NCBI GenBank assembly: GCA_019695295.1
Contig: JAIBAH010000026.1
Location: forward strand, 1 to 42,831
Direction of reading: 5' to 3'
Length of the DNA: 42,831 nucleotides
From: Bacteroidia bacterium
GTDB taxonomy: Bacteria; Bacteroidota; Bacteroidia; J057
A program made the position numbers and the translations under genes. Under the pieces are notes generated by a model. The model saw only the letters and a program-made list of their open reading frames with translations. It was not told the DNA's origin and made no database searches. The first letter of the stretch is position 1, and every line of letters begins with the position of its first letter. Shown here in pieces: positions 1 through 42,831 of the stretch.

Positions 1-79
1 ACTGATTTTGATGAAAATATCGCTTGTAATCCGATTCATCAAATCCTTTTTGCTCAATTTTTTTCCGTTTATATTCCAT
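1..79 (-). CDS. N-terminal end of an unidentified protein, cut by the window edge
   Basis: Reading leftwards from an ATG at 79 there is an open frame of 26 codons to the window edge with no stop, starting MEYKRKKIEQKG and rich in Lys, Glu and Gln. A TATCTTTG box lies just upstream on the same strand (91 to 84), so the transcript would start at or next to this ATG. The fragment is too short to assign a family. It could also be a chance frame; the promoter match and clean reading frame are the only support. Confidence 0.45.
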   Translation of the reverse strand, partial: MEYKRKKIEQKGFDESDYKRYFHQNQ

Positions 80-83
80 CACG

Positions 84-99
84 CAAAGATACTATCTTT
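84..99 (-). promoter_or_regulatory. Bacteroidota -7 box (TATCTTTG) inside a 15-base palindrome
   Basis: On the minus strand positions 91 to 84 read TATCTTTG, matching the Bacteroidota -7 consensus TAnnTTTG. The box sits inside a perfect 7+1+7 palindrome (AAAGATA-c-TATCTTT, 85-99). No clear -33 TTG was found upstream. The box would drive the partial leftward gene at the window edge with an extremely short or absent leader. Confidence 0.45.
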
Positions 100-218
100 T
101 TTTGACTTTATCAGCCGAAAGGGAATATTTGTTTATTTGCAACTAAAATATTAACCGGTTCGTTATTCGGTTTTAATTGGCTTTATTATCTCTATTATTA
201 AAATTTTTAATTTCACGT

Positions 219-3200
219 ATGAAACGCAAAATTACCGCATTATTTTTGATGGCGTTTTCTCTTGGATTGAGCGTAAAGGCACAGATCTACGAAGGGAAAA
301 ATGCTCATGAATGGTTTTCCGGGGCAGAAATGGTTCGTTATGAGCCATACACTTCTGTACCAACTTTTGTTCGGCTTAATAGCGGACAGCATGTTTCTCT
401 GGAGACATTTCCGGCTTTCGCTAAAAAAATGTTTCATTTGAATGGGGATTATGGATGGCAGATAAAGCAATCCACCAAAGATGATTTAGGATTTTTTCAT
501 CAGCGACTCACCCAGACTTTTAAAGGATACCCGATAGAAGGGGCTACCTATCTTGTTCATTCACAGGGAGGGGAAATCAAAAGCATGAACGGGGATGTTT
601 TTAATGATATGAATGTTTCTGTCAGCCGGGTAATTACAGAAAGTATTGCCTTTACCAAAGCCCTGAATTTTGTGAATGCAGAGTTATATCTTTGGGAGCA
701 AACAGAATTGAAAGAGAATAGCCATAGTCATGAATACTCAACAGAAAAGCCTGCCGGAGAACTTGTTATCGTAGCAAGAGACGGAAACATTTCCCAAAAA
801 GATTTTCGCCTGGCGTATAAATATGATATATATGCAGTAAAGCCGCTTTCCCGCGAATATATCTATGTGGACGCACTGAATGGAGAAATTTTGGCAAATA
901 TATCTAGAATTCATACTGCGGATGTGCCCGGCACGGCAATCACCAAGTACAGCGGTTCCCAGCCTATCATTGCAGACAGTTATACCGGGGGCTTTCGCCT
1001 GAGAGAAACCGGAAGAGGGGGCGGAATCCGTACCCTTAATCTGGAAACGGGAACCAGCGTAGGAAATGCTGTGGATTTCGTGGATTCAGATAATACCTGG
1101 AATAATGTGAATGCTCAAAAAGATGAAGCCGCAACAGACGCTCACTGGGCTTCTGAACATATGTATGATTTCTATATGAACCATTACAACAGAAACGGAA
1201 TTAATGGAACAGGAGGAATGATTTATTGCTATATGCATTATGATGTAAACTATTTTAACGCTTTCTGGGACGGAACAGCTATGTATATTGGAGACGGAAG
1301 TTCGCAGAATCAGAATAAACCCCTCTCAGCAATGGATATCATAGGGCATGAGATGACACACGGCGTTACCCAGTTTACCGCAAATCTGGTATATCAGGGA
1401 GAGTCCGGTGCTTTAAATGAATCATTTAGTGATATTTTCGGTACTGCAATTGAGTTTGAATCCAAACCGACTACGGCAAACTGGCTGATTGGGTCTGAAA
1501 TTGGCGTAACCTTAAGGTCTATGTCTAACCCCGGCCAATACGGAGACCCTGATACTTATGGAGGAAACAACTGGATAAATCCAACTAGTGCTACTGACAA
1601 TGGCGGTGTACATACCAACAGCGGGGTTCAGAATTTCTGGTTTTATCTTTTATGCCAGGGAGGTACAGGCACCAATGATAATGCGGCTGCTTATAATGTG
1701 TCTGGTATTGGAATTGCGAAGGCTCAGGATATTTGTTACAGAACCCTGAGCACTTATCTTACCAATAATTCTGACTTTATGGATGCCCGAATCGCTTCTA
1801 TTCAGTCTGCAACGGACTTATACGGCCCCTGTACAAACGAGGTCATTGCCGTTGCAAATGCATGGCATGCCGCAGGGGTTGGGAACGTATTCACCCCGGG
1901 AGTTACTTCGGACTTCACTACACCGATTACTTCCGGTTGTAGTGTCCCCTATACCGTACAATTCAATAACATGAGTTCAAACGGAGGCTCATACAGCTGG
2001 AATTTCGGAGATGGGACCACGGGTACAGGGACTAATCCTTCCCATACTTATACTACTTTTGGTACTTATACGGTTTCTTTGTTTGCCGATGGCGGAAGTT
2101 GTGGTACTGATACCGAAATCAAAACCAATTATATCAATATCAGCCCTTCTAATCCCTGTATTATCGTATTAAATACAAACAATACCCAAAATCAGACCCA
2201 AACAACCTGTCAGGGGACTTTGTATGATACAGGAGGAACAAGTAATTATGGTGCCGATACAGATGTGAAAATCACAATTGCTCCCGCAGGTGCTTCCAAT
2301 GTGACCCTGAATTTTACAAACTTTGCATTTGAAAGCGGATACGATTATTTATACGTTTATGACGGAGCCACTATTAATAGTCCTTTAATTGGTCAGTATT
2401 CCGGAACCAATCTCCCCAACGGAGGGACAATCACCTCTTCCTGCCCGGCCATCACAGTCCGTCAGACGACTGACCCGGCTGTGGAAGAGTCAGGATTTGT
2501 CCTTAACTGGACTTGTGTAATTCCCAATACCCCTCCCAATACTGATTTTGAAGCACTTTCTACCTCTGCCTGCGATGGAGTAATAGACTTTAAAGATAAG
2601 AGTATTCCTACTCCTGCTTCATGGTTATGGGATTTTGGAGATGGAACCACCTCTACCCTTCAGAATCCTGTTCATACCTATACAGCCAATGGCACCTATA
2701 CCGTAAAACTTACTGGTACCAATAATTTTGGCTCCAATGATGAAATCAAAACGTCTTACGTTACCGTCAATATGCCTGCTGCTCCAACCTATGCAAACCC
2801 AAATCCGTCTGTGATTAGTGGTCAGACCGCAACGCTGAATGCGAATGCTTCCGGCTCAATTGTATGGTATAATGCAGGCGGAACTCAGATCGCAAGCGGA
2901 AACAGTTATACAACCCCTCCACTCACTGCAAATACAACCTATTACGCTCAGAATATCGTGGCGGCCCCCGTTCAGACCGGCGGTCCTGCTGCCAATACGA
3001 TTGGAGCCGGGGGGTATTTCAATAATCCGGTACGCCACCTGAAATTCGATGTATTACAGAATTGTACTCTGAAATCGGTAAAAGCGTATGCTGAAAATTC
3101 AGGAACCCGATATATTCAGCACAGAGATCAGCAGGGAGTAGTAATCAATGATACGGCAGTATATCTGAATCAGGGACAGAATACGGTTGTTTTAGACTTC

Positions 3201-3704
3201 CCGCTTACTCCCGGACTACAATATCAGCTTGGCGTTGACCCGGGAATTCAGAATCCAGCTCTTTACAGAAATAGTGCCGGCGCGGTATTTCCTTATAATG
3301 CAGGAGGTCTGGTTTCCATTACCGGTACAGATGCTACTGCTGCCGGATATTACTATTTCTTCTATGACTGGAATGTAGTAGGAGAAGATTGCCAAAGTCC
3401 TCAAAGTCCCATAACCGTGAATGTCACTCCGAATAGTATTCAGTCAGGGCTGAAAAACGGAAGGGTTTCACTGTATCCCAACCCGGGCAATGGTCAGTTC
3501 AGTCTGGATATCACGAATGGCACTTCTGAAGATATTTCGGTCCATGTTTATAATATGCTTGGACAGCAACAAATCAGTACAGAAAAAGTATTTACCGATT
3601 CATTCCGTAAATCTTTTGATGTAACTTATTTAAGTGCAGGAACTTATTTTGTTCAGGTTCAGGTAGGAGAAGAAATCCTGTTCATGAAATACATAAAAGA
3701 ATAA
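219..3704 (+). CDS. Secreted M4 (thermolysin-like) metallopeptidase with PKD and CUB domains and T9SS sorting domain
   Basis: Predicted 1161-residue extracellular zinc protease. An ATG at 219 is chosen over a TTG at 177 because it directly precedes a signal peptide (MKRKITALFLMAFSLGLSVKAQ). An FTP/PepSY-type propeptide fills about 30-245. The catalytic domain holds HEMTH (His377, Glu378, His381), the third zinc ligand in NESFSD (Glu401) and the catalytic His465 in GGVHTNSG, all intact for family M4. Downstream come a PKD domain (about 566-645, WNFGDGT), a CUB domain (646-766, YDYLYVYDG), a second PKD (770-850, WDFGDGT), an Ig-like segment (852-910), an unassigned beta-rich region (910-1070) and a type A T9SS tail (about 1080-1161, YPNPGNGQF, ending MKYIKE). 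Known for the family: autoprocessing and degradation of extracellular protein. Inference: secreted by T9SS and released or anchored on the surface. It is monocistronic, closed by a terminator hairpin. Confidence 0.93.
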   Translation: MKRKITALFLMAFSLGLSVKAQIYEGKNAHEWFSGAEMVRYEPYTSVPTFVRLNSGQHVSLETFPAFAKKMFHLNGDYGWQIKQSTKDDLGFFHQRLTQTFKGYPIEGATYLVHSQGGEIKSMNGDVFNDMNVSVSRVITESIAFTKALNFVNAELYLWEQTELKENSHSHEYSTEKPAGELVIVARDGNISQKDFRLAYKYDIYAVKPLSREYIYVDALNGEILANISRIHTADVPGTAITKYSGSQPIIADSYTGGFRLRETGRGGGIRTLNLETGTSVGNAVDFVDSDNTWNNVNAQKDEAATDAHWASEHMYDFYMNHYNRNGINGTGGMIYCYMHYDVNYFNAFWDGTAMYIGDGSSQNQNKPLSAMDIIGHEMTHGVTQFTANLVYQGESGALNESFSDIFGTAIEFESKPTTANWLIGSEIGVTLRSMSNPGQYGDPDTYGGNNWINPTSATDNGGVHTNSGVQNFWFYLLCQGGTGTNDNAAAYNVSGIGIAKAQDICYRTLSTYLTNNSDFMDARIASIQSATDLYGPCTNEVIAVANAWHAAGVGNVFTPGVTSDFTTPITSGCSVPYTVQFNNMSSNGGSYSWNFGDGTTGTGTNPSHTYTTFGTYTVSLFADGGSCGTDTEIKTNYINISPSNPCIIVLNTNNTQNQTQTTCQGTLYDTGGTSNYGADTDVKITIAPAGASNVTLNFTNFAFESGYDYLYVYDGATINSPLIGQYSGTNLPNGGTITSSCPAITVRQTTDPAVEESGFVLNWTCVIPNTPPNTDFEALSTSACDGVIDFKDKSIPTPASWLWDFGDGTTSTLQNPVHTYTANGTYTVKLTGTNNFGSNDEIKTSYVTVNMPAAPTYANPNPSVISGQTATLNANASGSIVWYNAGGTQIASGNSYTTPPLTANTTYYAQNIVAAPVQTGGPAANTIGAGGYFNNPVRHLKFDVLQNCTLKSVKAYAENSGTRYIQHRDQQGVVINDTAVYLNQGQNTVVLDFPLTPGLQYQLGVDPGIQNPALYRNSAGAVFPYNAGGLVSITGTDATAAGYYYFFYDWNVVGEDCQSPQSPITVNVTPNSIQSGLKNGRVSLYPNPGNGQFSLDITNGTSEDISVHVYNMLGQQQISTEKVFTDSFRKSFDVTYLSAGTYFVQVQVGEEILFMKYIKE

Positions 3705-3720
3705 TTTTATTTCCGCAGAA

Positions 3721-3760
3721 ATGGCTGGCTCTCAAAAAAGGGTCAGCCATTTTTATTTTA
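3721..3760 (+). terminator. Rho-independent terminator of the M4 protease gene
   Basis: A 7-bp stem (ATGGCTG at 3721-3727 with CAGCCAT at 3744-3750) is followed by a T-rich tract, 16 bases after the protease stop codon. Confidence 0.8.
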
Positions 3761-3801
3761 GCGAAAAAAGTATTTCAGTTCCGGATTTATACAAAAAAAC
3801 G

Positions 3802-3809
3802 TATCTTTG
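3802..3809 (+). promoter_or_regulatory. -7 box (TATCTTTG) upstream of the ankyrin protein gene
   Basis: TATCTTTG matches TAnnTTTG and lies 35 bases before the ankyrin gene ATG, directly after the preceding terminator. A convincing -33 element was not identified. Confidence 0.65.
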
Positions 3810-3844
3810 TACGTTGAAATTTTTAACTATCACAGCACTAAAAA

Positions 3845-6800
3845 ATGAATCAGGACACCGCAACCAGAACACTTATCGAAAACGGATATTTCCCGGAAAT
3901 CAGTCCGAAAACGCAGGAAGATTTTTTAAGGGCATGCAAAGATGGGAAAGAAGAAGTAGTAAAGGCTTATATCGCTCTGGGGATGCCCCTGGAATGCAGG
4001 GCTGAATGGGGCGAACAAACTCCGCTTGTAAAAGCTGCCGAAGGCAACAATATCGCCATAACGAACCTTTTGCTCGAAGCGGGTGCAGATATGGAAAATA
4101 AAGACGGAGACGGAGATACAGCCCTTCATACCGCCGCCAACTGGGGAAATTTTGAGGTACTCAAAGCATTACACAAAAAAGGCGCAAAGGTAGATACCCT
4201 GAATAAATACGGATATACTCCCCTGACCGGCGCACTAAAAAACGATAAAGACACAATCTACAGATACTTACTGAAATATGCCAACCCCAATCTTTTTCCG
4301 GAAGACTACGGCTCCCTTCTGCATTATTGTATCTATCAGAATAATGACGATGAACTGAAAGAAGTATTTAAAAATGCGGCAGTACGGCCTGACCCTGAAA
4401 TAAAGGATAGTCAGGGGGACAATTTATTGATGTACGCAGCCAAAAGAGACAACGAATTTGCGGTTTCCGTTCTGCTCAAAAATGGAGCAAATGCAAAAAC
4501 CATAAATGCTGCCGGATGGACACCGTATTATTATGCTCTGTATGAAGGAAAAACGGGCATGGCGAAACTCCTGAAACCCGATTCAGATCTGAGTATCGGG
4601 GAAGAAGTATATAAATTTTGCAGTGCGGTCCGCAAAAGAGACATGAAGTCCCTCGCAGCGATGATTCAGCAAAATAATGCAATCCGATATACTGACGCTC
4701 ATGGTCAGAGTCCGTTGTTTATCGCTACGGAAAAAGGGAAAGAGCAGGATGCCCTGAGTTTTATGGAATGGCTGATAGAGCAGGGTGCAGATATCAATGC
4801 ACAAACGCTTGCAGGCCTTCCCGTTGTAGAAACGCTTGTAAATACCGGCAAAACCAAAGCAGCCTCTTTGCTGCTTCAAAAAGGCGCTAATCCCAACCGG
4901 GCTGACGGAATCTGTTATTTATGGTACACCGTATTTGATAAGGGTGACATATCGCTGGCGAATCAGTTGCTCGTGGCCGGAGCAAATATTCAGAACTTAG
5001 GGGAAATAAAACTGGCACTGGAATACGGAAGTGCTCCAGCCAAAAAAATGATTGAAGTAATCAGGCTATTAGGAGAAAAGGGAGCCAATTTTAATATCCT
5101 CGATAAAACGATTTCGGACTCTCTTCTGGGAGAGCTTGCCGGGCGACTGAAGTCTGATAAAGTAATGGCCCTGATAGAAGCCGGCGCAGATGTGAATTTT
5201 GCAGATAAAAACAATTATACGCCTCTCAATAAACTGGCAAGCGGGTATGATACTACCAAAAAAGAAGCGGAAGTACTGGCAACGTATCTTCTGGAAAAAG
5301 GAGCTTCCCTTGAATCTGAAGGCGACTTCGGGGGCACGCCCGGCTACAATGCCGTAAGTCAGAAAAATAAATACGTTCAAAGCGCAATTGAAAAATTTAT
5401 CCGTAAACCCCTCACAGAGTGTATGTTGAAATACGGGGTTTCCAATTTGGCGGAAGCCCCCGAAGACTTCGTGAAGGAATTTGCCGCTACTCAGAATAAT
5501 GCTACCCTTATGGAATGGGTCAGATGGAAAGAATATGAGGTAGTTTCTCTTTTACTCAAAGCAGGAGTCCCGCCCGACCCTAAAAAACCAAAATCGATGG
5601 AATCTCCTTTGTACCTTGCCGTGAAGGAAAACGATGCCCGAATGGTGGAAATCCTGCTTGTACATGGTGCAAAACCCGATTATGAAATGAAATATGGAAG
5701 TAGTTGTCTGTCAACCGCCGCTTATTGTAAGGAGAAAAATGTCCTGGAAGAAAACCAGAAAATACTGAACCTTCTGATTCAATACGGAGCAGACGTAAAC
5801 CGCTTATCAGAATACAAGGAAAACGCAATAGGAAGCGCAGTAAGTGCCGGAAACAAAGAAAATATAGAGATTTTGCTCAGGGCTGGTGCAAAACTGGACG
5901 CTTATCCCTGCGGTTGGTCTCCCCTGATGAGAGCAGTACAGGCTGACAATAAGAAAATGACAGAATGGTTACTGAAAAAAAAGGCTCCCCTGAATAACGT
6001 AAACAGTAATCGTCAGAATGCACTTCATCTGGCAATCACCAAAGAAAACACCGATATCGCCATTTTATTGATGGAGCATAAAATTGATATACAGAAAGCA
6101 GATGAAAAAGGAGAAACACCCCTGATAATGGCGGTTAAAAAAGGAAATGAAGGGCTCATTGAGGCTTTGCTGGCATTCAATGCTGACCCTTATTACAAAG
6201 ACAACTCCGGTAAGTCTGCCCTTCAGTATGCGGCACTTCGCAAAAACCTCAGCAAATATTTTCAGGCCTTTGCTTCCTCCCGCTCTGACGAACCCGGGGA
6301 TACATTTACCGTCTTTCAAACAAAGCCACTCACCCCTTTGCTTACCGCTATCTATATGAGGGATGAAGAAACCGCTAAAAGCCTGATAGAAGCCGGCGAA
6401 GATATCAATCAATCCAATTACAGAGGGGATACTCCCCTGATGATAGCGCTGTTTATGTATCAGACAAGTCTTGCCGAATGGCTCATTGAGAAAGGAGCGG
6501 ATGTAAAAAAACAAAATAAATGGAAAGATGAAGCCTACGGTATCTGTTATGCTTACAATCTGGAAGACATGAAGAAAAAAATTGAGGAAAAAGGCGTAAA
6601 AATCTCAATGGATTATCTCAATCAGATGGCAGCTATTCAAATGCGCATGGAAGACGCCCACAAACTCCTGAACAGTGGCGATGTTTCCGGCTTTGACAAA
6701 TGTCTCAAAGAAGGAGAGCTGGATATACATGTATGGAACTACACAACGACACCTTTGCATAAAGCCGTAGAGCGAAACGATGAGGCAATGACGGAATTGC

Positions 6801-6916
6801 TGCTAAAACGGGGTGCAAATCCAGACTTTCCGGACTGGTACGGCAACCGCCCGGTAGATATTACAGAAGACGCGGCGATTTCGGATATACTGGCTGAATA
6901 TATGAGTAAAAAATAG
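3845..6916 (+). CDS. Large ankyrin-repeat protein
   Basis: A 1023-residue protein made almost entirely of ankyrin-type repeats of about 33 residues. Repeat signatures recur along the whole length: TPLVKAAEGNN (near 60), TALHTAANWGNFE (near 95), SPLYLAVKENDARMVEILL (near 590), NALHLAIT (near 725), TPLIMAVKKGN (near 760), TPLHKAVERND (near 970). No signal peptide, transmembrane segment or enzymatic domain was seen, so a cytoplasmic protein-binding scaffold is the simplest inference. The start follows a -7 box by 35 bases. The GNAT gene begins 23 bases after its stop, suggesting one transcript. Several central stretches (about 380-460 and 835-950) are degenerate repeats with unclear boundaries. 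The binding partner is unknown. Bacterial ankyrin proteins are sometimes immunity proteins or effectors, but nothing nearby supports either. Confidence 0.9.
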   Translation: MNQDTATRTLIENGYFPEISPKTQEDFLRACKDGKEEVVKAYIALGMPLECRAEWGEQTPLVKAAEGNNIAITNLLLEAGADMENKDGDGDTALHTAANWGNFEVLKALHKKGAKVDTLNKYGYTPLTGALKNDKDTIYRYLLKYANPNLFPEDYGSLLHYCIYQNNDDELKEVFKNAAVRPDPEIKDSQGDNLLMYAAKRDNEFAVSVLLKNGANAKTINAAGWTPYYYALYEGKTGMAKLLKPDSDLSIGEEVYKFCSAVRKRDMKSLAAMIQQNNAIRYTDAHGQSPLFIATEKGKEQDALSFMEWLIEQGADINAQTLAGLPVVETLVNTGKTKAASLLLQKGANPNRADGICYLWYTVFDKGDISLANQLLVAGANIQNLGEIKLALEYGSAPAKKMIEVIRLLGEKGANFNILDKTISDSLLGELAGRLKSDKVMALIEAGADVNFADKNNYTPLNKLASGYDTTKKEAEVLATYLLEKGASLESEGDFGGTPGYNAVSQKNKYVQSAIEKFIRKPLTECMLKYGVSNLAEAPEDFVKEFAATQNNATLMEWVRWKEYEVVSLLLKAGVPPDPKKPKSMESPLYLAVKENDARMVEILLVHGAKPDYEMKYGSSCLSTAAYCKEKNVLEENQKILNLLIQYGADVNRLSEYKENAIGSAVSAGNKENIEILLRAGAKLDAYPCGWSPLMRAVQADNKKMTEWLLKKKAPLNNVNSNRQNALHLAITKENTDIAILLMEHKIDIQKADEKGETPLIMAVKKGNEGLIEALLAFNADPYYKDNSGKSALQYAALRKNLSKYFQAFASSRSDEPGDTFTVFQTKPLTPLLTAIYMRDEETAKSLIEAGEDINQSNYRGDTPLMIALFMYQTSLAEWLIEKGADVKKQNKWKDEAYGICYAYNLEDMKKKIEEKGVKISMDYLNQMAAIQMRMEDAHKLLNSGDVSGFDKCLKEGELDIHVWNYTTTPLHKAVERNDEAMTELLLKRGANPDFPDWYGNRPVDITEDAAISDILAEYMSKK

Positions 6917-6939
6917 GTTTCACTGAAATTCAAACAAAA

Positions 6940-7458
6940 ATGCTTTCTGTATTTCAACTTACCTATATCAGGCCGTGGAAAAAAGGCGATGAAGTTCAGT
7001 TGTTGGAAATTGCCAATAATTTTGATATCTGGAAAAATCTTACAGATGCTTTCCCTTACCCTTATACTGCTAAGGATGCTGAAGAATGGGTAAAATCAAA
7101 TTCGGAAGCAGACCCTTGTCAGAATTTTGCCATCATTGTCAATGGAAAAATAGCCGGAGGGGCCGGATTTTCATTCAGAGCCGGAAATTTCATACGCTGT
7201 GCCGAAGTAGGATACTGGCTGGGAGAATCCTATTGGGGAAAAGGAATTGCAACGCACGTTCTGAAAGAGCTGACGGCTTTTGTATTTCTTCAGTATCCCG
7301 ATATATTCAGACTGGAAGCCATCGTTGCAGAATACAACCCACCTTCCATGAGAGTACTGGAAAAATGCGGATATGAAAAAGAAGGCGTAATGAAAAAGAA
7401 ATTCCTTAAAAACGGGGTGCTTTGGGATCTTTTTCTGTTTTCCAGACTCAGACAATAA
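6940..7458 (+). CDS. GNAT-family N-acetyltransferase (RimJ/RimL-like)
   Basis: 172 residues. The N-terminus YIRPWKKGDEVQLLEIANN has the usual beta1-alpha1 pattern of GNATs that resemble RimJ/RimL, and the acetyl-CoA pyrophosphate-binding loop is visible as YWGKGIAT (about 97-104). The C-terminal pattern NPPSMRVLEKCGYEKEG is typical of this subgroup, which acetylates protein N-termini or small amines. The substrate cannot be told from sequence. The gene lies 23 bases after the ankyrin gene on the same strand and ends at a strong terminator, so the two are probably co-transcribed; whether the ankyrin protein is a partner or substrate is unknown. Confidence 0.88.
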   Translation: MLSVFQLTYIRPWKKGDEVQLLEIANNFDIWKNLTDAFPYPYTAKDAEEWVKSNSEADPCQNFAIIVNGKIAGGAGFSFRAGNFIRCAEVGYWLGESYWGKGIATHVLKELTAFVFLQYPDIFRLEAIVAEYNPPSMRVLEKCGYEKEGVMKKKFLKNGVLWDLFLFSRLRQ

Positions 7459-7462
7459 ACAT

Positions 7463-7495
7463 AAAAAAGGAACCTCACGGGAAGTTCCTTTTTTT
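7463..7495. terminator. Bidirectional terminator between convergent genes
   Basis: An 11-bp stem (AAAAAAGGAAC at 7463-7473 with its complement at 7484-7494) carries A and T tracts on its flanks, so it can end transcription of both the GNAT gene (+) and the RsbW-like gene (-). Confidence 0.85.
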
Positions 7496-7518
7496 ATAGT
7501 TAAAAAGTCAGCGGGGTA

Positions 7519-7926
7519 TCAGAGATTTTTGATAAATTTAAAAATATAATAATCCTGACGCTGATCAATCTGAATAGAGTCCATGATAGAACGAATCAGC
7601 AAAACCCCCATTCCGCCTTTGGAATGAGAATTGATTCTTTCTTCGTTACTCTGCGGCTCATAGGCATCAATCGGAAATGCCTTACCTACATCCTTCAGTT
7701 CTACGAAAAGCTGGTCTTCGTTCCGGTAAAGCGTGATTTCAATATGAGAACAACCATCACACTGATGCTGATGAATAATCGCGTTGGCACATGCCTCATC
7801 CACAGCAAGTACGACTTGTTCCATCGTACGACTGTTTACCTCCATGCTCCTCAGGTTACTTCTTACGAAGTCCCTGATTTGAGACAAGTTGGAAACGCTG
7901 CAATATACTTTAAGGCGAGATTTCAT
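7519..7926 (-). CDS. RsbW/SpoIIAB-like anti-sigma kinase (ATP-binding)
   Basis: 135 residues with a GHKL ATPase fold of the HATPase_c_2 type. Visible motifs are the N box EACANAI (Glu44-Asn48), the G1 box DVGKAF (about 78-83) and the G2 box GGMGVLLIRSIMD (about 104-116). In this family the kinase binds a sigma factor or other output protein and phosphorylates the STAS antagonist. Its start codon overlaps the stop of the STAS gene by 4 bases (ATGA), which indicates translational coupling and a 1:1 partnership. It is the last gene of the leftward block and ends near a bidirectional terminator. No sigma factor gene is in the window, so the target is unknown. Confidence 0.88.
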   Translation of the reverse strand: MKSRLKVYCSVSNLSQIRDFVRSNLRSMEVNSRTMEQVVLAVDEACANAIIHQHQCDGCSHIEITLYRNEDQLFVELKDVGKAFPIDAYEPQSNEERINSHSKGGMGVLLIRSIMDSIQIDQRQDYYIFKFIKNL

Positions 7927-8267
7927 TTTACGGTTTGAAATAATTTTCGGGCATCCTGCTCGTGGTTGACAATAGTAACTAAATTATCCAGCCCCAGTAA
8001 TTCGAATACATCTCTTACATTTTCCCGCATCCCACCAAAAATCAATCTCCCGCTTTTCTGCTTTATATCATCCAGATAGGAGATAAAAACGCCAAGACCT
8101 GCACTCGATATATAGTTAAGCTGACTACAATCGATATAAAAATCAGAAAATCCCTCGGTTAAAAGAGCACTTATTTTTTCGTCCATATCCAGGGAGGAGT
8201 GCGCATCCAGTTCCCCGATTGGTTGCAAATAAATATATTCTTTCTCCCTTTTTTCGGTAATAATCAT
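7923..8267 (-). CDS. STAS-domain anti-sigma factor antagonist (RsbV/SpoIIAA-like)
   Basis: 114 residues forming a single STAS domain. The expected phosphorylation segment is YISSAGLGVF; Ser55 is the likely acceptor for the adjacent kinase. In the partner-switching scheme known from Bacillus, the unphosphorylated form binds the RsbW-like kinase and frees the kinase's target, and a PP2C phosphatase regenerates it. Here the kinase gene overlaps the 3' end by 4 bases and the SpoIIE-type phosphatase gene lies 75 bases upstream, so all three parts are encoded together. Confidence 0.9.
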   Translation of the reverse strand: MIITEKREKEYIYLQPIGELDAHSSLDMDEKISALLTEGFSDFYIDCSQLNYISSAGLGVFISYLDDIKQKSGRLIFGGMRENVRDVFELLGLDNLVTIVNHEQDARKLFQTVK

Positions 8268-8342
8268 ATTTATTGTCTTTTCTGATATTAATTATTGTAA
8301 AAAATACGTAAACAATGAGATAAAGTTTTAAAATGGAACATA

Positions 8343-10565
8343 TTATCCCGTAAATTTTATGATACAAACTGTCATATCGTCGTCGCAGGTTCTTTTTTGG
8401 GAAAAATCAAAAACGGCACTGCGAATGGATTCCGCAATCGTTCGGGCAGAACTTTCTCTCTGAGCCTCTATCATCCGGCACACCCGCCCAATCCCAAACT
8501 CTTCCCCTGATTTATTTTTGGCTTCCAGAATCCCGTCTGTAAGCAAAACGAGTATATCCCCCGGATTATAGGATATTTCCTCTGAGTTTTTTACAAATCC
8601 CGAGTAAGAATTGTTGCGGATGATTCCCAGACCGGGGCTTCCTGCCTTATTGACGATAACCTGTCCTTTCAGGGAGTCATAAAAAATAGTAGGACAATGC
8701 CCGGCTCTCAGATATTCTATTTCTTTTTTATCCAGATTAATCTCAATGTAGGTCATTGTCACAAAAATCCCTTTTTGAAGGCTTCGGCAAAGTGCCTCAT
8801 TGGCATGAATCATAAAATCCGTAACGGGCATATGCTGACGGGTCAGAGCCTGAAAAATCCCCTTTGCAACGGCCATATAAAAAGCCGCTGTAGTACCATG
8901 ACCGGATACGTCCCCGATAGCCATCTTCAGCGTAGATTTTACGTTACTGTCAAAGTCATAAAAATCCCCTCCGATTTCTTCGGCATATTCATTTACCACG
9001 GCAATATCCAGCATACTTAACTCCGGTATTTGCCTGGGAAGTAAAGAAAGCTGAAACTCTTTTGCGATTTTTAACTGTTCGTGATATCGTTCCAGTTCAA
9101 TGGATTTTTTTACCAGTGCAATATGTTCCAGGGCTGCTCCCGTTTGCTCCGCCAGATTATTGACCGTATTAATCGTAAATTCCTCAAATGCATTGGCATA
9201 TTTTTTCATCAGAATCAGTGCTCCAAAATGATTTTGATTATAGTAAATCGGTACGCATAAAAGGGACTGAAATTTAATGTCCGGGTTTTTGGCATTATGG
9301 GTCATTTTCTTTACCAAATAAGGTTTTTTATCTATCAGCACCTGATGGGTAAACACATTATTGGGGGCAAGAATGGGGATTTCCTCCAGCTTAACTCCCT
9401 GAAAGCAGACAATATCCAGCCTGGAGGCATCTTTTTCGTTTATGACTTCTATCCAGCCCGTATCAGCATCTGAAAGCAGGATTCCCCCGTTGAGCAGAGT
9501 AGTATAGATTTCCGGAGAATCCAGATTGGTGAGAATCGCCTGATTAATCTTATTAAAAACGGTGTTTTTTACCTCAAATACAGAGGATGCCGGGAGATTA
9601 AAAAACAAAACAAGCATGGAAAATCCGGTGTATGATAATCCAAATATTATAATGACAATCAGAATATCGAAATGCTCATGATGCCGGTTGTAAAAACTAA
9701 AAAGCGTTCCGATTGTATTTAATGCAAGTCCATATAGGATAAAACAGATAAAAAGCAGCAAAAGTAATCCCAGCGTTTTGAGTTTCTGCCCGGAAGTAAG
9801 CTGATAAGCCCACCCAACATCCGTCTGACCGGAAAGCCTTAAGCCCGACGAAAGGAAAAAAATGATAAAAAACAACGAAAACAAACCAAAAATCAGCAGC
9901 GCAACTTTACTGGTTTCTGTAGGTTCATATACCTGAAGCCCACCGATATTGGCAGTAAGCAGCAATGCCACACCCATACAAATCCGGATGAAATTCCAGA
10001 GCCTGACTTTTTGAGTGTTTTTTTGATAGAGTAAAAAACGCCGGAATACGGCTACCGACCAGAAAAAAAAGACCGTAATTAAATACCAGCAGATGGAATA
10101 AGTGAGCGGATTGACGAAGTTGAGGCTTGTTTGTTTTTTCAGATATTGCGCACCTAAAATAAGTACAAACATCCAGGCAAGCCCCATTGAGCCTATGATA
10201 AATTGCTGCCAGAATATAGAAACCACATTGAATTTTTCGTTTTTCTCAAAGACTGAAAAAACAGCAATTCCGTTGAATATATAAAAACATAATACCACGA
10301 GGTTGTAAACCATCCCGAATTCCGGCACCTGATATTCTGTAAATACCTCAAACCGGATTTGGTTATAAATATGGAAAAGCGTGATTAATATCCAGCATAA
10401 AAGCCCTGCCGGTATTGCAATAATTCGCAAAAACCATTCTGACAAGCTATATATACGGGAGATTAAGGTGTTCAATCCGATTTTGGTTTTTAAAAAAGGG
10501 AATAGGTTTTGCGCAGCTTTCCCGGGATTAATTCTCAGGCATTGGGATATCCATAGCCCAGTCAA
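8343..10565 (-). CDS. Membrane-bound SpoIIE/RsbU-type PP2C phosphatase with GAF domain
   Basis: About 740 residues: eight predicted transmembrane helices (roughly 45-335), a GAF-like sensor domain (about 345-500), a short coiled coil and a PP2C SpoIIE phosphatase domain (about 530-740). Metal-binding motifs are intact: EEIGGDFYDF, IGDVSGHG, LLTDGILEAKN and DDDMTVCIIK. The expected role is to dephosphorylate the STAS protein encoded just downstream in response to a membrane or GAF-sensed signal. The start is uncertain: there is no ATG near the N-terminus, and the longest frame begins with TTG at 10565, overlapping the upstream Fe-S gene by 38 bases. A second TTG at 10475 would avoid the overlap. 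Both leave the domains unchanged. Confidence 0.9.
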   Translation of the reverse strand: MTGLWISQCLRINPGKAAQNLFPFLKTKIGLNTLISRIYSLSEWFLRIIAIPAGLLCWILITLFHIYNQIRFEVFTEYQVPEFGMVYNLVVLCFYIFNGIAVFSVFEKNEKFNVVSIFWQQFIIGSMGLAWMFVLILGAQYLKKQTSLNFVNPLTYSICWYLITVFFFWSVAVFRRFLLYQKNTQKVRLWNFIRICMGVALLLTANIGGLQVYEPTETSKVALLIFGLFSLFFIIFFLSSGLRLSGQTDVGWAYQLTSGQKLKTLGLLLLLFICFILYGLALNTIGTLFSFYNRHHEHFDILIVIIIFGLSYTGFSMLVLFFNLPASSVFEVKNTVFNKINQAILTNLDSPEIYTTLLNGGILLSDADTGWIEVINEKDASRLDIVCFQGVKLEEIPILAPNNVFTHQVLIDKKPYLVKKMTHNAKNPDIKFQSLLCVPIYYNQNHFGALILMKKYANAFEEFTINTVNNLAEQTGAALEHIALVKKSIELERYHEQLKIAKEFQLSLLPRQIPELSMLDIAVVNEYAEEIGGDFYDFDSNVKSTLKMAIGDVSGHGTTAAFYMAVAKGIFQALTRQHMPVTDFMIHANEALCRSLQKGIFVTMTYIEINLDKKEIEYLRAGHCPTIFYDSLKGQVIVNKAGSPGLGIIRNNSYSGFVKNSEEISYNPGDILVLLTDGILEAKNKSGEEFGIGRVCRMIEAQRESSARTIAESIRSAVFDFSQKRTCDDDMTVCIIKFTG

Positions 10566-11877
10566 ATCTCGAAGCGGCAGAAATAGCCCACGGGGCCCCG
10601 TTATTTTCGATATTGGTAAACATTCTGGCCCATGACTCCGGAATTTTGGATTCCTCCATTACCAGAAAGCGGCGAAGGTCTAAAATAGTAGATACGTGGT
10701 CTATGTTTACAGGGCAGGCTTCTGTACAGGCATTGCAGGTAGTACACGCCCATAATTCCTCTGTGGAAATATAATAATCTCCCAACAGGGTATGTGCAGT
10801 AGCTTCTGACGCACCGTTGGGTGCTGTATAAAGTCCGTTTTCATCCAGTCGTAGTCCGTTTTTCTGAATCTCTTCCATACGGTCTCTTGTATCCATGACA
10901 ATTTTCCGGGGCGAAAGTTTTTTACCCGTTTGATTTGCAGGGCACACATCTGTACATCTTCCGCACTCTGTGCAGGTATAGGCATCCATCAGGTTTTTCC
11001 AGGATAAATCACTCACATCCATTGCCCCAAATCGCTTAGGTGCGTTTTCCATAACCGGAACCGCATACGACGGGTCAAAGGCTGCTTTTACTTCATGATA
11101 GATTTGCTCCATCGTATTGAATTTTCCGGAAGGAGTAAGTTTGGAAAAATACACATTGGGGAAGGCCATCATGATATGAAAATGCTTGGATATCGGGAGA
11201 TAATTCAGGAAAGCATAAATCCCTATGATATGCGCCCACCATCCCAGATTTTTCATGAACTCCAGTAAAATAACGTTACTTCCAAGTATTCCGGATAAAA
11301 TACTGCTCACAGGAAATACTCCCGGCAATTCTTCCCCGCTCAGGCTTGCCTGTTTTAGATCCGAGGCATTGAAAAGATACAAAGCCATCATCAGGACGAT
11401 TTCTGTAACCAGAATGATATTGGCATCCACAAAACTGGTATGTTTCATCTCAATCCCCGAAAAACGGCGGATTTTCATCACATTTCTTCTCCAAAGCAGG
11501 ATGACACAGACAATGATTACGATAAAGCCCAGAACTTCATTCACTCCCATCAGCAGATCATAGACAGGCCCCATAAAACTAAGTACCCTGTGTGTACCAA
11601 AAATCCCGTCAATGAGAATCTCCAGCACCTCGATGTTGATTACCAGAAATCCAACATATACGAAGAGGTGCAAAATCGCCGGCAAAGGCTTTTGAAACAT
11701 CTTTTGCTGTCCGAATGCCACAAGAAGCATCTTGTTGAATCTTACAGCCGGATTGTCGGCTCTTTCGTCGGGTCTTCCTGAACGAATATTTGCAAGGACT
11801 TTTTGCATCTGTGTAGCAAATACACCAAATGCAAATCCGGTAATAATGAAAAATAAAATATTATCTATCCACTGCAT
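10528..11877 (-). CDS. Membrane (Fe-S)-binding protein, HdrC/NarI-like fusion
   Basis: 449 residues. The N-terminal part has about five hydrophobic segments resembling the NarI/DsrM-type membrane subunit. The C-terminal part binds two [4Fe-4S] clusters, seen as CTECGRCTDVCP (near 301-312) and CTTCNACTEACPVN (near 377-390), as in HdrC, GlpC and LutB-related proteins. Expected role: electron transfer between the membrane quinone pool and a soluble partner. The ATG at 11877 is preferred over an in-frame ATG at 11928 because the protein then opens directly with a membrane helix and a partial -7 box (AAACTTTG, 11931 to 11924) lies over the upstream ATG. The HdrB-type CCG-domain partner often found next to such genes is absent; the next gene is the SpoIIE phosphatase, overlapping its 3' end. 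Confidence 0.87.
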   Translation of the reverse strand: MQWIDNILFFIITGFAFGVFATQMQKVLANIRSGRPDERADNPAVRFNKMLLVAFGQQKMFQKPLPAILHLFVYVGFLVINIEVLEILIDGIFGTHRVLSFMGPVYDLLMGVNEVLGFIVIIVCVILLWRRNVMKIRRFSGIEMKHTSFVDANIILVTEIVLMMALYLFNASDLKQASLSGEELPGVFPVSSILSGILGSNVILLEFMKNLGWWAHIIGIYAFLNYLPISKHFHIMMAFPNVYFSKLTPSGKFNTMEQIYHEVKAAFDPSYAVPVMENAPKRFGAMDVSDLSWKNLMDAYTCTECGRCTDVCPANQTGKKLSPRKIVMDTRDRMEEIQKNGLRLDENGLYTAPNGASEATAHTLLGDYYISTEELWACTTCNACTEACPVNIDHVSTILDLRRFLVMEESKIPESWARMFTNIENNGAPWAISAASRFDWAMDIPMPEN

Positions 11878-11971
11878 ATTTTTAGATTGTATTATCGCTT
11901 TTGGGTGAAAACGGATGCAAGCATACAAAGTTTTTTTGGTTTTTCAAAATCAGCGCTTTCCTCCGGATGAT

Positions 11972-12427
11972 TTACCGCAGAGTGAAAGAATAAGCCTTCC
12001 GCTGATTATTGCGGTTTTCGTCGAAAAAAGTATAAATCAATTGCCCTTTCAGCACCGGATTATTTCCCGTAATCTGGAAATCCTGCTCAATCACTATCTT
12101 TTTTTCAGTATATTGAATATCGGCATTCATTAATTCATCGTGATACATCAGAGAAGGGGATTTTTCGCGCAGCCCGGTCATTTTACAGCCTTCTGCTTTT
12201 TTGTCCGGAGCAACGGAAATTCCAAAGGCGGCAAGGCCTTCTGCTTTTTGACTCAGGCTATAAACTTTATACCCGTCCGCAATCCTGCCGGTAAAGGTTA
12301 CCGTTACCTGATTGCCGGGCTTCAGTGCGGCTTTGTCATAGTCCACACTCCAGGTTACTGCCCTGTTTTGTCCGGTCATAAGAGAAACCGAAAAAATAAA
12401 CGAGATAAAAAAAATAAAGGATTTCAT
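11972..12427 (-). CDS. Secreted DsbD N-terminal-like domain protein
   Basis: 151 residues starting with a signal peptide (MKSFIFFISFIFSVSLMTGQ). The mature part (VTWSVDYDKAALKPGNQVTVTF, then DGYKVYSLSQ) resembles the Ig-like N-terminal domain of thiol:disulfide interchange protein DsbD, which occurs in Bacteroidota as a free-standing periplasmic protein. No cysteine pair is visible apart from a single Cys in EGCKMTG, so a redox role is not supported by the sequence. The ATG at 12427 is chosen over an upstream codon at 12532 because the longer form would put 35 extra residues before the signal peptide and overlap mutL. It lies 56 bases downstream of mutL on the same strand. Confidence 0.75.
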   Translation of the reverse strand: MKSFIFFISFIFSVSLMTGQNRAVTWSVDYDKAALKPGNQVTVTFTGRIADGYKVYSLSQKAEGLAAFGISVAPDKKAEGCKMTGLREKSPSLMYHDELMNADIQYTEKKIVIEQDFQITGNNPVLKGQLIYTFFDENRNNQRKAYSFTLR

Positions 12428-12483
12428 AATTCTTTTTTGGTTTATAATAATAAATGAAGATACCCTCCCGGAGAAATACAGGA

Positions 12484-14298
12484 TTATCCGCCAAAAAATG
12501 AAGCCAGTTCTTCCGCCGGAATGATTTTCCATACGGGCTTACCCGAAGGCGAAATGCCCGGAGATTCGGTCTTAAAAATTGCTTCTACCAGTAATTTTGC
12601 TTCCTGAGGCTGAAAAGGCTTGTAGGCTGCAATCCGTACCGCTACATTTCTGGCAAAAACCTCCGGCAGTTTTGCCGGTAAATCTGTTTTTCCGATTGTA
12701 TGAATATCTGCAATGACCTGCTCAAGCAAATCCCGTACCTTATTGGCCGGGAGGTCCGGAGGCGTACTGTAAACGATTACTGTATTTCCCTGAAAGTCCT
12801 TTACTTCCAGTCCTAATTGCGTCAGTTCCTTTTCTGCTCCCAGAAGGGTCCATTTGTCCTGCTGCGTAAACTCAAAGGTCTGTGGAAAAAGGAGTTGCTG
12901 GGAAGCAACCTGAGCATTCCGGTATTTGGAAAGCCACCGCTCATACCAAACCCTTTCTTCCGCATTTCTCCGGTGAATAATGTATAATTGTTTGTCCTTT
13001 TCAGCAAGAAACAATTCAGGCGTAAGCGCAGTAAGATAAGTAGCTTCTGACACAGGGGTTTCCAAAAGAGGATTATCATTGGGAAGAGAAACCGGCGGAG
13101 GAGTAGGATTCTGTGTAATCGGGTTTGAGGGATTGTAAAAGGTGTTCCAGTCTTCCCGTCGGGGTTGCTCCGTTTTTTCATGCCGGAAATTAAAGCCCGA
13201 AAGTGATTTTTTTACCGGCTCGTCTTTGGGAAAAACCGGGGGCGCAATATAAATTTTACGCTGGAGCTCGTCATTTACATTTTCATTAAAGTCTAATTGG
13301 GGAATATTGTGAAGGCTACCAAGATTTTTTTTGATAGCTCCATTCAGCAATGCATACAAAGTTTGCTCATCATCGAATTTCACCTCCGTTTTGGTAGGAT
13401 GAATATTGATATCCACATGCTTTGGGTCGGTCTCCAGAAAAATACAATAAAAGGGATGTTTGTCTTTGGGAATCAGTGTATCATAAGCAGAAGCCACAGC
13501 GTGATGTAACAGCCCGTTACGGATATACCGGTTATTGATGAAAAAATACTGTTCCTCCCGGGTTTTTCTCGCAATTCTCGGAGAGCCGATTACTCCGGTG
13601 ATATTTACGTATCCGGTTTCTTCGGAGAGAGCCGATAACTCTCCTTTTAGTTCATTTCCCAGCAACTGATACAGCCTTTCTCTGAGCCCGCAGGCAGGCA
13701 AGTCATACACGAGGCTGTCGTTATGTTTGAAAATAAACGAAATTTCAGGATGCGGAATAGCCACCCTGATGAGTTCATTGATGATATGACGGGTTTCGAC
13801 GGCATTGGATTTCAGGAAATTCCGGCGGGCGGGTACATTGAAAAACAGGTTTTTTACCTGTATCATAGTACCGGGAGGCATTGCTGCAGGTTCTGTTTTT
13901 TTTACTTCGTTTCCTTCAATCTCAAGCTCGGTTCCCAGTTCGGCAGAAGCCAGACGGGTACGGAGTTTTACCTGAGCAATCGCTGCAATACTCGCCATTG
14001 CTTCTCCCCGGAAACCCAGCGTCTGAATCTGAAACAAATCTTCTTTTTCCCGTATTTTGGAAGTAGCGTGCCGCTCAAAACACATTCTTGCGTCCTGCGC
14101 TGACATTCCACAGCCATTGTCTGTAACCTGAATCAGGGTTTTTCCGGCATCTTTCAGTACCAACTCAATTCTCGTAGCACCTGCGTCTATTGCATTTTCG
14201 AGCAATTCCTTTACCGCAGAAGCGGGTCTTTGTACCACTTCTCCCGCTGCAATCTGATTTGCAATAAAATCCGGTAATAATCTGATAATGCTATCCAT
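12484..14298 (-). CDS. mutL: DNA mismatch repair protein MutL
   Basis: 604 residues. The N-terminal GHKL ATPase is canonical: ANQIAAGEVVQRPASAVKEL (about 13-32), Glu31 and Asn35 in the ATP site, DNGCGMS (about 59-65), ERHATSKI and GFRGEAMASIA. A proline-rich linker (about 345-415) leads to the dimerisation domain. The C-terminal domain departs from endonuclease-type MutL: the DQHAx2Ex4E position reads HRRNAEERVWYE (about 440-451) and the terminal CPHGRP position reads SPSGKP (about 583). This suggests a protein that acts with MutS as a matchmaker without its own nicking activity, though such loss may be common in this phylum. A TACCTTTG promoter box precedes it by about 50 bases. Confidence 0.95.
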   Translation of the reverse strand: MDSIIRLLPDFIANQIAAGEVVQRPASAVKELLENAIDAGATRIELVLKDAGKTLIQVTDNGCGMSAQDARMCFERHATSKIREKEDLFQIQTLGFRGEAMASIAAIAQVKLRTRLASAELGTELEIEGNEVKKTEPAAMPPGTMIQVKNLFFNVPARRNFLKSNAVETRHIINELIRVAIPHPEISFIFKHNDSLVYDLPACGLRERLYQLLGNELKGELSALSEETGYVNITGVIGSPRIARKTREEQYFFINNRYIRNGLLHHAVASAYDTLIPKDKHPFYCIFLETDPKHVDINIHPTKTEVKFDDEQTLYALLNGAIKKNLGSLHNIPQLDFNENVNDELQRKIYIAPPVFPKDEPVKKSLSGFNFRHEKTEQPRREDWNTFYNPSNPITQNPTPPPVSLPNDNPLLETPVSEATYLTALTPELFLAEKDKQLYIIHRRNAEERVWYERWLSKYRNAQVASQQLLFPQTFEFTQQDKWTLLGAEKELTQLGLEVKDFQGNTVIVYSTPPDLPANKVRDLLEQVIADIHTIGKTDLPAKLPEVFARNVAVRIAAYKPFQPQEAKLLVEAIFKTESPGISPSGKPVWKIIPAEELASFFGG

Positions 14299-14350
14299 TC
14301 CTTTGCTCAGGATTAATTTTTGAGTTTCTGCAAAACGCTTTTTCCTACTA

Positions 14351-14358
14351 CAAAGGTA
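14351..14358 (-). promoter_or_regulatory. -7 box (TACCTTTG) for mutL
   Basis: On the minus strand this reads TACCTTTG, matching TAnnTTTG, 53 bases upstream of the mutL ATG and just past the stop of the LmbE-like gene. It implies that mutL and the genes after it can be transcribed independently of the upstream genes. Confidence 0.6.
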
Positions 14359-14370
14359 CGAAAAAATCTG

Positions 14371-15252
14371 TTATTTTACGAAAGGAGTTTTTCCTAATTT
14401 TTCAAAAAAAAGACGGGTTTCTTCCTTCCTTTCCGGTTTGTTTATATCAAAATACCAGAAATTTTCATAATCTCCCTGATTCATAAAGGTTTGCATTGTA
14501 CCCTGAGATTTATGCTCTGCGATGAGCCAGTTGGCTACGATTTTATAGTTCAGCCTGTTTTTGTGGCCGAACGAAACCGTTCTGTCAATCTGAAAGGCCG
14601 GACTGGAGTTTTGACGAAGGGAAGTAACCGGATATTTTTCCAGTCCCGTAAAAATCTTCTGGGTAGTATCCGTTTTTGTGCCTGTACTCACTCCCAGAAT
14701 AACCGGTGGCTTACCTTTGAAATCCTTTACGGTTTCCAGCGCAAGGATTGTAGCGGCTTTATGATGCCCGTGAGTTTCTTCGGTAGGAAGGAGGCAAAAA
14801 ATGTAGTCATATTTTTCCTTTGTCAGTCTTTGGGTAAGCTGTTGCCGGATTTTTTGAACGGTCCAAACGGATTGTAACACTGTGTCTGCGTCGAGTGTGT
14901 AGTGTGTGTCGAGCTGATTAAAATGGATTATCTTTCGGACTCCCACCCAGTTACAGCCTGCTCTGAGTTCTTTTTTGCGGATTTTGGGTAAATATTTTCG
15001 GCCCACCGCCTCTTGTGTAAGCGGATGTCCATAGATTTTTTCCGCCAGAATGGAATATTTATAGCCTGCTTCCCCGTTGGTAATCACTGCCAAATCCACG
15101 ATTCCCCCTAATTCCTGAGTGATTTTATAGACGGTCACAGCCACTCCCGATTCGTCATCCGGATGCGCATTCACAATCAGCACCTTGGGGGCTTGACCCA
15201 TTGCAGAATTCAGGAGAAGGGACAGCAGTAAAACAAAAGTAAAACGATGCAT
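14371..15252 (-). CDS. Secreted PIG-L/LmbE-family deacetylase
   Basis: 293 residues with an N-terminal signal peptide (about 1-19, ending SAMGQ). The zinc-binding HPDDE motif sits at His30-Glu34, and the distal histidines appear in THGHHKAAT (about 173-181). These match the PIG-L family, which removes N-acetyl groups from GlcNAc-containing substrates such as sugar-inositol or glycolipid precursors. The exact substrate here is unknown. Export to the periplasm suggests an envelope or extracellular glycan. The gene lies between idi and mutL on the same strand, 42 bases from idi. Confidence 0.87.
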   Translation of the reverse strand: MHRFTFVLLLSLLLNSAMGQAPKVLIVNAHPDDESGVAVTVYKITQELGGIVDLAVITNGEAGYKYSILAEKIYGHPLTQEAVGRKYLPKIRKKELRAGCNWVGVRKIIHFNQLDTHYTLDADTVLQSVWTVQKIRQQLTQRLTKEKYDYIFCLLPTEETHGHHKAATILALETVKDFKGKPPVILGVSTGTKTDTTQKIFTGLEKYPVTSLRQNSSPAFQIDRTVSFGHKNRLNYKIVANWLIAEHKSQGTMQTFMNQGDYENFWYFDINKPERKEETRLFFEKLGKTPFVK

Positions 15253-15294
15253 AGTATATTATTATAATATAAAGGTATTTATAAAGACGAAGGT

Positions 15295-15855
15295 TTATCC
15301 CAAAAGCGATGGATTCTCTTTCCATTCGCATACTTTTTCCCACACGATTTTAAACCATGCGGTATAAAGCTCCGGTTTTTTTTGCATGGAATCTCTCAGT
15401 TCGTTTACAGTAATGTATTTCCAGTCCATTACCTCGTCCGGATTGAGCACCGGTATATCATCACTTACGCCAGTAAATACATAGTCCAGTTCATGTTCTA
15501 TCAGATTCTGATCCAGCTCTGCCCGGTAAATAAAACTAAACGCAAATTCGGGATTACATTTGAGTCCCATTTCTTCCTGCATCCTTCTGTAAGCAGCAGA
15601 TTGTACGGTTTCGCCCGGACGCGGATGACTACAGCAGGCGTTTGTCCATAAACCACCGGAGTGATATTTGGTAAGTGCCCTTTGCTGAATCAGCATTTCT
15701 CCCTTTGTATTAAATACAAAAAAAGAAAAAGCACGGTGAAGTATCCCTTTCTCATGCGCTTCCATTTTCTCCATAATTCCTGAAGGGATATCATTTTCGT
15801 CAACCAGAATTACATATTCTTCAGTATCTTTTTTATCTTCAGTGCAGGTAAGCAT
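15295..15855 (-). CDS. idi: Isopentenyl-diphosphate delta-isomerase, type 1
   Basis: 186 residues, the usual size for the type 1 (Nudix-fold) enzyme that interconverts isopentenyl and dimethylallyl diphosphate for isoprenoid synthesis. The catalytic Cys is in TNACCSHP (Cys75, with His77 as a metal ligand), and the Glu pair that binds metal and protonates substrate is in EHELDY (Glu120, Glu122). The Nudix-box region reads RMQEEMG. The first ATG (15855) is used; the conserved N-terminus YVILVDEND follows at 14-22. Cytoplasmic. The downstream LmbE-like gene is 42 bases away, but no pathway link is evident. Confidence 0.94.
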   Translation of the reverse strand: MLTCTEDKKDTEEYVILVDENDIPSGIMEKMEAHEKGILHRAFSFFVFNTKGEMLIQQRALTKYHSGGLWTNACCSHPRPGETVQSAAYRRMQEEMGLKCNPEFAFSFIYRAELDQNLIEHELDYVFTGVSDDIPVLNPDEVMDWKYITVNELRDSMQKKPELYTAWFKIVWEKVCEWKENPSLLG

Positions 15856-16289
15856 AATTATTTTTAGTATGATACATTTTGTGCAAAAACAATCAATTAG
15901 AGTAATTGTTTAAACGTCGGTTCCACATGCTTCAGGAACCAAAACCGTCTTTCTCATAAAACCCAATATTTTACTTTACTGCTGCAAAATTAGGGAAATG
16001 AGTTTTATACCCCCCGGTTAGCAATATTCTGCCCGAAATATATTATCGTACCAACGCTGTAAGGAACAAATTCATATAAAGTTAAATTTCCTTGTAAATT
16101 GTGTTTTTTGGTCTTGTTATGGTTTTTTTTTTGAGGTTAAAATACTAATCAACAGGAGTCCCCCCCTCAATTCATGTAATATTTTGCATAAAAAAGGTAT
16201 AAAAATTTGGAAAATAAAATTTATAAGATTAGAATTGCACTCGGAAAAGAGCTTGTGTTTAATTAATTATTTATTAGAGTAAGATAGGT
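15856..16289. other. Intergenic region between divergent idi and the surface-protein locus
   Basis: 434 bases, AT-rich, with no credible open frame. On the minus strand a TAATTTTG box (15992 to 15985) could be a promoter for idi, giving a leader of about 125 bases. The right half (16080-16289) is notably AT-rich, with a run of ten T (16127-16136) and a run of seven C (16159-16165). No consensus -7 box for the rightward gene at 16290 could be identified. Confidence 0.5.
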
Positions 16290-16952
16290 ATGTTTATACA
16301 AAAAAAAGGGGTTATATCAGGGGTTTGTCTTGTTTTATTTTTTACGGTTTTTCTGAATGGTTTTACTCAATCGGTTTTGCCAGAGGGATATCCGAAATTA
16401 ATGGATACGGGGAATCCGGTGGAAGATCACAAAAAATATGATGCTGCTAAGCAAGCATGGATTGCAGCTAATCCCGCTGCATATGCAAAGATAATAGCCG
16501 ATGGGCAAAATTCAAGTACGTCAAGTCTTGTTGAAGTTGTACCGACAACAGATCAGAAGCCATTGCAAATTCCAAGTAATATGCCATCTAATAATCCAAT
16601 AGTTGAGCAAAAAGCGGTAATGATACCGCCCTATAACCCAGGCCAAAATACTGAACAACAAGTAACAACTGTTATGACAATAAACAAACATATGCTTGCA
16701 CCCTCTAAAGAAATAGTATTACCCAACGATTATCCAAAATATGTAGATACAGGTAATACACAACAAGACCTGCAAAAGTACGATATTGCTAAGCAAGCAT
16801 GGATAGCCGCTAATCCGAGTGAATATGCTAAATTAAATGTAAGAAACAGACAACTGATTGACAAACAAGAGTTTGAAAAAATGCCTTCCGAAAAACGACA
16901 ACACATTCTCCAAAACCCCGATTTATATTTTATTGGAGAAGGGCAGAAATAG
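16290..16952 (+). CDS. Secreted protein with two YPKxxDTGN / AKQAWIAANP repeats, function unknown
   Basis: 220 residues with a signal peptide (about 1-27, ending NGFTQ). Two copies of a module of about 39 residues are visible at 30-68 and 144-182. Each has the order LPxxYPKxxDTGN, then Dx2KYDxAKQAWIAANPxxYAK. The linker between them (70-140) is rich in Pro, Asn, Gln and Thr. The C-terminal stretch EFEKMPSEKRQHILQNPDLY may be a third, more distant helical motif. I do not recognise a named family. It is the first gene of the surface-protein locus, 68 bases before the giant repeat protein, with a long hairpin in between. Codon use is AT-rich (many aat, aaa, tta), unlike the later parts of the locus. 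Confidence 0.78.
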   Translation: MFIQKKGVISGVCLVLFFTVFLNGFTQSVLPEGYPKLMDTGNPVEDHKKYDAAKQAWIAANPAAYAKIIADGQNSSTSSLVEVVPTTDQKPLQIPSNMPSNNPIVEQKAVMIPPYNPGQNTEQQVTTVMTINKHMLAPSKEIVLPNDYPKYVDTGNTQQDLQKYDIAKQAWIAANPSEYAKLNVRNRQLIDKQEFEKMPSEKRQHILQNPDLYFIGEGQK

Positions 16953-16993
16953 AAATTTTGCTGCTAACCCAATTATAGCATTGCTAAAATTTC
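16952..16993 (+). other. Intercistronic stem-loop without a T tract
   Basis: GAAATTTT (16952-16959) pairs with AAAATTTC (16986-16993), and TGCTA (16962-16966) pairs with TAGCA (16976-16980), giving an interrupted 13-bp stem that begins at the stop codon of the preceding gene. No T run follows, so a classic terminator is unlikely. It may instead protect or process the mRNA between the two genes. Confidence 0.5.
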
Positions 16994-17020
16994 AATAAAA
17001 CTTAATAAACAGAAACTACA

Positions 17021-20000
17021 ATGGGGAAAAATATACAAAATATATGTTTAAAAAATAATATTGACTACAAAAGTACAATACAAAAAATAGCTTATAAAAA
17101 ACTAAAAAGTATTTTTGGATTGCTCTTGGTTATATTGATTACATCAGTTAACTCATCAGATGCCTTAGCACAATGTGCTTGTGCAGGTACCAATTATGCT
17201 TCAATTGATGTAAATGGATGGACAGTAGGACAAAGTGGTACTATTACCACCTGCCAATATGGTGGCGAACGTTCAACTATTTTTAATACTGTGGCAGGTG
17301 CAGTTTACAGAATCTCAACGTGTGGTGCAGGTTACGATACCCAATTGTCTATATACACAACGGGTTGTACTTATATTGCCTACAACGACGATAACGGACC
17401 TGCTTGTACAGGTACTGCGGCTTCGGTACAATTTACATCGCCGGGTGGGAACTTATACTCAAAAATGAATCAATATAACTGTGTGACCAATACTACATGT
17501 ACAACAGTTAGCATAACCCTTATTTCGTGTCCTTCGCCAACATTAGGCTCTGTTTCCAATGCAGGTCCTATCAACTTTTGCGATGCAAGTGGTAACTTTA
17601 CTACGCCAGTAACCGTATCTGGACAAACTGGCACGGTGGTGTGGGATTGGGGTAGCAATAACGGCGTTTGGAACAATAACTGGGTTACGGGCAACAGTTC
17701 TGGTGTTTGCTGTTTTCCTAAAAAAACATCGAACAGCGATGGTAATGCTGATAGAATAAGATATAGAGTCCTAAATTGCGGTGTTTCAGTTACCTCTGGT
17801 ACAATTTTAATCGTAAACCGCTACAACGAAGCCCCCACAAGTATGAGTGCCTCTAGCCCATCCTATTGCGCAAGTGCATCCCCGGGTACGATTACACTGA
17901 CGGCAAACTTCCCGTCTAATATTAATATGAACGGGACTGTTCGGTTTTACAGCGGCAGTTGTGGTGGCACTTTGGTCGGATCGGTTTCCCCGGCGGCACT
18001 ATCCAGTACTGCATCCCTAACCATTGCAGCTCCTGCTGCTACTACTACTTATTATGCCCGATATGAGCCGGGAGCAGGGACAGGTTGTGCCAATACAGCC
18101 TGCGTTCAGACAACAGTAACCGTAACCGCTATCCCTAACGATAATTGTGCCAATGCAATCACTATCCCTTCGTTGCCTTATACAAGTGCCGTAATAGGTA
18201 ATACTTGTGCAACCAATGATTTTACGACTTCTGTTTGTGATGGCCCATACAAAAACGTTTGGTGGAAGGTAACCGGTATTTGTGGGACTATGACAGCGAT
18301 TACCTGTACCGGAGGCACCAATTTTGACAATGAAATAGCGGTCTTCACAGGTAGTTGCGGGAGTTTTACCGAAATCGTCTGTAACGATGATAATGGAGCG
18401 GGTTGTACAAGTAATTATGCAGGAGTAAGCTGGACTGCAACCGCCGGAACGGATTATTATATTTCTGTGGGCAGTTACTGGAGCGGAGGAACGACAGGAA
18501 ATTTACAATTGAATGTAACGGCTACTCCCTTTACTGCTTCCGTTGCCCCGACAGGAGCTACAGGAACAACTTCAATCTGTCTTGGAAGCAGTACTACCTT
18601 AACTGTAAGTGGTGGTACTATGGGAACCGGAGCCGTAACACAATGGTACACGGGTTCTTGCGGAGGTACGCTTGTGGGTACGGGGAATTCCATCGCAGTT
18701 TCTCCTACATCTACGACTACTTATTATGTAAGGTATAGTGGTACCTGCAATACCACTACCTGCGCAACGGTAACAGTAAATGTTCAAATACCCCCTGGTA
18801 ATCCTGCTGTATTCGGTACAAACACATGGAATGTATATTGTTATAATGGAAACAGTATTAACCTTGCCGGGTTACAGTATGGAGGGTTTTATACGGAATC
18901 AGGCTTGAGCTATGATAGTCAAACGAAATGGGCAACGGGTGGTACTCCATCCTCGGCTCCAGCTTATGCGGGTTGTCCTATCGGTATAGATAACCATACT
19001 GTAGTTTCCAAACGTCAGGGATTTCCGGTGGGTAATTATGCCCTTTCTATTCCTACCCACGATGATGACATTCGGGTATATATTAACGGAACACAGGTTT
19101 TTGAGCATATAGGGTGCTGTGATGCACATAATAATTTCTGGTGTGGGTATCTTGATGGTACATCTACGATTGAGGTTCGACATGGGGAAGGGGGAGGAGG
19201 CTCTCAGCAAGCCCTTACTTTTACAAGTACCGGTACGCCATCTACCTATGGGGTAAACCAATGGAACATATATACCTATGCTGGTTATAACCTGAATACT
19301 TATTATGGATATGCAGTGAATACTACCACATCCGAGTTTAATCTTGGTGTATTTGGGATGGGAGTTACAGCAAATCCGTCTGTTTTACCGGGTTATATAG
19401 GTTGTAACCCTGGCAATGACAATTGGTCTATCTCTGCAAAACGTCAAGGCTTCCCTTGTGCTACTTATAATGTCAATTTAGTGGCGCATGATGATGAGTA
19501 TATCTTGAATATAGATTATGATGGAAACAGCACAGTAGATTTTACCTCAACAGCAGGATGCTGTAATATTGGCTTAGGTACAAAATGGACAGGGGTATTA
19601 AGCACCAATTCCAAAGTCGAAATTATTCTAAAAGAAGGAGGGGGAGATGCGTATGTGGATATTGATTTTGTAAATATTACAACGGCATTACAGGGCGGTT
19701 CAATTGCAGGAATCTCAAACGGCTTTACTGTCTGCACAGGAACTGACCCTGGTGCTTTTACCAATACTGCAGATGCTTCTGCTGGTTCAAGTTCAGCTTT
19801 TACAGGAGGGGCAGCTTCATATCAGTGGGAAAGCTCTGTTACAAGCAGTTCATCCGGCTTTTCCAATATAGGTGGTGCGACTTCTGCTACCTACGACCCG
19901 GGCGCATTAACACAAACCACATGGTTCAGAAGAAGAGTAACCGATGCCTGCGGCACAGTAGCTTATTCCAATGTCATTCAGATAGTGGTTATTCCTCAAC

Positions 20001-23000
20001 CTATAGTAACTGTTACAGGTAGCCCTGCAAATGGTATCATCTGTGACGGAGGAACATGTACCCTCACTGCCAATGTGAGTGGTGGTACAGGCTGTACTAC
20101 CTATCAATGGCAGTTCTGGAATGGGACTTCTTGGCAAAATACAGGGGCTGGTGCAAGTACATTAGGGGCAGGACCTACCGTTACAAGAGATTACCGGGTA
20201 ATCATTACATGTGCTGCGGGATCGGGTTGTACGGCAACTTCTGCGGCATTTACGATTACTGTAAATCCAGACCCCATCAATCCTACCTTAAATACAAAAA
20301 CGCCGAATACGGCATCGGTTTGTGAAGGTACACCGGTTTCAGCTACTTTCAATGCAGGTACAGGAGGGGTAAGTTGTTCAGACGATTATCAGTACAGGAA
20401 AAATGGCGGTACATGGCTGGCTTATACCCCAGGTACAAATATTACAACGACAACAGGAGATGTTTCGGTAGAAATACAGGGACGAAGAGCCGGTTGTTCC
20501 TCTGGTTTGGGTTGTTCTGCAAATGCTTATACTTTACTTGCTTCATGGACAGTGAATAGCGCTTCTGTAGCTCCTACCGGTGCGAGTGGAACGACCACAA
20601 TTTGTGCCGGAGGCAGTACGACCCTGACTGTTTCGGGCGGGACTATGGGGACGGGAGCCGTAACGCAATGGTACACAGGTTCGTGTGGGGGTACGCTTTT
20701 GGGTACAGGGAATTCCATTACCGTTTCTCCTTCTACTACTACTGCTTATTATGTAAGGTATAGTGGTACCTGCAATACTACTACGTGTGCAACGGTAACG
20801 GTAACGGTGAATCCCCTTCATACTTTATCTCTCACCTCAGCAGCTCCTACCACGAACCAAACTGTTTGTAATGGAGCTGCGATTACCAATATTACTTATG
20901 CTGTGAGCGGTGGCGCAACGGGTGCAGGGGTAACGGGTTTACCCTCGGGAGTAAGTGGCACTTTCAGTGGAGGTACATTGACAATCAGCGGTACCCCCAC
21001 TGTGGATGGTACTTTTACCTATACAGTAACTACAACGGGAAATTCCTGCCCCGCAGTCACAGCAACCGGGACAATTATTGTAAACAGCCTGATAGATTAT
21101 GCAAACTTACAATTTCCGGGTTCGGCTTCTGTTTGTCAGGGGGGGAGCTTAACGGCTTATGGACAAGTATTTGAGCCGGGGGTAACCCCAGCAGCAGGTC
21201 AGGGAGCGGGCTTGGTTGCACAGATTGGTTACAGTACATCCAATACCAATCCGAACACATGGACGAATTGGTCTGCGGCTACTTTCAATGTACAGTCTGG
21301 GAATAATGATGAATTTGCAGGTACTTTAACAGGGCTCGCTCCCGGAACGTATTACTATACCTTCCGTTACTCCCTGAATGGATGTGCGTATCAATATGGT
21401 GGTTTCCCCAATGGATTCTGGAATGGCACTACTCAGATAAGCGGTGTATTAACGGTAAATCCGAATCATACGATAACCTTAACTTCAGCGGGAGCAACAA
21501 CCACTCAAACGCTTTGTCAGAATGTAGCGATAACGAATATCACCTACGCTTTGGGCGGAGGCGCAACCGGTGCAACGGTAACGGGTTTACCTTCAGGAGT
21601 AAACGCAAACGTAGCTGGCGGAGTATTGACCATCAGCGGCTCGCCAACGGTTTCCGGTCCATTCTCTTATTCTATCACGACAACCGGCAATGTTTGTACA
21701 GTAGCGACTGCTTCGGGAACGATAACGGTTAATCCGGTTCATACACTTTCGCTTTCTTCCGGCTCAAATACTCAAACAATTTGTTCCGGCTCATCCATTG
21801 GAAATATTGTGTATGCAGTAGGCGGAGGTGGAACAGGAGCCGGTGTAATGGGTTTGCCTACCGGATTAAGCGGGAACTTCTCAGGCGGGAATTTTACCAT
21901 CAGCGGCACCCCAACTCAGACCGGCACATTTAGTTACACCGTAACTACAACCGGAAACGGATGTACAGTTGCAACGGCAACGGGCAGTATTACAATCAAT
22001 CCTCTTCATACGCTTACTTTATCCTCCGGCTCGACAACGCAAACGGTTTGTCAGAATGTGGCAATCGGCAATATTGTTTACACAGTAGGTGGCGGCGCAA
22101 CTGGCGCAGGCGTAACGGGTTTACCGCCGGGTGTAAGCGGCAATTTCAGTGGGGGAACTTTGACAATCAGCGGCACACCTACCGCAGGAGGCACATTTAC
22201 CTATACCGTAACGACTACGGGTAATAGTTGTCCTGCGGCTACCGCTACAGGAACGATAACGGTAAATAGTTTATTAGATTGGGTAAACTTACAGTTTCCT
22301 GCAAGTACTACGATATGTCCTTCCGGCTCTCTGACTGCTTACGGACGATTATACGAGCCGGGAGTAACCCCTCCTGCGGGTGCTCCTTCAGGGGTAGTAG
22401 TACAAATAGGATACAACTCTTCAAATACCAACCCGAATACCTGGACAAACTGGAGTGCAGCAACCTATAATGCACAATTCGGGAATGATGATGAATATGC
22501 AGGTACAATTTCAGGTCTTTCATCAGGTACCTATTATTATACTTTCCGCTATTCTTTGAATGGATGTGCGTATCAGTATGGAGGGTATAGCGGACCTGGC
22601 GGCGGTATTTGGGATGGTACAACTTATGTAAGTGGAGTACTTACAGTAAATCCTAATCACACCCTCAGTTTAACCTCAGCTGGAGCAACAACCACGCAAA
22701 CGCTTTGTCAGAATGTAGCGATAACGGATATCACCTACGCTTTGGGCGGAGGTGCAACGGGCGCAACGGTAACGGGCTTACCTTCTGGAGTAACCGCAAA
22801 CGTAGCCGGCGGAGTATTGACCATCAGCGGTACGCCAACGGTTTCCGGTCCATTCTCTTATTCTATCACGACAACCGGCAACGCCTGTACAGTAGCTACT
22901 GCTTCCGGAACGATAACGGTTAATCCGGTTCATACACTTTCGCTTTCTTCCGGCTCAAATACTCAAACAATTTGTTCCGGCTCATCCATTGGAAATATTG

Positions 23001-24841
23001 TGTATGCAGTAGGCGGAGGGGGAACAGGAGCCGGTGTAACGGGTTTGCCTACCGGATTAAGCGGGAACTTCTCAGGCGGGAATTTTACCATCAGCGGCAC
23101 CCCAACTCAGACCGGCACATTTAGTTACACTGTAACTACAACCGGAAACGGATGTACAGTTGCAACCGCAACGGGTAGTATTACAATCAATCCTCTTCAT
23201 ACGCTTACTTTATCCTCCGGCTCGACAACGCAAACGGTTTGTCAGAATGTGGCAATCGGCAATATTGTTTACACAGTAGGTGGCGGCGCAACTGGCGCAG
23301 GCGTAACGGGTTTACCGCCGGGTGTAAGCGGCAATTTCAGTGGGGGAACTTTGACAATCAGCGGCACACCTACCGCAGGAGGCACATTTACCTATACCGT
23401 AACGACTACGGGTAATAGTTGTCCTGCGGCTACCGCTACAGGAACGATAACGGTAAATAGTTTATTAGATTGGGTAAACTTACAGTTTCCTGCAAGTACT
23501 ACGATATGTCCTTCCGGCTCTCTGACTGCTTACGGACGATTATACGAGCCGGGAGTAACCCCTCCTGCGGGTGCTCCTTCAGGGGTAGTAGTACAAATAG
23601 GATACAACTCTTCAAATACCAACCCGAATACCTGGACAAACTGGAGTGCAGCAACCTATAATGCACAATTCGGGAATGATGATGAATATGCAGGTACAAT
23701 TTCAGGTCTTTCATCAGGTACCTATTATTATACTTTCCGCTATTCTTTGAATGGATGTGCGTATCAGTATGGAGGGTATAGCGGACCTGGCGGCGGTATT
23801 TGGGATGGTACAACTTATGTAAGTGGAGTACTTACAGTAAATCCTAATCACACCCTCAGTTTAACCTCAGCTGGAGCAACAACCACGCAAACGCTTTGTC
23901 AGAATGTAGCGATAACGGATATCACCTACGCTTTGGGCGGAGGTGCAACGGGCGCAACGGTAACGGGCTTACCTTCTGGAGTAACCGCAAACGTAGCCGG
24001 CGGAGTATTGACCATCAGCGGTACGCCAACGGTTTCCGGTCCATTCTCTTATTCTATCACGACAACCGGCAACGCCTGTACAGTAGCTACTGCTTCCGGA
24101 ACGATAACGGTTAATCCGGTTCATACACTTTCGCTTTCTTCCGGCTCAAATACTCAAACAATTTGTTCCGGCTCATCCATTGGAAATATTGTGTATGCAG
24201 TAGGCGGAGGGGGAACAGGAGCCGGTGTAACGGGTTTGCCTACCGGATTAAGCGGGAACTTCTCAGGCGGGAATTTTACCATCAGCGGCACCCCAACTCA
24301 GACCGGCACATTTAGTTACACCGTAACCACAACCGGAAATGGCTGTACGGTTGCAACTGCGACGGGTAGTATTACAATAGTCCCCGGACTTGTATTAACT
24401 CCAGGTGGGACTAATGTTTCTTGTAATGGCGGAAATAACGGAACCGCTTCCGTTACAGCAACAGGAGGTACCGGAACTTATACTTATTCATGGTGGATTA
24501 ACGGAAGTACAGGCAGCAGTATCAGTGGACTGACAGTGGGTAGCTATACAGTAACGGTAACGAGCGGACCATGCAGCGCAACTTCAAACTATACGGTAAC
24601 AGAACCTCCGGTATTATTGGCTTCTACTTGTATTAAACACGACATTTGTCAGCTAAATCAGGGGGAAATCTCAGTGCAGGTGGCAGGAGGAACTTCTCCT
24701 TATACGATAGCCTGGACCCCTTCAGGAGGAAGCCCCGCCTCACCCATTACGACAAGTAATGCGCAAACCATCATTACAGGTTTAACGGGAGGGGTAACTT
24801 ATACGATAACGGTAACAGATTTTAACGGATGTACTCCATAA
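17021..24841 (+). CDS. Giant repetitive secreted adhesin-like protein (PA14-like, Ig/PKD-like and SprB repeats)
   Basis: 2606 residues. A signal peptide with a long basic N-region ends near 51 (SSDALAQ). In order: a disulfide-rich lectin/prepeptidase-like domain (52-170), Ig-like modules (172-370), a second domain like the first (372-504, starting PNDNCANA), an Ig module (507-588), two PA14-like domains (597-737, 742-887; shared KRQGFP, HDDE and GCC motifs), more Ig modules (890-1264), then Ig/PKD-like units (VTGLPxGV, LTISGTPT, TTTGNxC) interleaved with a YYYTFRYSLNGCAYQYGG module (1267-2454). It ends with SprB repeats (2457-2606). Two units are a recent 397-residue tandem duplication. No C-terminal T9SS domain is visible; the last residues are VTDFNGCTP. 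Expected role by analogy with SprB-type proteins: surface adhesion or gliding. A promoter follows for the next gene, which argues that the stop is real. Confidence 0.9.
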   Translation: MGKNIQNICLKNNIDYKSTIQKIAYKKLKSIFGLLLVILITSVNSSDALAQCACAGTNYASIDVNGWTVGQSGTITTCQYGGERSTIFNTVAGAVYRISTCGAGYDTQLSIYTTGCTYIAYNDDNGPACTGTAASVQFTSPGGNLYSKMNQYNCVTNTTCTTVSITLISCPSPTLGSVSNAGPINFCDASGNFTTPVTVSGQTGTVVWDWGSNNGVWNNNWVTGNSSGVCCFPKKTSNSDGNADRIRYRVLNCGVSVTSGTILIVNRYNEAPTSMSASSPSYCASASPGTITLTANFPSNINMNGTVRFYSGSCGGTLVGSVSPAALSSTASLTIAAPAATTTYYARYEPGAGTGCANTACVQTTVTVTAIPNDNCANAITIPSLPYTSAVIGNTCATNDFTTSVCDGPYKNVWWKVTGICGTMTAITCTGGTNFDNEIAVFTGSCGSFTEIVCNDDNGAGCTSNYAGVSWTATAGTDYYISVGSYWSGGTTGNLQLNVTATPFTASVAPTGATGTTSICLGSSTTLTVSGGTMGTGAVTQWYTGSCGGTLVGTGNSIAVSPTSTTTYYVRYSGTCNTTTCATVTVNVQIPPGNPAVFGTNTWNVYCYNGNSINLAGLQYGGFYTESGLSYDSQTKWATGGTPSSAPAYAGCPIGIDNHTVVSKRQGFPVGNYALSIPTHDDDIRVYINGTQVFEHIGCCDAHNNFWCGYLDGTSTIEVRHGEGGGGSQQALTFTSTGTPSTYGVNQWNIYTYAGYNLNTYYGYAVNTTTSEFNLGVFGMGVTANPSVLPGYIGCNPGNDNWSISAKRQGFPCATYNVNLVAHDDEYILNIDYDGNSTVDFTSTAGCCNIGLGTKWTGVLSTNSKVEIILKEGGGDAYVDIDFVNITTALQGGSIAGISNGFTVCTGTDPGAFTNTADASAGSSSAFTGGAASYQWESSVTSSSSGFSNIGGATSATYDPGALTQTTWFRRRVTDACGTVAYSNVIQIVVIPQPIVTVTGSPANGIICDGGTCTLTANVSGGTGCTTYQWQFWNGTSWQNTGAGASTLGAGPTVTRDYRVIITCAAGSGCTATSAAFTITVNPDPINPTLNTKTPNTASVCEGTPVSATFNAGTGGVSCSDDYQYRKNGGTWLAYTPGTNITTTTGDVSVEIQGRRAGCSSGLGCSANAYTLLASWTVNSASVAPTGASGTTTICAGGSTTLTVSGGTMGTGAVTQWYTGSCGGTLLGTGNSITVSPSTTTAYYVRYSGTCNTTTCATVTVTVNPLHTLSLTSAAPTTNQTVCNGAAITNITYAVSGGATGAGVTGLPSGVSGTFSGGTLTISGTPTVDGTFTYTVTTTGNSCPAVTATGTIIVNSLIDYANLQFPGSASVCQGGSLTAYGQVFEPGVTPAAGQGAGLVAQIGYSTSNTNPNTWTNWSAATFNVQSGNNDEFAGTLTGLAPGTYYYTFRYSLNGCAYQYGGFPNGFWNGTTQISGVLTVNPNHTITLTSAGATTTQTLCQNVAITNITYALGGGATGATVTGLPSGVNANVAGGVLTISGSPTVSGPFSYSITTTGNVCTVATASGTITVNPVHTLSLSSGSNTQTICSGSSIGNIVYAVGGGGTGAGVMGLPTGLSGNFSGGNFTISGTPTQTGTFSYTVTTTGNGCTVATATGSITINPLHTLTLSSGSTTQTVCQNVAIGNIVYTVGGGATGAGVTGLPPGVSGNFSGGTLTISGTPTAGGTFTYTVTTTGNSCPAATATGTITVNSLLDWVNLQFPASTTICPSGSLTAYGRLYEPGVTPPAGAPSGVVVQIGYNSSNTNPNTWTNWSAATYNAQFGNDDEYAGTISGLSSGTYYYTFRYSLNGCAYQYGGYSGPGGGIWDGTTYVSGVLTVNPNHTLSLTSAGATTTQTLCQNVAITDITYALGGGATGATVTGLPSGVTANVAGGVLTISGTPTVSGPFSYSITTTGNACTVATASGTITVNPVHTLSLSSGSNTQTICSGSSIGNIVYAVGGGGTGAGVTGLPTGLSGNFSGGNFTISGTPTQTGTFSYTVTTTGNGCTVATATGSITINPLHTLTLSSGSTTQTVCQNVAIGNIVYTVGGGATGAGVTGLPPGVSGNFSGGTLTISGTPTAGGTFTYTVTTTGNSCPAATATGTITVNSLLDWVNLQFPASTTICPSGSLTAYGRLYEPGVTPPAGAPSGVVVQIGYNSSNTNPNTWTNWSAATYNAQFGNDDEYAGTISGLSSGTYYYTFRYSLNGCAYQYGGYSGPGGGIWDGTTYVSGVLTVNPNHTLSLTSAGATTTQTLCQNVAITDITYALGGGATGATVTGLPSGVTANVAGGVLTISGTPTVSGPFSYSITTTGNACTVATASGTITVNPVHTLSLSSGSNTQTICSGSSIGNIVYAVGGGGTGAGVTGLPTGLSGNFSGGNFTISGTPTQTGTFSYTVTTTGNGCTVATATGSITIVPGLVLTPGGTNVSCNGGNNGTASVTATGGTGTYTYSWWINGSTGSSISGLTVGSYTVTVTSGPCSATSNYTVTEPPVLLASTCIKHDICQLNQGEISVQVAGGTSPYTIAWTPSGGSPASPITTSNAQTIITGLTGGVTYTITVTDFNGCTP
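20563..20812 (+). repeat. Second copy of a dispersed Ig-module coding repeat
   Basis: This segment encodes an Ig-like module (VAPTGASGTT, then TVSGGTMGTGAVTQWYTGSC) nearly identical in protein to that at 18541-18785 about 2 kb upstream, but with many synonymous base differences. It is therefore an older duplication than the 1191-bp tandem repeat further on. Confidence 0.75.
21730..24111 (+). repeat. Two tandem 1191-bp direct repeats, near-identical
   Basis: Unit 1 is 21730-22920 and unit 2 is 22921-24111, an exact offset of 1191 bases (397 codons, in frame). By eye only about five base differences separate them, all in the first 270 bases. A third partial copy continues at 24112 to about 24340 before diverging. 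Upstream of 21730 the similarity continues but is weaker, so the units grew from older homologous modules. Each unit encodes three Ig/PKD-like modules plus one YYYTFRYSLNG module. Confidence 0.93.
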
Positions 24842-24857
24842 TATAAAAAATTATTTT

Positions 24858-24865
24858 TATCTTTG
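24858..24865 (+). promoter_or_regulatory. -7 box (TATCTTTG) for the 258-residue SprB-like gene
   Basis: TATCTTTG matches TAnnTTTG, 17 bases after the stop of the giant gene and 37 bases before the next ATG. It gives the small gene its own transcription start. Confidence 0.7.
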
Positions 24866-24901
24866 ACAAATTTTAAATTCATTTATTAAACATTAATTTT
24901 T

Positions 24902-25678
24902 ATGAAAAGGATTTTATTTTTCGCATTGTTTTTAGGGGGAGTATTCTTCTCTCTTAATGTTCAGGCGCAATTAGCTGCTTGTCCTCCGGGTCCAGGTTGG
25001 GTTGCAAACACAGGTATGAGTGCTACTATTGTTGGTTCTTCTACAGGGTTGCCTTTTAGTATTACGGCAGTAGCAAATACTCCTTACAATGGTTTTGGGG
25101 TAAGTTGTGCACTTGCATCTACGGGTACTAATATGAATGGTAGCGTAACGGCTACAATTACAGGTGGTTCTTCTCCGTTTACTTACAACCTTACGGGTGG
25201 ATCAGCTCAATCTAATACGGGTGTTGCAGGTACAACCAACACATTCAGTGGTCTCTTTGGCGCAAATACCAACTCTGCTGCCAATACTTATTCTGTAAAT
25301 GCGGTTGACTTGAATGGTTGTACAGCGGCAATGTCCGGAAACGTAAACGTTACAGCTCCACCCGATTTGATTGCAGGAACCTGTATGACAGCTGACTTGT
25401 GTCAGACCAATAACGCACAGGTTCAAGTGAGTGCAGCTGGTGGAGCAATTGGGGGTGCAACTCCTGGTTACAACGTAGCCTGGTCTTCAGTAGCAAACTC
25501 TCCTTTTGCAGGTCCTCCCGCAGCAGGTCTTGGAGGCCCTACGGCTCCTGGAACAAACCCATCTCCTTATGTTAATGCAATTGCTACAAGTGGTGGTGCA
25601 ATTCTTGTAACAGGCTTAAGCGGTAACAGTACTTACTCTTTCGTAGTAACTGACGACAATGGTTGTATTGTACAATAA
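24902..25678 (+). CDS. Small secreted SprB-like repeat protein without T9SS tail
   Basis: 258 residues with a clear signal peptide (MKRILFFALFLGGVFFSLNVQAQ). The mature protein is two SprB-like beta modules: about 50-150 (GSVTATITGGSSPFTYNL, ending VDLNGCTAAM) and 152-258 (PPDLIAGTCMTADLCQ, ending VVTDDNGCIVQ). The second aligns with the last 76 residues of the giant protein upstream (PPVLLASTCIKHDICQ to VTDFNGCTP), sharing the paired Cys near its start and the final GC. No T9SS sorting domain follows the last Cys. It has its own promoter and a downstream terminator, so it may be expressed at a different, possibly higher, level than its neighbours. The role is unknown; a surface or filament subunit is one inference. 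Confidence 0.85.
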   Translation: MKRILFFALFLGGVFFSLNVQAQLAACPPGPGWVANTGMSATIVGSSTGLPFSITAVANTPYNGFGVSCALASTGTNMNGSVTATITGGSSPFTYNLTGGSAQSNTGVAGTTNTFSGLFGANTNSAANTYSVNAVDLNGCTAAMSGNVNVTAPPDLIAGTCMTADLCQTNNAQVQVSAAGGAIGGATPGYNVAWSSVANSPFAGPPAAGLGGPTAPGTNPSPYVNAIATSGGAILVTGLSGNSTYSFVVTDDNGCIVQ

Positions 25679-25686
25679 TTTTTTTG

Positions 25687-25727
25687 GCTGATGCGGGGCG
25701 GGGAAACTCCTCCCCCCATCGGTTTTT
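25687..25727 (+). terminator. GC-rich terminator hairpin between the 258- and 591-residue protein genes
   Basis: CTGATG at 25688-25693 pairs with CATCGG at 25717-25722 (one G-T pair), extended by G-rich and C-rich arms, and is followed by TTTTT. It lies just after the stop at 25678, so the following gene probably depends on read-through or an unseen promoter. Confidence 0.72.
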
Positions 25728-25750
25728 GAAGTAAAATAAGAGAAAAATAT

Positions 25751-27526
25751 ATGTTGAGGAAAGAGACGTTACTGAAAATTTATCTGATAGTTGCAGGGTT
25801 ATTAATATCCCCCTTGCTCATCGCACAAAGCTGTACAGGACCTTTATCGGTAAACATACCGGGTTCAGGAACGGCAATGCCTCTTGCTATTCTGCCGTCG
25901 AGTACCGTACAGAATCTTACCTGTTCAGGGGTCGCTGACGGAGGAATTACAGTAAATGTAAACGGCGGAACTCTGGGATACACCTATTCCTGGTCAGATA
26001 ATCCGGCGATTAACTCGAATATCCGTACGGGTTTAGCCGCAGGTGCTTATACGTGTTGGGTTACTGATGGAAATGGCTGTACTCAGCAACAAATATTTAA
26101 TATCAGTGGAGTCCCTGTAGCACTTACTGCTTCCTCAAACTCACCTTTATGCACCGGGGCAACCCTGAATCTTAATGCTACAGGTTCCAATACGGGTAAT
26201 TTTGTCTGGACAAGCCCGGGTGGAGCAACCTATCCGGTTCAGAATGCTTCTATTCCTGCAGCTACTCCTTTTCATTCAGGGGCATGGAGTGTTAACTGGA
26301 CATCCGCAACGAATCCATCCTGTACCGCAACTCAGTCTGTCAATGTGTTTGTCGGGCCGATTAGTTTATTTGCCACACCCGACCCTATAGACAGCACATT
26401 AGTGCATTTTACTGTAAGTAATTGTACAGCACCCTATGTCGTTTACTGGAGACCCCTCCAAACCGGTACTGTCTGGCTGAACCAAAATATGGCTTCAAAT
26501 ACAACGTCAGTGGGTGGCTTACAGCCGGCAACCACCTATGTGGCTTATGCTGTAGATGCCAATGGAGCAACTACATCGATCATTTATTTCACAACCGGGG
26601 GAGTGCCTTTCTGCGGTCAGGCCCCTACGCTGACGGCATTACGATCCTGTGATAAGATTTTTACTGATTGGTCAGGAGGGAATATATTAAATTCGGGAGG
26701 AAGCCCCTACGGTCAGTATGCAGTACGGATTCGGAAGATTTCCCCTGTAATTGGGCCTACATCAAGTACTTATACAGCAAATCTGAGCCACGTATTTACA
26801 GTTACTCCTGCGAATTTTGGTTCAACATACGAAGTTACAGTAAGTGGAATGTGTGATAATCAATATTCTATTGTAAGCCCACCGGTTTACATAACGGCTA
26901 CCGACCCCCGTCCGAATCAACCCACAAACCTGACATTTTCCACAAGTTGTACCAGTTTAAGTAAAACGATTACGGTAAACTGGACTCCTCCTTCAAACGG
27001 ACTGGCCTTAAGTTATAGGGTAATATTCAAGAATGCGTCGAATGGAACCACTTTTGCCAATATTGCTACTTCACTGACAACAGTCACTAAAACCGTTGCT
27101 GCAAATGCTACCTATGAAATCTGGGTAGTACCGATAGGGTGTAGCAACCTGCAGGGGACTCATTCCCTTCACTATAATGTGACAGCTTGTTCAGGAGTCG
27201 TCACCCCGGTTATTCGTACTCAAAATCCGGATTTGGAAGAAGAGTCTGAGCTCATTGAAGAACTTCTGCCTGAATCCACTCTTTCAGTTTATCCTAACCC
27301 CAATAACGGAACCTTTACCGTGGCAATGTCTGATATTTTAGGTAACGTTGCAGCTATTGAGGTTGTAAATATTCTGGGTCAGGTGGTATATACCGCTGAA
27401 ACAGAGGTTGAAAACGGAAATCTGAAGCACGAGATCAAATTAGACGAGCAACTCTCTCAGGGTTCCTATCTGGTAAAAGTAACGACTCCTCAGGAGAGCT
27501 ATCAGACCAAGATTATCAAATTCTAA
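25751..27526 (+). CDS. Secreted SprB/Ig/FN3-like surface protein with T9SS type A sorting domain
   Basis: 591 residues. A signal peptide (about 1-26, ending SPLLIAQ) is followed by one SprB repeat (about 52-115, NGGTLGYTYSW, ending VTDGNGC), an Ig-like module (118-205), then beta-sandwich modules resembling fibronectin type III (about 208-490, e.g. SYRVIFKNASNGTTF). An acidic linker (EEESELIEELLPE) leads to a type A T9SS domain (about 515-591: LSVYPNPNNGTF, NILGQVVY, ending YQTKIIKF). It is the only one of the four proteins in this locus with a recognisable T9SS tail. It could be the cell-surface anchor for the two tail-less SprB-like neighbours, but that is inference. A strong terminator follows. 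Confidence 0.88.
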   Translation: MLRKETLLKIYLIVAGLLISPLLIAQSCTGPLSVNIPGSGTAMPLAILPSSTVQNLTCSGVADGGITVNVNGGTLGYTYSWSDNPAINSNIRTGLAAGAYTCWVTDGNGCTQQQIFNISGVPVALTASSNSPLCTGATLNLNATGSNTGNFVWTSPGGATYPVQNASIPAATPFHSGAWSVNWTSATNPSCTATQSVNVFVGPISLFATPDPIDSTLVHFTVSNCTAPYVVYWRPLQTGTVWLNQNMASNTTSVGGLQPATTYVAYAVDANGATTSIIYFTTGGVPFCGQAPTLTALRSCDKIFTDWSGGNILNSGGSPYGQYAVRIRKISPVIGPTSSTYTANLSHVFTVTPANFGSTYEVTVSGMCDNQYSIVSPPVYITATDPRPNQPTNLTFSTSCTSLSKTITVNWTPPSNGLALSYRVIFKNASNGTTFANIATSLTTVTKTVAANATYEIWVVPIGCSNLQGTHSLHYNVTACSGVVTPVIRTQNPDLEEESELIEELLPESTLSVYPNPNNGTFTVAMSDILGNVAAIEVVNILGQVVYTAETEVENGNLKHEIKLDEQLSQGSYLVKVTTPQESYQTKIIKF

Positions 27527-27551
27527 GGAGAAGGAAATAAAGCCAGGACAT

Positions 27552-27585
27552 AAAAAAAGCGATTCATAATGAATCGCTTTTTTTT
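27552..27585. terminator. Strong bidirectional terminator
   Basis: A perfect palindrome (AAAAAAAGCGATTCAT paired with ATGAATCGCTTTTTTT) lies between the convergent T9SS-tail protein gene (+) and the ferredoxin gene (-), with A and T tracts on both sides. Confidence 0.92.
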
Positions 27586-27607
27586 ATGGGGATAATGAAA
27601 AAATATT

Positions 27608-27955
27608 TCAGATATGAAGCCACTCTTTTTTATCGAGAAGTTCTTTATCATTTTCTACATAGTCCGGATCGGGTACGCAGCAATCCACAGGACAAACAGC
27701 TGCACACTGAGGCTCTTCGTGGAATCCTATACATTCGGTACACTTTTGAGGTACAATATAATAAACCTCGTCAGATACAGGTTCCATTTCTTCATTTGCC
27801 TGAATGATTACGCCATCGCCAAAATCTATACCGCCTTTAAGGGTCGTTCCGTCGGAAAACTTCCATTTAACGGCAGGTTCATAGATTGCATTATTGGGAC
27901 ATTCCGGCTCGCAGGCTCCGCAGTTGATACATTCACTCGTTATCGTAATTGCCAT
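27608..27955 (-). CDS. 2[4Fe-4S] ferredoxin
   Basis: 115 residues. The first cluster motif is CINCGACEPECP (Cys9, 12, 15, 19). The second is CTEC, then an eight-residue insert, then CAAVCPVDCC (Cys72, 75, 84, 88, 92). This spacing, with the insert and the extended C-terminus, fits the Alvin-type bacterial ferredoxins, which are low-potential cytoplasmic electron carriers. The ATG at 27955 is chosen because an upstream in-frame extension to 28024 would add a hydrophobic stretch before the conserved MAITITSEC start. It lies 111 bases downstream of the thioesterase gene. The redox partner is not known. Confidence 0.9.
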   Translation of the reverse strand: MAITITSECINCGACEPECPNNAIYEPAVKWKFSDGTTLKGGIDFGDGVIIQANEEMEPVSDEVYYIVPQKCTECIGFHEEPQCAAVCPVDCCVPDPDYVENDKELLDKKEWLHI

Positions 27956-28066
27956 ATATAATAAAAAAGTATATTGTATGAAGATTATGAAATAAATTAC
28001 TTTCCTCAAACGAACTTCCGGCAAAAAATGTTTTGAAAAATAATCCGGAAAGCGAAAGATTGGATA

Positions 28067-28495
28067 TTAATCTGTCCATCTTGTTCTGATAGCCATCGTA
28101 ATTCTGCTGATACAGATTATCCGGTTATTGTCGTCTTTGATTTCAATGGACCAGATATGAGTGGACTTACCAATATGAACCGGACGTGTTGTCCCGTAAA
28201 CGTATCCATTGGTTACTCCTTTGATGTGATTGGCATTGATTTCGAGGCCCAGTGCGTAGTGCCGGGAAGGATCCAGACAAAGATTGGCAGCAGTGCTACC
28301 CAGCGTCTCGGCAAGAGCAACTGAAGCGCCTCCGTGGAGCAATCCCATGGGTTGCTGGGTGCGGGAATCCACAGGCATACGGGCAGAGATAAAATCGTCT
28401 CCGATGTCTGTAAACTCTATTCCCAGATGTTTCATCATATTAACAATCCCAAACGCATTGAGATTTTCAATACTGACAGGTTGGTGCCAAATCAT
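28067..28495 (-). CDS. Hotdog-fold acyl-CoA thioesterase (PaaI/YdiI-like)
   Basis: 142 residues of the PaaI/YdiI thioesterase type. The HGG motif that begins the long hotdog helix is in LLHGGASVALAETLGS, which includes the catalytic acidic residue (AETLGS) typical of the YdiI/MenI group. Family members hydrolyse aromatic or 1,4-dihydroxy-2-naphthoyl-CoA thioesters; a role in menaquinone synthesis is possible because Bacteroidota use menaquinone, but the sequence does not prove it. The ATG at 28495 is preferred to a TTG at 28507. It lies 14 bases downstream of tpiA on the same strand, so they are probably co-transcribed. Confidence 0.88.
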   Translation of the reverse strand: MIWHQPVSIENLNAFGIVNMMKHLGIEFTDIGDDFISARMPVDSRTQQPMGLLHGGASVALAETLGSTAANLCLDPSRHYALGLEINANHIKGVTNGYVYGTTRPVHIGKSTHIWSIEIKDDNNRIICISRITMAIRTRWTD

Positions 28496-28509
28496 ATTCC
28501 GGAGCAAAA

Positions 28510-29274
28510 TTAAGGAAGTGCTTTTACGATTTCGGCAAATTCTCTGGATTTCAGGCTTGCTCCTCCTACCAATCCTCCGTCAATATCGGGTTGAGAGAAC
28601 AGCTCTGGTGCGCTGGATGCCGTTACACTGCCTCCGTAAAGAATAGAGGTTTCATCTGCGACCGATGCTCCGTATTTTTCACTGATAATACGGCGGATAA
28701 AGGCGTGAACTTCCTGTGCCTGTTGAGGGGTTGCTGTTTTGCCGGTACCGATTGCCCAAACAGGTTCATAGGCAACAATGATTTTCCGTACCTCATCCTC
28801 AGTAAGAAGGAATAATACCTGTTCTGTTTGTTGTTGAATTACTTCAAATGTTTTTCCGGACTCTCTTGCTGACAATGTTTCACCCACACAATAGATAGGA
28901 TAAATCCCAAACCTGAGACAGAGTCTGATTTTGGCGAGAAGCTGATCGTGACTTTCTCCGAAATATTGCCTTCTTTCCGAGTGCCCGATAATACAATGAG
29001 AAGCTCCGACAGACTGTATCATCTGAGCGCTGCATTCACCGGTATAGGCTCCGCTTTCTTTGGTATAAATATTCTGAGCGGCAAGGTGAAAACGGGAATG
29101 ATTTTTTAAAAGATGATGAGCAGGGTATAAAAACGGAAAAGGGGGAGCTAAAACGACTTCGGCGCTACCAGAGTATTCATCGTTAATCATTTGTGTAAGC
29201 TCACTAATCAGGGTTTGGGCCTGAGTGAGGTCAAGGTTCATCTTCCAGTTACCTGCGGCTATTTTTTTTCTCAT
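28510..29274 (-). CDS. tpiA: Triosephosphate isomerase
   Basis: 254 residues, the normal length. It interconverts glyceraldehyde 3-phosphate and dihydroxyacetone phosphate in glycolysis and gluconeogenesis. Active-site residues are all present: Asn9 and Lys11 in GNWKMN, His98 in IIGHSERR, Glu170 in VAYEPVWAIGTG, and the phosphate-binding GGVASLK-like loop near the end (GGLVGGASLK). A TACCTTTG promoter box lies 28 bases upstream. It heads a leftward group with the thioesterase and ferredoxin genes. Confidence 0.97.
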   Translation of the reverse strand: MRKKIAAGNWKMNLDLTQAQTLISELTQMINDEYSGSAEVVLAPPFPFLYPAHHLLKNHSRFHLAAQNIYTKESGAYTGECSAQMIQSVGASHCIIGHSERRQYFGESHDQLLAKIRLCLRFGIYPIYCVGETLSARESGKTFEVIQQQTEQVLFLLTEDEVRKIIVAYEPVWAIGTGKTATPQQAQEVHAFIRRIISEKYGASVADETSILYGGSVTASSAPELFSQPDIDGGLVGGASLKSREFAEIVKALP

Positions 29275-29301
29275 AATTTTTTATATAAAAAGAATCCGGT
29301 A

Positions 29302-29309
29302 CAAAGGTA
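29302..29309 (-). promoter_or_regulatory. -7 box (TACCTTTG) for tpiA
   Basis: TACCTTTG on the minus strand matches the Bacteroidota consensus, 28 bases before the tpiA ATG. Confidence 0.68.
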
Positions 29310-29500
29310 AGGAATTTTAGTGTGTAAACGCATCAGTTGTCAGATAAAATAAATAATCAGAAAAAGAGAAATACCGGTTTGAATGAAAGATGAATCTGCC
29401 CGAGCATTATCTTTTTCTGAAACAACGCTTCTTCTCATAAAAGCATTGTAACATAATTCATGAGATATTTGAAGTATGGGGAAATTAAAAAAAATAATAG

Positions 29501-29508
29501 TATCTTTG
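29501..29508 (+). promoter_or_regulatory. -7 box (TATCTTTG) that decides the histidine-kinase start
   Basis: TATCTTTG matches TAnnTTTG. It lies downstream of the most distal in-frame ATG (29460) and upstream of ATGs at 29517 and 29529, so transcripts made here cannot use the 29460 start. Confidence 0.65.
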
Positions 29509-29528
29509 TACCCGAAATGATAATTTTT

Positions 29529-30836
29529 ATGAGGTGGATTAAATCATTGGAACGAACAGGGATAAGTGAAGAGACAAGCGAATTAAACAAAATGTTTGTA
29601 ACCTTAACCAATCGGGGGGCTTTGGTGTATTTTTTCTTTTCGCTGACTTCCATTTTTGTTACCGGAATTTTTGTGCCCTTTGTGAGTATCTATCCCATGA
29701 TTCTGATAACTTGTACCTACTTGTTTACCTTTGTGTTTAATTACTATCAGTATTATGAGAGTGCAAGGTATAATTCATGGGTCGTAACGCTGATTCTGAT
29801 TTTCTGGATGTCTTCTACTTTTGGGTATGAAAGTAATTCTCATTTACTTTTATTTATTGTAATCCTGACAACCGTGATTGCTTTTGAGTTTAAGCCTGTG
29901 AGGCACCTGATTTTTTTAATCAGTATTCCGGTAATTGAACTGATACTGCTTTATCTCACAGATTTTTCCCTGTTCAGGAATGAAACAATTTCTGCCTCAG
30001 TCGTAAAAATCATCAGTATAAATATCTCCTTTAGTACAGCCATCGGACTGGGAATAGCGGCTCTTAATTACCGCACAGAGTTTGAGCAAAGAACCCTGAA
30101 AATCAAGGCTTCAGAAGAAGCGATAAAAGCAAAAAACATAGAACTTAAAAAAACGAATGAAGAACTTGACGCTTTTATTTACAGGGTTTCTCATGACTTA
30201 AGGGCTCCGATTGCATCGGCAATCGGCCTGGTGGGTTTGTGTAAATCTGATAAAGAAAACACCGGATACTATCTGGATTTGCAGGAAAACAGCCTGAATA
30301 AACTGGAATTTTTCATCAACGATGTTTTGCATTACTCCAGAAACAAAAGAATGGAACTCAATATTTCTGAAATGAATCTCGAAAAAATTGTGGACGATTC
30401 AGTCAGTTTAATGCAGCATGACGAAAACTACATTAAAGTGAAAATTATCAGGGATTTTCATCATTCAAGACCTTTTTATACTGACGGATTCCGGGTTCAG
30501 ATTATAATAAACAATCTTATTTCGAATGCATTCCGCTATCATGATAAACTGAAACCCAATCCTTATATCAAAATCAGTACAACTTCTGATGATGAAAAAC
30601 TACAGATAAAAGTTTCTGATAATGGATTGGGGATACCAGAAAAGTATTTGCCCCGGGTCTTTGATATGTTTTACCGGGCATCTAAAAATTCCAAAGGCTC
30701 CGGGCTTGGACTATATATTGCAAAAGAAGCGGTACTGGCGCTCAAGGGGGAAATTACAGTAACTTCCATTGAAAACCAGGGTACTACTTTCAACGTTATC
30801 ATCCCGAAAACACAACAGGAAAAAAAACATCCGTAA
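29529..30836 (+). CDS. Membrane sensor histidine kinase (orphan)
   Basis: 435 residues from the ATG at 29529; an ATG at 29517 is also possible, but the one at 29460 lies upstream of the -7 box. About six hydrophobic helices (roughly 30-185) form a membrane sensor without an obvious extracytoplasmic domain. A short coiled coil (about 190-212) leads to the HisKA domain with SHDLRAP (His222) and the ATPase domain: N box INNLISNAFRYHD, G1 SDNGLGIP, F box FDMFYRA, and G2 GSGLGLYIAKEAV. It autophosphorylates on His and passes phosphate to a response regulator; no receiver gene is in the window, so the partner is elsewhere. It is convergent with the YARHG lipoprotein gene. Confidence 0.9.
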   Translation: MRWIKSLERTGISEETSELNKMFVTLTNRGALVYFFFSLTSIFVTGIFVPFVSIYPMILITCTYLFTFVFNYYQYYESARYNSWVVTLILIFWMSSTFGYESNSHLLLFIVILTTVIAFEFKPVRHLIFLISIPVIELILLYLTDFSLFRNETISASVVKIISINISFSTAIGLGIAALNYRTEFEQRTLKIKASEEAIKAKNIELKKTNEELDAFIYRVSHDLRAPIASAIGLVGLCKSDKENTGYYLDLQENSLNKLEFFINDVLHYSRNKRMELNISEMNLEKIVDDSVSLMQHDENYIKVKIIRDFHHSRPFYTDGFRVQIIINNLISNAFRYHDKLKPNPYIKISTTSDDEKLQIKVSDNGLGIPEKYLPRVFDMFYRASKNSKGSGLGLYIAKEAVLALKGEITVTSIENQGTTFNVIIPKTQQEKKHP

Positions 30837-30848
30837 AGCGTCACACAA

Positions 30849-30888
30849 AAAAAGGAATTCTCCGGGATTGTCCGAAAAACTCCTTTCT
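30849..30888. terminator. Imperfect bidirectional terminator
   Basis: AAAGGA (30851-30856) pairs with TCCTTT (30881-30886) around a smaller CGG/CCG stem. An A7 run on the left gives a T7 tract on the minus strand, so it suits the leftward YARHG gene best and may also serve the kinase gene. Confidence 0.5.
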
Positions 30889-30908
30889 TATCCTGTTCTC
30901 AACAGCGG

Positions 30909-31703
30909 TTATCTGCCAAAAGAGTCGTAATACTCTGCAGCATATTTTTCATACTGCTTTATTAAATCCACATTCTTCTTTTCTACTTCGGTAAGCATAT
31001 TGCGGATATCGGTATGCATAGGCATATACCATTCCTGATTGTCAAAATAAGCCCTCATGTCTTTCATTTTAAAAGCATATCCGTGGCGGGCATAAATCTC
31101 ATTACGCATCAGGCGCAAATCGGCTTTTACCATATTGGCTACTTCTTCTTCTACCAATACCTTGGTTGATGCATAGGGATACTGACCTTTGTCTGTAGTA
31201 TATTGAAAAGTTCTTTTATCGAGGTTATAGGTTTTGGCCTTCAGTTTGGAATCATTGGGAGCCCATTTTCCGGTAAGTTTTCCATTGGAACTCACTACAC
31301 TGAATTCAAAAGAGCCATCATATTTATCATCACCGGGTTCTTTTACAGAGAAGGTATATCCGTCGTTGTTTTGGGTATAAGTTCCTTTAAAGGGGCGGTT
31401 GTTTCCGGATACAATGCTGTGCCCCATTACCTCACCGTTGGAAAGCGAATTGATGGAAATCGTGATTTTGTTTTGTAAACCCTGACCATCAATAGGGATA
31501 AACATCCCGCAATAAGTACCCATGACTTCTGACTGGGCTTTGGCTCCGCCGGTTATTCCTCTGTCTTCGCCTCCGGAAATATTTTCTTTTACGACGGAAT
31601 TGCCTCCTGACTCGTCTTTGTCCTCCTCTTCTGCATTGGTTTTACAGGAAAAAAAGAAAGAAATGGTTAACATTACAATTAAGATGGATTGAACTTGTTT
31701 CAT
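30909..31703 (-). CDS. YARHG-domain lipoprotein
   Basis: 264 residues. A short signal sequence ends in a lipobox-like FFSC with Cys20, followed by an acidic, Gly/Ser-rich stretch of the kind found after lipidated Cys in Bacteroidota surface lipoproteins. The middle (about 60-160) is beta-rich, with GKLTGKWAPNDSKL resembling lipid- or ligand-binding barrel strands. The C-terminal part carries the YARHG motif (RNEIYARHGYAFK, about 200) followed by WYMPMH, a domain of unknown function found in bacterial extracellular proteins. The binding target is unknown. It is convergent with the histidine kinase gene. Confidence 0.83.
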   Translation of the reverse strand: MKQVQSILIVMLTISFFFSCKTNAEEEDKDESGGNSVVKENISGGEDRGITGGAKAQSEVMGTYCGMFIPIDGQGLQNKITISINSLSNGEVMGHSIVSGNNRPFKGTYTQNNDGYTFSVKEPGDDKYDGSFEFSVVSSNGKLTGKWAPNDSKLKAKTYNLDKRTFQYTTDKGQYPYASTKVLVEEEVANMVKADLRLMRNEIYARHGYAFKMKDMRAYFDNQEWYMPMHTDIRNMLTEVEKKNVDLIKQYEKYAAEYYDSFGR

Positions 31704-31830
31704 AAGTATTTATGTTAAATAGAATTTTTTACGAAATTACCGGATAAAAATGATAAGTCCAAATATTTTCTTATTTTCGTACTTTTAAAAACAGAATGAA
31801 AAAAATGTTCAAAAAAACAATCACAGAATA

Positions 31831-32487
31831 ATGGCCAAAAGTATTATCAGGATTTTTACTTATTTATTGCTGGCTTTTTTTACCTGGCTGATGATAGAGA
31901 TTACCGCAAGATATATCCCTATGGCTGATAATGTCGCTTTTCTGGCAATCAAACAACAATATATTGGGATTATTCACTGGAAAACAGCGTTTTTTATCCA
32001 TGTTTACAGTTCTGTATTTGTACTAATTGCGGGATTTACACAATTTTCTTCCCTGATTTTACGTAAATGGAAAGTACTGCATCGCTGGATGGGAAAATTA
32101 TATGTGCTGAATATTCTCTTTATTACCGGCCCGTCGGCATTTATCATGGCTTTGTATGCCAACGGAGGCCTGTCGTCCCGTTTTGCGTTTGGGATACTGG
32201 CTGTTCTGTGGCTGTATTTTACAGCAAAAGCGTGGATACTGGTAAAAAGGAAAGCGTTCAAAGCCCATAAAAACTTCATGCTCAGAAGCTACGCCCTTAC
32301 ATTTTCGGCCGTAACGCTAAGAGTCTGGAAATGGCTGATTGTACTGATTTTTCATCCCGGTCCCATGGATGTATATATGATTGTTGCCTGGCTGGGGTGG
32401 ATACCTAACCTTTTGGTGATTGAATGGTATATAAGGAAAGAAGCTGTATGGAAAATGAAAAAGAAAGACATCGTGATTACTAACTAA
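31831..32487 (+). CDS. DUF2306-family membrane protein
   Basis: 218 residues with five to six hydrophobic segments and paired His residues within or next to them (FFIHVYSS, KVLHRWMGKLYV, KAHKNFMLRSYAL), the pattern seen in DUF2306 membrane proteins. The family has no settled function. Histidines at membrane edges would fit metal or heme binding, but that is inference. The start is the ATG at 31831. It is followed after 15 bases by the next gene on the same strand, so the two are likely co-transcribed. Confidence 0.82.
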   Translation: MAKSIIRIFTYLLLAFFTWLMIEITARYIPMADNVAFLAIKQQYIGIIHWKTAFFIHVYSSVFVLIAGFTQFSSLILRKWKVLHRWMGKLYVLNILFITGPSAFIMALYANGGLSSRFAFGILAVLWLYFTAKAWILVKRKAFKAHKNFMLRSYALTFSAVTLRVWKWLIVLIFHPGPMDVYMIVAWLGWIPNLLVIEWYIRKEAVWKMKKKDIVITN

Positions 32488-32502
32488 ATTTTATTAATAA
32501 AT

Positions 32503-34014
32503 ATGAAGAAAAACGTTTTTACTGGAATTTTTCTGTTATCTTGTATGTTGCCCGTTGCTTTATTGGGGCAGAAACAAAGAGTATATACGCTGAAGCAGGG
32601 TGAGCGTATCAAAACAATGGAGTGCGGTATGGGAATAACGAACGCCGCCGATGGTTATACTTTACTCATTGAAAAGGCAGAGATGGAGTCTCCCGGACAG
32701 GACGAAAACAACCGCACTACCTTTTATGCTGTTACTCCTAAAAAAACGTATGGCCCTTATATAGAGCCGGTTGTGAATTCCTACTCACCGGATACCCGCT
32801 ACGGTGCCGTAATTCTGACGGAAGGGGACCCCGAAAATTATGAAAATACCAGAAGCTACGTATTATTTAATGACGGCAGAATGGAAGGCCCGTTTAAGGG
32901 ATATTCCAATGTGGTATTTGCAGAAGATAATACGGAATGGGCTATTACCGCAGATTTCTTTGACGCTAAAACCGAAAAGTCTTCTACCACACTTCAGTTT
33001 AAGGGAGGAAAACCCATCTACAGTAAAAAATCAGAGTACGTAGTATATGCACCCAAAGGCCATTATTCTGCCCGTGTAACTTCTGACTCAGACCAGGACG
33101 GAAACTATTGGTCAGAGTATTACTTTAGCAATGACACTAAATACGGCCCGTGTGAAGTAAGACAGTTTCAGTTTACAGAAAATGGCAATGGTTACGGGCT
33201 TTTGTGCAGTAAAGCGGGTCAGCTTTTTATGGTGGTTAATGGAAAAGAAACAAGAGTATCCGGTGAAGTATCCAGTTTTCAGATGGCTCCCGACGGAAGC
33301 GAATGGGCATTACAGATTTCCAATCCGGATGGAAGCGGCTATATAGAGTTTGCCAATGGTAAAAAAACAGAACTCTACCAGTATATTGCAGTTGCTTCTC
33401 TTTTTTATGACAAGTCCCGGAAATGTTTCGGATGGGTCACCGGGGATATGAATGATAAAATAGAAGTTCATTTTAGTAACGGGAATAAACTTGGCCCTTT
33501 TACCACCCCTTCAAATTTACCTCAGATGCCTCCTGCAGAGACGGAAGAGCCCCCCGTATTTTTTCTGAGTGCCTATCCTGCGTTTAATACCTCCGGCAGC
33601 GAATGGTGTATGCAGGTGATTTCTAATACAAGCAATTGTCTTTTGTATAAAAATAAACAGGGAGAATGGAGTCTGGAAGGTGCGCCTGGTCTTATCAATA
33701 ATGGTTTTGACGGGAAAAGTAATTTTTATTATATAGTAGAAGAAGGGGTGGACACTGAAAATTACGTATTCAACTACTATATTGTCTATCCGAATCTGAA
33801 TAAAAAAGAAAAACTTCCGGAATATCCTTACGGGATTACTTTTCCGGAGGATACAGACAAGTGGTATATGCAACTTTCCGACGGCTCGCTTTATTTTAAT
33901 GATAAAACGATGCAAAAAGACGCTTTTGCAATGCGTTATGATAAAAAAGAAAAGAAACTCTACTGGATGAGCCTTGAGGGGCAAACCATTTTTCTGAATT
34001 CAAAACCGTTTTAA
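32503..34014 (+). CDS. Secreted protein of unknown function, repeated beta-strand motifs
   Basis: 503 residues with a signal peptide (about 1-22, ending VALLGQ). The mature part has no enzyme motif I recognise. A loose pattern recurs: a strand ending in GP[FY] or YGP (KTYGPYIEP, RMEGPFKGY, TKYGPCEV, NKLGPFTTP), followed by strands with Trp (WAITADFF, WALQISN, WCMQVIS, WYMQLSD). This suggests a beta-propeller or beta-helix of repeated sheets. No T9SS tail or lipobox is evident, so it is probably periplasmic. It lies 15 bases after the DUF2306 gene and 47 bases before the FAD oxidoreductase gene. A small TCTCCG/CGGAGA stem at 34024-34044 separates it from the latter. Confidence 0.72.
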   Translation: MKKNVFTGIFLLSCMLPVALLGQKQRVYTLKQGERIKTMECGMGITNAADGYTLLIEKAEMESPGQDENNRTTFYAVTPKKTYGPYIEPVVNSYSPDTRYGAVILTEGDPENYENTRSYVLFNDGRMEGPFKGYSNVVFAEDNTEWAITADFFDAKTEKSSTTLQFKGGKPIYSKKSEYVVYAPKGHYSARVTSDSDQDGNYWSEYYFSNDTKYGPCEVRQFQFTENGNGYGLLCSKAGQLFMVVNGKETRVSGEVSSFQMAPDGSEWALQISNPDGSGYIEFANGKKTELYQYIAVASLFYDKSRKCFGWVTGDMNDKIEVHFSNGNKLGPFTTPSNLPQMPPAETEEPPVFFLSAYPAFNTSGSEWCMQVISNTSNCLLYKNKQGEWSLEGAPGLINNGFDGKSNFYYIVEEGVDTENYVFNYYIVYPNLNKKEKLPEYPYGITFPEDTDKWYMQLSDGSLYFNDKTMQKDAFAMRYDKKEKKLYWMSLEGQTIFLNSKPF

Positions 34015-34061
34015 AATGACTTTTCTCCGGAACAAAAACGGAGATAGGCTGAGCAGAAAAA

Positions 34062-35177
34062 ATGCAGGGTAAACAATATATCTTAATCGGAGGCGGGCTT
34101 GCAGGGATGATGCTTGCAGCCCGTCTTCTGCTTACCGGAAATTCCGTTACGCTTTTTGACTATCCCAATCCAAACAGCGCTTCCAGAAGAGCAGCAGGAA
34201 TGTTTAATATTATAACCGGCCGGAATTATGTAAAAACATGGAAAGCCGAAACCCTCAGAAGTGCGCTAACGGACTTTTTTGAATTGCCGGAATTGGAAGG
34301 ACTAAAAAAACACCTCAGTCTGATGCCGGTTTACAAGCCTTTTAAAAATATTGAAGAGTATAATCACGGGTTGGGAGCCGGTGCCCGCAATGAAGGGATT
34401 CTGGTCATGAACGAAGCACCGGTTATGGAAGAATACATCCATAATCCTTTTGGGGGAATGAGGGTGAATCAATGCGGGTGGCTGGATACTCCGGCTTTTC
34501 TCGAGGACCTCAGGGAAATACTGGAATCCCGTTTTTCCCTGGCATATTACCCCTGGAAAATAGAGACGGAATGTATCAATATGAATGAGAAAAAAATCCG
34601 TATTCACGGGGAGACTTTTGGGTTTGAGGAACTCGTATTGTGTCAGGGAGCCGAAAAACAATTGAGAACACTCTGGGAATTACCGGTGATTCCCTGTAAA
34701 GGACAAACAATGATGATAGAAGCAGCAATGGAATTGCCGTTTATCCTTTCGGGAGGCGTTTATATATTGCCGGCCGGCCCAAGCCGGTTTACCGTCGGTG
34801 CCACCTATGAGTGGGAATTTACCTCCCCTCATCCTACACCCGAAGGAAGAGAAAGTTTGTGTACCGAACTGCAAAAAATCATTCGGGTTCCCTATACCGT
34901 CATCAGTCATTTTGCCGGAATCCGCCCTACTACTCACGACAGAAGACCTTTGCTGGGCACACATCCCGTTTTCCCTTTTCTTCATGTATTCTCTGGCTTT
35001 GGTACAAAAGGGATTTTGATGGCTCCTTATTTTTCCGGAGTTTTATCGGAGTATCTTTCGGGTAAAAAGGGTAAGATAGAAAAAGAATATGATATCCTGA
35101 GATATTACCGTAAAGAAAAACTCGCTTTGCCTCAAGGGGCAGATATGAGAAGCATCATTCGTAAAATGTCAGAGTAA
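34062..35177 (+). CDS. FAD-dependent oxidoreductase (DAO family)
   Basis: 371 residues. The Rossmann motif GGGLAG (Gly10-Gly15) binds the FAD ADP moiety, and the C-terminal motif GIRPTTHDRRPLLG with FSGFGTKGI is typical of the glycine/D-amino acid oxidase (DAO) family. Members oxidise amines, amino acids or related side chains; the substrate is not evident. The ASRRAAGMFN segment near 45-54 is a second typical flavin-contact region. No signal peptide, so cytoplasmic. It follows the secreted unknown protein gene on the same strand. Confidence 0.88.
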   Translation: MQGKQYILIGGGLAGMMLAARLLLTGNSVTLFDYPNPNSASRRAAGMFNIITGRNYVKTWKAETLRSALTDFFELPELEGLKKHLSLMPVYKPFKNIEEYNHGLGAGARNEGILVMNEAPVMEEYIHNPFGGMRVNQCGWLDTPAFLEDLREILESRFSLAYYPWKIETECINMNEKKIRIHGETFGFEELVLCQGAEKQLRTLWELPVIPCKGQTMMIEAAMELPFILSGGVYILPAGPSRFTVGATYEWEFTSPHPTPEGRESLCTELQKIIRVPYTVISHFAGIRPTTHDRRPLLGTHPVFPFLHVFSGFGTKGILMAPYFSGVLSEYLSGKKGKIEKEYDILRYYRKEKLALPQGADMRSIIRKMSE

Positions 35178-35354
35178 AATCGGATTAAAAATCCAACACG
35201 TTTTAGTCCTGAAATGTCCCGTAAATACAGAATTAGACAAGAATTAAGAAATTTGTTAGATGAAACGACAGTTTTCACTTAATTTTACGGCTTAATTATA
35301 TCATTCAACAGAAACAGGTGCATTTCTGCAGCGTTTTTGGTATCAGTATTCAAT

Positions 35355-37511
35355 ATGATGAATAAATCTTTAAGGTTTGGTTCTCTCTTCGTTGGCAGGG
35401 CAGGAAAGGCGTTTTTGCTGATAGCGTTTCTGGGCTTCTGTTTTGTGTCTTTTGGGCAGACTATGGAAAGTGATACTACGTCAACAGATACAGTGAAGAA
35501 AAAAAACATAAAACCGGATACACGGAGGGTATTTACAGAATCGGTTTTTAATCAGGAATATAATCATAAGCCGGCCGAAGTTTCGCTGGCAAATTTTCAC
35601 TATTGGGATGATTTAGATACGCTTCAGGGAGTAAACAATCATCTGGGACAAGTGGGCAAGCCGTATCAGCACTTCCGGTTTGGAGCGGCCGATAAATGGT
35701 TTGCTTCTCCTTACTGGAGAAACCCGCTGACCAATGCGGCCAATCTTTATATCCTGAATCCCGAGACCCAAACGATGTATTATGATACCAAAACGCCTTA
35801 TATCAATATTGATTTTGCGCAGGGACCGCAGCAAGCCAATAAAAGCATTACCTTGCTGGGAGTAACTGCTTCTTACAACGTCACACCCCTCCTGAATCTG
35901 ACCGGATACTATAAACGAAGGCAATCGGAGAGCGTATATGGAAACAATACTGCCGATAACCGTCTGATTCATCTCAATGGGTATTACCATAGTTTCAGAC
36001 ACAAACTGGAAATTTTTGGTACAGCACAATACAACGAATATTATCAGCTGTACAATGGCGGCACAGCCCGCCCCTACGGAAGTAGCGATGAGTCGGCTTT
36101 TGATAAAGGCGCAGAGTTTCTGAACCTGAGTCAGGCTACCGGAAAATGGATTATCAAATCCCTTACGGCAGAGCCGGTTTTTCATCTGATTCAACAAAAA
36201 GATACCACAAAATCCGGACAAAAACTTTCTTTCAAAGGACTTTTGCAGCATGAATATACCCGTTTCCGGTTTGGGGCAGAAGACCTGAATGCAGACGTGC
36301 TGAATGCTGCCTGGGTTTCTCCTTTGCCTTCTTTTTCTTTTCAGAATGGCGTAACCGCCTTGTATGAAAAAACCGAAACCTATCGGTACAGAGCCGGTGC
36401 CAAGGCTGCCTATTCCTTTAATCTCAGGGATTATCTGAGGCTGGAACTCAAAGGAGGACTGGAATATAACCGCTTATTCATCACGCAGAAAGATTCTGCT
36501 TTCCGGTTATCTCAGAATACAGTAATGCAGATAGCAGAGGGTCGGTTGCTTAGCCCTAAACTGCTGGGGCTTCAGTACGATGTGCTTTTTTATACCCGCC
36601 CGAATACCCTTTTTAATCCGGAAACTTACTGGGACAATACGGTGCGTCTGAAAATTCCCTTTACTACGGGCAAGGACACCTTTTCTGTCACGAATGACCC
36701 CCCGCGTCCGGGCAAACGGAAATCGGAAATCGGGCTTACGGCACATTATTTATTACACAGTATGAATCCCTCCGTATTTCAGGCGTATCTTCCGGCAGGT
36801 TACGGAAATCGTTTTGTTGCGGATAGTACCCTGAGAAATCAGCAAATGAACCACCTGAGGGTGGAATTAAAATGGCAGGGCAGCCCAAAAATCATGAATC
36901 ACGGAAAAATACAGGATACGCTTCTTTCCAATCATCTTTCGGTTCAGCCTTTTTTGTCCCAGTTTTTTAATATGATTTATTACAATGATAGCTTTCAGGT
37001 AAAACAGGCTGCATCGGGTTCTGTCCTTACTTTTACGGGGATAGAATTTGGAGGAAGACTTAGGTTTTATAAAAAACTTTATACCGAAGGAAATGCCCAG
37101 CTTCAACTCGGTTCACTGAGCAATACCGCAGATTCTTCCCTTTGGATGTACAGCCTGTCTCAACCGGTACTCAATGGTAAAATCAGTGTGTTTTATCAGA
37201 ACGAGCGGACTAATTTTAAGGGTGTTTTCAGAACCGGAATAGATTTTCGTTATAGTTCGGCAAGCTTTGGCAACGGATTTGACCCTGTAAGCAATGAGTT
37301 TTTCCCGGTAAGCTATCGTTATCCCTATCTCGTAAAGGCATACCCCAGAATAGATGTGTATTTTGCCACCCGCATTAAAAGGGCTTGTATCTTTGTGAAA
37401 CTGATTAACGTAACTGACGGCCTGCTTACTCCCGGAAATTATACCACGCCGTTTTATCCGGTTCAGCCAAGAATGATTAGCATAGGGATGAACTGGACAT
37501 TTTTTGATTAA
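35355..37511 (+). CDS. Putative outer-membrane porin (Bacteroidota type)
   Basis: About 719 residues. ATGs at 35355 and 35358 directly precede a signal peptide ending CFVSFGQ; a TTG at 35337 is less likely. The mature protein has alternating polar and aromatic strands throughout (e.g. LNLTGYYKRRQSE, KLEIFGTAQYNEYY, LRLELKGGLEYNR) and ends in an aromatic strand, MISIGMNWTFFD, as expected for an outer-membrane beta-barrel. The overall pattern, including RIDVYFATRIKRA and KLINVTDG near the end, matches the putative porin group of Bacteroidota. The transported substrate is unknown. It is the last gene of a rightward block. Confidence 0.87.
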   Translation: MMNKSLRFGSLFVGRAGKAFLLIAFLGFCFVSFGQTMESDTTSTDTVKKKNIKPDTRRVFTESVFNQEYNHKPAEVSLANFHYWDDLDTLQGVNNHLGQVGKPYQHFRFGAADKWFASPYWRNPLTNAANLYILNPETQTMYYDTKTPYINIDFAQGPQQANKSITLLGVTASYNVTPLLNLTGYYKRRQSESVYGNNTADNRLIHLNGYYHSFRHKLEIFGTAQYNEYYQLYNGGTARPYGSSDESAFDKGAEFLNLSQATGKWIIKSLTAEPVFHLIQQKDTTKSGQKLSFKGLLQHEYTRFRFGAEDLNADVLNAAWVSPLPSFSFQNGVTALYEKTETYRYRAGAKAAYSFNLRDYLRLELKGGLEYNRLFITQKDSAFRLSQNTVMQIAEGRLLSPKLLGLQYDVLFYTRPNTLFNPETYWDNTVRLKIPFTTGKDTFSVTNDPPRPGKRKSEIGLTAHYLLHSMNPSVFQAYLPAGYGNRFVADSTLRNQQMNHLRVELKWQGSPKIMNHGKIQDTLLSNHLSVQPFLSQFFNMIYYNDSFQVKQAASGSVLTFTGIEFGGRLRFYKKLYTEGNAQLQLGSLSNTADSSLWMYSLSQPVLNGKISVFYQNERTNFKGVFRTGIDFRYSSASFGNGFDPVSNEFFPVSYRYPYLVKAYPRIDVYFATRIKRACIFVKLINVTDGLLTPGNYTTPFYPVQPRMISIGMNWTFFD

Positions 37512-37582
37512 AAAACGAATTTTACAAAAGTTTCGGGAGTTGACCGTACTTCCAAACAAACTGGCCGGTAATATAAAACAAT

Positions 37583-37612
37583 AGTACTACAAGATTCTCA
37601 CCCTGTAGTACT
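37583..37612 (+). repeat. Inverted repeat AGTACTACA / TGTAGTACT
   Basis: A perfect 9-bp inverted repeat with a 12-base loop, 71 bases after the porin stop. No T tract follows directly. It could be a weak 3' end structure for the porin transcript or a protein-binding site for the unit downstream. Confidence 0.6.
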
Positions 37613-37654
37613 TCATAAATAGAGAAACCCAACTGTACCTTGTTTCTTACAAAT

Positions 37655-37662
37655 TAAATTTG
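37655..37662 (+). promoter_or_regulatory. -7 box (TAAATTTG) within a 15-base palindrome
   Basis: TAAATTTG fits TAnnTTTG and is embedded in the perfect palindrome ACAAATTAAATTTGT (37649-37663). No gene follows for 1.4 kb on this strand, but a strong terminator does at 37814-37863. The spacing to the nearest TTG upstream (37640) is shorter than ideal for a -33 box. Confidence 0.4.
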
Positions 37663-37667
37663 TAGTT

Positions 37668-37863
37668 ATATTTTTATTTTATTGATTTTACCCATTAATA
37701 AAATCAGGAAAAGGCCGCATTTCCGAATTTGATTGCAAATATATATTCTATTTTATGAAATAAAAAATGAATATCATGTAGTAAATCGGGTAAATTGAAA
37801 AAACAGGAAAATAAGGGCTTTTTTATGCCCAAAATCCAATAAAAAGCTCTTTTTTGTTTTTTT
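37668..37863 (+). ncRNA. Candidate structured small RNA of about 195 nt (unassigned)
   Basis: Between a -7 box (37655-37662) and a terminator (37814-37863) lies a stretch with no open frame but several perfect hairpins: TGATTTTA/TAAAATCA (37683-37690 with 37699-37706) and GGAAA/TTTCC (37707-37711 with 37720-37724), then the terminator stem. Length and ending would suit a small regulatory RNA, possibly a 6S-like RNA, but I cannot match it to a known family and it lacks an obvious closing stem. It could also be an extended 3' region of the porin transcript. Confidence 0.35.
37814..37863 (+). terminator. Rho-independent terminator in the intergenic region
   Basis: AGGGCTTTTT (37814-37823) pairs with AAAAAGCTCT (37841-37850, one G-T pair) and is followed by a T-rich tract. 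An internal GGGC/GCCC alternative stem is also possible. It lies about 300 bases after the porin stop, far for that gene. Confidence 0.7.
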
Positions 37864-37952
37864 ATAGCGTAAAAAAGCGAGAAAGTTTAATTATTGCGGA
37901 GGGAGGAAAGGGATTTAACCTTGAAATTTATCTTTACCTGTAGTCAGTGAAT

Positions 37953-37998
37953 AAAAAAAAGACAGGTTTATCCGGCATTTTGGGCAGATAAACCTGTC
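37953..37998 (-). terminator. Terminator of the EcsC-family gene
   Basis: A perfect 12-bp stem (GACAGGTTTATC at 37961-37972 with GATAAACCTGTC at 37987-37998) with eight A on its left, which is a T8 tract on the minus strand. It ends the leftward EcsC gene 59 bases after its stop codon. Confidence 0.9.
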
Positions 37999-38056
37999 AG
38001 GCGTTATAATATTGTGTATATCTTTTGGGGGAAATCAGAATATCCCGGCTTATCGG

Positions 38057-38941
38057 TTATTCTATTTCTACTACGATTACTTTCTGGCGGCCTTTTTTGT
38101 CTAACAGAAAACGCTCACGATACAGCATAAAAGCAGTTTCGCCCACGTCCTTTAGGTAAACATAATTAAATCCGGCATTGAAAATTGCCCCTAATCCCGG
38201 TACAAGCCCGGCGGCTTTTTTGGAGATAGTCTGTTCTACAATTTCTTTTATGAGTCTTTGAGAAAGGAAGTTAGCGGCGTTTTTGCTCACTTGTTTGGAA
38301 GTAAAATCGCCTCCGACCTGCTGATAAACATCCTGATGAGATGCCTCAAAGTCCTTGAGTTCAGCAAGTCCTTTTTGTTTTTCCGCCACATTGGAAGCCG
38401 TTGAAATTTTAAAAACCCGCATCATGAATTCCACCTCAAATTGTTGTTTTTCGGGATCATTCTCTACCAGTTCATATCCATAGCATAATCCAATCTGATA
38501 AATCGTACGGAGAGAAAGCATAAATAGAGTAGGCAGGTCAGCAATCAGACCCGGCCATCCAACCATTCCTGTACCTACACCACTAAGGGTAGCATATCTT
38601 CGGTTTTCTGAAATGAATTTTTCGGAGATATGGTCCAGGTCATGAATGGACGCCTTCTGGAGTTCTATAATTGTTTCAGAGTCAATATCAAACTCTTTGG
38701 TAGAGCGAAGCACTTCCTCCTTGTTCACTGTCCACCGGGAAGCGTCCTGTAGTTTTTCAGCGATTGTTTCGGCAATGCCACTCATTCCTTGCTTTACACT
38801 ATCAGGAATAAGATTGGAAGTAGCCCAGCTAATCGGGCGGCTGATAAAATCGGTTGCCCGGTTGAGGAAGCCGGGAGCCTGTCCTTTCCATGCTGCGATT
38901 TCATCCAGAATTTTTATTTCACTTGCGTTTAATTTTGCCAT
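38057..38941 (-). CDS. EcsC-family protein
   Basis: 294 residues resembling EcsC proteins, named after the third gene of the Bacillus ecs ABC transporter locus but often found, as here, without the transporter. Visible features are a central Gly-rich hydrophobic segment (LSGVGTGMVGWPGLIADLPTLFMLSLRTIYQIGLCYGYE is represented at about 117-155) and a second one near 245-265 (AAGLVPGLGAIFNAGFNY). These look membrane-associating rather than classic transmembrane helices. Function in this family is unsettled. The first ATG (38941) gives MAKLNASEIKIL. It is monocistronic with a strong terminator. Confidence 0.82.
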   Translation of the reverse strand: MAKLNASEIKILDEIAAWKGQAPGFLNRATDFISRPISWATSNLIPDSVKQGMSGIAETIAEKLQDASRWTVNKEEVLRSTKEFDIDSETIIELQKASIHDLDHISEKFISENRRYATLSGVGTGMVGWPGLIADLPTLFMLSLRTIYQIGLCYGYELVENDPEKQQFEVEFMMRVFKISTASNVAEKQKGLAELKDFEASHQDVYQQVGGDFTSKQVSKNAANFLSQRLIKEIVEQTISKKAAGLVPGLGAIFNAGFNYVYLKDVGETAFMLYRERFLLDKKGRQKVIVVEIE

Positions 38942-39036
38942 TTTTGATTTGAGATATATATAAGGTAAACAATGATTGATTACGGTTTTTTAGGATAAAA
39001 GTTTAATAAAAACTTAAATCTTATGAAAATAAGTAT

Positions 39037-39044
39037 TAATTTTG
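39037..39044 (+). promoter_or_regulatory. -7 box (TAATTTTG) for the small membrane protein gene
   Basis: TAATTTTG matches TAnnTTTG and lies 57 bases before the ATG at 39102. It overlaps a potential TTG start at 39042, which it therefore makes unlikely. Confidence 0.55.
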
Positions 39045-39101
39045 AAGGGTTTCTTACAAAAAAAACAAAATATTTCTGATTTTTATTTTATCAAAATCCA
39101 A

Positions 39102-39509
39102 ATGAAAAAAAATATTTTATTTATAGTATTGGGGATTTTTGTAGCGGTTTTGCTGGTTTCTGCGCTTGAGTTTGTGGCAGGACAGATTTTTCCTCATCCG
39201 GAAGGGATGGATTATAATAATCCGGAAGAGGTCAAAAAGATGATGATGTCAATGCCCGCAGGCGCGTTTATATTTATGGCATTGAGCTGGGGAATCGCCA
39301 CATTTGCCGGTGGATTTATCGCAGGATTGAGGAGTGAAAGTTTTCCGCTCCGGAATGCCCTGATAGTAGGAGGGATAATTCTCATCCTGACCCTGATTAA
39401 TTTAATATCCCTTCCTCATCCTTTATGGTTCAGCGTTTTGAGCCTGTCGGTTTTACTTCCTGCTGCTTATCTGGGAGGAAAAATCGGGATGAATTTCAGG
39501 AAAGTATAA
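39102..39509 (+). CDS. Small membrane protein of unknown function, four helices
   Basis: 135 residues from the ATG at 39102. Four hydrophobic segments are visible: about 5-28 (LFIVLGIFVAVLLVSALEF), 52-75 (AGAFIFMALSWGIATFAGG), 85-103 (ALIVGGIILILTLI) and 109-128 (WFSVLSLSVLLPAAYLGG). A loop of about 25 residues between the first two holds PHPEGMDYNNPEEVKKMM. The Gly-rich ends GGFIAGLR and LGGKIG recall small Bacteroidota envelope proteins, but I cannot name a family. It is 53 bases upstream of the HMG-CoA lyase gene on the same strand. Confidence 0.75.
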   Translation: MKKNILFIVLGIFVAVLLVSALEFVAGQIFPHPEGMDYNNPEEVKKMMMSMPAGAFIFMALSWGIATFAGGFIAGLRSESFPLRNALIVGGIILILTLINLISLPHPLWFSVLSLSVLLPAAYLGGKIGMNFRKV

Positions 39510-39562
39510 AGTTCTTTTCAAACCCTCTTCCGGAATTTTAGTTTTTATCAAAAAAATGACAA

Positions 39563-40420
39563 ATGAATAAAACCTTAAAACTCATTGAATGCCCAAGGGA
39601 TGCAATTCAGGGATTTCCCCGCCCGATAGGTACGGAAGAAAAAATCCAGTATCTCAATCAATTGTTAAAAGTGGGATTCGATACACTGGATTTCGGTAGT
39701 TTTGTGTCTCCAAAGGCGATTCCCCAAATGGCCGATACCGCTGAGGTGCTGTCTCATTTAGACTGGCAGAATTCCGGTACGAAGTTGCTGGCAATTATTG
39801 CGAACCTGAGGGGAGCTGAAGAAGCATGTCAGCATCAGGGAGTCAGGTATCTGGGATACCCGTTCTCTGTATCTGAAACGTTTCAGCTAAGGAATACCCA
39901 AAAAACAATTGCAGACTCTATGAAGCTCATAGAGGAAATGCAGGCGTTGTGTCAGGACAAAGGGAAAGAACTCGTTGTCTATATCTCTATGGGATTCGGA
40001 AATCCGTACGGAGATGAATGGAGTGCCGGAATTGTGGGGGAATGGGTTGAAAAAATCGCAAATGCCGGAGTCAGGATTCTTTCGCTTGCAGATACGGTGG
40101 GAAGTGCAGATGAGGCTACGATAGCACAGCTTTATTCCTGGCTGATTCCGGCTTTTCCGGAGGTGGAATTTGGTGCACATTTTCATGCGCATCCGATGGA
40201 AAGCAAGAAAAAACTTCAGGCAGCATATGACCACGGTTGCCGGCGGTTTGACAGTGCAATGAACGGAATCGGAGGATGTCCTTTTGCAAAAGATGATTTG
40301 GTGGGGAATATCGCTACGGAAAAAGTACTGGAGTTTTGTGCTGAAAATGAAATACTGCTTTCGCTTGATGCGGACGCATTTATGAAAGTAAACCTTACTG
40401 CCAGGCAACTATTTGGCTGA
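39563..40420 (+). CDS. Hydroxymethylglutaryl-CoA lyase
   Basis: 285 residues. It cleaves HMG-CoA to acetoacetate and acetyl-CoA, the last step of leucine breakdown. Family motifs: ECPRDAIQG at the N-terminus (catalytic Arg12-Asp13), metal-binding HFHAHP (His206, His208), and the signature GIGGCPFAKDDLVGNIATE with catalytic Cys239. Where many lyases have FGCPYEG, this protein has GFGNPYGDEW, so that second Cys is missing; this form may be usual for Bacteroidota. Cytoplasmic TIM barrel. The HAD phosphatase gene begins 1 base after its stop, indicating one transcript. Confidence 0.92.
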   Translation: MNKTLKLIECPRDAIQGFPRPIGTEEKIQYLNQLLKVGFDTLDFGSFVSPKAIPQMADTAEVLSHLDWQNSGTKLLAIIANLRGAEEACQHQGVRYLGYPFSVSETFQLRNTQKTIADSMKLIEEMQALCQDKGKELVVYISMGFGNPYGDEWSAGIVGEWVEKIANAGVRILSLADTVGSADEATIAQLYSWLIPAFPEVEFGAHFHAHPMESKKKLQAAYDHGCRRFDSAMNGIGGCPFAKDDLVGNIATEKVLEFCAENEILLSLDADAFMKVNLTARQLFG

Positions 40421-40421
40421 A

Positions 40422-41057
40422 ATGAGAAAAACAGAACTGGTGATTTTTGATCTGGATGGAGTATTGGTGCATACCGAAAAGTATCATTATCTGACCTGGA
40501 GCAGATTAGCCGAAGAAAACGGGTGGAAATACGACGAAGCGATTGCGGATAAAGTAAAAGGAACAAGCCGGTTGGAATCACTGAATACGCTCCTGGCACT
40601 GAACAATCTTCAGGAAAAATATTCACAATCGGAAAAAGAAGCATTCTGCGAAGCCAAAAACCGGCATTATCTTTCTCTGCTTTCCTTTCTGGGGCCTGAT
40701 TCCGCTACGCCCGGCACTTTGGATATCCTAAATTTCCTCAGGGAAAATCAATACAAAATTGCAATGGCTTCCTCAAGCCGGAATGCACAATACATCGTGG
40801 AAAAACTGGGGATTGCGGATTATTTTTCCCTGATTCTGGATGGAAATGAAGGATTTCCCTCCAAACCTGCGCCTGATATCTTCCTTGTCTGTGCAAAAAA
40901 ATCGGGTGTAATGCCGGAGAGTTGCCTTGTCATTGAGGATTCACCGGCGGGAATAGCTGCAGCAAAAGCCGCAGGAATGCGTTTTTTTTATTATTCTGCT
41001 TTCTCCGAAACGGAAGAGTGTTTTTCGGATTTAAGCATCATCAAACAGAATGTATAA
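40422..41057 (+). CDS. HAD-family phosphatase / beta-phosphoglucomutase-like
   Basis: 211 residues from the ATG at 40422, one base after the HMG-CoA lyase stop; a TTG at 40413 would overlap it. HAD motifs are complete: motif I FDLDGVLVHTE (nucleophile and acid/base Asp), motif II MASSSRN, motif III Lys in PSKPAPDIF, and motif IV VIEDSPAGIAAAKAAGM. The helical cap and motif IV resemble the beta-phosphoglucomutase/phosphoglycolate phosphatase subgroup, which acts on sugar or small phosphates. The real substrate cannot be read from the sequence. No functional link to leucine catabolism is known. Confidence 0.9.
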   Translation: MRKTELVIFDLDGVLVHTEKYHYLTWSRLAEENGWKYDEAIADKVKGTSRLESLNTLLALNNLQEKYSQSEKEAFCEAKNRHYLSLLSFLGPDSATPGTLDILNFLRENQYKIAMASSSRNAQYIVEKLGIADYFSLILDGNEGFPSKPAPDIFLVCAKKSGVMPESCLVIEDSPAGIAAAKAAGMRFFYYSAFSETEECFSDLSIIKQNV

Positions 41058-41060
41058 TAA

Positions 41061-41083
41061 AAAAGCAAGGGAACCCTGCCTTT
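41061..41083 (-). terminator. Terminator of tRNA-Gly
   Basis: On the minus strand GCAGGG-TT-CCCTTGC forms a short stem (one bulged base) followed by a T6 tract, directly after the tRNA 3' end. Confidence 0.65.
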
Positions 41084-41088
41084 GAAGA

Positions 41089-41160
41089 GCGGAAAACGGG
41101 ATTCGAACCCGCGACCCTCAGCTTGGGAAGCTGATGCTCTACCAACTGAGCTACTTCCGC
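41089..41160 (-). tRNA. tRNA-Gly (anticodon CCC)
   Basis: The minus strand folds into a complete 72-nt cloverleaf: acceptor GCGGAAG/TTTCCGC, D arm GCTC...GAGC, anticodon stem TCAGC/GCTGA with loop TTCCCAA, T arm GCGGG-TTCGAAT-CCCGT. The anticodon CCC reads GGG codons, so it is a glycine tRNA. CCA is not encoded. A promoter with -33 and -7 boxes lies just upstream. Confidence 0.95.
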
Positions 41161-41171
41161 TTTTACGCCTA

Positions 41172-41203
41172 CAAATATACTAAAGAAAACTGGCTTTTGT
41201 CAA
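41172..41203 (-). promoter_or_regulatory. Promoter of tRNA-Gly: -33 TTG and -7 TATATTTG
   Basis: On the minus strand TTGAC (41203 to 41199) and TATATTTG (41179 to 41172) are separated by a spacer of about 21 bases counted from TTG, within the usual Bacteroidota range. The -7 box ends 12 bases before the mature tRNA. Confidence 0.75.
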
Positions 41204-41344
41204 TATGTTTTTTGTTTTTTTAGCAGATTTACAGGGAAACATTTCACTTTTGTAAAAAAAACCTTCTTTTTTGTAACCCATTAGGGTACTTTACGTTAAT
41301 TAATACAAATTTTTTGTTTTACCTCATCAATTTTTTATTAAAAA

Positions 41345-41581
41345 ATGTTATACTCAATTTTATTAGGCATTGCAATTTTCTGGGTTACAAGTAAAATTAT
41401 GAACCTGCGCGGGTGGGGATTAATCATGAATACGCTGTTTGTCATTGCCGGTAGCATGGTTGGAAAATGGGTGCTGAATATAGTGGGCTTTGGCGTTGGA
41501 GGGAGTTTTATTCCTTCTCTTATTTCCGGCGTAATTGGCTGCTGTGTAGTAGTGCTTGCAATCCGGGTACTGAATAAATAA
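41345..41581 (+). CDS. GlsB/YeaQ/YmgE-like small membrane protein
   Basis: 78 residues with three hydrophobic, Gly-rich helices: about 3-20, 25-50 (LIMNTLFVIAGSMVGKWVL) and 53-76 (GSFIPSLISGVIGCCVVVLAIR). The pattern of a small protein with a terminal GxxIxxLIxxVIGxxVVLxxxR helix resembles the GlsB/YeaQ/YmgE family, once called transglycosylase-associated proteins and often stress-induced. The enzymatic link is not established. A strong terminator follows 28 bases after the stop. Confidence 0.78.
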   Translation: MLYSILLGIAIFWVTSKIMNLRGWGLIMNTLFVIAGSMVGKWVLNIVGFGVGGSFIPSLISGVIGCCVVVLAIRVLNK

Positions 41582-41608
41582 TACGTAAGCTACTAAAAAA
41601 CATAGATT

Positions 41609-41642
41609 AAGACTATCAGGTTCAGCCCTGATAGTCTTTTTT
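41609..41642 (+). terminator. Strong rho-independent terminator
   Basis: A perfect 12-bp stem (AAGACTATCAGG with CCTGATAGTCTT) with a 6-base loop, followed by a T run. It ends the GlsB-like gene. Confidence 0.92.
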
Positions 41643-41860
41643 ATTGGGTATAGTCAAATGGAATAAAGAAACTACTGACATACCTGCCAGTAGTTTTTGG
41701 GAAAGGGAAGAAGGGATAGAGCTGTATAAAATTAAAAAAAGGGTAAATAAGATAAACAGAAATATAAGTTTAGGGTAGGTTTTTTAATAGCATAAAGTTT
41801 ATTGTTTCTCTCTATAAAAGTATTTCTCTGTTTTCTTCAGGTAAGTTGGTAATTCTCTGT

Positions 41861-42520
41861 TTATGGAAATAAGGGTAATATCGTTAAGGGCCTGAAACTA
41901 TCGCTAATGGCATAAAAACGCGTAGTGATAGTTTCATTATTGATGGATACTTCAGGATTCTGAGTGTTGGTGAAATATTTTATACCGAAAACAAGGTTAG
42001 AAGTACTCATTATTTTTAAGCGCTGTATTACAATTTTGGTGCTGTTACTGTCGGGTAAATCATACACAACTAAAAAATCAGAAGCGTTCGAAGGAATTGT
42101 CAGTTCTGCTAAAGCGCAACCGTTATTTCCACTAACGATGCCTATCAGCTGAAGACTGATTTTGTTTGCTTCGATTATGTCTTCAAAACTTATATCCGCA
42201 ATCACAATCACCAGTCCGCTATCTGCTCTCAGGGTAAATACCGGAGATTGTGGCTCTTCACAGCTTTTCACCTGTAAGGAATAAAAAAACACATTCCTCA
42301 GCTCATACTCAAGTGTCACCCGGCTATTCTGAACCGACTCATTGAGTTTTTGATAGGTTCCTCCGGAGGAAGAAGGCCCATCTTCTGATAGTTTATTCAA
42401 AACATACTCACTGCAACCGGAAGCTTCTTTAAAAGAAACGTTGAGTTGCTCATAAACAATGTTTTCAATTTCCAGCCCTACAGGGTTATTGATAGAATTT
42501 CTGAAAAGTTGTTGTCCCAT
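41861..42520 (-). CDS. Unrecognised 219-residue protein
   Basis: 219 residues from an ATG at 42520 (MGQQLFRNSINNPVG). No signal peptide, lipobox or transmembrane helix is clear. The sequence is rich in alternating hydrophobic strands (VTLEYELRNVFFYSLQVKS, SGLVIVIADISF, SDFLVVYDLPD, STKIVIQRLKI), which suggests a beta-sandwich. A Ser/Gly-rich stretch (GPSSSGGTY) occurs near 48-56, and three Cys are at about 36, 88 and 135. I cannot place it in a family. A TATCTTTG box on the same strand at 42814-42807 is about 285 bases upstream, too far to be certain it is the promoter. It ends within 220 bases of the previous terminator and has no close partner. Confidence 0.65.
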   Translation of the reverse strand: MGQQLFRNSINNPVGLEIENIVYEQLNVSFKEASGCSEYVLNKLSEDGPSSSGGTYQKLNESVQNSRVTLEYELRNVFFYSLQVKSCEEPQSPVFTLRADSGLVIVIADISFEDIIEANKISLQLIGIVSGNNGCALAELTIPSNASDFLVVYDLPDSNSTKIVIQRLKIMSTSNLVFGIKYFTNTQNPEVSINNETITTRFYAISDSFRPLTILPLFP

Positions 42521-42831
42521 AAGTAATAAATAGTGGATATAATAATTTATGACAAAAATAAATGCAGTGTTTTTTTAATTTAATTACATTTTAATACCTT
42601 TGTTCCGTTGTTTGTACCTGTTCTAATCTGCCTTTTTGTTGAATAATAAAACAATTTACTGATTTTCAATATTAAAAAAAGGTATTTCATTTTTTAAATG
42701 TTCCTTTTAGAGTGGTTTATTTAATTAAAAATTTCACTGGAATACTCATACAGCTCAAAAAATCAATGAACTCGCAAAAAAATATATATTGCTTTAGATA
42801 CTTGTACAAAGATAGGGAGTGGTTTATGGGC
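42521..42831. other. Gene-free right edge with two promoter-like boxes
   Basis: 311 AT-rich bases. A rightward TACCTTTG box (42595-42602) and a leftward TATCTTTG box (42814 to 42807) match TAnnTTTG. The rightward one has no open frame of more than a few codons before the window ends, so its target is outside or is a non-coding RNA. The leftward one may give the 219-residue gene a long leader. Confidence 0.4.

Follow-up and report, generated by a model that had tools for sequence, protein, structure and literature searches.

According to two papers (PMC11285876; PMC10994853), T9SS cargo must itself carry a C-terminal domain, and the classes of this domain are type A, type B and a narrow type C (PMC10202324). 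PorP-like carriers provide the anchor for cargo of type B (PMC9143113). In the T9SS machinery, SprF or PorG is disulfide-linked to GldK, and permanent intermolecular disulfides among periplasmic proteins are otherwise almost unknown (PMC12635249). The described T9SS signals are domains of these three types, and the usual annotation of T9SS substrates relies on them. No account of tail-less proteins ending in an SprB repeat was found in the literature.

The window is the whole stretch of DNA that was analysed (42,831 nucleotides; contig C35 of genome G000) and belongs to a Bacteroidota assembly of 4.9 Mb in 223 contigs. It contains three successive genes on the + strand, which encode proteins of 2606, 258 and 591 aa, each with a signal-peptide-like start. 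The features of this region are the following (positions in the window):

17021..24841, + strand: 2606-aa giant repeat protein; its signal-peptide-like start is followed by Ig_7-like repeats, a single ordinary SprB repeat and the C-terminal module; without known sorting tail
24389..24604, + strand: ordinary SprB repeat, the penultimate domain of the giant protein (PF13573, 44.8 bits, above the cut-off)
24605..24838, + strand: SprB-type module with three cysteines (Cys 2537, 2543 and 2604) at the C-terminus of the giant protein (residues 2529-2606, 78 aa)
24902..25678, + strand: 258-aa two-domain protein with a signal peptide; codon adaptation higher than the ribosomal mean; no sorting tail of a known kind
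25133..25204, + strand: weak SprB-like repeat, the first in the 258-aa protein (core match, 21.8 bits, under the cut-off)
25358..25675, + strand: SprB-type module with three cysteines (Cys 161, 167 and 255) at the C-terminus of the 258-aa protein (106 aa; about 28 inserted loop residues)
25686..25724, + strand: G+C-rich hairpin with a U run behind it, resembling a terminator, directly 3' of the 258-aa gene (-26.9 kcal/mol, z -4.1)
25751..27526, + strand: 591-aa protein with an SprB repeat, fn3 domains and a type A sorting tail
27287..27517, + strand: type A T9SS sorting domain of the 591-aa protein (PF18962/TIGR04183; TIGR04183 49 bits)

Just 5' of the giant gene, at 16290-16952, a 220-aa secreted-looking protein is encoded, in which the motif YPKxxDTGNxxxDxxKYDxAKQAWIAANPxxYAK occurs twice.

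The genome encodes SprA and at least 150 type A plus 32 type B tails (at least 180 tailed proteins). All complete SprB proteins inspected were tailed except the giant and the 258-aa protein; complete SprB-repeat ORFs which had been retrieved for want of a listed tail do have one, and several others run off their contigs. The preliminary description had found no recognisable tail on the giant and the 258-aa protein and a type A tail on the product of the next gene. Both statements held: in the former two proteins, the Pfam and NCBIfam searches gave no match to a sorting tail at E ≤ 1, be it type A (TIGR04183/PF18962), type B (TIGR04131) or type C (NF033708), and the 591-aa protein was matched by TIGR04183. 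A lipoprotein was also considered and rejected, as no lipobox (PROSITE-type pattern) is present at the signal peptide of either protein; the only lipobox-pattern match in the 258-aa protein is at Cys69, far from the signal peptide. Pfam recognised no PorP/SprF-like carrier gene in the window. When the module was compared with the tails of the same genome using hhalign, the probability was 22% for type A, over 21 columns only, and 0.5% for type B.

The C-terminal sequence of the giant protein is PPVLLASTCIKHDICQLNQGEISVQVAGGTSPYTIAWTPSGGSPASPITTSNAQTIITGLTGGVTYTITVTDFNGCTP. This module and that of the 258-aa protein share 34% identity over 103 columns with an E of 9e-15 (BLASTP, one single comparison). 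The local score of the pair is 160, compared to 32 ± 6 in 2000 shuffles (maximum 70); 384 real internal SprB repeats gave a mean of 57 ± 13 and at best 114. The likeness of the two modules exceeds chance. The existence of two related C-terminal modules, which had been proposed from the letters of the sequence, is thereby borne out, and the ORFs and their ends are as described. The proposed lengths of 76 and 107 residues lie within counting error of the 78 and 106 aa determined here; the proposed start at 24391 has to be corrected, since it belongs to the preceding ordinary SprB repeat and the module of the giant protein begins at 24605. The motif listed for the pair is present, but its GG-Y-W core and the final NGC/Cys are mostly generic SprB consensus.

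Against a profile built from the modules of the giant protein and of the congener KLAP112 (see below) only, the module of the 258-aa protein reached 28 bits and rank 49, which is due to its approximately 28 inserted loop residues. With the loops shortened for scoring, it obtained 70 bits, compared to 41 bits for the top internal repeat. In a tree of 49 repeats, the modules of the giant protein and KLAP112 join (100/98), whereas the module of the 258-aa protein sits by internal repeats of another genome, apart from that of the giant protein. Constraining the three modules into one group was not rejected (p-AU 0.46). Based on the cysteine signature and the pairwise score, the two modules of the window are likely of common origin, which is not established by the tree.

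Both terminal modules are SprB-type Ig-like repeats. The module of the giant protein matches PF13573 with 24.4 bits, not reaching the curated cut-off of 28 bits, and that of the 258-aa protein was unlisted in the PF13573 search; judged by alignment, they are divergent relatives placed near the SprB repeat family. The GG, Y, W, Y and D-x-N-G-C positions and the cysteine pair 15/76 are present in the terminal modules and common to the aligned internal repeats, in which G29 is conserved to 97%, Y33 to 87%, W37 to 91% and C76 to 99.6%. A third cysteine at position 9 (TC-x5-CQ) occurs in 3/3 terminal modules versus 1/407 internal repeats, counting those internal repeats in which the alignment column of position 9 is filled. 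The 258-aa protein has six cysteines, and its extra Cys161 could pair with Cys27. For the module of the giant protein, an Ig-like sandwich was predicted with a mean pLDDT of 84. When this model was compared with the PDB, all matches were to generic Ig domains (Z about 7; Foldseek E > 0.1); no T9SS sorting domain was among the matches listed. The model of the 258-aa protein has a mean pLDDT of 70 and a weak N-terminus. Searched by sequence, the SprB-type profiles extend to a protein of solved structure, GhpA, the grappling hook protein of Aureispira.

The search with a profile of the terminal module covered 295 genomes from the class, the family's full set of 13 and 395 from the phylum; a scan for conserved peptide patterns extended over 84,980 species genomes. 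The sole further member found in these searches is a module in the MAG KLAP112 of the same genus (G002), where a gene on contig CAUJFT010000229.1 ends with ...ALLASTCYKNDLCQLNQGELSVQVTGGTAPYTISWAPPGGTPASPITTSAAQTIISGLAGGTTYTITVTDTNGCNP-stop. The three-cysteine sub-family consists of three copies in two species of one genus; all of them are strictly C-terminal, with the stop 0-3 residues past the final cysteine, and two of the three are neighbours. In the retrieved loci, 1888 SprB-type domains were marked by the profile and, besides the copies of the three members, only a 10-bit partial match lies near a stop. The preliminary description had made a sorting role dependent on whether the module is usually internal or terminal. 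This question has two answers: generic SprB repeats are internal, and each of the three copies of the three-cysteine sub-family stands strictly at the C-terminus. SprA was found in 13 of the 13 genomes of the family and the sub-family is confined to one genus, hence there is no T9SS-negative contrast.

At the DNA level, the pattern VTDxNGCxx-stop was searched in 395 class genomes, and the giant gene is the only genuine reading frame among the matches. The other match, in genome G175, was rejected as a further member, as its in-frame stop is located just ahead of a type A tail. This locus (L164, contig C25 of G175, 1501-1839) has an in-frame TGA between an SprB-like end (VTDANGCSA) and a complete type A tail and is a stop-interrupted T9SS substrate. 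The pattern VTDxNGC plus one residue plus stop gave no further genuine case in 247 class genomes; a match in genome G253 was discarded since it is non-coding. Proteins finishing at an SprB repeat are very rare.

The module of KLAP112 is 77% identical to that of the giant protein at the amino acid level and has its stop at the same residue, whereas the repeats before the module differ. In the same genome pair, SprA reaches 91% identity and triosephosphate isomerase 73%, which gives the scale. The dN between the two modules is 0.16 with dS being saturated; judged from this comparison, purifying selection acts on the module. Gene order gave no basis for comparison with the congener or the family, as either the contigs stop in a ferredoxin gene or the order is not preserved.

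Our favoured, though tentative, reading is that the shared ending may be a C-terminal targeting or anchoring element; the proteins would accordingly be exported and lie on the surface, and they may be recognised by the T9SS and have a disulfide partner. The module occupies the place where T9SS substrates normally have the sorting domain, and a targeting or anchoring element is favoured because the terminal module is conserved while the other repeats vary. In one Bacteroidota genus, an SprB-type Ig-like repeat would thus have become fixed as the C-terminal module of exported repeat proteins. After Sec export, the module would fold last and could serve as a targeting or anchoring element in one of two ways. 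Either the export machinery of the outer membrane would recognise it in place of a type A, B or C domain, or the module might attach the protein to a partner in the outer membrane or the proteins to each other, in which case the third cysteine could be free for a covalent link. A secretion or assembly signal had already been suggested in the preliminary description, whose interpretation is partly supported; the strict C-terminal position allows for such a signal. The predicted generic Ig sandwich without specific sequence similarity to a sorting domain is evidence against the targeting reading. Further points against it are the small number of members (three sequences from two species, two of them adjacent), the failure of Pfam to recognise a dedicated PorP/SprF-like carrier in the window, the tree, which does not unite the two modules of the window, and the possible pairing of Cys161 with Cys27 in the 258-aa protein. 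In a more far-reaching version, which is unlikely, a passenger repeat would have given rise to a new, lineage-specific class of sorting or anchoring signal of the T9SS, namely the terminal SprB repeat with three cysteines, and a disulfide would perhaps hold this signal to its carrier.

Taken singly, any protein in which an ordinary repeat has remained as the last domain would have a similar appearance. The main rival, which is possible but somewhat more doubtful, accordingly holds that an ordinary SprB repeat is merely last, that there is no special targeting module and that the extra cysteine just stabilises the exposed last domain; the proteins would stay periplasmic or exit by lysis, vesicles or an unknown route. 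The sequence clearly belongs to the SprB repeat family (PF13573, 24.4 bits) and has a generic Ig-like fold, the two modules of the window need not have a single origin, and an extra disulfide is a plausible need of a lone last domain. It is less easily reconciled with this explanation that the patterns searched in 395 and in 247 class genomes brought up no other genuine SprB-ended protein, and that the module is kept between species while the adjoining repeats are not.

Truncation or an assembly artefact, by which a sorting domain was lost or the sequence mis-joined in a repeat-rich draft, is very improbable. The assembly is fragmented and of metagenome type (223 contigs), the giant gene has a 2.3-kb duplication at 91% inside, and in the similar pattern match of G175 an in-frame stop stands immediately ahead of a type A tail; but the same ending at the same residue is present in the independent assembly of another species, KLAP112, by which the artefact reading is already largely refuted. 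Moreover, no remnant of a sorting domain was found 3' of the stops in the giant, the 258-aa and the KLAP112 genes, and the purifying selection indicated for the module likewise speaks against loss or mis-joining. The duplication just mentioned lies at 20909-24378 in the window (91% DNA identity) together with another copy at 82%, and recombination or mis-assembly is likely in this stretch. Contig C14 of the same genome (L176, 7936-11172) encodes a paralogue of the giant protein, its domains being 58-65% identical; the contig end falls inside the penultimate SprB repeat, where the terminal module would come next.

The hairpin 3' of the 258-aa stop has a folding energy of -26.9 kcal/mol (z -4.1) and was not listed by a simple terminator scan. 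Codon adaptation of the 258-aa gene is 0.767, the top of the tested set, with a mean of 0.716 for the ribosomal region and 0.653 for the 591-aa gene, which suggests that the 258-aa gene may be strongly expressed, separately from the 591-aa gene. A codon adaptation above the ribosomal-region mean also suggests a very abundant surface or secreted protein. That the tail-less proteins are exported or held as a complex by the neighbouring type A 591-aa protein, the second proposal of the preliminary description, is the least probable explanation of all, and despite the adjacent genes on the same strand and the SprB-type repeats in all three proteins it is weak because of the terminator-like hairpin between the 258-aa and 591-aa genes and the lack of a tailed neighbour in KLAP112, where the next gene is convergent and outer-membrane-protein-like; the lower codon adaptation of the 591-aa gene (0.65 versus 0.77) and the C-terminal domain which the T9SS is said to need on the cargo itself (PMC11285876; PMC10994853) point the same way. 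The convergent gene of KLAP112 (L084, 736-2349) resembles an outer-membrane (FadL-like) protein by reading alone.

If a plain repeat can become a terminal signal, current predictions would miss tail-less surface proteins of Bacteroidota, and a true sorting role would show a route from an Ig-like passenger domain to a sorting domain. Should the repeat only cap the proteins, it would still be a clean example of a specialised end piece of repeat-built surface proteins.

Among the known systems, the type A sorting domain of the T9SS shares with the module the C-terminal place on an exported protein, the Ig-like beta sandwich and a similar size, but there is no profile match at E ≤ 1 and profile comparison gives 22% over 21 columns. 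Type B domains (TIGR04131) are likewise found on giant SprB-repeat proteins, which they anchor to a PorP/SprF-like carrier; the module does not match them and the window is without a recognised PorP/SprF-like gene. Type C (NF033708, ChiA-like) is a precedent for further narrow classes of T9SS tails (PMC10202324), although the two tail-less proteins have no match to it at E ≤ 1. SprB itself has a type B domain at its end, unlike the tail-less giant and 258-aa proteins. The SprB repeat (PF13573), which occurs in gliding adhesins and further surface proteins of Bacteroidota, has the same core motif, the cysteines 15/76, the PPxL linker and the Ig-like fold in common with the terminal modules; ordinary SprB repeats are internal, whereas the terminal modules are strictly C-terminal, carry the third cysteine at position 9 and have longer loops.
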